Virus record (IMG/VR): IMGVR_UViG_3300038701_001928
Location: 1-37,443 of that record
Origin: a virus
Length of the DNA stretch: 37,443 nt
Direction: 5' to 3' (one strand)
Shown here: positions 1 to 37,443 of the stretch, piece after piece
Numbering within the stretch: the first letter of the stretch is position 1
Layout of the letters: the number at the start of each line of letters is the position of its first letter
Position numbers and translations under genes: made by a program
Notes under the pieces: generated by a model
The model's database searches: none
What the model was told of the DNA's origin: nothing
The model's input: the letters and a program-made list of their open reading frames with translations, nothing else

Positions 1-34
1 AAGAAGAGAAGGCGGACTGACAGTGTTGTTTTTT

Positions 35-61
35 TTGAATCCCCGATTTTTAGGGTATAAT
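35..61 (+). promoter_or_regulatory. Candidate late promoter upstream of terminase
   Basis: A perfect TATAAT lies at 56-61, preceded by TTGAAT at 35-40 after a T-run. The spacer is 15 bases, shorter than the usual 16-18, so the -35 assignment is uncertain. It precedes the terminase gene by about 65 bases and is the only good -10 box before the structural operon. The first 125 bases hold no gene. Confidence 0.35.
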
Positions 62-125
62 AAAAAACGCATTTTTTACATACTTAAATTTTGATGAAAC
101 CATAGAAAAACCTAATATTATAGAT

Positions 126-689
126 ATGACAAAAGACCCTAAAAAATTTGCACCAAAAGGCAATGCACCAAAAAAAAGAAAAAATCATAGTAATAGCACT
201 TCAAGAAAAAATGAGATTGCACAGGCGGCAAACCGTGAAATATTACCGCCGGAAAATTTTAGATTTAGAAAAAAGGATTGGAATAATTTTGATATTATAA
301 TCGAACAATTCCCTAGATTAGAATGGACTTCATACAAAATTGCTCTTGCCGCACAGTTGGCGCAAGCCATGACAGAACGAGAAAAAGAGGCAGATATGAT
401 GCGTAGGGAAGGCGCTGTATTAAAGAAAAAATCAATAGTGCGTGGTAAGGGTGATGAGCCAGATAAGGTTGTAACAATTGGCACATATACCAACCCGCGA
501 AAATCAGTTATAGAATCTTGGCGGCAAGAAATTACACAGCTAACACGCATGCTTGGACTCAACGTGCAAGCCACAGGGGAAACAACAAAAGACCGAAGGA
601 ATCGTATTAATAGAGAAAAGAAAATTGAAGAAGGTTTTGTTTCAGATCCTAAAATTTCTTCACTATTTGCGACTCCAATTAAATCATAG
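126..689 (+). CDS. terS: Terminase small subunit
   Basis: The product is 187 residues and very basic at its N-terminus (a PKKRKN stretch), with a helical middle and a basic, charged C-terminus. Position directly before the large terminase, length and overall pattern fit the P27-like small terminase group, which binds the packaging site and recruits the large subunit. The ATG at 126 has no strong Shine-Dalgarno sequence, so a slightly different start is possible. The gap to the next ATG is 9 bases. Assignment rests on gene order plus general resemblance; no single diagnostic motif is visible. Confidence 0.75.
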   Translation: MTKDPKKFAPKGNAPKKRKNHSNSTSRKNEIAQAANREILPPENFRFRKKDWNNFDIIIEQFPRLEWTSYKIALAAQLAQAMTEREKEADMMRREGAVLKKKSIVRGKGDEPDKVVTIGTYTNPRKSVIESWRQEITQLTRMLGLNVQATGETTKDRRNRINREKKIEEGFVSDPKISSLFATPIKS

Positions 690-698
690 GGTTATAAA

Positions 699-2234
699 AT
701 GCCCCATACAAAAGAATTAACCCGCGCAGAAAAAGCCATAGAATTTATTCATGGCACATGCATAATTCCAGAAGGCAAATATGTAGGTCAAAAATTAATA
801 TTAGAAGAATTTCAACAAGATTTTTTTCGTCTTATTTTTGATCAGGAAGTTAGCGTAAAGCAGGCTATATGGTCTATGGCGCGTAAAAACGCAAAAACTA
901 CTACTATTGCATGCCTTGTACTGGTTTTTCTGGTTGGCCCAGAAGCTATACAAAATTCACAAATTGTTAGCGGCGCAATGTCTAAAGATCAGGCGGCACT
1001 TGTTTTTAATACGTGCTGCAAAATTATTAGGATGAATCCAGAACTTGAAAACCGCATACAGATAAAAGAGGGCGTAAAAGAATTAGTTGGGTTAGGTGTT
1101 AATACGCAATACCGCGCACTTTCAGCGGAAGCAAAAACAAAGCATGGTTTAAGCCCATTAGTTGTTATTTTTGATGAATTAGGGCAAGTGGTTGGCCCCC
1201 GCGATGATTTTTATGAAGCCCTTGAAACTGCGCAGGGTGCATATGACAACCCGCTATTTATTATAATTTCAACGCAATCAGCAAACGATACTGATTTATT
1301 ATCTATTTTAATTGATGATGCGCTTGAAGGCAAAGACCCTAGCACAGTTTGTTTATTACACGCCGCGCCGGATGGGTGTGATTTATTGGACGAGTCCGCT
1401 TGGAGCGCAGCGAATCCAGCAATGGGCACTTTTAGAAGCTATGAAGATATTAAAAAACAGGCAAATGCCGCGTTGCGTATGCCTTCAAAAGAACCCGCAT
1501 TTAGAAACCTGATATTAAACCAGAGAGTAACAGCAACAAACCCATTTATTACCCGTGAAACGTGGCGAAGATGTGGCGGGGAAGTAAATGTAAAGCCGGA
1601 AGATTGTGAAGAACTTTATGGCGGTTTGGACTTGTCAGCACGTACGGACTTAACAGCATTTATTTTATTGGGGCGTATAGGGGAAAATTGGTATGCCTTT
1701 TGTTATTTTTGGACACCCGAAAAAGGATTACATGAACGCGCCGCCCGTGATCGTGCCCCATATGATGTTTGGCACAATCAAGGATTTTTATTAACCACGC
1801 CAGGAGCAACGGTTGATTATGAGTATGTGGCAAAGGAAATTGGAGAAATTACCGCCGGAACAAATTTAAAAGGGATCGCATTTGACCGTTGGCGCATAGA
1901 TGTTTTCAAAAAAGAAATGGAGAATATAGGGCTAGATTTGCCAATGGTAGAATGGGGGCAAGGCTTTAAAGATATGGCCCCCGCATTAGATGCCATTGAA
2001 GAAGTAATTTTAAATGAAAATCTAATACATGGTAATCATCCGGTTTTAACCATGTGTGCGGCATCCGCCGTGGTAACTAAAGACCCATCCGGCAATAGAA
2101 AATTAGATAAAAGCAAAACAAGCGCCCGTATTGATGGCATGGTAGCCGCGGCAATGGCTATGGGGCTTGCTGCAAGAGATAATACAGATCCTATAGATTT
2201 AGATGATTTTTTAAATAATCCGGTAATAGCTTAG
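699..2234 (+). CDS. terL: Terminase large subunit
   Basis: A 511-residue terminase of the terminase_1 type: the packaging motor ATPase and nuclease. The N-terminal ATPase has a deviant Walker A (SMARKNAKTTT, about residues 59-69), Walker B (LVVIFDE, 154-160) and a coupling motif (IISTQ, near 189-193). The C-terminal nuclease shows the expected acidic residues: D311 in GGLDLSART, D396 in IAFDRWR and D479 in RIDGM. Length is normal for the family. It follows the small subunit and precedes the portal, the classical order for HK97-like phages. No truncation or frameshift is seen. Confidence 0.96.
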   Translation: MPHTKELTRAEKAIEFIHGTCIIPEGKYVGQKLILEEFQQDFFRLIFDQEVSVKQAIWSMARKNAKTTTIACLVLVFLVGPEAIQNSQIVSGAMSKDQAALVFNTCCKIIRMNPELENRIQIKEGVKELVGLGVNTQYRALSAEAKTKHGLSPLVVIFDELGQVVGPRDDFYEALETAQGAYDNPLFIIISTQSANDTDLLSILIDDALEGKDPSTVCLLHAAPDGCDLLDESAWSAANPAMGTFRSYEDIKKQANAALRMPSKEPAFRNLILNQRVTATNPFITRETWRRCGGEVNVKPEDCEELYGGLDLSARTDLTAFILLGRIGENWYAFCYFWTPEKGLHERAARDRAPYDVWHNQGFLLTTPGATVDYEYVAKEIGEITAGTNLKGIAFDRWRIDVFKKEMENIGLDLPMVEWGQGFKDMAPALDAIEEVILNENLIHGNHPVLTMCAASAVVTKDPSGNRKLDKSKTSARIDGMVAAAMAMGLAARDNTDPIDLDDFLNNPVIA

Positions 2235-2332
2235 ATATTGTTAAGATTGTCAAAAAGATTTAACCTGTATGTGATATAAATATATTGCTATATAGGCACT
2301 TCCTGTAAAGGAAAATCAAAAAGGTACATCAC

Positions 2333-3556
2333 ATGGGATTAATCCGACAATTTTTTGGCACATTTTCAAACGGACAAACACGCAGCAAGGGAAGACAGGA
2401 GTCGGGGCCGTTTGGTTATCAGGATGAACCCGCCGTGCCAGTTACCGCAGATACCGCCATGCAGCTAAGTGCGGTTTTTGCATGTGTGCGCATCATAACT
2501 GAATCTATCGGCGCGCTTGATATTCGCATGATGGCTAAAAATAATGATGGCAGTAATTCCATTGAAGAAAACCATGATTTAGCAGTTTTTTTAAAAGGAA
2601 AAATCAATAAGTGGCAAACGTGGCAAGAGTTTATTGAATGCATTGTATATCAATATGTTTTGCATGGTAATGCCTACGCGTTAAGGCAAGAAAAAAACGG
2701 AAGATTAATTTCTCTTGTACCCCTTATGTCACAACAAATGGAAGTTGAATTAACAGAGGATGGGGCAATCATATATCATTATCAGGAAGGCACAACACAC
2801 AGGGTTTTTTCATCCAAAAGCATTGTGCATTTTAAGTTGTTTGGTAATGGTATTGTGGGTGTAAACCCTCTTAGATTTGCCAGAAATACCATTGCCGTTG
2901 GACAAGCCGCAGAAAAACAAACAGGTAAAGTTTATAAAAATGGCGGCAAACCTTCCGGTGTTTTAATGTTAGATAGAACTTTAAAACCAGAACAAAGGGA
3001 TCAAATTAAGAGTCAGTTTTCCGGACTTTCAGAAGGTAATAATGATAGACTATTCGTTTTAGAAGCCGCCATGCAATACAAGGCGGTTTCATTATCACCA
3101 CAAGATATTGAACTTTTGAGCGCCCGCCGTTTTCAAATTGAAGACATTGCAAGGTTTTTTGGTGTGCCAAGCATTTTAATTAACGATGCCGCCCAAAATA
3201 CGGCATGGGGTAGCGGTATAAGTGAAATTATACAAGGCTTTTATAAGTTTGGACTTGTACCATATATGAAGCGCATTAAAGGGCGTATGGCAATGTCTTT
3301 ATTAAAACCGGATGAAAGATTAAAATACTTTTTCGATTTTGATTTTGAATCTTTGTTAGAACCTTCATTTAGTGAGCGCGTAAAGTCCGGCAAAGAAGGT
3401 GTGACAGGCGGATTAATAACGCCAAATGAGTGGAGAAATAAAGAGGGCATGACAGATAAACCCGCAGGTGATAAACTTTATTTGCAACAACAAATGACTC
3501 CGATTGAGGATCTGGACAAAATAGACAGAAAGACCGTGAAGGATGCCAAAGAATAA
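2333..3556 (+). CDS. Portal protein (HK97 family)
   Basis: A 407-residue protein forming the dodecameric ring through which DNA enters the head. Recognisable features are the N-terminal segment with AVFACVRIITESIG, the YVLHGNAYAL segment and the C-terminal SFSERVKSGKEGV...TPNEWRNKEGM pattern typical of HK97-type portals. An AAAGG Shine-Dalgarno lies 8-12 bases before the ATG. It is separated from the terminase by 98 non-coding bases with only a weak 5-bp hairpin (TTCCT/AGGAA). Its end overlaps the protease gene by 14 bases. Confidence 0.95.
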   Translation: MGLIRQFFGTFSNGQTRSKGRQESGPFGYQDEPAVPVTADTAMQLSAVFACVRIITESIGALDIRMMAKNNDGSNSIEENHDLAVFLKGKINKWQTWQEFIECIVYQYVLHGNAYALRQEKNGRLISLVPLMSQQMEVELTEDGAIIYHYQEGTTHRVFSSKSIVHFKLFGNGIVGVNPLRFARNTIAVGQAAEKQTGKVYKNGGKPSGVLMLDRTLKPEQRDQIKSQFSGLSEGNNDRLFVLEAAMQYKAVSLSPQDIELLSARRFQIEDIARFFGVPSILINDAAQNTAWGSGISEIIQGFYKFGLVPYMKRIKGRMAMSLLKPDERLKYFFDFDFESLLEPSFSERVKSGKEGVTGGLITPNEWRNKEGMTDKPAGDKLYLQQQMTPIEDLDKIDRKTVKDAKE

Positions 3557-4394
3557 AGATTATAAAGTTATTGAGGAGCAAGCCCAAAAAGATTTGCGGG
3601 CATACTTGCCGCAAAGCCTTATGGCTAGATGGCAACCAGAAGTGCATGCCGCCAATGATGATGATGAAAGCATTTTAAATATTTATGATGTGATTGGTTA
3701 TGATTATTGGACGGATGGCGGTATTACTGATTCTTCCGTCACAAACTTTTTAAAACGCAACAAGGGCAAAGATGTGACCATTAACATTAACAGCCCTGGC
3801 GGTGATTTTTTCCAAGGTTTGGCAATTTATAACATCCTAAAAGAACATGATGGAGAAGTAACCACGCGTGTTATTGCCCTTGCAGGAAGCGCCGCAAGTA
3901 TTATTGCTATGGCCGGCACAAAAAGAGAAATTGCGGAAAGCGCCTTTTTTATGATTCATAATGCGTGGTCAGTTTGTGTGGGCAATCGCAAAGAAATGTT
4001 AGAAAAGGCAGATACCTTAGAAAAGCTAGATGCATCTATGGTGGGCATTTATGCCAAGCACAGCAACTATGATAAAGAAAAAATCATTGAGTTGGTGGAC
4101 GCGGAGTCATGGATTAACGCAGATGACAGCCTAGCAATGGGCTTGGCAACGGCATTAATAGATGATGAACAAACAGAAGTTGACGAAAGCGAAGAAGCAA
4201 AACATAATGCTAGCTTGAAAGAGATTGATTTGGCGCTTGCGAAGGCAGGAAAAACCCGCAGCCAAAGGCGCGAAATTATTAAGGATTTTACTTCTAAGCC
4301 GAGCGCTAGAAGTGAAACGGTCATTAAGTCGGGCGCTAATGACGATTGGTTAGATGAATTATCATCTTTATCTAAAACTTTAAAAGAAAACTAG
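3543..4394 (+). CDS. Head maturation protease (ClpP type)
   Basis: A 283-residue ClpP/crotonase-fold serine protease that cleaves the capsid N-terminal arm during head maturation. The oxyanion region NSPGG is near residues 83-87, the nucleophile S119 sits in GSAAS, and H139 lies in MIHNAW. D186 in LVDAESW is the best candidate for the third catalytic residue. The charged C-terminal extension (about 205-283) is lysine and serine rich. The 14-base overlap with portal and the position before major capsid fit the usual order. Confidence 0.94.
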   Translation: MPKNKDYKVIEEQAQKDLRAYLPQSLMARWQPEVHAANDDDESILNIYDVIGYDYWTDGGITDSSVTNFLKRNKGKDVTININSPGGDFFQGLAIYNILKEHDGEVTTRVIALAGSAASIIAMAGTKREIAESAFFMIHNAWSVCVGNRKEMLEKADTLEKLDASMVGIYAKHSNYDKEKIIELVDAESWINADDSLAMGLATALIDDEQTEVDESEEAKHNASLKEIDLALAKAGKTRSQRREIIKDFTSKPSARSETVIKSGANDDWLDELSSLSKTLKEN

Positions 4395-4409
4395 GAAAGG
4401 AAGGTTATT

Positions 4410-5603
4410 ATGCCTGATTCAGACCCAAACAAAATTATTGGAGAGTTTAAGACTTCTATTGAAGACTTCAAAGCTTCCCAATCGGCATTGCATGAGCAAT
4501 TTAGAAATGACATCAAAGACAACGGTGAAATTTCAGCCAAAGCACTTGCCGCCGCAGAACAAACGGCAAAAGATATTGCAGGGGCATCCGCCCGCATTCT
4601 TGAAATTGAACAAGAAATGCAAGATGCCGTTGCAAAAGGAAAAGCACCTGTTAAGTCACTTGGTCAAATGGTTATCGAGTCAGATCAATTCAAAGAATTT
4701 GCACAAGGTAACACTTCAACCAAAATGACTTTTAAAGCCAATACAATTATTGGTCAGGAAGGCAGCCCGCCGGAAAATAGTGATACGCTTGTAGCCCCAC
4801 AAAGGTTGCAGGGCATTATTCCTGGCGCTTCACGTTTGCTGCGTATTGCAGATGTGATTCCACAAGGCACAACCACATCAAATGCGGTTGAATATACCCG
4901 TGAATCATCATTCACAAACAATGCCGCGGAAACTGCAGAAGCGGGATCAAAGCCAGAATCAGCACTTGGTTTTGAACTTGTCACAGCAAACGTTCGCACA
5001 ATTGCACACTTTATCAAAACTTCCGTGCAGGTGATCGAAGACGCACCCGCACTTCAAAGTTATATTGATGTGCGCATGCGTTACGGTGTTGATTATCGCG
5101 TTGACTCTCAAATTTTGAATGGCAACGGAACGGGGCAAAATATCAGTGGTATGATGGATACCGGAAACCATACAGCCTTTACAGCCGTATCCGGTGAAAA
5201 TCAGCTTGATAGCATTAACCGTGCTATTTATGCCGTATATGCCGCTGATTATGCACCAACGGCAATCATTATGAACCCTGCTGATTGGGGTAAAATTGAG
5301 CGCCTAAAGGTTGGCACGGCAGATGACCGTTATGTTGTTGGTAATCCAACGGGCATGGTTGGCCCTATGTTATGGGGGCTTCCGGTTATCATTTCAAATG
5401 CTATGACAAGCGGCAAATTCTTGGTGGCTTCCTTTGACATTGCTTATATGTTGTGGAATCGTCAGGAAACGGTTGTTGAAATGTTTGCACAAGACGAAGA
5501 CAACGTACAAACAAACCTTTTGACAATTCGCGCAGAAGCAAGAAAAGCCCTTGCCACATACCGCCCCGCATCCGCACAAGGTGGTAATCTATTAGCTGCG
5601 TAA
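4410..5603 (+). CDS. Major capsid protein (HK97 fold)
   Basis: A 397-residue HK97-type capsid subunit. Roughly residues 1-80 are charged and helical, like the delta domain that acts as internal scaffold and is removed by the upstream protease. The mature part begins near the TLVAPQRL segment and contains the typical patterns TTTSNAVEYTRE and NPADWGKIERLK and the C-terminal RAEARKALATYRP. An AGGAAGG Shine-Dalgarno precedes the ATG. A terminator-like hairpin follows it, which would raise its dose relative to downstream genes. Confidence 0.95.
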   Translation: MPDSDPNKIIGEFKTSIEDFKASQSALHEQFRNDIKDNGEISAKALAAAEQTAKDIAGASARILEIEQEMQDAVAKGKAPVKSLGQMVIESDQFKEFAQGNTSTKMTFKANTIIGQEGSPPENSDTLVAPQRLQGIIPGASRLLRIADVIPQGTTTSNAVEYTRESSFTNNAAETAEAGSKPESALGFELVTANVRTIAHFIKTSVQVIEDAPALQSYIDVRMRYGVDYRVDSQILNGNGTGQNISGMMDTGNHTAFTAVSGENQLDSINRAIYAVYAADYAPTAIIMNPADWGKIERLKVGTADDRYVVGNPTGMVGPMLWGLPVIISNAMTSGKFLVASFDIAYMLWNRQETVVEMFAQDEDNVQTNLLTIRAEARKALATYRPASAQGGNLLAA

Positions 5604-5634
5604 TATTGACGTAGTTAAATATTAAACATAGTAT

Positions 5635-5662
5635 AAAGGGGCTTAATTGCCCCTTTATTTTA
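5635..5662 (+). terminator. Hairpin terminator or attenuator after capsid gene
   Basis: A perfect 8-bp stem (AAAGGGGC / GCCCCTTT) closes a 6-base loop (TTAATT) and is followed by a T-rich tail (ATTTTATTT). It lies in the 80-base gap after the capsid gene. Since the genes beyond are on the same strand and also needed late, partial termination or mRNA stabilisation is more likely than full termination. Confidence 0.75.
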
Positions 5663-5683
5663 TTTAACGAAAGAGAGTCCAAA

Positions 5684-6232
5684 ATGTCAGAAAAAGAAAT
5701 TCAAACAAACGAAGCCACAAAGCTTGAAGCCCTAGAAAAAACGGGATCTAATCACCTGATTTGCACACAAGAAACCACAAGTGTTTATTTTGGTAATGTT
5801 TATGAAGGAAAAATTATCAAAACAGATAAAAAGCTTGCAAAACATGCCATTGATGCGGGTTTTGCGCGTAAAATGACAGAGGAAGAAGTTAAGGCATATA
5901 AAGAAACCCTTGCCAAAGAAGCAAAAGAAGCCGCCGCAAAAAAAGAAGCCGCCGCAAAAAAAGCGGAACTGCAAACAGATGATGTGGCAAGCTTTAAAAA
6001 GCTGATTCAGGAAAATGAAGCAGAATTTGAGGCTTTGAAAACGCAGATTAAAGAAAAAGATGAAAGAATCGCGGAATTAGAAGCTGCATTAGAAGTTGTC
6101 ACAGAATCAGAAGGTGAAGAAACCCAAACAGAAGAAGAATCACCTGTACCGGACGAAGGACAAAAAGAAGATTCCAAAACGGGTGACGACTCCAAAGAAG
6201 ATGAAGGCAAAAAAGAGAAGTCTAAAAAATAA
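5684..6232 (+). CDS. Hypothetical capsid-associated protein, acidic C-terminus
   Basis: 182 residues, family not recognised. The first 65 residues look folded; residues 65-145 are alanine, lysine and glutamate rich (a KEAAAKKEAAAKK run) and predict a long coiled coil. The last 40 residues are strongly acidic and then end KKEKSKK. Position between the major capsid protein and the connector suggests a head accessory or decoration role, but this is only context. The AAAGAGAG Shine-Dalgarno is good. Its stop overlaps the next ATG (TAATG). Confidence 0.6.
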   Translation: MSEKEIQTNEATKLEALEKTGSNHLICTQETTSVYFGNVYEGKIIKTDKKLAKHAIDAGFARKMTEEEVKAYKETLAKEAKEAAAKKEAAAKKAELQTDDVASFKKLIQENEAEFEALKTQIKEKDERIAELEAALEVVTESEGEETQTEEESPVPDEGQKEDSKTGDDSKEDEGKKEKSKK

Positions 6233-6510
6233 TGGCTTTAATTGATCTTACACTGGCAAAACAACATTTAAGGGTGGATCATTCCGATGAAGACACCCTT
6301 ATAGGTACGTACGTTGCCGCGGCACTTGCACACATCAAGACTTATTTGAATGTGCATGAAATTCCCATTGAAGACGATGTGAAGGCCGCGGCACTATTGC
6401 TAGTGGAAGATTTATATGCAAACAGAAGTGCAAAAATTGAAGGCGGCATAAAAGACAATCCGGCGGTTACTAATCTTTTACATCCGCACAGGCAGAATTT
6501 AGGCATTTAA
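6232..6510 (+). CDS. Head-tail connector, gp6-like
   Basis: A 92-residue protein of the gp6-like head-tail connector family, which forms the ring below the portal. The pattern MALIDLTLAKQHLRVD, then DEDTLIGTYVAAALAHIKTYL, then helices ending at LLVEDLYANRS is typical of the family. It starts by a TAATG overlap with the preceding gene, so it is probably translationally coupled. Confidence 0.88.
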   Translation: MALIDLTLAKQHLRVDHSDEDTLIGTYVAAALAHIKTYLNVHEIPIEDDVKAAALLLVEDLYANRSAKIEGGIKDNPAVTNLLHPHRQNLGI

Positions 6511-6511
6511 A

Positions 6512-6604
6512 ATGCAAACTATAGAATTTGATGCATATATTTTGAAATCAATTTCATTTGATTCTTATATTATGCCGGAAACAACACACAACGGGTTTAT
6601 ATAA
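6512..6604 (+). CDS. Small coupled ORF, 30 residues
   Basis: A 30-residue ORF that fills the gap between the connector and the next gene. Its ATG follows the connector stop by one base and its own TAA overlaps the next ATG (TAATG), so it is tightly packed in the reading series. The peptide contains two similar units, FDAYI and FDSYI. No function is recognised. It may be a real tiny virion or connector-associated peptide, or simply a device keeping ribosomes on the message. Confidence 0.45.
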   Translation: MQTIEFDAYILKSISFDSYIMPETTHNGFI

Positions 6605-6960
6605 TGAATTTTTATGCAAAAGTTGTAAAAGGCGATTCGGTTAAGTTGGTTTTTAATATTAAAACGCGTGATAATGAATCCGTTGATCTTACAGATTATA
6701 CCGCCGCCGCTTTTACAGTAAAAAAACGCTTAAACGAAGCCGCAGATATTGAAAAAGCCCTTGGGGGTGGTGTTACTATATCGGATGCACCAAACGGCAC
6801 GGTAGAAGTTGTATTAAGCCCCGCAGATACGGCAAATTTAGAAAACGGCAAGTATTTTGCAAATTTACAGTTTACGGACGATTCAGAAAACGTATATACC
6901 ATGCAAAGTTTTGGATATACCTATTTTATCTTAGAATTATTGGCAAACATTGATGAATAG
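6604..6960 (+). CDS. Hypothetical beta-rich structural protein
   Basis: 118 residues with alternating beta-strand pattern: an N-terminal GDSVKLVFNIKTRD, then LTDYTAAAFTVKK, a GTVEVVLSPADTANL segment and a NLQFTDDSENVYT strand. This resembles the Ig-like or baseplate-upper-protein N-terminal fold seen in several phage virion proteins. Position among head-tail genes suggests a virion role. Its end overlaps the next gene. Confidence 0.55.
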   Translation: MNFYAKVVKGDSVKLVFNIKTRDNESVDLTDYTAAAFTVKKRLNEAADIEKALGGGVTISDAPNGTVEVVLSPADTANLENGKYFANLQFTDDSENVYTMQSFGYTYFILELLANIDE

Positions 6961-7531
6961 CATCATAATTATAGCATGCGGCCCAAGTGTGACACCTGAA
7001 ATGGTGGAATATTGTAAGGGCAAGGGCTATGTTGCCGTTATTAATGAAGCCCATTTATATGCGCCATGGGCGGATCTTCTTTATGCATGTGATGGTGATT
7101 GGTGGGAATCATATAATGGATGCCCTGATTTTCAGGGTGAAAAGTGGACTGTAAACGATGCCGCCGCGGATAAGTATGATTTGTACCACATTAAGGGCGT
7201 ACCAAACCTTATTTATTCAGATAATCCGGAAGAAATAGCCCTTGGTGGTAATAGTGGATATCAGATTTTAAACATGATGGATGTTTGGGGTAAAAATAAC
7301 GGTTATGACCGGATTATATTGCTTGGTTATGATATGGGCGGATTGCCAGGGCAACAAAAACATTTTTGGGAAAAAGACCATAAGCCCAAAATTGAGCGTG
7401 GCAGCAATTACCACACATGGATTAAAAATTTCAACAAATTAGCCCCTAAATTGCAATTACCCGTTACAAATTGCAGCCTTCAAAGCAAATTACAGTGCTT
7501 TCCAAAAAAACATTTGTATAATGTGTTATGA
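6953..7531 (+). CDS. Rossmann-like protein in the head-tail module
   Basis: 192 residues from the ATG at 6953, which I prefer to a TTG three bases earlier; it overlaps the previous stop. The N-terminus has a short hydrophobic strand and a glycine turn (IIIIACGPSV), followed by KGKGYVAVINEAHLY, WADLLYACDGDWWE and DRIILLGYDMGG. This is the pattern of a nucleotide-binding Rossmann fold, as in DUF115-like or glycosyltransferase-like phage proteins. No catalytic function can be assigned. It is unusual among structural genes and could modify the virion or a host surface component. Confidence 0.6.
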   Translation: MNSIIIIACGPSVTPEMVEYCKGKGYVAVINEAHLYAPWADLLYACDGDWWESYNGCPDFQGEKWTVNDAAADKYDLYHIKGVPNLIYSDNPEEIALGGNSGYQILNMMDVWGKNNGYDRIILLGYDMGGLPGQQKHFWEKDHKPKIERGSNYHTWIKNFNKLAPKLQLPVTNCSLQSKLQCFPKKHLYNVL

Positions 7532-7602
7532 GTTTAAGAAATGCCCTGTTTTGGATCTCTTTTATCGCCATAAATATCTATATCTATTTTTACGGCATTT
7601 AG
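7528..7602 (+). CDS. Possible 24-residue membrane peptide
   Basis: ATG at 7528 overlaps the stop of the preceding gene (ATGA) and encodes 24 residues, mostly hydrophobic and aromatic (ALFWISFIAINIYIYFYGI). It would be a single membrane segment. No family is recognised. The coupling geometry is the main support; the 88-base gap otherwise holds no gene. Confidence 0.3.
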   Translation: MSLRNALFWISFIAINIYIYFYGI

Positions 7603-7619
7603 TGTGGTAATTTTTATAT

Positions 7620-7958
7620 ATGAGATCAGGCGAATTAACAGATCGTATTTATTTTGAAAGCCCCACGGAAGTAAACAATCATGGATCGGTTGAATTAACC
7701 TATGCGGATGTTTCAGGGGATTCGCCGCCTTCACCAACATGGGCAAAAGTTATTTCTAAAAAAGGTGATGAAGCTTTTGAAAGCGCTCGTACAACGGCGC
7801 GCCGGACGGTTGCAGTAAAGTTAAGGTATAGAAGTGATGTTTTAACATCCTGGCGCCTTAAATGGAATAATGAGTATTACCACATTATAGATGTTGACCG
7901 GACAAAAGCCCGCCAAAATGAATTGTGGCTTATGGCAGAATTGATAGGGGCGGAATAA
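7620..7958 (+). CDS. Head-tail adaptor (head closure) protein
   Basis: 112 residues matching the phage head-tail joining family (SPP1 gp16-like): MRSGELTDRIYFESP at the N-terminus, a central TWAKVISKKGDEAFES, and the RTVAVKLRYRSDV ... WRLKWNNEYYHIIDVD pattern in the second half. These proteins seal the connector after packaging. The next gene starts two bases after the stop. Confidence 0.9.
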   Translation: MRSGELTDRIYFESPTEVNNHGSVELTYADVSGDSPPSPTWAKVISKKGDEAFESARTTARRTVAVKLRYRSDVLTSWRLKWNNEYYHIIDVDRTKARQNELWLMAELIGAE

Positions 7959-7959
7959 T

Positions 7960-8388
7960 ATGAAAGTAGATATTGACCTAGAAGGCTTTGATAAACTGGA
8001 TAATGCTTTAAAGCAGTTGCCATTAAAGGTGCAGCGCCGTGTATTGCAGAACGCCGCCACAAGTGCCATTAGAGTTGGTGCAAAAAGCATCAAAAAAGAT
8101 ACGCCAAGAGGTGTTGAAAGATCACCCGCAAGTGAGCAATACGGACAAGGGTATAGAAATATTCGTGTGAAAAGAACAAAGCCCCGCGGCGCAAATAGAA
8201 ATTTTGTAAGTGCCAAGGTTGATACAAAAAACGCGTTTTGGCTTTATTTTTACGAAAAAGGCACACGATATCAACCGGCCCGCCCGTTTTTTGGGCGCGC
8301 TTTTCAAAATGCCGTACCACAAATGTTGGCAAAGCTTAAAGAAAGGCTTTCAATTGGTATTGAAAGAGAGGTTAAAAAACTGAAATGA
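7960..8388 (+). CDS. HK97 gp10-like tail component
   Basis: 142 residues of the HK97-gp10 / neck protein family: an N-terminal LEGFDKLDNALKQLPLKVQRRVLQNA helix pair, a basic middle (DTPRG, RVKRTKPRG) and the characteristic FYEKGTRYQPARPFFGRAF segment near residue 90. It joins head and tail or terminates the tail tube. The stop overlaps the next gene by four bases (ATGA). Confidence 0.9.
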   Translation: MKVDIDLEGFDKLDNALKQLPLKVQRRVLQNAATSAIRVGAKSIKKDTPRGVERSPASEQYGQGYRNIRVKRTKPRGANRNFVSAKVDTKNAFWLYFYEKGTRYQPARPFFGRAFQNAVPQMLAKLKERLSIGIEREVKKLK

Positions 8389-8795
8389 CTCTAAAATTAC
8401 CAGAATATGCCATACATGAATTGATTAAAACGTTAGCAGATACCAACGTTTTTTATATGAAAGCCCCAAAGGATGCGCCTAGTAAATATATTATTATGCA
8501 GAACATTACAGGGGATAGAGACAGGCACATAAACGGGCCTTCCGGTATGGCGCAAGATTACTTTCAAATAGATGCCTATGCAGAAAAATATTATGATGCC
8601 AAAGCCCTTGCTGCGGAAATAGAAGAAACACTTGATGGGTATAAGGGAACGGTTTATTATGGTGATAATTCGCCACAAGATTTTGTGCGCATTGGTGGAA
8701 TTTCATTTCAAAGCGCTGAAGATGCATACGATCAAACGGATGAACCTTTTTTATATAGAGTAATTGCGGAATATCTTGTAACATACGAACGATAA
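8385..8795 (+). CDS. Tail completion/terminator protein (DUF3168-like)
   Basis: 136 residues with the layout of small tail terminator proteins: IHELIKTLADTNVFYMKAP, then IIMQNITGDRDRHINGPSG, QIDAYAEKYYDAKALAAEIEETL, and a final YRVIAEYLVTYE strand. It is located between the gp10-like protein and the major tail protein, as expected for the tail completion protein that caps the tube. Confidence 0.82.
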   Translation: MTLKLPEYAIHELIKTLADTNVFYMKAPKDAPSKYIIMQNITGDRDRHINGPSGMAQDYFQIDAYAEKYYDAKALAAEIEETLDGYKGTVYYGDNSPQDFVRIGGISFQSAEDAYDQTDEPFLYRVIAEYLVTYER

Positions 8796-8806
8796 GGAGT
8801 TTTTAA

Positions 8807-9217
8807 ATGTCAGATGCAATCGAAACCCAAGGGTTTAAACTGGAAATCGGGAATGGTGATTCCCCTTTGACGTACACAGAAGTTAAAGAGATCAAAAACT
8901 TTAATGGTTTTGATGGATCGGCAAGTGAAATTGACGTTACACACCTGCAAAGCACAGCCAAAGAATTTAGGATGGGCATTCAGGATAATGGGCAATTTAA
9001 TGTTGATGGCAACTTTTTACCAGGTGATGCAGGGCAAGACCTTATGCGCGCCGCCCGTGCAAGCCGTGAAATCCAAGACTTTAAAATAACTTGGAGTGAT
9101 GACTCAACCACAACTTTCCAAGGTTTTGTGCAAGGTGCGCCTAGATCCGGCGGTGTTGACGCGATTGTAGAAGCTAGCTTTACAATTCGTATTTCCGGTG
9201 ATATAACAGATTCATAA
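8807..9217 (+). CDS. Major tail protein
   Basis: 136 residues of the short phage tail tube family: GFKLEIGNGDSPLTYTEV, EIDVTHLQSTAKEF, the FNVDGNFLPGD turn and FTIRISGDIT at the end. It polymerises around the tape measure to form the tail tube. A strong AAGGAG Shine-Dalgarno precedes the ATG, consistent with high expression, and a 13-bp hairpin follows the gene. Confidence 0.9.
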   Translation: MSDAIETQGFKLEIGNGDSPLTYTEVKEIKNFNGFDGSASEIDVTHLQSTAKEFRMGIQDNGQFNVDGNFLPGDAGQDLMRAARASREIQDFKITWSDDSTTTFQGFVQGAPRSGGVDAIVEASFTIRISGDITDS

Positions 9218-9237
9218 ATGTAGATTTGTTCATGTGC

Positions 9238-9266
9238 TTGGGGTGTGGTTAATAACCATGCCCCAA
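9238..9266 (+). terminator. 13-bp hairpin after major tail gene
   Basis: TTGGGGTGTGGTT pairs with AACCATGCCCCAA over 13 positions (two are G-U) around a 3-base AAT loop. No T-run follows, so it is more likely a pause, RNA processing or stabilising element than a full intrinsic terminator. It separates the highly expressed tail tube gene from the low-dose chaperone gene. Confidence 0.6.
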
Positions 9267-9292
9267 ACTTCAATTTAAAGAAAGGTAAGTAA

Positions 9293-9664
9293 ATGATTAT
9301 CAGTAAAAACCCCCTAAACGCAGAAGTTATAGTAAGCCTTAAAGGTAAGGAATACACTTTATGTTACGATTGGGAAGCCTTAAATAAAGTTAGGGCACAC
9401 TTTAAAGATGACTCGGTATTAGATCGTTTGCATGGTGTTAATCCGGAAGGCATTGCCAAAATTCTTGAATTTGGGCTTGCCAAACACCACAAAGAAATTA
9501 CAGCCAAAGAAATTATTAAACTTAGCCCGCCATTATTCAAAGTAATTGAAGCCGTTGGCGAAGCGGTCACATTATCATATTTTGGTGAAGATGTACCAGA
9601 AGAACTAAAAGGCGAAAATGTACCAGAAGTGCCTATTAAAGAATCCAAAAAAAAGACTACATAA
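9293..9664 (+). CDS. Tail assembly chaperone, G-like product
   Basis: 123 residues resembling the GTA gp10-like tail protein family and functionally analogous to lambda gpG. It contains NAEVIVSLKGKEYTLCYDWEALNKV, GVNPEGIAKILEFGL and a lysine-rich end (KESKKKTT). AAAGGTAAG Shine-Dalgarno precedes the ATG. The end of the gene carries a programmed frameshift signal that joins a fraction of product to the next reading frame. The chaperone coats the tape measure before tube polymerisation. Confidence 0.85.
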   Translation: MIISKNPLNAEVIVSLKGKEYTLCYDWEALNKVRAHFKDDSVLDRLHGVNPEGIAKILEFGLAKHHKEITAKEIIKLSPPLFKVIEAVGEAVTLSYFGEDVPEELKGENVPEVPIKESKKKTT

Positions 9665-10008
9665 AGGAAGCTTTTAAGCTTTCTTTTAAAATAGGCATAG
9701 ACCCCAAAACATTTTGGAGTATGACTCCTTATCAGCTTAATATCTGTTTAGAAGGATATGAAGAAAACACAATTGATGACTATAATTTAAAAATGTACGT
9801 CATGTGGCACAATGCCATGATTCCTTTATTTGAAAAGAAGCCGGACTTAAAACAATTTATTTATTCTGAAAATCAAGTGCAAGATAGCATTGAAAAACGT
9901 ATAATAAATGAAAAAGAGTTTAAGGCGGCACTAGGGGCATATCAAAAGCGCCGCGATAAGGAAAAAGTCAAAGATGGCAACACTTGCGAAGCTAACAGCA
10001 TACCTTAA
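9293..10008 (+). CDS. Tail chaperone G-T fusion made by -1 frameshift
   Basis: After codon 121 (AAG at 9653-9655) a one-base backward slip continues in the frame that reads DYIKEAFKLSFKIGIDPKTF, then WSMTPYQL, to a stop at 10006-10008, giving about 238 residues. That frame is open from 9640, has no well-placed start before 9721, and its protein matches the small second chaperone domain of alphaproteobacterial phages and gene transfer agents (FWxMTPxxL). This is the counterpart of lambda gpGT, which links the chaperone to tail tube subunits. The stop lies 35 bases inside the tape measure gene. Confidence 0.85.
9649..9686 (+). promoter_or_regulatory. -1 frameshift site: slippery heptamer plus hairpin
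   Basis: The heptamer A AAA AAG (9649-9655) is in the correct phase for the upstream frame. After a spacer of 7 bases comes a hairpin, AAAGGAAGCT (9663-9672), loop TTTA, AGCTTTCTTT (9677-9686), a 10-bp stem with one G-U pair. Heptamer, phase and spacing are the standard design of bacterial -1 frameshift signals. The zero-frame stop (9662-9664) falls at the base of the stem. Confidence 0.9.
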
Positions 10009-11857
10009 CGTCAATTCGGCACAATTTGAATCGGGCATGAAACGTGCCCGATTGGGTTTAACCAAATTTGGGGATGTGGCAAAAAAGAGTGCCACAATTG
10101 CCGCGGGTGCAATGACGGTGGCCGGCACAGCCGCCGCATTATTGGCAACCAGACAAGCCGCGGTTATTGACCAAACAGCAAAAACAGCCACAAAGCTTGG
10201 GGTTTTAATTGGTGATTTACAGGCATATAGACTTGTGGCACAGGAGTCAGGCGTTGCCACAAATACATTTGATATGGCATTGCAGCGACAAACCCGCCGT
10301 GTGGCAGAAGCCGCACAAGGCATGGGCGAAGCGCAGGGCGCGTTAAAACAATTAAATTTGGATGCTAAAGCCCTTGCGCAATTATCCCCTGATAAACAAT
10401 TTTTAGAAATAGCCACAGCGCTTGAAGGTGTTTCAAGCCAAAGTGAAAGAATCCGGTTAGCGTTCAAGCTTTTTGATAGTGAAGGTGTGGGTGTGGTTAA
10501 TATGCTTGGTGATTTATCCGGCGAACTACAAAAAGCCCGTGAATTTAACGACAAATTTAACATTACACTTACCCAAACAGATGCCGCCAAAGTGGAAGAA
10601 GCCCGTGATACATTTGGACGTTTGGGGCAAATTTTGGGGGGCGTAGGTAATACAATTGCCGTTTATTTTTCACCATTAGTAACCGATCTAAGCAATTATT
10701 TGATACAAGCCGGATATGATGGCGAGTGGTTAGGGAAGGCCATAAATAGAGGTATGGCAGTAGCCGCCAAAGCCATTGATTTTGTGCGGCAAAGTATAAT
10801 TGGACTTCAATATTTTATGACTTCCGTTTCACTGTTTATAGATAGAATGATTCTTGCCGCCACAGACAGTTTATTCAATGTGGCAAAAGCCGCGGCAGAA
10901 TTTCCAGTAATTGGCGAACAAATGCGGCAGCTGGCAATTTCTATGAAAACATTGAATGATGCCGCCTATTTGTCCGGAAAAGAAAATATAAACAACCTTA
11001 AAGAACAAGAAAAAGCCGCCGGAAAATATAAAGACACGCTTGATTTAATCACAGAGTCGCAAGATCGCGCAGAAAAGAGGGCGCAACAACGCATTGCATC
11101 AAATACAGGCGGTGGATTCACATTGGGGGATGCAAACGCAGAGAAGAAAGCAGAGAAGAAAGCAGAAGATGCCGCCAAAGCCTTGGAAAAATTAAGGTTA
11201 GAGCATGACAAAGAAAGAATTGCCGCCCTTAAATCAAAAAATGCACTTGAGCAATATGGCGAAGCGGCAAAAGATGTACGCGGTCAAGTCATTTCACTGG
11301 CAACATCCGGACTTAACAACTTGGAAAACAGCTTTCTTGCCGTTACACAGGGCACAAAAAGTTTTGCGGATGCCTTCACAGACATGGCAGCTTCCATATT
11401 GGAAGATATTGCCCGCATGCAAATACGCAATAGCATAACAGGGCCGCTTTCAAGTTTTTTAAATAATGCCATTGGGGGCTTGTTTGGATTTACAGGGGGG
11501 CCAAGCATTACCCGCGGTGCACCAACGGCAAATTTAGGCGCTTATACGGGCGCGGGGTATTCTTATGCATCATATGCCACAGGAAGCCGCAGCATTATGC
11601 GTGACCAAATGGCGCGGGTACATAAAGGGGAAATGATTATACCCGCATCACAGGCAAATAACGGCGGTAGAATGCCACAAATTGTTATTAATAACTATGA
11701 TGCCGGAAACACAGCCGCAACCGCGCAAGCATCACCTAGCGGGGATCGCATAGATGTGGTAATAGATAAAATACAGGCGGGCAACATCCGCCGCGTAGGA
11801 ACGCAAACAGATGCCGCCCTAAGACAACGCAACAAATTACCATTATCAAAGGGATAA
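9974..11857 (+). CDS. Tape measure protein
   Basis: 627 residues, the longest tail gene apart from the tip protein. The N-terminus LTAYLNVNSAQFESGMKRA is typical of tape measure proteins, followed by an alanine-rich hydrophobic stretch (about 35-65), long helical regions, another hydrophobic stretch near 270-300, a lysine/alanine-rich coiled coil (about 380-420) and a C-terminal region with DQMARVHKGEMIIPA, common in this family. At about 0.15 nm per residue it predicts a tail near 95 nm. The start is inside the chaperone extension. Confidence 0.92.
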   Translation: MATLAKLTAYLNVNSAQFESGMKRARLGLTKFGDVAKKSATIAAGAMTVAGTAAALLATRQAAVIDQTAKTATKLGVLIGDLQAYRLVAQESGVATNTFDMALQRQTRRVAEAAQGMGEAQGALKQLNLDAKALAQLSPDKQFLEIATALEGVSSQSERIRLAFKLFDSEGVGVVNMLGDLSGELQKAREFNDKFNITLTQTDAAKVEEARDTFGRLGQILGGVGNTIAVYFSPLVTDLSNYLIQAGYDGEWLGKAINRGMAVAAKAIDFVRQSIIGLQYFMTSVSLFIDRMILAATDSLFNVAKAAAEFPVIGEQMRQLAISMKTLNDAAYLSGKENINNLKEQEKAAGKYKDTLDLITESQDRAEKRAQQRIASNTGGGFTLGDANAEKKAEKKAEDAAKALEKLRLEHDKERIAALKSKNALEQYGEAAKDVRGQVISLATSGLNNLENSFLAVTQGTKSFADAFTDMAASILEDIARMQIRNSITGPLSSFLNNAIGGLFGFTGGPSITRGAPTANLGAYTGAGYSYASYATGSRSIMRDQMARVHKGEMIIPASQANNGGRMPQIVINNYDAGNTAATAQASPSGDRIDVVIDKIQAGNIRRVGTQTDAALRQRNKLPLSKG

Positions 11858-11858
11858 C

Positions 11859-12215
11859 ATGCCTACTTGGCCCGCATCATTACCACAAAATGTTTTGCAA
11901 TCTGGTTTTAATTTTCAGTTGCCAAACACAAGTATTGCAACCGATATGGACACGGGGCCAAAAAAGGTACGCCGCAGAAACACAGCCCAAGTAACAGTTT
12001 ATGCGGTTGAATTACTATTAAACGCCGCAGAACTTGCCATATTTTTAACGTTTTTTAATGAGGATACACAATCGGGATCTTTACGGTTTGATTGGGTAGA
12101 TCCAGTAACACAGGACGCAGCGGAATTTAGATTTAGTGTTTCAGATGGTGCGCCCTCCGTTTCTGCTAAAGAAGGTTTTTTTCAAGTTTCATTTAATATG
12201 GAGAAACTACCATAA
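11859..12215 (+). CDS. Minor distal tail protein (gpM-like position)
   Basis: 118 residues: a WPASLPQNV start, a KKVRRRNTAQVTVYAVELLLNAAELAIFL core and a TQSGSLRFDWVDPVT segment similar to that of lambda-type minor tail proteins that insert at the distal end. Sequence pattern and its place directly after the tape measure fit a gpM-like role. Its stop overlaps the next ATG. Confidence 0.7.
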   Translation: MPTWPASLPQNVLQSGFNFQLPNTSIATDMDTGPKKVRRRNTAQVTVYAVELLLNAAELAIFLTFFNEDTQSGSLRFDWVDPVTQDAAEFRFSVSDGAPSVSAKEGFFQVSFNMEKLP

Positions 12216-12727
12216 TGCCGCCTATTCTTTCAGAAAAAATGAGAACCGCCATTTATGCCCAAGAGTCGCAAGAAGTTTTAGTTTGGCTTTTACACATGGT
12301 GCATGAACAATTTGAAGACGGTGAAATTTATATATGTAATGACCCCACACAAGAGATTGTGGCGGGTGAATATGGCATAGTTTCAAACGGTCAGGAATAT
12401 ATTTATACACCATTTAGGGTTACTTTGCCGCCGGATGAAGATGGTCAAATAGCCCGTACCACATTAAGAATTGATAACATCACGCGTGAATTATCAAGGG
12501 AAGCCCAAGAAATAAATGGCGATCCGATTGTAGGCACTTTAAGTTTTTGTTTGGCAGATCAACCCGATCATATAGAAGCTAGCATAGCGGAAATGCAGTT
12601 TAAAAGCATAAGGGGTGATAAATTTTCTTTAGAATGTGATTTATTCCCTGAAATATTAGACGGCGAACAATTTCCGGCAAAAACATTTAACAACGCTGAT
12701 TTTCCAGGACTCTATAGTGGATTTTAA
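12215..12727 (+). CDS. DUF1833 distal tail protein
   Basis: 170 residues with the DUF1833 pattern: AIYAQESQEVLVWLLHM near the start, then QEIVAGEYGIVSNGQEYIYTPFRVTLP and an ARTTLRIDNITREL strand. DUF1833 proteins occupy the place of lambda gpL in many proteobacterial siphophages, just before the NlpC/P60 protein and the tip protein. It overlaps the preceding gene by one base and the next by 11. Confidence 0.78.
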   Translation: MPPILSEKMRTAIYAQESQEVLVWLLHMVHEQFEDGEIYICNDPTQEIVAGEYGIVSNGQEYIYTPFRVTLPPDEDGQIARTTLRIDNITRELSREAQEINGDPIVGTLSFCLADQPDHIEASIAEMQFKSIRGDKFSLECDLFPEILDGEQFPAKTFNNADFPGLYSGF

Positions 12728-13136
12728 CAAATATGTACTTTCCGGCATTCCCTTTTTAGGCGGTGGTAGAGACTACAACGGCATTGATTGTTGGGGGCTT
12801 GTATGCCTTTTTTATAAAGAACAACTAAATATTAATTTACCAAACTATGATGGTGAATATAATTATGATGATTCAAAGGATTGCGCCAAGGCAATCATTA
12901 GAACATTTAACGATTGCGGCGATTTTGTCCGGATAAATAACCCCTTTGAAGGGTGCATAGTGCTTTGTAAATCTGAAAATCAACCTTTGCATTGTGGCAT
13001 ATATCGCAACGGTGGTAAGATGTTGCATATAATTGAAGGGCAAACCCCGAACATTGAAGAATTAGGCAACCATATATGGACAAACAACAACATACTGGGC
13101 TTTTACAGGTACAAAAAACACAACCTAAGTACGTAG
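12717..13136 (+). CDS. NlpC/P60-type tail peptidase
   Basis: 139 residues of the NlpC/P60 cysteine peptidase fold, analogous to lambda gpK: C25 in NGIDCWGLV is the nucleophile, H92 in PLHCGIY the catalytic histidine, and H104 in MLHIIEG the likely third polar residue. It should cut cell-wall peptides during DNA entry or take part in tip assembly. The start is a GTG at 12717; an AGGA lies 7 bases upstream and no later ATG precedes the catalytic motif. It overlaps both neighbours. Confidence 0.85.
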   Translation: MDFNKYVLSGIPFLGGGRDYNGIDCWGLVCLFYKEQLNINLPNYDGEYNYDDSKDCAKAIIRTFNDCGDFVRINNPFEGCIVLCKSENQPLHCGIYRNGGKMLHIIEGQTPNIEELGNHIWTNNNILGFYRYKKHNLST

Positions 13137-16100
13137 AAAAAGGCAATGCTTTTATACGCGTTAGCCCTTTTGATGTTGGAAGCTATAAAATAGAATTTCC
13201 ACTTGGGGCAACACTTCAAGAAATATTAGAAGTCGCTAAAATTAAATCTTCCTATATTCCAAAAGTTTATATTGGTACGCATCTAATTGATTCGGGGATT
13301 TATCACTTGGTAAGACCCAAAAGAGGGCAAACCGTTTATGTCAATGTTTTACCGCAAAAAGCAGTATTAAAGGCATTGGGGGCTATTGTAGGCATAGCCG
13401 TTGCCATTGCCGCACCATACCTTGCCGCAGCCATTGCCCCTACACTTGGCATTGCCGTGCCCGCCGCGGGCGCATTTTCATTAGGATTTTCAGCTTTAAC
13501 CGCGGGTATTGGGCTTGCCCTAAATACCGTTACAGGACTTATTTTTAATTCTATTGCGGGGCCGGCAACGCCAAAATTATCAAGCGGGGTAAATCCAAAC
13601 AGCACGATTGAAACCCAAAGCCAAACTTATTACATACAGGGTGCAAGAAATGTTGAAGCACCTGGCGCCCCCGTTTCAATATTGCTTGGGCAACATAGAA
13701 TTGTGCCCAAGTTGGCAGCAAAAAATTACACCCGCGTAGAAGGCAACAAAGTATATTCACGCCAATTATTTCAGCTTTCATGGGGGAAACTTGAAATAGA
13801 ACAAGAAAAATTAGGGGAAACACCACTTGAAAGCTATTTAGGTGTTGAGAGTGAAAACATTTTAGATGGCAATTCCACAGGGGATTTAACGTTATATCCG
13901 GCGGTGGTAAATCAACAAAGCTTAACAAAGAATTTAACGGATGCCGCAGATTGGGTGCAAGAAAGAACCATGGCGGATGTGGATGAATTTATAGTTAGAG
14001 TGGTATTTCCAAATGGTTTGGTACGCTATGACAACCAAAACGAAAAACAGCTTTATAGAGTAGCTTTCCAGATTCGATATTCAGAAGTTGGATCAACAAA
14101 CTGGACAACATTTAGTTTGGACGCGCAGCAAGCCAAAGATTCCGCACATATTGTTTCACGCCTATTCAAAGTGCCCCGCGGTCAATATGACGTACAGGTA
14201 AGACGCGCAACCCCAGAACAAAATGATATTAAAATACGAGATGATTTAACTTGGACGGCGCTTGTAAGTTACCGGAATGAAACCCCTGTATTGCTTGATG
14301 GCATGTCTATGAAAGCACTTTCAATACAAGGCACAGAACAACTAAACGGGTCGCCCGATCAATATAATTTGGTAGGCCGGCAAATTGAATGCTTGGATTA
14401 CAACCCTGAAACCGACACTTGGGAAGAAGGATTTACAAATAACCCCGCCGCCATTTTCCGTTATGTATTGCAATGCGGTGGAGCAAAAAAGGTATTTACC
14501 GACTCACGCATAAACCTAGAAAAACTGCAAGAATGGTATGTGTTTTGCCGTGATAAAGGACTCACATATAACGCCTATATTGATTATGCCACAGACAGGG
14601 AAACCCTATTAAGAGAAATTGCCGCCGCGGGCATGGCATCAAAGGCGCAAGTGTATGGCAAATATACGGTGGTAATTGATAATGAAAAAGAAGATATTGT
14701 AAGCCTTATCACGCCACGCAATTCATATGGTTATGCCTTTGAAAAGATTTTTGAAGAATACCCCCACGCCTTTAAAGTCACTTTCCTAGATGAAGAACAA
14801 GGGTATTTCCAAAATACAATTGTGGTCTATGATGATGGATATGACGAAACAAACGCCACAAGATTTGAAGAAATTGATTTTCCTGGCGTCACAAATAAAG
14901 AAGCCGTGCATAAGTTGGCGCGGCATCATATGGCGGTGGTAAGACTCCGCCCAATCATTCACGTAGTAACCATGGATTGGGAACATATGCAATTTAACCG
15001 CGGTGATCGGGTGGCTTTGCAATATGACACCGCATTGATTGGCATACAAGCCGCAAGAATAAAAGCCATAGGCGCGGATTATATAGATGTTGATGAAGAA
15101 ATAGTAATTGAGTCCGGCAAAACGTATGGCATTAACGTGCGCACAAATTCCAACACCTTTGAGCGTTTGACCGTTCAAAACACAGTTGGAACAACAAAAC
15201 GCTTGGAATTATTAACAATTCCTTCAAGTCTTGCGGTGGGTGATTTATTGGCATTTGGTGAAACCGAACGTGAAACCGCAGATATGTTAGTACAGGCCAT
15301 AATTCCACAAGGCGAAGAAAACGCCGTAGTAAGGATGGTGGATTACAGCCCCGCCATTTTCCAAGCCAGTGAAGGCGCTATACCTACATATGAAGCCCCA
15401 ATTACAATACCATCCGAATTTAAAAGACCCGAACCGCCGGAAGTTGTAAGCGTTATCACAGATGAATCCGCCCAAATAGTCAGCATGGATGATTCTATAA
15501 CCAACCGTATGTTAATAACCCTGATTAACAATAACTCCTTTCCGGTGGAAACAATTATATTGGTGAAGCGCGCCGGAGAAGATGAATTTCAACCCGCGGA
15601 TGCCGTTAAATATAGTGATGGCAAAATAGGCATATTCGGTTTGGTGCAGGGCGCAACATATAGCTTTGAATTGCGCTATAGAAGAATTTCAGGATCTAGC
15701 CTATCTAATAACGTTTCAGAAGTTGTGCAGCTTAACAACATTGTATTTACAGGAACATCAAACCCGCCGCCGGATGTACAAAATGTAAACATTGTTATAC
15801 GCGGGGAAACTGCCTTTTTGGAATGGCAAAAAGTCAATGTTATAGATTTATCCCATTATGAGATTCGTTATTTTAGTGCCACAACGGGCGCAACATGGGA
15901 AAGCGGGTTAATCATAGATAACAGTATTGATAAACGGATTACAAGCCGTGCTATTCCATCCGGTATAGGCACATATATGATTAAAGCGGTGGATCGCCAA
16001 GGCAATAAATCAGCTAATGCCGTTTTTGCGGTCACAAATGTTGGCAAGCTTAATAATCTAAATACCGTTCTTACTATTAATGAGGGTGCAACATGGGGCG

Positions 16101-16828
16101 GTGTAAAAGAAGGCACATTTAATGATGGCGGAAATTTAAAGCTTGGCGGATCGCAAAATATTGATGATTACCCCTTAATTGACTCCGTGGACAACTTTGA
16201 TTTTGGCGAAGGGGCATTATTAAACGAAGGCATATATTATTTTGAAGACACGGTAGATTTAGGGGAAGTTTTTGATAATGTCTTAACCGCTTCATATACC
16301 GTTTATGGTGATAGTCTAAGCGATAAAATAGATGATTGGGGGCTTGTCGATTCCCGTTCCGATTGGGATGGCGTAAGTCCGGATGATTACAATGTTGAAT
16401 TACAAGTCAGAACTACGAATGATGACCCAAGCGGAAGCCCTGTTACATGGACAGAGTGGCAGCGATTTAATCCGGTTTCAGAATATACCGCCCGTGGTTT
16501 TCAATTCAGATTGGTTTTAAAATCACTTTCAGAAGATATAACGCCCGTGGTTTCAGCCTGTACGGTGGTAATAGACATGCCAGATCGTGACGAAAGCGGA
16601 AGTGTTTCAGATACAGGCACAAGCGGTTATTATACTGTTACATTTAACGAGCCTTTCAGAGTCGCACCAAATGTTGTAGTGACAGTTAATAATTTGCAAT
16701 CCGGTGATGTGTTAAATGGCCCCGCAAACGTGACTACAAGCGGATTTGATATTAAGGTTACAAATGGCGGCGCAGATGTGGCAAGGTCAATATACTGGCA
16801 AGCGCGAAGCTATGGAAGGCAAACATAA
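13076..16828 (+). CDS. J-like tail tip / host specificity protein
   Basis: 1250 residues, largest protein in the window. Residues 30-90 look like a small beta-grasp domain and 97-160 form a long hydrophobic segment; both recall lambda gpI, here apparently fused to the tip protein. The central part (about 180-800) follows the J pattern (PGAPVSILLGQHRIVPKLAAKNY, YTVVIDNEKEDIV), then fibronectin-type-III-like repeats around 800-1000 (PPDVQNVNIV) and a beta-rich C-terminus. It recognises the host and seals the tip. It overlaps the peptidase gene by 61 bases. Confidence 0.88.
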   Translation: MDKQQHTGLLQVQKTQPKYVEKGNAFIRVSPFDVGSYKIEFPLGATLQEILEVAKIKSSYIPKVYIGTHLIDSGIYHLVRPKRGQTVYVNVLPQKAVLKALGAIVGIAVAIAAPYLAAAIAPTLGIAVPAAGAFSLGFSALTAGIGLALNTVTGLIFNSIAGPATPKLSSGVNPNSTIETQSQTYYIQGARNVEAPGAPVSILLGQHRIVPKLAAKNYTRVEGNKVYSRQLFQLSWGKLEIEQEKLGETPLESYLGVESENILDGNSTGDLTLYPAVVNQQSLTKNLTDAADWVQERTMADVDEFIVRVVFPNGLVRYDNQNEKQLYRVAFQIRYSEVGSTNWTTFSLDAQQAKDSAHIVSRLFKVPRGQYDVQVRRATPEQNDIKIRDDLTWTALVSYRNETPVLLDGMSMKALSIQGTEQLNGSPDQYNLVGRQIECLDYNPETDTWEEGFTNNPAAIFRYVLQCGGAKKVFTDSRINLEKLQEWYVFCRDKGLTYNAYIDYATDRETLLREIAAAGMASKAQVYGKYTVVIDNEKEDIVSLITPRNSYGYAFEKIFEEYPHAFKVTFLDEEQGYFQNTIVVYDDGYDETNATRFEEIDFPGVTNKEAVHKLARHHMAVVRLRPIIHVVTMDWEHMQFNRGDRVALQYDTALIGIQAARIKAIGADYIDVDEEIVIESGKTYGINVRTNSNTFERLTVQNTVGTTKRLELLTIPSSLAVGDLLAFGETERETADMLVQAIIPQGEENAVVRMVDYSPAIFQASEGAIPTYEAPITIPSEFKRPEPPEVVSVITDESAQIVSMDDSITNRMLITLINNNSFPVETIILVKRAGEDEFQPADAVKYSDGKIGIFGLVQGATYSFELRYRRISGSSLSNNVSEVVQLNNIVFTGTSNPPPDVQNVNIVIRGETAFLEWQKVNVIDLSHYEIRYFSATTGATWESGLIIDNSIDKRITSRAIPSGIGTYMIKAVDRQGNKSANAVFAVTNVGKLNNLNTVLTINEGATWGGVKEGTFNDGGNLKLGGSQNIDDYPLIDSVDNFDFGEGALLNEGIYYFEDTVDLGEVFDNVLTASYTVYGDSLSDKIDDWGLVDSRSDWDGVSPDDYNVELQVRTTNDDPSGSPVTWTEWQRFNPVSEYTARGFQFRLVLKSLSEDITPVVSACTVVIDMPDRDESGSVSDTGTSGYYTVTFNEPFRVAPNVVVTVNNLQSGDVLNGPANVTTSGFDIKVTNGGADVARSIYWQARSYGRQT

Positions 16829-16846
16829 AAGGTGGTAAGGTAATTT

Positions 16847-17119
16847 ATGGCAGCAAGGCAAAAAAATGTTGTAGTGATCGAGTCTTATAATTCGGATAAA
16901 GCTTATCCGGACTTTTTAAACATTGACACCAAAACGGGTAATATTGCATGGCATGCGGTGGATAGAAAAGCCGGCCCATTTGCAACGGTTTTACAATTAG
17001 CCCTTGCCAAAGCCACACATTTTAAAACGGTTAAAGAAGCGGAAGCCGCAGTAAGGGCGGTGTTTGGAAATAAGTATAAATTTAGAACATCACACCAAAC
17101 CATTATATTTGAGGACTAA
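16847..17119 (+). CDS. Hypothetical tail-region protein
   Basis: 90 residues, not recognised. It starts with a beta strand (KNVVVIESY), has an FATVLQLALAKATHFKTVKEAEAAVRAVFG helical part, and ends with a short strand. It lies between the tip protein and fibre genes on the same strand, with an AAGGTGGTAAGG Shine-Dalgarno. A tail or fibre-assembly role is inferred from location only. Confidence 0.6.
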   Translation: MAARQKNVVVIESYNSDKAYPDFLNIDTKTGNIAWHAVDRKAGPFATVLQLALAKATHFKTVKEAEAAVRAVFGNKYKFRTSHQTIIFED

Positions 17120-17124
17120 AAAAT

Positions 17125-18060
17125 ATGGCTAGACCTACAGACATTACCATAGACAACGACACGGGCGCAGCCGTTAGAACGGATGTAAATAATGTAAATG
17201 CTGGCTTGGCATCCAACCATATTGGAAACGGGCAACCATCATACATTGTAACCGGTATGGATTACATTGATAATAACGCAAGCATTTGGCAATGGCTTTT
17301 ATATGATGGGGGCGCAGATATTCATTTCATGGATATTGACCCCGCAACGAACAAAACCAGAAAAACAAATAATTTGGATGCGGTGGATCTGGATGATTTA
17401 CCAACCGCGGCGCAGATACAAAACGGCGCAACAACTTATTGTGGCACAGCAACGGGAACAAACGCCTTGGCAGCATCCCCAAGCATTGCCCCTACAGCCT
17501 ATGCCGCCGGACAAAGATTTAGCTTGATTACCGCCGCTCAAAATACAGGGGCTATGACGGTAAATATTGCCACATTGGGGGCAAAGAACCTTAAAAAGAT
17601 TGGCGGCAATAATACCGCATCCGGTGATGTACCCGCAGGGGCATTAATTGAGTTTGAATATAATGGCACAGACTTTATTTTATTAAGCGCCACAAGAATC
17701 CCCGTACTGGCAGATTTGGCAGTAAAAGAAAGAGCCTTGGCATCACCAAAACAAGACCTTGGCAACATATCCGGCGCAACCGCCATTGATTTGGATAACG
17801 GGCGTTATGTTACATACACACCAACCGCCACAACAACATTTACGGTGAGTAATGCAAAGGCATCCGATCAAGTTGATTATGTAAGATTGCGCAGCACGGA
17901 TGCGGGCGCGGAAACGGTGAACTTGCCAGGCACAATAACTTGGTTGACGGATGACGGTTTTGCCCCTGATTTTACAACATCTGGTGATGATGAAATATTA
18001 CTTGTAACGGATGATGGATTTACAACATCCCTTGGTTTTGTGATTAAAACAGATATTTAA
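17125..18060 (+). CDS. Tail fibre protein
   Basis: 311 residues. The start DITIDNDTGAAVRTDVNNVNAGLASN is a common N-terminal module of fibre-like proteins in marine and alphaproteobacterial phages. The remainder is threonine, alanine and glycine rich with short beta strands (AQRFSLITAAQNTGAMTVNIATLG, TPTATTTFTVSNAKASDQVDYVRLR), typical of trimeric fibres. Likely one of the adhesins attached to the tip. Confidence 0.72.
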   Translation: MARPTDITIDNDTGAAVRTDVNNVNAGLASNHIGNGQPSYIVTGMDYIDNNASIWQWLLYDGGADIHFMDIDPATNKTRKTNNLDAVDLDDLPTAAQIQNGATTYCGTATGTNALAASPSIAPTAYAAGQRFSLITAAQNTGAMTVNIATLGAKNLKKIGGNNTASGDVPAGALIEFEYNGTDFILLSATRIPVLADLAVKERALASPKQDLGNISGATAIDLDNGRYVTYTPTATTTFTVSNAKASDQVDYVRLRSTDAGAETVNLPGTITWLTDDGFAPDFTTSGDDEILLVTDDGFTTSLGFVIKTDI

Positions 18061-18062
18061 AA

Positions 18063-18827
18063 ATGACCCTATTAACACAATTATTAATGGCAGCGGCAAC
18101 GCGCAACCAACAAGCCCAAAACGTACGTGCGGTTAGTTTTGATGGGGCAAATGATTATCTTACACGCGGCGCAGGATATACGGGCGCGGCGGATAGTAAA
18201 AAAGGCACGGTTTCATTCTGGATTAAGCTTAATTCAAGTGGCAATGGAGTCCGCCAAAAAATCTTGGGGTGTTCTGATAATGACGCATATATAGAACGCC
18301 AATCTGATAATACATTTAGACTCCGCATGGAGGCAACATCCGGTGGGGCAAGTGTAGATGCAGAAACATCCGGAACATATACCGATGCAGACGGATGGTT
18401 AAACTTATTGGCATCATGGGATGCGGAATTATCTTTATGTCATTTATACATTAACGATACAGACGATTTGGCAGCATCCCCAAGCTTTAACAACACCAAT
18501 ATTGATTACACCCACGCAGAAGAAACCGTAGGGGCGCTTGATGGTGGCGGAAGGGAACTTGATGCAGATTTGGCGGAAGTTTATTTTAACATAGCCGAAT
18601 ATATAGATTTATCAGTAGAATCTAATAGACGTAAATTTATTACCACAGAAGGTAAGCCAAGTAATTTGGGATCGGACGGATCAACCCCCACAGGCACAGC
18701 GCCTATATTATATTTATCACTTGCCGCCGCCGCCGCGGTGAATACATTTGCAACCAACAAAGGTGCGGGCGGTGGAATGTCAATTACTGGAACTTTAACA
18801 GAAGCAAGCACAAGCCCAAGCGACTAA
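18063..18827 (+). CDS. LamG-like domain tail protein
   Basis: 254 residues. After a short hydrophobic N-terminus, AVSFDGANDYLTRG ... KGTVSFWIKLNSSG ... and LNLLASWDAELSLCHLYINDTD give the standard laminin G / concanavalin-A-like lectin pattern (about residues 22-210). Such domains bind carbohydrates, so a receptor-binding fibre subunit is probable. The C-terminus is alanine/threonine rich. It begins three bases after the fibre gene. Confidence 0.75.
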   Translation: MTLLTQLLMAAATRNQQAQNVRAVSFDGANDYLTRGAGYTGAADSKKGTVSFWIKLNSSGNGVRQKILGCSDNDAYIERQSDNTFRLRMEATSGGASVDAETSGTYTDADGWLNLLASWDAELSLCHLYINDTDDLAASPSFNNTNIDYTHAEETVGALDGGGRELDADLAEVYFNIAEYIDLSVESNRRKFITTEGKPSNLGSDGSTPTGTAPILYLSLAAAAAVNTFATNKGAGGGMSITGTLTEASTSPSD

Positions 18828-18840
18828 AAGGAAACTTAAA

Positions 18841-19464
18841 ATGCCAAACACACATATTAACTCTTCATTACAGCCCGTAAATCCAAAAGAATTGTACCCA
18901 TCAAGCGTATTTCCTATGAATAGGGATAAAATAACCGCGCCGGATGGCAAAGATTATTGGAAGATCAACCCGCCGCGCAGCCGCCCAAATGAAAATCAAA
19001 ACGCGGTGGAAGACGGTTATGAAATTGTGGATGATAAAGGCTATGAAAAATTAGTAATCACATCCAAGCCGCCGGAAGAAATTGAAGCCAATTTGGTTAA
19101 TACAAAATTGCGGGCATATGCAAAAATCAATAATGCCGCAGAAGCAAAGCGGCTTCAATATATAACGCCTGGCGCCGGACAAGCAAACAGTTACCGCCAA
19201 AAATATGAAGAAGCGCTTGCATTTTTGGATGATACAGACCCGCAAGCCGGAGATTACCCATATATCTTTTTAGAAGCCGCCGCAACAGGGGCCGGCACAA
19301 TCGAAGTGGCACAACTAATTGTCAGTACACGCAATTTATTTGTGCAGCTTGATGCGGTAATAGAATCGAAGCGCCGCGGGTATGTGGTGGCTATTGATGC
19401 CGCGGGCACAAAAGAAGACGTAGAATCAATTTTAGAAAGTGTAAGTTATGAATTACCAGATTGA
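18841..19464 (+). CDS. Tail fibre assembly-like protein
   Basis: 207 residues. Residues 95-130 hold the pattern AEAKRLQYITPGAGQANSY followed by RQKYEEALAFL, which is characteristic of DUF4376-like and fibre-assembly proteins where a conserved helix follows ITPGxGQ. The N-terminal part (DGKDYWKINPPRSRPNENQNAVEDGYEIVDDKGYEK) resembles other fibre-cap proteins. Its end overlaps the DUF1353 gene by 17 bases. Confidence 0.65.
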   Translation: MPNTHINSSLQPVNPKELYPSSVFPMNRDKITAPDGKDYWKINPPRSRPNENQNAVEDGYEIVDDKGYEKLVITSKPPEEIEANLVNTKLRAYAKINNAAEAKRLQYITPGAGQANSYRQKYEEALAFLDDTDPQAGDYPYIFLEAAATGAGTIEVAQLIVSTRNLFVQLDAVIESKRRGYVVAIDAAGTKEDVESILESVSYELPD

Positions 19465-19843
19465 AGTTATTACAAATATTAATGATATTGCGAATCATCC
19501 CGATGTACGTTGGCAAGCCCGCAATATTTCAGTGAACATGAAGCCTTGGACGGTTACACTTAAAATAAATGGTGAGCCAAAAACGTTTACCGTGCCAAAA
19601 GGGTTTCAAGCAGATGGATCGAGCGCGGCAAGTATTTCTTCAATCATAGGAATTATGGCAGATGGCAGAAACCGCCCCGCATGGCTTTTACATGATTATC
19701 TTTATGACCACAGCAACGGTTTAACCCGCAAACAAGCAGATTATATTTTTTATTATATGCTAAAGGCTTTAAATATGGGTGATTTTAGGGCAAAATTAGC
19801 ATATGCCGCCGCAAGACTTGCGGGGTGGATTTACTGGAATTAA
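19448..19843 (+). CDS. DUF1353 protein
   Basis: 131 residues with the DUF1353 signature: FTVPKGFQADGSSAAS, RPAWLLHDYLYDHS, and LTRKQADYIFYYMLKALNMG. DUF1353 genes lie next to lysis genes in many proteobacterial phages; their role is not established, although the HDYLY motif hints at an enzymatic centre. It leads the lysis cassette here. Confidence 0.88.
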   Translation: MNYQIEVITNINDIANHPDVRWQARNISVNMKPWTVTLKINGEPKTFTVPKGFQADGSSAASISSIIGIMADGRNRPAWLLHDYLYDHSNGLTRKQADYIFYYMLKALNMGDFRAKLAYAAARLAGWIYWN

Positions 19844-19864
19844 TTATATTGTGGGGAATAAATT

Positions 19865-20119
19865 TTGTTTGTAGATTGGATAATGGAATATTGGCCCATT
19901 ATAGCATTTTTAAGCGCCCATTTATTGGCATTATTGATTGCCATTATTAAATTTAGCAATAGGTTTGCGAAGTTGGAAACCCGTATTGAACACATAGAAA
20001 AGAATCAGGACGATACCCAAAGCCTAGCTTTAAAGGTTGCGGGATTGGTTGCAGATACTCGAAATGTAAGGGAAAGCATTTTAAGGATAGAAGCGCACTT
20101 ACTTAAAGATAGAAAGTGA
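19865..20119 (+). CDS. Small membrane coiled-coil protein (DUF2730-like), holin candidate
   Basis: 84 residues. Residues 10-29 form one membrane segment (PIIAFLSAHLLALLIAIIKF), followed by a coiled coil (LETRIEHIEKNQDD... LRIEAHL). This shape matches DUF2730-type phage proteins in lysis regions. The start is TTG at 19865, supported by GGGGA seven bases upstream; an ATG 18 bases later would remove the first residues but keep the membrane segment. It could be the holin or a holin partner. Confidence 0.65.
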   Translation: MFVDWIMEYWPIIAFLSAHLLALLIAIIKFSNRFAKLETRIEHIEKNQDDTQSLALKVAGLVADTRNVRESILRIEAHLLKDRK

Positions 20120-20123
20120 AGCC

Positions 20124-20522
20124 ATGAATATTGCTTTGATTGAAGACAGCGAAATTTTCAGACACTTATTTATTATTTATGCAAAAGATTTGGGGCTTTC
20201 TAATATATCGGAGTTTTCTAATTTAGAAAAATTTAAACAATCACAAATTAATTTTGATTTGGTGTTTACTGATTTAAATTTACCCGATGCGTGGGGGCAT
20301 GATACAGTAAACCACATAAGACAAAAAAATAAGTCTTGTTATTTAGTGGTAGTTACAGCCCTTGCAGGGCAATATTTTACGGGTACAATAGCCGCAGAAT
20401 TAATAAAGTCCGGTGCAAACGAAGCCATTTCTAAGGATGATTTAAACCCTAAAAAGCTTTCTTTTATTCTGCAAAACGCAAACAGTTATTTAGGAAACCA
20501 TAAAAATGAATCTCAATTATGA
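20124..20522 (+). CDS. Stand-alone response-regulator receiver domain
   Basis: 132 residues forming a full CheY-like receiver with no output domain. The acidic pocket is ED at residues 7-8, the phosphoacceptor is D50 in VFTDLNLPD, T78 lies in VVVTAL, and K104 in ISKDDL is the conserved lysine. The set is intact, so phosphorylation by a host histidine kinase or small phosphodonors is plausible. It sits between the holin candidate and the endolysin, and its end overlaps the endolysin start by 17 bases. A stand-alone receiver in a lysis cassette is unusual. Confidence 0.88.
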   Translation: MNIALIEDSEIFRHLFIIYAKDLGLSNISEFSNLEKFKQSQINFDLVFTDLNLPDAWGHDTVNHIRQKNKSCYLVVVTALAGQYFTGTIAAELIKSGANEAISKDDLNPKKLSFILQNANSYLGNHKNESQL

Positions 20523-21321
20523 AACCTTTTTTGCCTATGTCAGAAATGCCCCATTTGGCGGGCGTTTAACCATTTCACAAGTACAGGGTTTAGAAGCCGT
20601 TTTAAGAGCGTTTAAAGACGGTGGGCACAAAGACCCAAGATTTTTGGCATACATCATGGCAACGGCATACCATGAGACAGGCGGCAAAATTCAGGCGGTT
20701 AGGGAAGGTTTTGCAAAAACAGATGCCGCCGCCCGCAAAATTGTTTCTAAATACAAGTATGGCAAACCGGATGAAATCACAGGGCACGTATATTATGGGC
20801 GCGGTTTGGTACAACTTACATGGAAAGAAAATTATGCAACCGCACGGGAATTAACGGGCTTTGATCTTGTTAATAATCCAGATAAGGCGCTGGATTTGCA
20901 AATAAGTGCCTATATTCTTGTGGAAGGCATGGTACAGGGCTTGTTTACAGGTAAAGCCCTAAAAGACTATTTCAAAGAAGGTTATGAGAATCCAGAAGGG
21001 GCGCGCAAAATTGTGAACGGCACAGACAAAGACGAATTAATAGCCGGATATTACTTTAATTTTATTGGCGCGATTGAAAAAGCCACACAAGCCGAAAAAC
21101 CAAAAGATGTGACAAAGGAAAAGGCACAGCCGGATAAACCAAACTTGGCAACCGATCAAACATTACTTGGCGGTATTTCCGCGGTGGCAGGATCGGGCGC
21201 GCTTGGCGTGTTTTCTTCAATTGATTCCCCATGGGCATTGGCGGCATTCGCCATTGTGTGTGTGGGCGCATGGGCGTTTTTAACCGGACGTTTAAAAATT
21301 ATTCGTGAAGCGGGCGCATAG
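20506..21321 (+). CDS. GH19-like endolysin with C-terminal membrane hairpin
   Basis: 271 residues. Residues 1-190 resemble glycoside hydrolase 19 / chitinase-like endolysins: E57 in AYHETGG is the likely catalytic acid, and YYGRGLVQLTWKENY (about 97-110) is the family's substrate-cleft motif. A lysine/proline linker (195-213) leads to two hydrophobic segments, about 221-239 and 243-260, ending RLKIIREAGA. It would cleave peptidoglycan and may be membrane anchored. It overlaps the receiver gene and the spanin gene. Confidence 0.88.
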   Translation: MNLNYETFFAYVRNAPFGGRLTISQVQGLEAVLRAFKDGGHKDPRFLAYIMATAYHETGGKIQAVREGFAKTDAAARKIVSKYKYGKPDEITGHVYYGRGLVQLTWKENYATARELTGFDLVNNPDKALDLQISAYILVEGMVQGLFTGKALKDYFKEGYENPEGARKIVNGTDKDELIAGYYFNFIGAIEKATQAEKPKDVTKEKAQPDKPNLATDQTLLGGISAVAGSGALGVFSSIDSPWALAAFAIVCVGAWAFLTGRLKIIREAGA

Positions 21322-21596
21322 TGACCAAATTATATTTATATATTGCGGGTTTTTTGGCGGTGATGTTATTTTGGATGCATTATCAAGGCATTTTACTGGA
21401 AAACAAAGCCCTTGCCGCCACAGTCAAAATACAAAAAAGAACTATTGCCGCGCTTGATGAAAGAGACATTTTGTTAAAGCAAGCATACGAAGAAGAAAGG
21501 GAAATATTGGATGAAATACGGAATACGCCGGAAGATCAAGACGGCCCTATTGCTCCTGTTTTGCGCAACACTATTAAGCTCTTGTCAGACCCCTAA
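21321..21596 (+). CDS. Rz: Inner-membrane spanin (Rz-like)
   Basis: 91 residues: a membrane segment near residues 4-20 (LYLYIAGFLAVMLFWMH) and then a charged coiled coil with KRTIAALDERDILLKQAYEEE, the i-spanin layout. GTG start at 21321 overlaps the endolysin stop TAG. It pairs with the overlapping o-spanin gene to fuse inner and outer membranes in the last step of lysis, which implies a Gram-negative host. Confidence 0.82.
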   Translation: MTKLYLYIAGFLAVMLFWMHYQGILLENKALAATVKIQKRTIAALDERDILLKQAYEEEREILDEIRNTPEDQDGPIAPVLRNTIKLLSDP

Positions 21597-21768
21597 AGCC
21601 GAACTTCCCGAATCCTTGTTTATTGTGCCGGAATATCCTAAATATCCGGAGAATTTGACTCGGCAATCACAAGCCGCGGAATGGATAACAAAGGCAAAGA
21701 CAAGTTACAAACAGTGTGTTATTAATAATAATACGATTAAAAAAATCATCCGGAGCGATTCAAAATGA
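21511..21768 (+). CDS. Rz1: Outer-membrane spanin lipoprotein (Rz1-like)
   Basis: 85 residues in a different frame, starting inside the i-spanin gene and running past its end. The signal sequence RRKIKTALLLLFCATLLSSC has a lipobox LSSC with the lipid-bearing cysteine at residue 25, leaving a mature lipoprotein of about 61 residues with several prolines. The stop overlaps the next gene (ATGA). Architecture and place identify the Rz1 partner. Confidence 0.84.
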   Translation: MKYGIRRKIKTALLLLFCATLLSSCQTPKAELPESLFIVPEYPKYPENLTRQSQAAEWITKAKTSYKQCVINNNTIKKIIRSDSK

Positions 21769-22088
21769 CAGCTAAAGCAAAAATACTTGACACAACGGTA
21801 GGCGAAAACGGCGCAGAACAAGTAATTAATGACCGTTTTTTAAGGGATAACATCCCTTTAAGATTGCACTTTGATGTTGGAAGCGGCGACACCCTGCAAG
21901 TACAAGGGCGCGTTGAATCTTCCGATAATTGGGATAATCTTTACACCGTTACTACGGAACAACCCATAGATGTTTACCCAAGCAAACGCATGCGGGTAAT
22001 CCGTACGGTGGATGGCGGCACGGAAGATTCAGTCTGTTACGTGCAAAACCAATACGAAGCAACTTTAACATTTACCACGCACGAATAA
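21765..22088 (+). CDS. Hypothetical beta-rich virion protein
   Basis: 107 residues, beta-rich (PLRLHFDVGSGDTLQVQGRVESSDNWDNLYTVTTEQ). The pattern of a small jelly-roll or Ig-like structural protein that accompanies tail spike genes is visible, but I cannot name the family. It overlaps the o-spanin stop by four bases and leads directly to the spike gene. Confidence 0.55.
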   Translation: MTAKAKILDTTVGENGAEQVINDRFLRDNIPLRLHFDVGSGDTLQVQGRVESSDNWDNLYTVTTEQPIDVYPSKRMRVIRTVDGGTEDSVCYVQNQYEATLTFTTHE

Positions 22089-22097
22089 GGTTTAATC

Positions 22098-23741
22098 ATG
22101 GCACTAGCTAGAAGATCAATTACAAGACTTCCCGTTGATGTGGATGGCGGTTATTCATATGTTGAGCCGCCGGAAAACTTGGCGGAAAAATTTGGTTTAT
22201 ATGTAGATCCGGTAAATGATATTTACTATTTTGACGGTAAACGCTTTTTAGATCAGGCAGAGTTTTTAACGGCATCCGGTGGTACTGCAATTACAGACGG
22301 TTTAAGGTGGCAAAATTACAGTACGCCGGATGCAACAAACTGGATTACCAACGGTACATTTGATGAAAATATAGATTTTTGGGATACCGGAAACGAATCC
22401 GCAATTATGAATCATAATGATGTGGACAACACATTACATTATGAACTTAACGGAACACAATATAACGGGCCGTCACAAACCTTTGAAGGTGAAAAAAGCA
22501 AGGTTTACAGGATTACCGCAACGATTAGCAAGAAAAGCGGTACACCAAACCCGCAATTGCTTGTCCAAAGTAATGGCATTACATCAAAAAGCGGACTAAT
22601 TGGCGGCACATCAACCGTTACCTTAAACGGTGTTACACATGAAGATAATGATATAACCGTACGCGCATATGCTAATGTTGGCACAAGCGCAATATTTGAA
22701 TTAGATAATGTTTCTGCTTATGAGGTTGTGCCGTTTAAGGGTTATGTTCAAGCACAAATATCCGGAAAAATAACGGGCACTTTGCCCGCAGATGTAACAA
22801 CCCGCCAAACATTAATAGCGTTGGACGCAGATGAAGACAACGCCACACACAAAAGTTATACATACATTGATTTAGAAGGCGGTAAGCTGATTTATAAAAA
22901 CGGTCAAAAGAAAAACGGCACGGATGCAGTAACAGCAACCGCCATTGACCTTGCAACCGGATTTACAGGGGGCGAAGCATTTGAATTAGATTTTGCTATA
23001 TTAAATGGATATATTGCCGCCAAGTGTAATGAACAGGCATTAGTAGTTGAAAACGCCGGAACATTGAACGGTGCAGCGCGGATGCACCTTAACCGCCGCG
23101 CATCCGGTACGGAATTTGGTAATCAAGATTCAGTATTTGCCTTTTATAGCACATTTACTTTACCGCCTGGCGCCGCACTTAATTTTGTTATACACCACGG
23201 CGACTCATACGGTGGTATTAAATCCATTATTGATAATGAAACGGATGCAGTTATTTTAGGCACAAATATTGGTGGATCAACATTGCCGGATGCAGTCACA
23301 CGCGCATTGAATGTGGCAACTTCTTATGCGGATGACGTAAACACATTTTGGGATGGCGCAGCTAACGGCATTGATGAATTTGGCGGATTTGATTTGTGGA
23401 TGGCGGAATATCAGAAACTTAAAGATGCCTATGGTGATCGCATTATAGTGATGCCGCCAATCGCAAGGCTTTATACATCTTCATCCGAAAAGAACACAGC
23501 CTTTGCAATACAAGCGGCCTTGGCAACGATGTTTGGAGAAAATTATATTGATGCCCAAGCCATTTTTGCCACGCTTGCCACAGGAAGCACGGAAGATCAA
23601 AACGCGCTTTCAGAAGGAACGGCCCCGCCTTCCACATTGCCGGATGGCGTACACCCATCAACCGCCGCATATCAAGCCGTGTGGGATGGTGCAACCGGAA
23701 TACCAGGACTTGGAGCAAGAGTCACAGCGTTATTGGCATAA
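22098..23741 (+). CDS. Tail spike with carbohydrate-binding and SGNH hydrolase domains
   Basis: 547 residues. Residues 1-60 look like a virion-attachment segment; 83-210 (TNGTFDENIDFW ... AIFELDNVSAYEV) resemble a CBM4/9-type carbohydrate-binding domain; 215-350 are another beta domain; 360-547 form an SGNH/GDSL esterase with S370 in HHGDSYGG and the D516/H519 pair in PDGVHPS. It may deacetylate capsule or O-antigen, or otherwise act on glycans. It is the last gene of the late operon and follows lysis. Confidence 0.78.
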   Translation: MALARRSITRLPVDVDGGYSYVEPPENLAEKFGLYVDPVNDIYYFDGKRFLDQAEFLTASGGTAITDGLRWQNYSTPDATNWITNGTFDENIDFWDTGNESAIMNHNDVDNTLHYELNGTQYNGPSQTFEGEKSKVYRITATISKKSGTPNPQLLVQSNGITSKSGLIGGTSTVTLNGVTHEDNDITVRAYANVGTSAIFELDNVSAYEVVPFKGYVQAQISGKITGTLPADVTTRQTLIALDADEDNATHKSYTYIDLEGGKLIYKNGQKKNGTDAVTATAIDLATGFTGGEAFELDFAILNGYIAAKCNEQALVVENAGTLNGAARMHLNRRASGTEFGNQDSVFAFYSTFTLPPGAALNFVIHHGDSYGGIKSIIDNETDAVILGTNIGGSTLPDAVTRALNVATSYADDVNTFWDGAANGIDEFGGFDLWMAEYQKLKDAYGDRIIVMPPIARLYTSSSEKNTAFAIQAALATMFGENYIDAQAIFATLATGSTEDQNALSEGTAPPSTLPDGVHPSTAAYQAVWDGATGIPGLGARVTALLA

Positions 23742-23766
23742 GAACTTCATAAACCTACCCTAAATA

Positions 23767-23804
23767 GAAAGCCCCGCGATCCTAGAGAGATTGGCGGGGC
23801 TTTC
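23767..23804 (+). terminator. Bidirectional terminator at end of late operon
   Basis: A perfect 11-bp stem, GAAAGCCCCGC (23767-23777) and GCGGGGCTTTC (23794-23804), with a 16-base loop. It lies between the late operon on + and the only minus-strand gene, which converge. T-runs are short on both sides, but the GC-rich stem with flanking A/T suits both directions. Confidence 0.75.
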
Positions 23805-23879
23805 AGCCTTAAATAAATGGTAAGTAAATGTAAGGAAGCTTCATTATGCACACATACATTTCTTGCCGCAAGCTATTAA

Positions 23880-24122
23880 TTAGCATCCGCCCCTAAAAAC
23901 ACCAACTTTTTTGCCCGTAAATTCAATTTCAGCCCCTTCTAATAATTCAAGGGGCACATTGTCACCACATAGATCAAACAACGTGTTGTGCGCGCAAAAT
24001 TTGGCGTGTTCTGCGCTTATTTCATCCCCCGCCATTTCATAAAATCGTGCCGCATGACTCATATATCGTGCCGCTTTTAATAAACAGTCATTTACCGGAT
24101 CTATTACATTTAAACTTGTCAT
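23880..24122 (-). CDS. Hypothetical minus-strand gene
   Basis: 80 residues from the ATG at 24122; a longer form starting at 24137 is possible, but AAAGGTAAG lies right before the second ATG, which I prefer. The sequence is helical and mixed: NDCLLKAARYMSHAARFYEMAGDEISAEHAKFCAHNTLFDLCGDNVPLELLEG. No family is recognised. It is the only minus-strand gene in the window, divergent from the right-arm operon, so it may be an early regulator or anti-host gene. Confidence 0.6.
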   Translation of the reverse strand: MTSLNVIDPVNDCLLKAARYMSHAARFYEMAGDEISAEHAKFCAHNTLFDLCGDNVPLELLEGAEIEFTGKKVGVFRGGC

Positions 24123-24150
24123 ATACTTACCTTTCATGTTGTGTGGAAAA

Positions 24151-24203
24151 ATGCACTATTTGCGCTTTTTGACGTTGTTATAATGCACATACTGCGTTAA
24201 TAT
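24151..24203 (+). promoter_or_regulatory. Divergent promoter region with shared motif (promoter 1)
   Basis: Plus strand: TTGTTA at 24175-24180, 17-base spacer, TAATAT at 24198-24203, with the internal pattern TTG-N6-TGC-N6-TGCG found at two other promoters. Also present are GCAAATAGTGC on the minus strand (24153-24163) and GTTATAATGCA (24177-24187), sequences repeated elsewhere. The minus copy lies 22-30 bases before the minus-strand gene and has the same spacing of elements, but a poor -10 box. Likely promoter plus operator. Confidence 0.7.
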
Positions 24204-24234
24204 AGTCAATAATATTTAACAGAAAGTAAACGCT

Positions 24235-24387
24235 ATGGAGTCATTATCGCCAGAATTAAGGCGCGCCATTATGAAGTATGCCGCAAGCGAATCACTTTCT
24301 TTTAACGAAGCTTTAAATGAAATTGCAGCACTTGGATTACAAAAAGCCGCTGAAAAAACACAAAAAACCAGATTTTTTTCATGTTAA
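24235..24387 (+). CDS. Small ribbon-helix-helix-like protein
   Basis: 50 residues, below the usual size cutoff. ELRRAIMKYAASESLS, then FNEALNEIAALGLQKAAEK match the two-helix part of ribbon-helix-helix (CopG/Arc-like) DNA-binding proteins, which typically read SxxEAlxxiaxxGLxk. An AGAAAG Shine-Dalgarno precedes the ATG. It is the first gene behind promoter 1, a good place for an autoregulator. The N-terminal beta strand is not clear, so the assignment is tentative. Confidence 0.6.
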   Translation: MESLSPELRRAIMKYAASESLSFNEALNEIAALGLQKAAEKTQKTRFFSC

Positions 24388-24665
24388 TAACTACTGTATA
24401 AACCTGTTAATAACTTATGGATTATTTGTTTATAAAATTAGAAATTATTAATGCACAGATTTATGCCTAGAGTTATTCAAATGGTTATCCCCACACGTAC
24501 AGCATTGTTATAAAAAATAAAAACGCATTTTTTTTGAGTTATGCACAACCACAAACAACAACATAATTAAAAAGTATTATTTTATTATGATTATTGTTTG
24601 TACCGATTGAGAGGGCTTAAATATTTTTTCTTGTCAGGTGTTATTTTTTCTGTTTTTAAATAAAG
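24388..24665 (+). other. AT-rich non-coding region, origin candidate
   Basis: 278 AT-rich bases with no gene. Two direct copies of TGTTAATAACT occur at 24382-24392 and 24405-24415. Three same-strand DnaA-box-like words are present: TTATTCAAA (24473), TTATCCCCA (24485) and TTATGCACA (24539), matching TTATCCACA at 7, 8 and 8 of 9 positions. Long A/T tracts lie downstream. These fit a replication origin that uses host DnaA, but matches in AT-rich DNA can be chance. Confidence 0.4.
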
Positions 24666-24743
24666 GGTGCGGTAGATCAGCTAGGTTAGATCGTTGGTTT
24701 CATACACCAAAGGACGTAGGTTCGAATCCTACCCGCGCAACCA
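24666..24743 (+). tRNA. tRNA with CAU anticodon (Met or Ile2)
   Basis: A 78-base cloverleaf: acceptor GGTGCGG with CCGCGCA, D-stem GATC/GATC, anticodon stem TTGGT/ACCAA with loop TTCATAC, variable loop AGGAC, T-stem GTAGG/CCTAC with loop TTCGAAT, discriminator A and encoded CCA. The anticodon is CAU. The first pair is G1 with A72, a mismatch, and pair 3 is G-U. The anticodon stem lacks the GGG/CCC pairs of initiator tRNA. Elongator Met and lysidine-modified Ile2 reading AUA are both possible; AUA is frequent in these genes. Confidence 0.88.
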
Positions 24744-24760
24744 AAACGGGTAAGTAAATT

Positions 24761-25189
24761 ATGACATTTCAACAACCGCCAAAAAAATCATGGCATCAAT
24801 ACAAAAAAGTTGCACCCAAGGGCGCTAGGACAAGCGCCAATGGAATCGTTTTTCACAGCAAAACCGAAAAAGACCGCTATGAGCATTTAAGATTATTGCA
24901 AATGGCAAAAGAAATTAGCGGGCTTGAAACACAAGTGCGGTTTGATCTTAAATCATTTGGCGAACATCCCTTTATTGTTATGGCCGGCATAAAATGTGCG
25001 CATTACACATGCGATTTTTTCTATATTGAACACGGCGCAACGCCGGACGAAGACAGGGTTATAATTGAAGACACCAAAGGTTATATGGATGAAAACAGCA
25101 AATTGCGCATACGCGTGTTTGAAGCATTTTATGGGCACAAAGTCAGGATTGTAAAAAAAGTGAAAGGCAAAGGATGGGTAATCAATTAG
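24761..25189 (+). CDS. DUF1064 protein, PD-(D/E)XK-like nuclease
   Basis: 142 residues of DUF1064. The segment NGIVFHSKTEKDRYEHLRLLQMAKEISGLETQVRFDL leads into HYTCDFFYIE and EDTKGY, an acidic/lysine set (D in CDFFY, E-D-T-K) consistent with a PD-(D/E)XK nuclease or Holliday-junction-resolvase-like core. In phages this family replaces RusA-type resolvases by context. It follows the tRNA by 17 bases with GGGTAAG as Shine-Dalgarno. It overlaps the DUF1643 gene by 16 bases. Confidence 0.82.
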   Translation: MTFQQPPKKSWHQYKKVAPKGARTSANGIVFHSKTEKDRYEHLRLLQMAKEISGLETQVRFDLKSFGEHPFIVMAGIKCAHYTCDFFYIEHGATPDEDRVIIEDTKGYMDENSKLRIRVFEAFYGHKVRIVKKVKGKGWVIN

Positions 25190-25719
25190 ATCAATGCGTA
25201 CAAAGGTTTGATAAACGCCTAGACGGTACACAAAGCCGCGCCATATATTCCAAGTGCGGGCGGTACAGGTATTTATTGCAGCGTACATGGGATGATCTTA
25301 AACCGCCCCTGATAATGATTATGTTGAACCCATCAACCGCCACGGAAATTGACAATGACCCAACCGTAGAAAGATGCCAAAGAAGGGCTTTTAAAAATGA
25401 TTATGGTGGTTTAATCGTTTTAAATATATTTGCGTACCGTGCCACAGATCCAGAAGTGATGCGCATACAATCCGATCCGGTGGGGGTTCTGAATAACTAT
25501 TTTATTGAAGACACCATAAAGCAATTCAGGCACGGGAATAACATTGTTTGTGGATGGGGAACACATGGGCGGTTTAAAGACCGCCAAGCGGTGGTATTAG
25601 ACCTTTTACACAAAATGGAAGTTGAACCGCTAGCCTATAAATGGACAAAACAAGGGCATCCGCAGCACCCGTTATATGTTGCCTATTCAGAGAAACCAAA
25701 ACGCTGTATAGAAAAATGA
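25174..25719 (+). CDS. DUF1643 protein
   Basis: 181 residues with the DUF1643 pattern: RYLLQRTWDDLKPPLIMIMLNPSTATEIDNDPTVERCQRRAF, NIFAYRATDPEVM and VCGWGTHG. DUF1643 proteins are common in phages and mobile DNA and act in an unknown manner, perhaps on nucleic acids. It lies between DUF1064 and a small membrane protein and overlaps both. Confidence 0.85.
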   Translation: MGNQLDQCVQRFDKRLDGTQSRAIYSKCGRYRYLLQRTWDDLKPPLIMIMLNPSTATEIDNDPTVERCQRRAFKNDYGGLIVLNIFAYRATDPEVMRIQSDPVGVLNNYFIEDTIKQFRHGNNIVCGWGTHGRFKDRQAVVLDLLHKMEVEPLAYKWTKQGHPQHPLYVAYSEKPKRCIEK

Positions 25720-25952
25720 ATAAAAAAGGTCAAACAAAAAAGGTTTCTTTATTAGAATCAATAATTAATGTTTTTGTAGGCATTTTTATAGCTTGTTTAA
25801 CCCAAATGGTTGTATTTCCCTTATTTTCAATAAATATTAGTTTGTCACAAAATGTATATATAGCTTTAATTTTTACGGCAGTTTCTATTATAAGAAGCTA
25901 TTTTTTACGTAGGGTGTTTAATTTTTTACACGTAAAAGAGATTCTTAAATGA
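25716..25952 (+). CDS. Small membrane protein, DUF7220-like
   Basis: 78 residues from the ATG at 25716, which overlaps the previous stop (ATGA); a longer frame upstream is a less likely start. The pattern LLESIINVFVGIFIACLTQMVVFPLFSINIS, then NVYIALIFTAVSIIRSYFLRRVFN gives two membrane segments with a conserved FTxxSxxRSYxxRRxFN end, a family common in phages of unknown role. It overlaps the methyltransferase by four bases. Confidence 0.72.
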   Translation: MNKKGQTKKVSLLESIINVFVGIFIACLTQMVVFPLFSINISLSQNVYIALIFTAVSIIRSYFLRRVFNFLHVKEILK

Positions 25953-26701
25953 TTAAATTTATAGAAAAGTGCAAAAGTGTTAAGTCCATACACACGGTGG
26001 GCGATTGCACATTATTGCGCGGTGATTCCATCAAGATCATGCGCGAACTTATACATAGAGGTTTCAGGGCAAAATGTGTGGCATCCGATCCGCCCTACCT
26101 TCTTACATCCGGTGGGGGCACTAATCAGCCTATGGCGGGTGTATTTTCAAAAGACCAGTATGACAACGGGGGGCATTTAGTGCCTTGTGACATAGATTGG
26201 AATGATTTTATGCCCCTGTTTTACGAGATAATGACCCGCGGGCATGCCTATGTCATGGCGAATAATCGCAACGTACAACCAATGTTAAATGCCGCAGAAA
26301 AAGCGGGGTTTGGGTTTCACAATTTGCTTGTATGGGATAAATGCACAGCGACTCCCAATCGGTGGTATATGAAGAATTGCGAATTTACCGGATTATTTTA
26401 TAAAGGCAAAGCACAGCAAATAAATGATTGTGGCGCTAAAGCTTGCATAAGATATCAGCACACAGATGTTTCAGATCATCCAACGGAAAAGCCTGTTAGT
26501 CTTATGCGCTATTATATTGAAAACAGCACGGATAAAGGTGATATAGTCATAGATCCATTTGCAGGAAGCGGCACAACGGGCGTTGCATGTATGCAATCTG
26601 GGCGCAAGTTTTTAGGCATAGAAATGGATGAATCTTTTTACAACACGGCATGCAAGCGCTTAACCGCACAAAACCAGAACTTACAGGCAAATTTATTATA
26701 A
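25949..26701 (+). CDS. DNA methyltransferase (beta class)
   Basis: 250 residues. The catalytic motif IV is SDPPYLL (residues 46-52), the SAM-binding motif I is DPFAGSGTTG (202-211), and HPTEKP (177-182) precedes it; the order IV before I defines the beta group of N6-adenine or N4-cytosine methyltransferases. DPPY suggests adenine more often, but specificity cannot be read. No restriction partner is adjacent. It may protect phage DNA or alter host expression. Confidence 0.9.
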   Translation: MIKFIEKCKSVKSIHTVGDCTLLRGDSIKIMRELIHRGFRAKCVASDPPYLLTSGGGTNQPMAGVFSKDQYDNGGHLVPCDIDWNDFMPLFYEIMTRGHAYVMANNRNVQPMLNAAEKAGFGFHNLLVWDKCTATPNRWYMKNCEFTGLFYKGKAQQINDCGAKACIRYQHTDVSDHPTEKPVSLMRYYIENSTDKGDIVIDPFAGSGTTGVACMQSGRKFLGIEMDESFYNTACKRLTAQNQNLQANLL

Positions 26702-26723
26702 AAATGCATTTAATGCGTTTTTT
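26701..26723 (+). terminator. Weak terminator after methyltransferase
   Basis: AAAATGCAT and ATGCGTTTT can form a 9-bp stem (one G-U) with a 3-base loop, followed by a T-run. It overlaps the stop codon of the gene and precedes promoter 2. The stem is AT-rich, so efficiency would be low. The same bases include TGC-N6-TGCG, the operator-like spacing. Confidence 0.35.
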
Positions 26724-26727
26724 ATGC

Positions 26728-26756
26728 TTGCAAACATGCAAATAGTGCGTTAATGT
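26728..26756 (+). promoter_or_regulatory. Shared-motif promoter 2
   Basis: TTGCAA at 26728-26733, 17-base spacer, TAATGT at 26751-26756. It carries TTG-N6-TGC-N6-TGCG as in promoters 1 and 3 and the word GCAAATAGTGC at 26738-26748. It precedes the ATG at 26792 by 35 bases. Confidence 0.7.
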
Positions 26757-26791
26757 CTATTTATAAATTAAATGGTAAGGAAATAATCACA

Positions 26792-27085
26792 ATGACACAC
26801 ACAAAACACACACCCGCGCCTTGGAGTGTTGAAGGTAGGATTACAGGAAAGGGCTTTGATCGTTCAGCTATTGTTGCAAAAACATTAATAGCTGAAGTTT
26901 ATTCAGAGGCTTTTAAGGACATTGAAAACGAAAAAGCCAACGCCCACCTAATAGCCGCCGCCCCTGATATGTATGAGGCTTTAAAAGCTTTATCAGATTA
27001 TTACGAGTTGCCTGTTAGTCAATCTTGTTTGGATGCAATCAATAACGCCCTAGCAAAAGCGGAGGGGAAACAATGTCAAACATGA
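26792..27085 (+). CDS. Phage protein of the HTPAPW...AHLIAAAPDMYEAL type
   Basis: 97 residues from ATG 26792. A longer frame begins at 26753, but that start lies before the expected transcription start, so the later ATG is chosen. The KHTPAPWSVEGR start and NEKANAHLIAAAPDMYEALKAL motif occur in a widespread phage family of unknown function. It is first in the long middle operon. Its end overlaps the next small gene. Confidence 0.75.
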   Translation: MTHTKHTPAPWSVEGRITGKGFDRSAIVAKTLIAEVYSEAFKDIENEKANAHLIAAAPDMYEALKALSDYYELPVSQSCLDAINNALAKAEGKQCQT

Positions 27086-27240
27086 GTTATTGTAGATTTA
27101 GAAATACGCTTGGTGATTTAAAAGATTGCCGAGATTTTATGGACGATGATGTGTCCGAGGAAGAGGCAACAGCAAGAAAGCGTTTAATTGAAGTTTGCGC
27201 GAAAATTGCAGATGATTACAGACATGAAGTGGAGAACTAA
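27073..27240 (+). CDS. Small phage protein, 55 residues
   Basis: 55 residues starting at ATG 27073 with a strong GGAGGGG Shine-Dalgarno. MSYCRFRNTLGDLKDCRDFMDDDVSEEEATARKRLIEVCAKIADDY matches a common short phage family with SYCRFxNTxxDLxDC at the N-terminus; role unknown. Overlaps the preceding gene by 13 bases and is followed by a small membrane protein. Confidence 0.75.
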   Translation: MSNMSYCRFRNTLGDLKDCRDFMDDDVSEEEATARKRLIEVCAKIADDYRHEVEN

Positions 27241-27242
27241 TA

Positions 27243-27398
27243 ATGATACACGGCACAGAATATTGGCGCAAACAGCGCAAAGGCTTAGATTGGGCACAGG
27301 TCATTATTGCCGCCGCCGCGGTGGGGATGTTGGGACTCTTTTTTGCATGCCTATACATCACAATAGCTTTTATTCACGTATTAATGCACGGTGGGTGA
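27243..27398 (+). CDS. Small membrane protein, 51 residues
   Basis: 51 residues: a polar N-terminus (EYWRKQRKGLDW) and then one long hydrophobic stretch (about residues 18-47, with AQVIIAAAAVGMLGLFF). Not a known family. It starts two bases after the previous stop, so it is part of the tightly packed series. Confidence 0.55.
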   Translation: MIHGTEYWRKQRKGLDWAQVIIAAAAVGMLGLFFACLYITIAFIHVLMHGG

Positions 27399-27399
27399 C

Positions 27400-27573
27400 A
27401 TGAGCGAGAAAATTACAACCATATATGAAGTTAAGTTTTTTAATCATTTAGGTGATTTGATAATGGCATACCAAAGGCGCGCCGCAAGCGAACAAGCCGC
27501 ATTAATATTATGTCAGGCAGAGCAAATTAAAAACGGGGCGGATTACCACGTTTACAGAGTAAGGAAGTTATAG
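27400..27573 (+). CDS. Hypothetical protein, 57 residues
   Basis: 57 residues from ATG 27400, preferred to a GTG nine bases upstream. Contains KITTIYEVKFFNHLGDLIMAYQRRAASEQAALILCQAEQ, mixed alpha/beta. No recognised function. It starts next to the stop of the membrane protein and is followed directly by another small gene. Confidence 0.6.
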   Translation: MSEKITTIYEVKFFNHLGDLIMAYQRRAASEQAALILCQAEQIKNGADYHVYRVRKL

Positions 27574-27774
27574 ATGCCAAGACATAGAGACATGCAAGAG
27601 CGCGTACGCGTTGATTATGACGAAAACAGGGGGCTTTCAAAGTCCGGCTTGGCGGTGCATTTGGTAATTAACGGAAAGTCTTATTTTTTTCCATTGTCAT
27701 GCACTACGGTTTATGAGAAACGCAACGTCATTTATATGCCAGAAAGTATGGCAGTAGAAAAAGGACTTGTATAA
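27574..27774 (+). CDS. Hypothetical protein, 66 residues
   Basis: 66 residues, basic N-terminus (MPRHRDMQERVRVDY), then GLAVHLVINGKSYFFPLSCTTVYE strands. Not recognised. A GTAAGGAAG Shine-Dalgarno precedes the ATG. The stop overlaps the next ATG (TAATG). Confidence 0.6.
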   Translation: MPRHRDMQERVRVDYDENRGLSKSGLAVHLVINGKSYFFPLSCTTVYEKRNVIYMPESMAVEKGLV

Positions 27775-28055
27775 TGTGGGGGCCGCTTTCTGCAAAAAAA
27801 GACTATGCCAAGATCAAAACGCTTACTGATGATGAAAAGGCACAAATTACATGGCACAACGTACATGATTATTGCCCCGACGATACATTACTAGCCGCGT
27901 CTTTTAATGGGTATATGAAAGTTTGTAAAAGAAAAGGCATGAAGCCATATGAAGCCGTAGTGTGTTTTTTTGATTTACACAAAAACCCACCTATTGAAGC
28001 CCAAGAGCATGACGCAGTGGACATAGTAAGAAGTATAATTATGGGTAAAGGTTAA
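27774..28055 (+). CDS. Hypothetical protein, 93 residues
   Basis: 93 residues: DDEKAQITWHNVHDYCPDDTLLAASFNGYMKVCKRKGMKPYEAVVCFFDLHKNPP and a helical end. Predicted alpha-helical, function unknown. It overlaps both neighbours by one base in TAATG arrangement, so translation is coupled. Confidence 0.6.
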   Translation: MWGPLSAKKDYAKIKTLTDDEKAQITWHNVHDYCPDDTLLAASFNGYMKVCKRKGMKPYEAVVCFFDLHKNPPIEAQEHDAVDIVRSIIMGKG

Positions 28056-28330
28056 TGACAGAAAACTTAAAGAGATGCCCCGAACAGAATCCCATTATGG
28101 TGCAAGCTTGGTGTGATTGCTTGGCATGGGCATTATTACAGCCGGAAATTATGAAGCAGTTTGAAAGCTGCACAGGGAAAAAATTCATTATTGCCACAAC
28201 CCTATTGGAAAAAGCAATTGATGAAGCCGCGGGCATACCCGAACACAACATAGAAACCATGCACAAATTTGTTGATTGGTTTAACAAATATATTTGGGGC
28301 GATCCGGAAGTGAAGAAAGAACACACATGA
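28055..28330 (+). CDS. Hypothetical protein, paralogue A
   Basis: 91 residues: RCPEQNPIMVQAWCDCLAWALLQPEIMKQFESCTGKKF, then MHKFVDWFNKYIWGD at the end. It shares the CPE...AL...F..TG...F(V/I)DW(F/Y)NK..W frame with the protein at 28455, so the two probably arose by duplication. Function unknown. Confidence 0.6.
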   Translation: MTENLKRCPEQNPIMVQAWCDCLAWALLQPEIMKQFESCTGKKFIIATTLLEKAIDEAAGIPEHNIETMHKFVDWFNKYIWGDPEVKKEHT

Positions 28331-28458
28331 ACATAACTATTGTTAGATGTTGCACAGCATGGTTAGGAAGCATGCATATTATAAATAACCAGTATGTGTT
28401 TTATTTTTCATGTTGGTTATTTGGAAAGCGTTATCATTACAGCAAGGTAAAAAAATGA
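28327..28458 (+). CDS. Small cysteine/aromatic-rich ORF, 43 residues
   Basis: 43 residues between the two paralogues, start overlapping the stop of the first (ATGA) and stop overlapping the start of the second (ATGA). The peptide has VRCCTAWLGSMHIINNQYVFYFSCWLFGKRYHYSK with a moderately hydrophobic middle. Tight packing suggests a real gene, but no family is known. Confidence 0.45.
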   Translation: MNITIVRCCTAWLGSMHIINNQYVFYFSCWLFGKRYHYSKVKK

Positions 28459-28736
28459 TTCTAAAAAGCATACCGGACAAGTGCCCCGAAAAATCAATGC
28501 ACATGGCGGCATTGTGGGTTTCACATATAAAACGGGCTTTAAAAACCCAACATTTGATTAATGAATTTACAACGCAAACAGGCTTGATTTTAATTTATAA
28601 GCGCGGGGCGTTTGATGATTATATTTTTGAAGAAGCCAGTTTAAGAAAGGAAACATCATTAAGTAAATTTATTGATTGGTACAACAAAAATTATTGGAAT
28701 ATATGCCAAGGAAGCGAGGTTTTATGTACGGATTAG
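28455..28736 (+). CDS. Hypothetical protein, paralogue B
   Basis: 93 residues from ATG 28455, preceded by AAGGTAA and overlapping the previous stop; a frame extending back to 28410 is a less likely start. Contains DKCPEKSMHMAALWVSHIKRALKT, TTQTGLILIYKRG and KFIDWYNKNYW, paralleling the 28055 protein. Function unknown. Confidence 0.6.
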   Translation: MILKSIPDKCPEKSMHMAALWVSHIKRALKTQHLINEFTTQTGLILIYKRGAFDDYIFEEASLRKETSLSKFIDWYNKNYWNICQGSEVLCTD

Positions 28737-29065
28737 AAACAAGCACAGCTATAAAAGACGATATGGGGCAAAATAAAGACCTGTTATCAAATGTTCAGCG
28801 CGCCCTTATGGATTACAAGGCAAAGTCAGAAAGAAGCCCTAGAAACCCTGAATTTAACGCATTAATGTTATCCCCTTTGCGCTTTAATGATCTAAAATCC
28901 GCAGCGGAAAACCGCGGGCTTGTGAAAAAAGAACAGCCATTAACCTGTATAGACACGCTTGCAGGAATAAAAATTGAAGTAAGTCATTTTGTGCCGGATA
29001 ACAGGCTTTTGATTATGAACGGCCCTTATGTTGTTGGCGTGATAAATATTGAGGAATCAGAATGA
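28724..29065 (+). CDS. Hypothetical protein, 113 residues
   Basis: 113 residues from ATG 28724, the first after GAAGCGAGG; the open frame extends further back inside the preceding gene. It has ALMLSPLRFNDLKSAAENRGL and a beta end IKIEVSHFVPDNRLLIMNGPYVVGVI. Family not recognised. Overlaps both neighbours. Confidence 0.55.
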   Translation: MYGLETSTAIKDDMGQNKDLLSNVQRALMDYKAKSERSPRNPEFNALMLSPLRFNDLKSAAENRGLVKKEQPLTCIDTLAGIKIEVSHFVPDNRLLIMNGPYVVGVINIEESE

Positions 29066-29295
29066 AAACCATTGAAATTATTTTAATCACTTTTTTTGTG
29101 GCTTGGATGTTATCCAGTTTATTTGCGCTGGTATGCATAGCCCTTGGCGGTTTTTATCCCTACATCCTGCCAACTGAATCAAAATACTACATCATGGCGG
29201 CATGGATTCATGTGGCGTGGCACGGGGCCGGCATATGCGGACTCATATATTGCGTTGTGACCGGAATTAAACACTTAATAAAAATGGAAGAATAA
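29062..29295 (+). CDS. Membrane protein, two segments
   Basis: 77 residues with hydrophobic segments near 5-30 (EIILITFFVAWMLSSLFALV) and 44-67 (MAAWIHVAWHGAGICGLIYC). Histidines in the second (IHVAWHGAG) are notable. No recognised family. It starts by ATGA overlap and ends before the 29297 gene. Confidence 0.6.
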   Translation: MKTIEIILITFFVAWMLSSLFALVCIALGGFYPYILPTESKYYIMAAWIHVAWHGAGICGLIYCVVTGIKHLIKMEE

Positions 29296-29296
29296 A

Positions 29297-29689
29297 ATGG
29301 CACAAAATAAGGCAGATCAGGAAAAAACCGATCCACATTTTAAAGCCGTACCGCTTATGCAAGCGGGCAAAGATTATTGGGTTTGGAGTTTAGAAAAAGG
29401 GCGGGTGCTTGAATGGGGGCATAGGTTTGATGAAGGCATAGGTTACAGGGTTTTCCTGAAATATGTTGATAGTTTTGCAACTTGCGCCTTTTACACATCA
29501 CAGGTACGCAAATTGGCACACCAAATTGAAAAAAACGAAGTAACCCCACAAATATTGCAGCTTGCGCCAATATTAAGGCAGTTGGCAAATGATGTTGAAA
29601 AGCTAAACAAGCTATGGGCAAAAAAAGGTTGTCCAGATCTGCGTATAGATCAACTTGCAGAAAAAACGGGGGAAATTGGGCATGCATGA
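29297..29689 (+). CDS. Hypothetical protein, 130 residues
   Basis: 130 residues: AGKDYWVWSLEKGRVLEWGHRFDEGIGYRVFLKYVDSFATCAFYTSQVRKL followed by a helical C-terminus with QLAPILRQLANDVEKLNKLW. Soluble, function unknown. It has an AAAATGG start just after the previous stop in the same operon. Confidence 0.55.
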   Translation: MAQNKADQEKTDPHFKAVPLMQAGKDYWVWSLEKGRVLEWGHRFDEGIGYRVFLKYVDSFATCAFYTSQVRKLAHQIEKNEVTPQILQLAPILRQLANDVEKLNKLWAKKGCPDLRIDQLAEKTGEIGHA

Positions 29690-29787
29690 AGATACATATG
29701 ATTATATTGATTGTGCATGGTTGGAGAAATGAATGTGGCCACATCAATCACTATTCAGACATGAGACAAGAAGCATCAACAGATTAA
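29686..29787 (+). CDS. Possible 33-residue ORF
   Basis: ATG at 29686 overlaps the preceding stop (ATGA) and gives 33 residues beginning MKIHMIILIVHGWRNE. Hydrophobic start, polar end. Only the coupling geometry supports it. Confidence 0.25.
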   Translation: MKIHMIILIVHGWRNECGHINHYSDMRQEASTD

Positions 29788-29822
29788 CCCGCCGCAAGGC
29801 ACAACGAAAGGAAGAAAACAAA

Positions 29823-29996
29823 ATGGTCATGATTAAAGATGAAGGAAAGACGATTGTTGTCAGCATATTAGGGCCAGAAGACGATTACTCAACCGGACTA
29901 AAAATAAAAGCCGGCATTTTTCCAGAGAAAGTCATTGTAAAGCAAAGACAAAAAGACGGAGACATAAAGCACGTCGAATATTTTAAAAAAGACTAA
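29823..29996 (+). CDS. Hypothetical protein, 57 residues
   Basis: 57 residues from ATG 29823, chosen because AAAGGAAG lies about 8 bases upstream; a longer frame begins at 29733 with 30 extra basic residues. It has GKTIVVSILGPEDDYSTGLKIKAGIFPEKVIVKQ, beta-rich. No family known. It ends the first half of the middle operon and is followed by a gene-free gap. Confidence 0.55.
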   Translation: MVMIKDEGKTIVVSILGPEDDYSTGLKIKAGIFPEKVIVKQRQKDGDIKHVEYFKKD

Positions 29997-30193
29997 CCCC
30001 TCTTGCGATGCCCTTTTTCGGAAGGTCATCTTTGGATGGGCAACCGTGTAATGACGCTGTACTTTTTGAAGGCAACATCGCTTGGTGAGGTATTGAGGCA
30101 CATGTAACCCTCTTACAATATCCAAGGTGCGCTTGATAGAACGCGGGAAGATGAGTAACCCGCCCCGTCCTTCAACATTAGAAAAGAAAAAAG
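29997..30193 (+). ncRNA. Gene-free, potentially structured RNA region
   Basis: 197 bases without a credible gene, more GC-rich than neighbours. Complementary pairs: CCTC (29999-30002) with GAGG (30087-30090); GCGATG (30005-30010) with CATCGC (30076-30081); GTCAT (30025) with ATGAC (30051); GGTATTG (30089) with CAATATC (30116) containing AGG/CCT; GCGGG (30143-30147) with CCCGC (30159-30163). Some compete. An internal structured RNA, leader or non-coding RNA is suggested; no known class is recognised. Confidence 0.4.
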
Positions 30194-30805
30194 ATGAAAG
30201 TAACCCCACTTCTTATGCGCCCGCCATTGGTCAAAGCCACGTTTGATGGACGCAAAACACAAACCCGCCGCTTGATTAAGATTAACAAAAGAAACGAATG
30301 GCTATTAAATAGCGGGTTTGATGACAGCTTTATATTTCATCCAGAAAACCACATTAATGATTACAGCCCATACGGTGGGGCGGGTGATTTTTGTTATATT
30401 CGTGAACCCGTTTCAATTATGACCCTTTCCGTTGACGATAAACCGCCGCAGGAAAGATATATTTATAAGGTTTGCAATCCTGTCAATAAATACACGGCGG
30501 ATTTGTATGATGAAGAAGTAAAATTAAAATTTACACCATCCATACATGCCCCGCGCAGAACATCAAGATTAACAATCCAAAACATTAGGGTAAGAGCAGA
30601 ACGCTTGCACGATATGACGGATGAAGATGCAATAGCGGAAGGCATAGAACATAGCAGATTGCATGAGCCTTTAAAGGTTTATGCCGGATTGTGGAACTCA
30701 ATTAATACGGCGCCAGGCACACGGTGGGAAGATAACCCCCTTGTATGGGCAATTTATTACACGCCAATTTTTAAAAACATAGACGAGGTTTTAAATGCAA
30801 ATTGA
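30194..30805 (+). CDS. ASCH-like phage protein
   Basis: 203 residues. The sequence LMRPPLVKATFDGRKTQTRRLIK at the start, RRTSRLTIQNIRVRAERLHDMTDEDAIAEGI in the middle and the LWNSINTAPGTRWEDNPLVWAIYY end follow a widespread phage family related to ASCH/EVE-type RNA-binding folds. Likely binds nucleic acid or a modified base; function unproved. It begins the second half of the operon after the gap at 29997-30193. Confidence 0.78.
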   Translation: MKVTPLLMRPPLVKATFDGRKTQTRRLIKINKRNEWLLNSGFDDSFIFHPENHINDYSPYGGAGDFCYIREPVSIMTLSVDDKPPQERYIYKVCNPVNKYTADLYDEEVKLKFTPSIHAPRRTSRLTIQNIRVRAERLHDMTDEDAIAEGIEHSRLHEPLKVYAGLWNSINTAPGTRWEDNPLVWAIYYTPIFKNIDEVLNAN

Positions 30806-31079
30806 AATCAAAAAAGATCAATACAATCAAAGCGAAGCTAAAATTTTAGATGATAACGGAAAAGAAATTTTAATACCTTTAACGTCAATGCAAATTATAG
30901 TAAAGCCCGAAGGCATTGTGTGTGAAGCCACTATAGCATGTATAGAAAAGGTCAATGCAACTACTGGTGATATAGATTTTTATGTGCCAAATGTCGGGCA
31001 AATATCAAGTATTGTTACAAAAGAAGGCAAGAAAGTTTCCTTATGCGGAATTAAACCACTAAAAAATATTAACAATTAA
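30795..31079 (+). CDS. Hypothetical protein, 94 residues
   Basis: 94 residues, beta-rich (EAKILDDNGKEILIPLTSMQIIVKPEGIVCEATIACIEKV), overlapping the ASCH-like gene by 11 bases. No family recognised. Confidence 0.55.
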   Translation: MQIEIKKDQYNQSEAKILDDNGKEILIPLTSMQIIVKPEGIVCEATIACIEKVNATTGDIDFYVPNVGQISSIVTKEGKKVSLCGIKPLKNINN

Positions 31080-31102
31080 CCCTAAAAAGAAAGGTAAGTA
31101 AA

Positions 31103-31531
31103 ATGCAGGATAACACAAACAAATATGAGCAAATGAACTTGGATTTAGAGCCGATCAAGCTTGAATGTGATTCAGGGCAAAAACAAAAATTCCAGTTTCA
31201 TAGGCAATCGGGGCATTACGTGCAATGCCCATGCTGCAAAAAGAAGTATAATGAAATCTATAAGCGCCATTTATACAAAGCAATAGTGCAAGGGCTTTCA
31301 AACCTATATCATGGGCGGGGCAGCACATCATCAATTGGAGACTTTGCCAAATTGCGTTATTGGGGCTTCATAGAGAGGGATAAAACAAAGAAGCGGTGGA
31401 AGATAACAGAAAAGGGGAAAAACTTCATACAGGGACAAATATCAGTGCCTAAAACCGTTTTTATTCAGAACGGTGTTAAGTTGGGTGAAGATACCGAAAA
31501 CCAAGTAACCATTTATGACATAAAGGAATAA
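31103..31531 (+). CDS. Zinc-finger / winged-helix-like phage protein
   Basis: 142 residues. HYVQCPCCKKKYNEIYKRHLY (about 38-58) has a CxCC group plus H38 that could bind metal, then SSIGDFAKLRYWGFIERDKTKKRWKITEKGKNFIQGQISVP looks like a winged helix (recognition helix DFAKLRYWG, wing, TEKG). This layout is known from many alphaproteobacterial phages with no assigned role. DNA binding is likely. An AAAGGTAAG Shine-Dalgarno precedes the ATG. Confidence 0.72.
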   Translation: MQDNTNKYEQMNLDLEPIKLECDSGQKQKFQFHRQSGHYVQCPCCKKKYNEIYKRHLYKAIVQGLSNLYHGRGSTSSIGDFAKLRYWGFIERDKTKKRWKITEKGKNFIQGQISVPKTVFIQNGVKLGEDTENQVTIYDIKE

Positions 31532-31536
31532 AAATT

Positions 31537-31797
31537 ATGAAACATAAAAACCTGAATATGATTGGAATGAGCGCCATGGCAATGGCTATGGCATCAGATA
31601 CATTAACAGCGTGTGCCCCAAGCAAGCCGCAAGGCGGATATACACCACAGCCGCAACGGTGGGGGCATAAATTGGATAAATACATAGTTGCCGGCCCCCG
31701 TAAAAATGTGCGTGGTACGTTTGTAAAAAATCCTAAACAGGCACAGCAAATGCGTGATATGCACGATAATTGGAAAAGTAAAAAGTTTAAAACTTAA
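31537..31797 (+). CDS. Hypothetical protein, possible lipoprotein-like start
   Basis: 86 residues, methionine-rich start (MKHKNLNMIGMSAMAMAMAS), then a DTLTAC box, which fits a lipobox pattern with C26, but the hydrophobic stretch is interrupted and weak. The rest is basic and proline/glutamine rich (PQGGYTPQPQRWGHK). It may be cytoplasmic. Family not recognised. Confidence 0.5.
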   Translation: MKHKNLNMIGMSAMAMAMASDTLTACAPSKPQGGYTPQPQRWGHKLDKYIVAGPRKNVRGTFVKNPKQAQQMRDMHDNWKSKKFKT

Positions 31798-31811
31798 TAA
31801 GGATTTACATT

Positions 31812-32516
31812 ATGACAGCAACAAAAAAGAAAATTTCAATAGAAGCCCGCGCAGATGAATGGCTAGACTCTGGTAATGTGGGCGCATCTTCAAGATGCAT
31901 CTATCAGTTTATGCGGTTTGGCGGCGTGGAGTCCTGCCATTATCCACATGATGCCGCAGATTTTGGCAGATGTTTGGAACTGTTAAAGCAAGTGCCGGAA
32001 TGGGAAACCAGATTAGGTGAAATGGCAGAGTTGCCAGGACATAACGGCAAGATTTGGGAAATGATTGCCGTTAATTACTTTGAATTGAAAGAAATTTATC
32101 TTCAAGATCAGGGCACATTTAATGAGTTTTATTGGAAGTTGTTGCACCCGATTGAAAAGAAAAGCGGCAATGTGTTTAATCTGGAAGGCGGCAAAGTATC
32201 AATGGGTGTATCATTTAAGACCGAAAACATAGGGCATAATGCCGCCACGGAGTCCGCGCAGGAAGTTGGCGGTGTGGCCGGTGAACGCCTTAGATCATTT
32301 ATTGAGCGCGTGGAACGCCTAGACGAAGAAAAAGCCGCGATAGGCGAAGACATAAAAGAGGTTTTTTCAGAAGCCAAGGCGGTTGGGTTTGATGTTAAAA
32401 CCATGCGCAAAATTATTAAATTGCGCAAGATGGATACAGAAAAGCGGCGTGAAGAAGACGAATTATTAGATTTGTATATGGCGGCAATAGGCATGCAGCG
32501 TAGCTTTAATTTTTAA
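31812..32516 (+). CDS. GapR (DUF2312) domain fusion protein
   Basis: 234 residues. The C-terminal part (about 153-227) matches GapR: GGVAGERLRSFIERVERLDEEKAAIGEDIKEVFSEAKAVGFDVKTMRKIIKLRKMD. GapR is a nucleoid protein that binds overtwisted DNA and stimulates gyrase and topoisomerase IV in Caulobacter. The N-terminal 110 residues (YPHDAADFGRCLELLKQVPEWE) form another helical phage domain, with a linker between. Host GapR is about 80-90 residues, so this is a fusion. Likely acts on DNA topology. Confidence 0.85.
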   Translation: MTATKKKISIEARADEWLDSGNVGASSRCIYQFMRFGGVESCHYPHDAADFGRCLELLKQVPEWETRLGEMAELPGHNGKIWEMIAVNYFELKEIYLQDQGTFNEFYWKLLHPIEKKSGNVFNLEGGKVSMGVSFKTENIGHNAATESAQEVGGVAGERLRSFIERVERLDEEKAAIGEDIKEVFSEAKAVGFDVKTMRKIIKLRKMDTEKRREEDELLDLYMAAIGMQRSFNF

Positions 32517-32542
32517 ACCTGATAAACTGGAAAGATAAGTAC

Positions 32543-32704
32543 ATGACAGCATTAAGAAAGCCCATGATTAAAGACCCGAAAGACGCATTTTTTATACCGC
32601 CCGTGCCACAAAGACCAAACCCGCCGCCGCCCATTAATCAGGAATATTGGGCTTTAAAATGTTTGCTTTCCGACTCCGTTTGTGTAAGCATAAACAAGCA
32701 GTAG
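32543..32704 (+). CDS. Small proline-rich protein, 53 residues
   Basis: 53 residues from ATG 32543, GGAAAG upstream. The middle is proline rich (IPPVPQRPNPPPPI), then WALKCLLSDSVCVSINKQ. No family recognised. It is the last gene of the middle operon, before the terminator. Confidence 0.55.
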   Translation: MTALRKPMIKDPKDAFFIPPVPQRPNPPPPINQEYWALKCLLSDSVCVSINKQ

Positions 32705-32734
32705 TAATATTGTTTTTTAGAACGTCACACTCTT

Positions 32735-32759
32735 GCCCCGCTTTTTGCGGGGCTTTTTT
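32735..32759 (+). terminator. Strong intrinsic terminator
   Basis: GCCCCGC (32735-32741), loop TTTTT, GCGGGGC (32747-32753), then six T residues (32754-32759). A textbook intrinsic terminator on +, ending the operon that starts at promoter 2. Confidence 0.95.
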
Positions 32760-32789
32760 GTGCCCGTTCACATACAAACAAAAACGCAC

Positions 32790-32821
32790 TTGGTGCATTA
32801 TAACCCCCGTGTTATAGTGCA
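32790..32821 (+). promoter_or_regulatory. Promoter with overlapping inverted-repeat operator
   Basis: TTGGTG (32790-32795), 17-base spacer, TATAGT (32813-32818). Arms TGCATTATAAC (32794-32804) and GTTATAGTGCA (32811-32821) form an 11-bp inverted repeat (one mismatch) with a 6-base loop, covering the spacer and -10 box. A repressor bound here would block the polymerase. The GTTATARTGCA half-site also occurs at promoter 1. Confidence 0.8.
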
Positions 32822-32844
32822 TTAAATACATGAAAGGTAAGGAA

Positions 32845-33384
32845 ATGATATCACAAAAATATAAAGAAACATTAAGAGAAAGCCATGCTTTAAATCCGGA
32901 TTGGGGCACAAGCGCCAAAAACCATGCACAACCAGTACATGCACTTATTGCCACACATCATGCAAAAAGCGTTTTAGATTATGGTTGTGGCAAAGCGGCA
33001 TTGGAAGAATCGTTAAAGTTTTGGAAAGCGGAAGTTAAATTTACAAACTATGATCCTGCAATTCCGGATTTTGAAGAAAAACCACATGGTAAGTTTGATT
33101 TGGTTACATGCATTGATGTGTTGGAGCACATAGAACCCGAATACATACATGATGTATTGCAGGATATAGCCAATTATATAAATAAGGTTGGATATCTGGT
33201 TATATCAACCCGCAAAGCCATACATATATTGCCGGATGGACGGAACGCACATTTATTGGTTGAAAGCTTTGAAACATGGGAAGCCTTGGTAAATGAATTT
33301 TTTGAGATAGTGCAAAGCCATGATTTTAAGCATTGCCATGAAGCACGATTTATAGTGAAGCCATTAAATGCAAATAGTGCATGA
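32845..33384 (+). CDS. SAM-dependent methyltransferase (class I)
   Basis: 179 residues from ATG 32845, preferred over 32830 because AAAGGTAAGG lies immediately before it. Motif I is VLDYGCGKA (43-51), D70 ends strand 2, and CIDVLEHIEPEY (89-100) is the post-I segment of Methyltransf_23-like enzymes. No DNA-methyltransferase PPY motif is present, so the substrate is likely a small molecule, RNA, protein or modified base. It is the only gene between the operator promoter and promoter 3. Confidence 0.82.
   Translation: MISQKYKETLRESHALNPDWGTSAKNHAQPVHALIATHHAKSVLDYGCGKAALEESLKFWKAEVKFTNYDPAIPDFEEKPHGKFDLVTCIDVLEHIEPEYIHDVLQDIANYINKVGYLVISTRKAIHILPDGRNAHLLVESFETWEALVNEFFEIVQSHDFKHCHEARFIVKPLNANSA
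33368..33382 (+). promoter_or_regulatory. Operator-like copy inside methyltransferase end
   Basis: ATGCAAATAGTGCAT, with the core GCAAATAGTGC also present at 24153-24163 (minus strand) and 26738-26748. It lies within the last codons of the methyltransferase gene, ahead of promoter 3, and is near-palindromic (ATGCA / TGCAT ends). No -35 box precedes it, so it looks like a binding site rather than a promoter. Confidence 0.5.
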
Positions 33385-33391
33385 TTTATGC

Positions 33392-33420
33392 TTGAAGTAA
33401 TGCATTAATTGCGCTAGTCT
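33392..33420 (+). promoter_or_regulatory. Shared-motif promoter 3
   Basis: TTGAAG at 33392-33397, 17-base spacer, TAGTCT at 33415-33420, with TTG-N6-TGC-N6-TGCG as in promoters 1 and 2. It precedes the ATG at 33444 by 23 bases. Confidence 0.65.
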
Positions 33421-33443
33421 ATAAAAAATAAGATGGTAAGAAT

Positions 33444-33833
33444 ATGAGTTTAGAATTTTCAGAAAAATATGGATATGATTTTGGCGAAGATGTGCTTGAT
33501 TTGGCATATTTTACTTATAACAGCGCAATAGATCAGGACATATACAATGTGGCATCATTAATTGTTTATGCTAGAAAAAATAACACCCATTATAATAACC
33601 ATGACATAGCAAAAGCACTTGTTTTGGACAAAAATTATATTGAGTTAATTCAATATATATTAGCGGGCGTAAAAAGATTTAAGGCATTTACATATGGTAC
33701 ATCACCCCGCGGACTCTTTGTCGATAACCTAGAAGAAGCACAAGAGTTTTTAAATGTTTTTGAAGATCATTATTTATTGGAATGGGGGATAAATATCCAT
33801 GAAAGCACACAATTTATAACACAAGAAAGGTAA
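33444..33833 (+). CDS. Hypothetical protein, 129 residues
   Basis: 129 residues, helical: FTYNSAIDQDIYNVASLIVYARKNN, HDIAKALVLDKNYIELIQYILAGVKRFK, then FTYGTSPRGLF. Not recognised. First gene of the last unit behind promoter 3. Its stop is within the AAAGGTAAG Shine-Dalgarno of the next gene. Confidence 0.6.
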   Translation: MSLEFSEKYGYDFGEDVLDLAYFTYNSAIDQDIYNVASLIVYARKNNTHYNNHDIAKALVLDKNYIELIQYILAGVKRFKAFTYGTSPRGLFVDNLEEAQEFLNVFEDHYLLEWGINIHESTQFITQER

Positions 33834-33838
33834 GTAAA

Positions 33839-34111
33839 ATGTTAGATAATCTTATGCCTTTAATCGGCAATTCCTATAATCAGGAAAAAGTAAAAAAAGA
33901 ACGTGAATTGGTAATGAATCATTTGCCAGTAAGCGAAGATGAATTTGAAACATCAAAATTGTTAATACAATTTTCACATGATGGATCGGCAAAAACGTTT
34001 ACTTATGACCGGACGCCTTTTTTAGAGATTAAGCGCCAAGCCGTTGCATCCGTAGATAATGAGGATTCCAGTTACAGCCTTATAGAAAAATTTTCTGTTA
34101 CGGTACTTTAA
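33839..34111 (+). CDS. Hypothetical protein, 90 residues
   Basis: 90 residues: KERELVMNHLPVSEDEFETSKLLIQFSHDGSAKTFTYDRTPFLEIKRQ, beta-rich C-terminus. No family recognised. It ends directly before the next gene, with zero spacing. Confidence 0.6.
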   Translation: MLDNLMPLIGNSYNQEKVKKERELVMNHLPVSEDEFETSKLLIQFSHDGSAKTFTYDRTPFLEIKRQAVASVDNEDSSYSLIEKFSVTVL

Positions 34112-34822
34112 ATGTTGACTTTTACAAAGAAGCTTGAAAGCAAAGCGGAAGCCCTTATACGTGTGCAAAACCACATGAATTTAGGCAGTTTTTACGCATG
34201 GGGGCATCACTTCCATTGTGGGCGCGGTAGCCCGTGCGGTGTGATGTATCATGGTTGGTTAAGGGAAGATGAAAGCATAACACAGTGTGTAAAAAAAGCA
34301 GAAGAAGTGCATGGCATACCGTCAATGGTGGCAGGGCTTTTAAACCACTTTTTTGCCGCGCTTTCCTGTTTACCGGATAAGGGCGTATCACAATTATTTG
34401 TGCAGCAATTTTATGAAGCTATACCGGAACGGGTGAACCTTAGAAACGTGCCATATGACCTGATTTTATACACGTTTGACCATGCCAAATTTTTAAAGGA
34501 ATATGCAAGCGAAGATGCCAAGAGAGTGCTTTTATATGCCCCTACTATCATAGAGAACATGAAAAAGTATTTAGATCAAACAGACCAGATCAAGGCACTT
34601 TATGAGAGTGAATTAATCAACTATCCAAATTATTATAAGGGCAACGACATAAACGCATTGCGCAAGCTGATTACGCCGGATGGCATATTAACAAATGCTA
34701 AATTACATTATTATCTGGATTTTATTTGTGCTGGCCCGAACGCTAAAAAACCCGCCCGCGATAGATGGGAAAAAGAATATGAATTGGCACAAGTGTTTTT
34801 AAGGTTAATTAGGGAGTCATAA
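34112..34822 (+). CDS. Hypothetical helical protein, 236 residues
   Basis: 236 residues, among the largest unknown right-arm proteins. It starts FTKKLESKAEALIRVQNHMNLGSFYAWGHHFHCGRGSPCGVMYHG, with H/C clusters (GHHFHCGRGSPCG, YHGW) that might bind metal, then long helices (SQLFVQQFYEAIPERVNLRN; ENMKKYLDQTDQIKALYESE). No known domain. It immediately precedes the XRE regulator. Confidence 0.6.
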   Translation: MLTFTKKLESKAEALIRVQNHMNLGSFYAWGHHFHCGRGSPCGVMYHGWLREDESITQCVKKAEEVHGIPSMVAGLLNHFFAALSCLPDKGVSQLFVQQFYEAIPERVNLRNVPYDLILYTFDHAKFLKEYASEDAKRVLLYAPTIIENMKKYLDQTDQIKALYESELINYPNYYKGNDINALRKLITPDGILTNAKLHYYLDFICAGPNAKKPARDRWEKEYELAQVFLRLIRES

Positions 34823-35055
34823 TGAAATCAGAAGAATTAATAAATTTCCGGCTTATGGTTGGTTTATCACAACCAAAAATGGCAACCGCCCTTGGTTACA
34901 GCTTGCGCAGTTATCAGAATTTTGAAAGCGGCGCAACGGAAATACGCAACGGGGTGGGTTTGGCGTGTGCGGCATATGCGCTTGGCATTCGGGAATATGA
35001 CGGCCCCCGCGCCGTGGAAGATTGGCAAAAAACAAAACAGAAAGGCAAAAAATGA
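34822..35055 (+). CDS. XRE-type helix-turn-helix regulator
   Basis: 77 residues. LINFRLMVGLSQPKMATALGYSLRSYQNFESGATEIRNGVGLACAAYALGI gives an XRE/Cro-like helix-turn-helix (SQPKMATALGYSLRSYQNFE, recognition helix near residues 27-37), with a basic tail. A candidate for recognising the repeated operator motifs. It overlaps the previous stop by one base and the next gene by four. Confidence 0.82.
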   Translation: MKSEELINFRLMVGLSQPKMATALGYSLRSYQNFESGATEIRNGVGLACAAYALGIREYDGPRAVEDWQKTKQKGKK

Positions 35056-35297
35056 GAATTGGCAGCATATCATTCATAGAAGACAGTAATGCAGAAATGT
35101 TTTTTGAACGCCCTTTTATTGGAGAAAGCAAAACTTTCCAGTTAGATTGCTTATATGACATTTTAAATGATGCAACCGCGGCAATAGAATATATGAACGA
35201 AAATAATTGTACATTTGAAGAATATATAGCCCGCACAGAAGAAGAAAAAACAGGAAGTCTAAATTTTCAATTACACAGACGGAAACATAAAAAATGA
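35052..35297 (+). CDS. Hypothetical protein, 81 residues
   Basis: 81 residues from ATG 35052, which overlaps the regulator's stop (ATGA); an in-frame start at 35022 lies inside that gene and is less likely. NAEMFFERPFIGESKTFQLDCLYDILNDATAAIEYMNENN. No family recognised; basic C-terminus (HRRKHKK). Confidence 0.55.
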   Translation: MRIGSISFIEDSNAEMFFERPFIGESKTFQLDCLYDILNDATAAIEYMNENNCTFEEYIARTEEEKTGSLNFQLHRRKHKK

Positions 35298-35701
35298 CTA
35301 TAGGAATCACAAAAACAGAATCTTTAATTAAACATGGTTACGCGCCTGGCGAATATATGTTTTGGTGTAAAACATGCGGCGCAAAAGATATAGGGGATAA
35401 AACATCAAAATGTTGCAGAAAATGTGCAACATTTGCCCATATATCAGGTCAATATGCATTAAGAGAACATCAAGAAAGCCATGTAAAAATATTTGAATTT
35501 AAAAATGCCCCGCAAGAACTAAAATTGCTTTCATGCAATGGTGGTGATGAAGATTGGATAGCAATTTTACCAAACGATTTTAACGATGGTTTTAGACCTT
35601 TTTGGCTTGAAGAAGGCACAAGTTTTGGGTGTTGTTGTGTTGATGAATATGAACACCCTAATTATCCAAACTGTAAAATTCTTATAGGTTGCCACTCATA
35701 A
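35294..35701 (+). CDS. Zinc-ribbon protein
   Basis: 135 residues. FWCKTCGAKDIGDKTSKCCRKCATF (about 23-47) has two CxxC pairs, a zinc ribbon. Later cysteines (GCCCVDEY; PNCKILIGCH) might bind another metal. Phage zinc-ribbon proteins of this kind often touch nucleic acid or proteins; no specific role is seen. Confidence 0.65.
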   Translation: MTIGITKTESLIKHGYAPGEYMFWCKTCGAKDIGDKTSKCCRKCATFAHISGQYALREHQESHVKIFEFKNAPQELKLLSCNGGDEDWIAILPNDFNDGFRPFWLEEGTSFGCCCVDEYEHPNYPNCKILIGCHS

Positions 35702-35961
35702 TGGAAAAGTTATTACAAAAACGAAAAGAGACAACAAAACCTTTAAAATCTAAAGGTTGGAAAGTTTTAATACTTAGCAATAAAGGTGCTTTTTTTTCAC
35801 CCAAAACCTACAAAACAAAAATGGTATGTGAACAAGAAATAGAACGCTTAAAAAAGCGTCATAAGCATAATGCAGAAGTTTTGGGGCATAGAAAAAATCA
35901 TTGGAATGGCACAAGCGGAATTATACCGCATGCATACATAGCTTATCCGGTAAATATATAA
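35701..35961 (+). CDS. Hypothetical basic protein, 86 residues
   Basis: 86 residues from ATG 35701, overlapping the previous stop (TAATG). Very basic: KLLQKRKETTKPLKSKGWKVLILSNKGAFFS and EQEIERLKKRHKHNAEVLGH. No known family. Confidence 0.55.
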   Translation: MEKLLQKRKETTKPLKSKGWKVLILSNKGAFFSPKTYKTKMVCEQEIERLKKRHKHNAEVLGHRKNHWNGTSGIIPHAYIAYPVNI

Positions 35962-36131
35962 TGGGTATTCAGTATAATATTAATCCGGCAAAAGAAGATA
36001 TTGCCGCAGCCCGCAAACTTTTAATAGAAACGTTTGGCACTTTGCCAACGTTCGATGCCAGATCGCCAAAAGTAACGAAAATATATGAATTGCTTGTAAG
36101 CGCAGAACATAAATTAAAAACAGGTAAGTAA
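35961..36131 (+). CDS. Hypothetical protein, 56 residues
   Basis: 56 residues from ATG 35961, overlapping the previous stop; a longer frame from TTG 35901 is unlikely. MGIQYNINPAKEDIAAARKLLIETFGTLPTFDARSPKVTKIYELLVSAEHKL. No family recognised. Precedes the second DNA methyltransferase by two bases. Confidence 0.55.
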   Translation: MGIQYNINPAKEDIAAARKLLIETFGTLPTFDARSPKVTKIYELLVSAEHKLKTGK

Positions 36132-36133
36132 AA

Positions 36134-37060
36134 ATGAAAAACATTATAGAATTTGGAGATTGCCGCGCAATTATGAAGAAGTGGGCACAATTGGGCGTTA
36201 AGGTTAATACTTGTGTCACAAGCCCCCCTTATTATGGCTTAAGAGATTATGGACATAGTGAACAAATAGGCTTAGAGTTAAGCCCAAATGAATATGTTAA
36301 AAATTTAGTTGAAGTTTTTAGGCATGTAAGAGAAATTTTGCATGATGATGGCACTATATGGGTAAACCTTGGGGACTCTTATGCCGGATCTAATAAAGGG
36401 CAATGGCACGGTGAAAGCAAAGACCCATACAACAACAAAACACAGGGTATGAGTCTTGAACGTGTGCCAGCTGGCAAAATTGGATTAAAGCAAAAGGATT
36501 TAATTGGCATCCCATGGCGCGTTGCCTTTGCATTGCAAGAAGATGGTTGGTATTTGCGGCAAGATATCATTTGGAACAAACCAAGCCCAATGCCAGAAAG
36601 TGTGCGCGATAGATGCACAAAAGCACACGAATATATTTTTCTATTAAGCAAAAATAAAAATTATTATTTTGACCAAGAAGCAATAAAAGAAAAATCTAAT
36701 ACATTTGACAATAATGTAAGGGATAGAGAAAACACCAGACTTAATAATACGCCAGGGCGCACAAAAATGGGTGGCTTAACTAAAAATAATTATGAGTATA
36801 AAAACAAAAGATCAGTTTGGACGGTTGCCGCTAAAGCTTATTCAGGCGCACATTTTGCAGTATATCCGCCCGAACTTATAGCACCATGCATATTAGCAGG
36901 AAGCCCAAAAGGTGGAATTGTTTTAGATCCTTTTATGGGTAGTGGAACTACAGCATACACAGCAAAAGAAAATTCAAGACATTACCTTGGGTGTGAAATT
37001 AACAAAGAATATAAGCCTTTGCAGGATGAAAGATTAATACAAGAGGTTTTATATATATGA
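36134..37060 (+). CDS. Second DNA methyltransferase (beta class)
   Basis: 308 residues. Catalytic motif TSPPYYGLRDYG (29-40), HFAVYPPELIAPCILAGSP (240-258) and SAM motif DPFMGSGTT (265-273); order IV then I is beta class. SPPY is frequent in N4-cytosine enzymes, but the product base needs measurement. The GGTAAG Shine-Dalgarno precedes the ATG. No restriction endonuclease partner is next to it, other than the HNH gene that overlaps its end by four bases. Confidence 0.92.
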   Translation: MKNIIEFGDCRAIMKKWAQLGVKVNTCVTSPPYYGLRDYGHSEQIGLELSPNEYVKNLVEVFRHVREILHDDGTIWVNLGDSYAGSNKGQWHGESKDPYNNKTQGMSLERVPAGKIGLKQKDLIGIPWRVAFALQEDGWYLRQDIIWNKPSPMPESVRDRCTKAHEYIFLLSKNKNYYFDQEAIKEKSNTFDNNVRDRENTRLNNTPGRTKMGGLTKNNYEYKNKRSVWTVAAKAYSGAHFAVYPPELIAPCILAGSPKGGIVLDPFMGSGTTAYTAKENSRHYLGCEINKEYKPLQDERLIQEVLYI

Positions 37061-37404
37061 CCCGCGCCACATCAAATGAAAGAGGATATGGCAGCAAGTG
37101 GCAATCATACCGCAAAGGATTCATAAAGCGAAATCCATTGTGCGTGTTTTGTAAAGCGATTGGAAAGATTACAGCCGCCACGGTTGTTGACCACATCACA
37201 CCACACAAGGGCAATAAGAAGTTATTTTGGGATGAAAAAAACCATCAAGCATTATGCACTAACTGCCATGATAGCCATAAGCAGAGAATAGAAAGATTAG
37301 GTTATTCTAATATGGTAGATGATGCGGGATGGCCTATTGATGAAAACCATCCTGTTAATTGTAGATCAAGGCTTGCAGAGGATGGGGGGGTGGTCAAAAA
37401 GTGA
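37057..37404 (+). CDS. HNH endonuclease near the packaging site
   Basis: 115 residues. LCVFC (C29, C32) and LCTNCH (C67, C70) bind structural zinc; the HNH core has VVDHITPH (DH at 45-46) and the N and H of KNHQALC. N-terminal ERGYGSKWQSYRKGF is typical of HK97 gp74-like enzymes. These proteins assist the terminase in cos cutting. It lies within about 165 bases of the terminase gene if the ends are joined. Start overlaps the methyltransferase stop (ATGA). Confidence 0.93.
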   Translation: MTRATSNERGYGSKWQSYRKGFIKRNPLCVFCKAIGKITAATVVDHITPHKGNKKLFWDEKNHQALCTNCHDSHKQRIERLGYSNMVDDAGWPIDENHPVNCRSRLAEDGGVVKK

Positions 37405-37424
37405 ATTAGGTGCATGCTCCAGAC

Positions 37425-37443
37425 CGGACTGACATCCTTTCTC
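37425..37443 (+). other. Window end: possible cos half
   Basis: CGGACTGACA (37425-37434) recurs at 13-22 at the window start. If the ends are joined the copies lie 31 bases apart and flank a quasi-palindrome, CCTTTCTC (37436-37443) pairing with GAGAAGG (6-12) around AAGAA with one bulged T. This is the presumed packaging site next to HNH and terminase genes. No gene is seen in the 39 bases after the HNH stop. Confidence 0.4.

Follow-up and report, generated by a model that had tools for sequence, protein, structure and literature searches.

A stand-alone CheY-type receiver gene within a phage lysis cassette and its possible role in lysis timing

Introduction

The timing of phage lysis is known to be controlled mainly by holin accumulation, antiholins or transcription. 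In XhlA/XhlB-type lysis systems, such as that of the Bacillus subtilis element PBSX, and among DUF2730-like phage proteins, a small protein that combines one membrane segment with a coiled coil is encoded beside holin or endolysin genes. In PBSX, xhlA, xhlB and xlyA are all required for vesicle release, in line with what had been reported earlier for lysis (PMC5589764). A link between the state of a host phosphorelay and release or lysis has been described for CtrA systems: endolysin expression and release of the Rhodobacter capsulatus gene transfer agent (GTA) are under host CtrA control (PMC6363796), and a CtrA-based "lytic deferment" was proposed for alphaproteobacterial phages (PMC9437464).

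Single-domain response regulators such as CheY, Spo0F, DivK, CpdR and MrrA consist of the receiver fold alone, with an intact acidic pair (E/D), phospho-acceptor D, T and K and no output domain, and the protein described here shares this architecture. CheY-type regulators act via phosphorylation-dependent partner binding or phosphotransfer, and they take their phosphate from other proteins of the cell or from small phosphodonors. A subgroup in Alphaproteobacteria, the FATGUY Rec-only proteins SdrG, Sma0114, MrrA and CpdR, comprises stand-alone receivers with a special beta4/loop region (PMC9981736). Receiver-like domains also occur in phages, as the cRec domains of jumbo phages illustrate (PMC7824862).

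Here, we describe a receiver gene inside the lysis cassette of an uncultivated virus and a set of similar cassettes in other phages. Receivers and lysis genes are both known kinds of genes, but their repeated coupling appears to be undescribed: no account of a receiver within a lysis cassette turned up in the literature searched, most subscription papers and all preprints being outside its reach. Our results suggest that some phages make the time of lysis dependent on a phosphorylation signal of the host.

Results

The window, i.e. the whole stretch of 37,443 nucleotides that was analyzed, is IMG/VR virus record IMGVR_UViG_3300038701_001928. The gene at 20124-20522 on the plus strand (ATG start, 132 amino acids) encodes a stand-alone CheY-type receiver, as the first-pass annotation had proposed. 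The product matches Pfam Response_reg (PF00072) over residues 3-105 with 46.7 bits (curated cut-off 30.2; E 4e-12), and no other Pfam domain was found among matches considered up to E 0.1, so that an output domain is absent. The acidic pair E7/D8, the phospho-acceptor D50, the switch residue T78 and K104 are all present at the positions initially reported. An AlphaFold2 model built from nine viral receivers gave a confident alpha/beta fold (mean pLDDT 89.8, pTM 0.85), which in a Foldseek search against the PDB matched the receivers of NtrC1, DrrB and CheY with TM-scores of about 0.7-0.8, NtrC1 being nearest at about 25% identity. The window thus contains a genuine receiver gene and not a chance reading frame.

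This receiver gene lies among lysis genes, in the position between a membrane protein gene and the endolysin gene that had been noted from the sequence. Endolysin, spanins and membrane protein form one tight operon-like block, which is preceded by a DUF1353 gene (19448-19843, plus strand) in the upstream flank that we do not propose as part of the receiver module. All following cassette genes are also encoded on the plus strand. Directly before the receiver, 19865-20119 encodes an 84-residue protein from a TTG start, with an alternative in-frame ATG at 19883, and its stop lies 4 nt before the receiver start. A hydrophobic segment at about residues 11-31 (maximum mean hydropathy 2.44) is followed by a charged coiled coil, and the charges flanking the segment (-2 on the N side, +1 on the C side) suggest that this coiled coil lies in the cytoplasm. 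Pfam and PHROG profiles gave weak DUF2730 and phrog_736 matches and no confident family, and the similarity to the XhlA-like counterpart in Alteromonas phage PB15 reached a z of 4.4. This product, earlier designated a holin candidate, is better named an XhlA/DUF2730-like membrane coiled-coil protein.

The downstream GH19-type endolysin (20506-21321; phrog_181, E 2.4e-37, GH19 domain) overlaps the receiver gene by the 17 bases already recorded (20506-20522). It carries a hydrophobic C-terminal segment (residues about 235-266) and, judged from this feature, may be membrane-tethered or possess its own export or holin-like element. Two spanin genes follow. The candidate for an Rz-like inner-membrane spanin at 21321-21596 is indicated by its position, a membrane segment and a weak DUF2570 match, and is overlapped in a different frame by the gene of an Rz1-like outer-membrane lipoprotein spanin at 21511-21768 (phrog_456, E 7e-8; lipobox-like LLSSC; weak LysC match). 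Promoter and terminator scans yielded sites no more numerous than in shuffled sequences. Elsewhere, the window encodes two N6/N4 DNA methylases (25949-26701 and 36134-37060) and a tRNA-Met (cat) gene (24666-24743).

A recurring layout of membrane coiled-coil protein, stand-alone receiver and endolysin, spanin or holin-like gene was found in the window, in the viral contig L057 and in the Alteromonas phages PB15, V22 and R8W. The first two genes of these five cassettes lie -4 to +4 nt apart, and the endolysins and phage types vary. Membrane coiled-coil gene and receiver share an ATGA start/stop overlap in L057, PB15 and R8W, and are separated by 2 nt in V22 and by 4 nt in the window. L057 (31.9 kb) has a large structural protein whose relatives include internal virion proteins of podovirus-like phages. 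Its receiver (8001-8381) is located between the membrane coiled-coil gene directly before it (7735-8004) and an endolysin (8354-8755; phrog_465, E 8e-43) of a family other than that of the window, followed by a small transmembrane (TM) protein and an Rz-like spanin. In PB15, the receiver gene is preceded by that of an XhlA-like protein (phrog_937 "hemolysin", E 2e-16) and followed by the genes of an M15 endolysin (phrog_894, E 2e-31) and, next, of a 3TM holin of GTA type. In the myovirus V22, ORF29, which has an N-terminal hydrophobic stretch of low peak hydropathy (1.31) and a coiled coil, is followed by the receiver ORF30, the Rz-like spanin ORF31 (phrog_4297, E 7e-6) and a TM protein. In R8W, the 153-residue receiver stands between a membrane coiled-coil protein, itself preceded by a class II holin, and a further membrane protein, with ATGA overlaps. 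Two contigs are weaker cases: L066, in which a receiver is followed by a coiled-coil/TM protein, and L060, with a CHAP endolysin, a TM protein, a sigma-70 factor, the receiver and a further TM protein. Recurrence beside lysis genes, which had been put forward as a check on the window gene, was thus mostly observed, in phages that are unrelated to one another, and supports a link between receiver and lysis genes.

The deposited annotations of the three Alteromonas phage receivers differ from what we found. In PB15 (L084, KX982260.1; 30533-30931, minus strand), the "response regulator" start was placed too far in and omits the first beta strand, and an in-frame ATG at 30931 that overlaps the XhlA-like stop as ATGA yields a complete receiver. 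R8W gp48 (L089, MW043865.1, 44435-44896) is annotated as DNA-binding PhoB and is actually the 153-residue receiver without a DNA-binding domain. V22 ORF30 (L082, MN877442.1, 25749-26198) codes for a receiver of 149 residues and nothing else, despite its annotation as "hybrid sensor histidine kinase - response regulator".

The membrane coiled-coil proteins of the window and L057 are reciprocal best matches among 8204 ORFs, and their score was reached by none of 2000 composition-preserving shuffles; clear sequence kinship of the membrane proteins was limited to the pairs window-L057, L057-R8W, window-PB15 and PB15-L066. The receivers fall into at least two groups, one comprising the window, L057, L066 and L060 and the other R8W, V22 and PB15, and repeated recruitment is therefore probable: to judge by this grouping, receivers probably entered the lysis slot more than once. 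A 4-residue beta4-alpha4 insertion is common to the window and L057 receivers (T-to-K spacing of 26, against 22 in almost all of the other receivers compared). The first-pass annotation had named the loss of D50 or K104, or a scattered location, as signs against a signalling role in lysis. Such signs were largely missing: the phospho-acceptor Asp, the switch Thr/Ser and the Lys are kept in all seven cassette receivers, including diverged copies, and a scattered stand-alone receiver, away from lysis genes, was encountered in MW202601.

These cases were reached by different routes. L057, L060, L066 and MW202601 were found with receiver-only queries, V22 via literature on phage signalling genes, and PB15 as a guess at the source of a structure-search match. 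R8W was picked from lysis-related literature, its holin g46 and regulator g48 being known beforehand; the other cases were not chosen for lysis genes. The chance that L057, V22 and PB15 would all fall into lysis slots is roughly estimated to be of the order of 5 in 10,000, if about six lysis-adjacent slots per genome are assumed and both ascertainment and negatives such as MW202601 are left out of account. Viral and genome contigs scanned with the window receiver as single query gave no match, and tblastn of this receiver in cultured phages gave weak matches only. The receivers of V22, PB15 and R8W were missed by this search because they are too diverged, and "no match" was a false negative there. 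Scans with the terminase, tail protein J, the DUF1353 protein and the membrane coiled-coil protein returned one relative at most, or none. Few cassettes are known.

Receivers were also found in other settings. In larger phages, they adjoin kinases or a helicase, which is a different situation. In the large viral contigs L056 (7531-12527), L059 (7397-12083) and L070 (5926-8341), pairs of receivers lie close to histidine-kinase-like genes, in what appears to be a two-component cluster of phages. For the most part, L056, L059, L067 and L069-L072 represent systems of larger phages that include kinases, helicases or extended proteins. L058, L068 and L074 were set aside as multi-domain regulators and L075 as a weak match.

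The receiver is absent from most related cassettes. None of 39 contigs with endolysins related to that of the window, some of them fragments, carries it, and it is therefore dispensable. Three of these relatives (L002, L005, L006) have a similar small membrane/coiled-coil gene directly before the endolysin with no receiver between, and so does L018, where this gene has another topology. A relative of L057, MW202485, shows the order tail fibre, XhlA-like protein, amidase, esterase, TM protein and Rz-like protein without a receiver, which makes the receiver an optional part. In this podovirus, the gene at MW202485.1 33127-33591 (L079 11918-12382), annotated as endodeoxyribonuclease I, matches Amidase_2 (E 1e-11) and is probably the endolysin.

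This absence could indicate that the receiver is a passenger gene (moron), for which the tail/lysis boundary merely tolerates insertions, so that receivers landed there by chance and bring a benefit unrelated to lysis, or none. The receiver elsewhere in MW202601 and the GC content of the window gene (31.6%, the lowest among the genes compared) would fit such an origin. Its codon choice, however, resembles that of the remaining phage genes, the motif residues are kept in diverged copies, and the tight coupling to one kind of partner after at least two recruitments is not what chance insertion would predict. We therefore regard a passenger gene as unlikely.

Discussion

We propose that the receiver and the upstream membrane coiled-coil protein constitute a closely coupled two-gene regulatory unit inside lysis cassettes. 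Late in infection, the receiver would be made along with the membrane protein, the endolysin and the spanins. The phosphorylation of D50 would be set by histidine kinases or phosphotransferases of the host, or by small phosphodonors such as acetyl phosphate. The phosphorylated (or unphosphorylated) receiver could then bind the XhlA/holin-accessory-like membrane protein at its cytosolic coiled coil, and this binding would advance or delay membrane permeabilisation, so that lysis timing tracks the signalling or metabolic state of the host. We regard this model, in which lysis timing is regulated by a phosphorylation switch through the coiled-coil partner, as the most likely reading, at about an even chance. 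Phosphorylation in vivo, binding to the membrane protein and an effect on lysis timing, in whichever direction, are the parts of this model that we infer; the interaction with the coiled coil is postulated from gene order and topology. The upstream membrane coiled-coil protein is most likely the partner that matters, and the strongest case for a function is that different receivers were recruited to one place beside one kind of partner.

A phosphate source within the phages was not apparent. HATPase_c domains were found neither in the window nor in L057, L060, L066, V22 and PB15, a set with possibly incomplete contigs; the positive-control genomes gave matches. Hpt or HPTransfase (ChpT-type) domains were likewise not found in the window, L057, L060 and L066. 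None of the six sequences scanned for HATPase_c, again with the proviso that contigs may be incomplete, encodes a cognate kinase alongside the receiver as a two-component pair would. With no kinase found in the phages tested, the receiver would have to obtain its phosphate from small phosphodonors or from proteins of the host.

The receiver might, on the other hand, act on host signalling instead of lysis proteins, if, made late and in large amounts, it drained phosphate from the kinases or phosphotransferases of the host (ChpT/CckA in Alphaproteobacteria, other kinases in Alteromonas) or competed for them, with the cassette serving merely as a strong late operon. A receiver with intact phosphorylation residues, without an output domain and without a detectable phage kinase would suit this role, as would the modified beta4-alpha4 loop, a receiver element that contacts ChpT in Alphaproteobacteria (PMC9981736). 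We consider this rather unlikely, as it leaves two observations unexplained: the membrane coiled-coil gene found immediately before the receiver in five phages, often with overlapping start and stop, and the entry of different receiver groups into one slot.

The first-pass annotation had also pointed to CtrA-type cell-cycle signalling. GapR-like DNA-binding domains in the window (31812-32516, preceded by about 150 additional N-terminal residues) and in L057 (10142-10438, minus strand) are consistent with alphaproteobacterial hosts. Alteromonas hosts are Gammaproteobacteria and, to our knowledge, have no CtrA. With three receiver cassettes in Alteromonas phages, a general function therefore cannot depend on CtrA, and a CtrA-specific account would fit alphaproteobacterial carriers only.

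In L060, a sigma-70-family factor and the receiver overlap by 4 bases (7531-8435), about 1 kb downstream of the CHAP endolysin, which possibly represents a phage-borne receiver/sigma pair. Sigma/receiver pairing is known from the alphaproteobacterial stress response, and the receiver could accordingly time late expression together with a transcription protein of phage or host, for instance this sigma factor that ends where the receiver starts. Such a transcriptional role seems very unlikely to us, because the cassettes of the window, L057, V22, PB15 and R8W have no sigma-like neighbour and the receiver has no DNA-binding domain.

Lysis gating through the membrane coiled-coil protein may extend beyond the window, as a widespread mode of lysis control that has so far escaped notice. 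Among phages of varied morphology and host, receivers without a kinase would then have been inserted repeatedly behind a holin-accessory protein of the membrane coiled-coil kind, before the endolysin or spanin genes, and host phosphorylation would directly gate the membrane step post-translationally. We put forward this generalization tentatively, at somewhat below even probability. If true, a phosphorylation-switched protein acting on a membrane lysis protein would let the phage sense host metabolism, stress or cell-cycle state at lysis, and the annotation of such receivers as auxiliary metabolic genes, PhoB or hybrid kinase would have to be corrected. As the cultured Alteromonas phages R8W, PB15 and V22 carry the cassette, this idea can be tested now.

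How does this locus compare with the systems described so far? Close counterparts are the stand-alone receivers already deposited as V22 ORF30, PB15 "response regulator" and R8W gp48 "PhoB", which occupy the same slot as the window receiver and belong to another receiver group. The V22 paper, in the sections available, names ORF30 as a signalling auxiliary gene only (PMC7289586), and an association of receiver and lysis genes is not mentioned in the available sections of the V22 and R8W papers. In contrast to CheY-type regulators, the window receiver is encoded in a phage lysis cassette with no kinase alongside, lacks an aromatic residue at K-3 (A101) and has a beta4-alpha4 loop that is 4 residues longer. 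A DivK-like origin is unsupported, since no DivK-type match was found. The FATGUY proteins differ by their motif, which is absent at beta4 of the window receiver (VVVTALAGQY), and we therefore rejected membership of this family. We likewise rejected a cRec identity: cRec domains are divergent and tied to NAD/ADP-ribose and RNA-repair genes, not to kinases (PMC7824862), whereas the window protein matches conventional Response_reg alone in Pfam (E up to 0.1) and has lysis genes as neighbours. Compared to XhlA-type systems, with which the 19865-20119 product shares small size, one membrane segment and a coiled coil, the window has a receiver between coiled-coil gene and endolysin, the membrane segment is N-terminal and the family matches are weak. 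In the CtrA systems of GTA release and "lytic deferment", finally, it is a host regulator that acts on promoters, whereas here the phage brings its own receiver.
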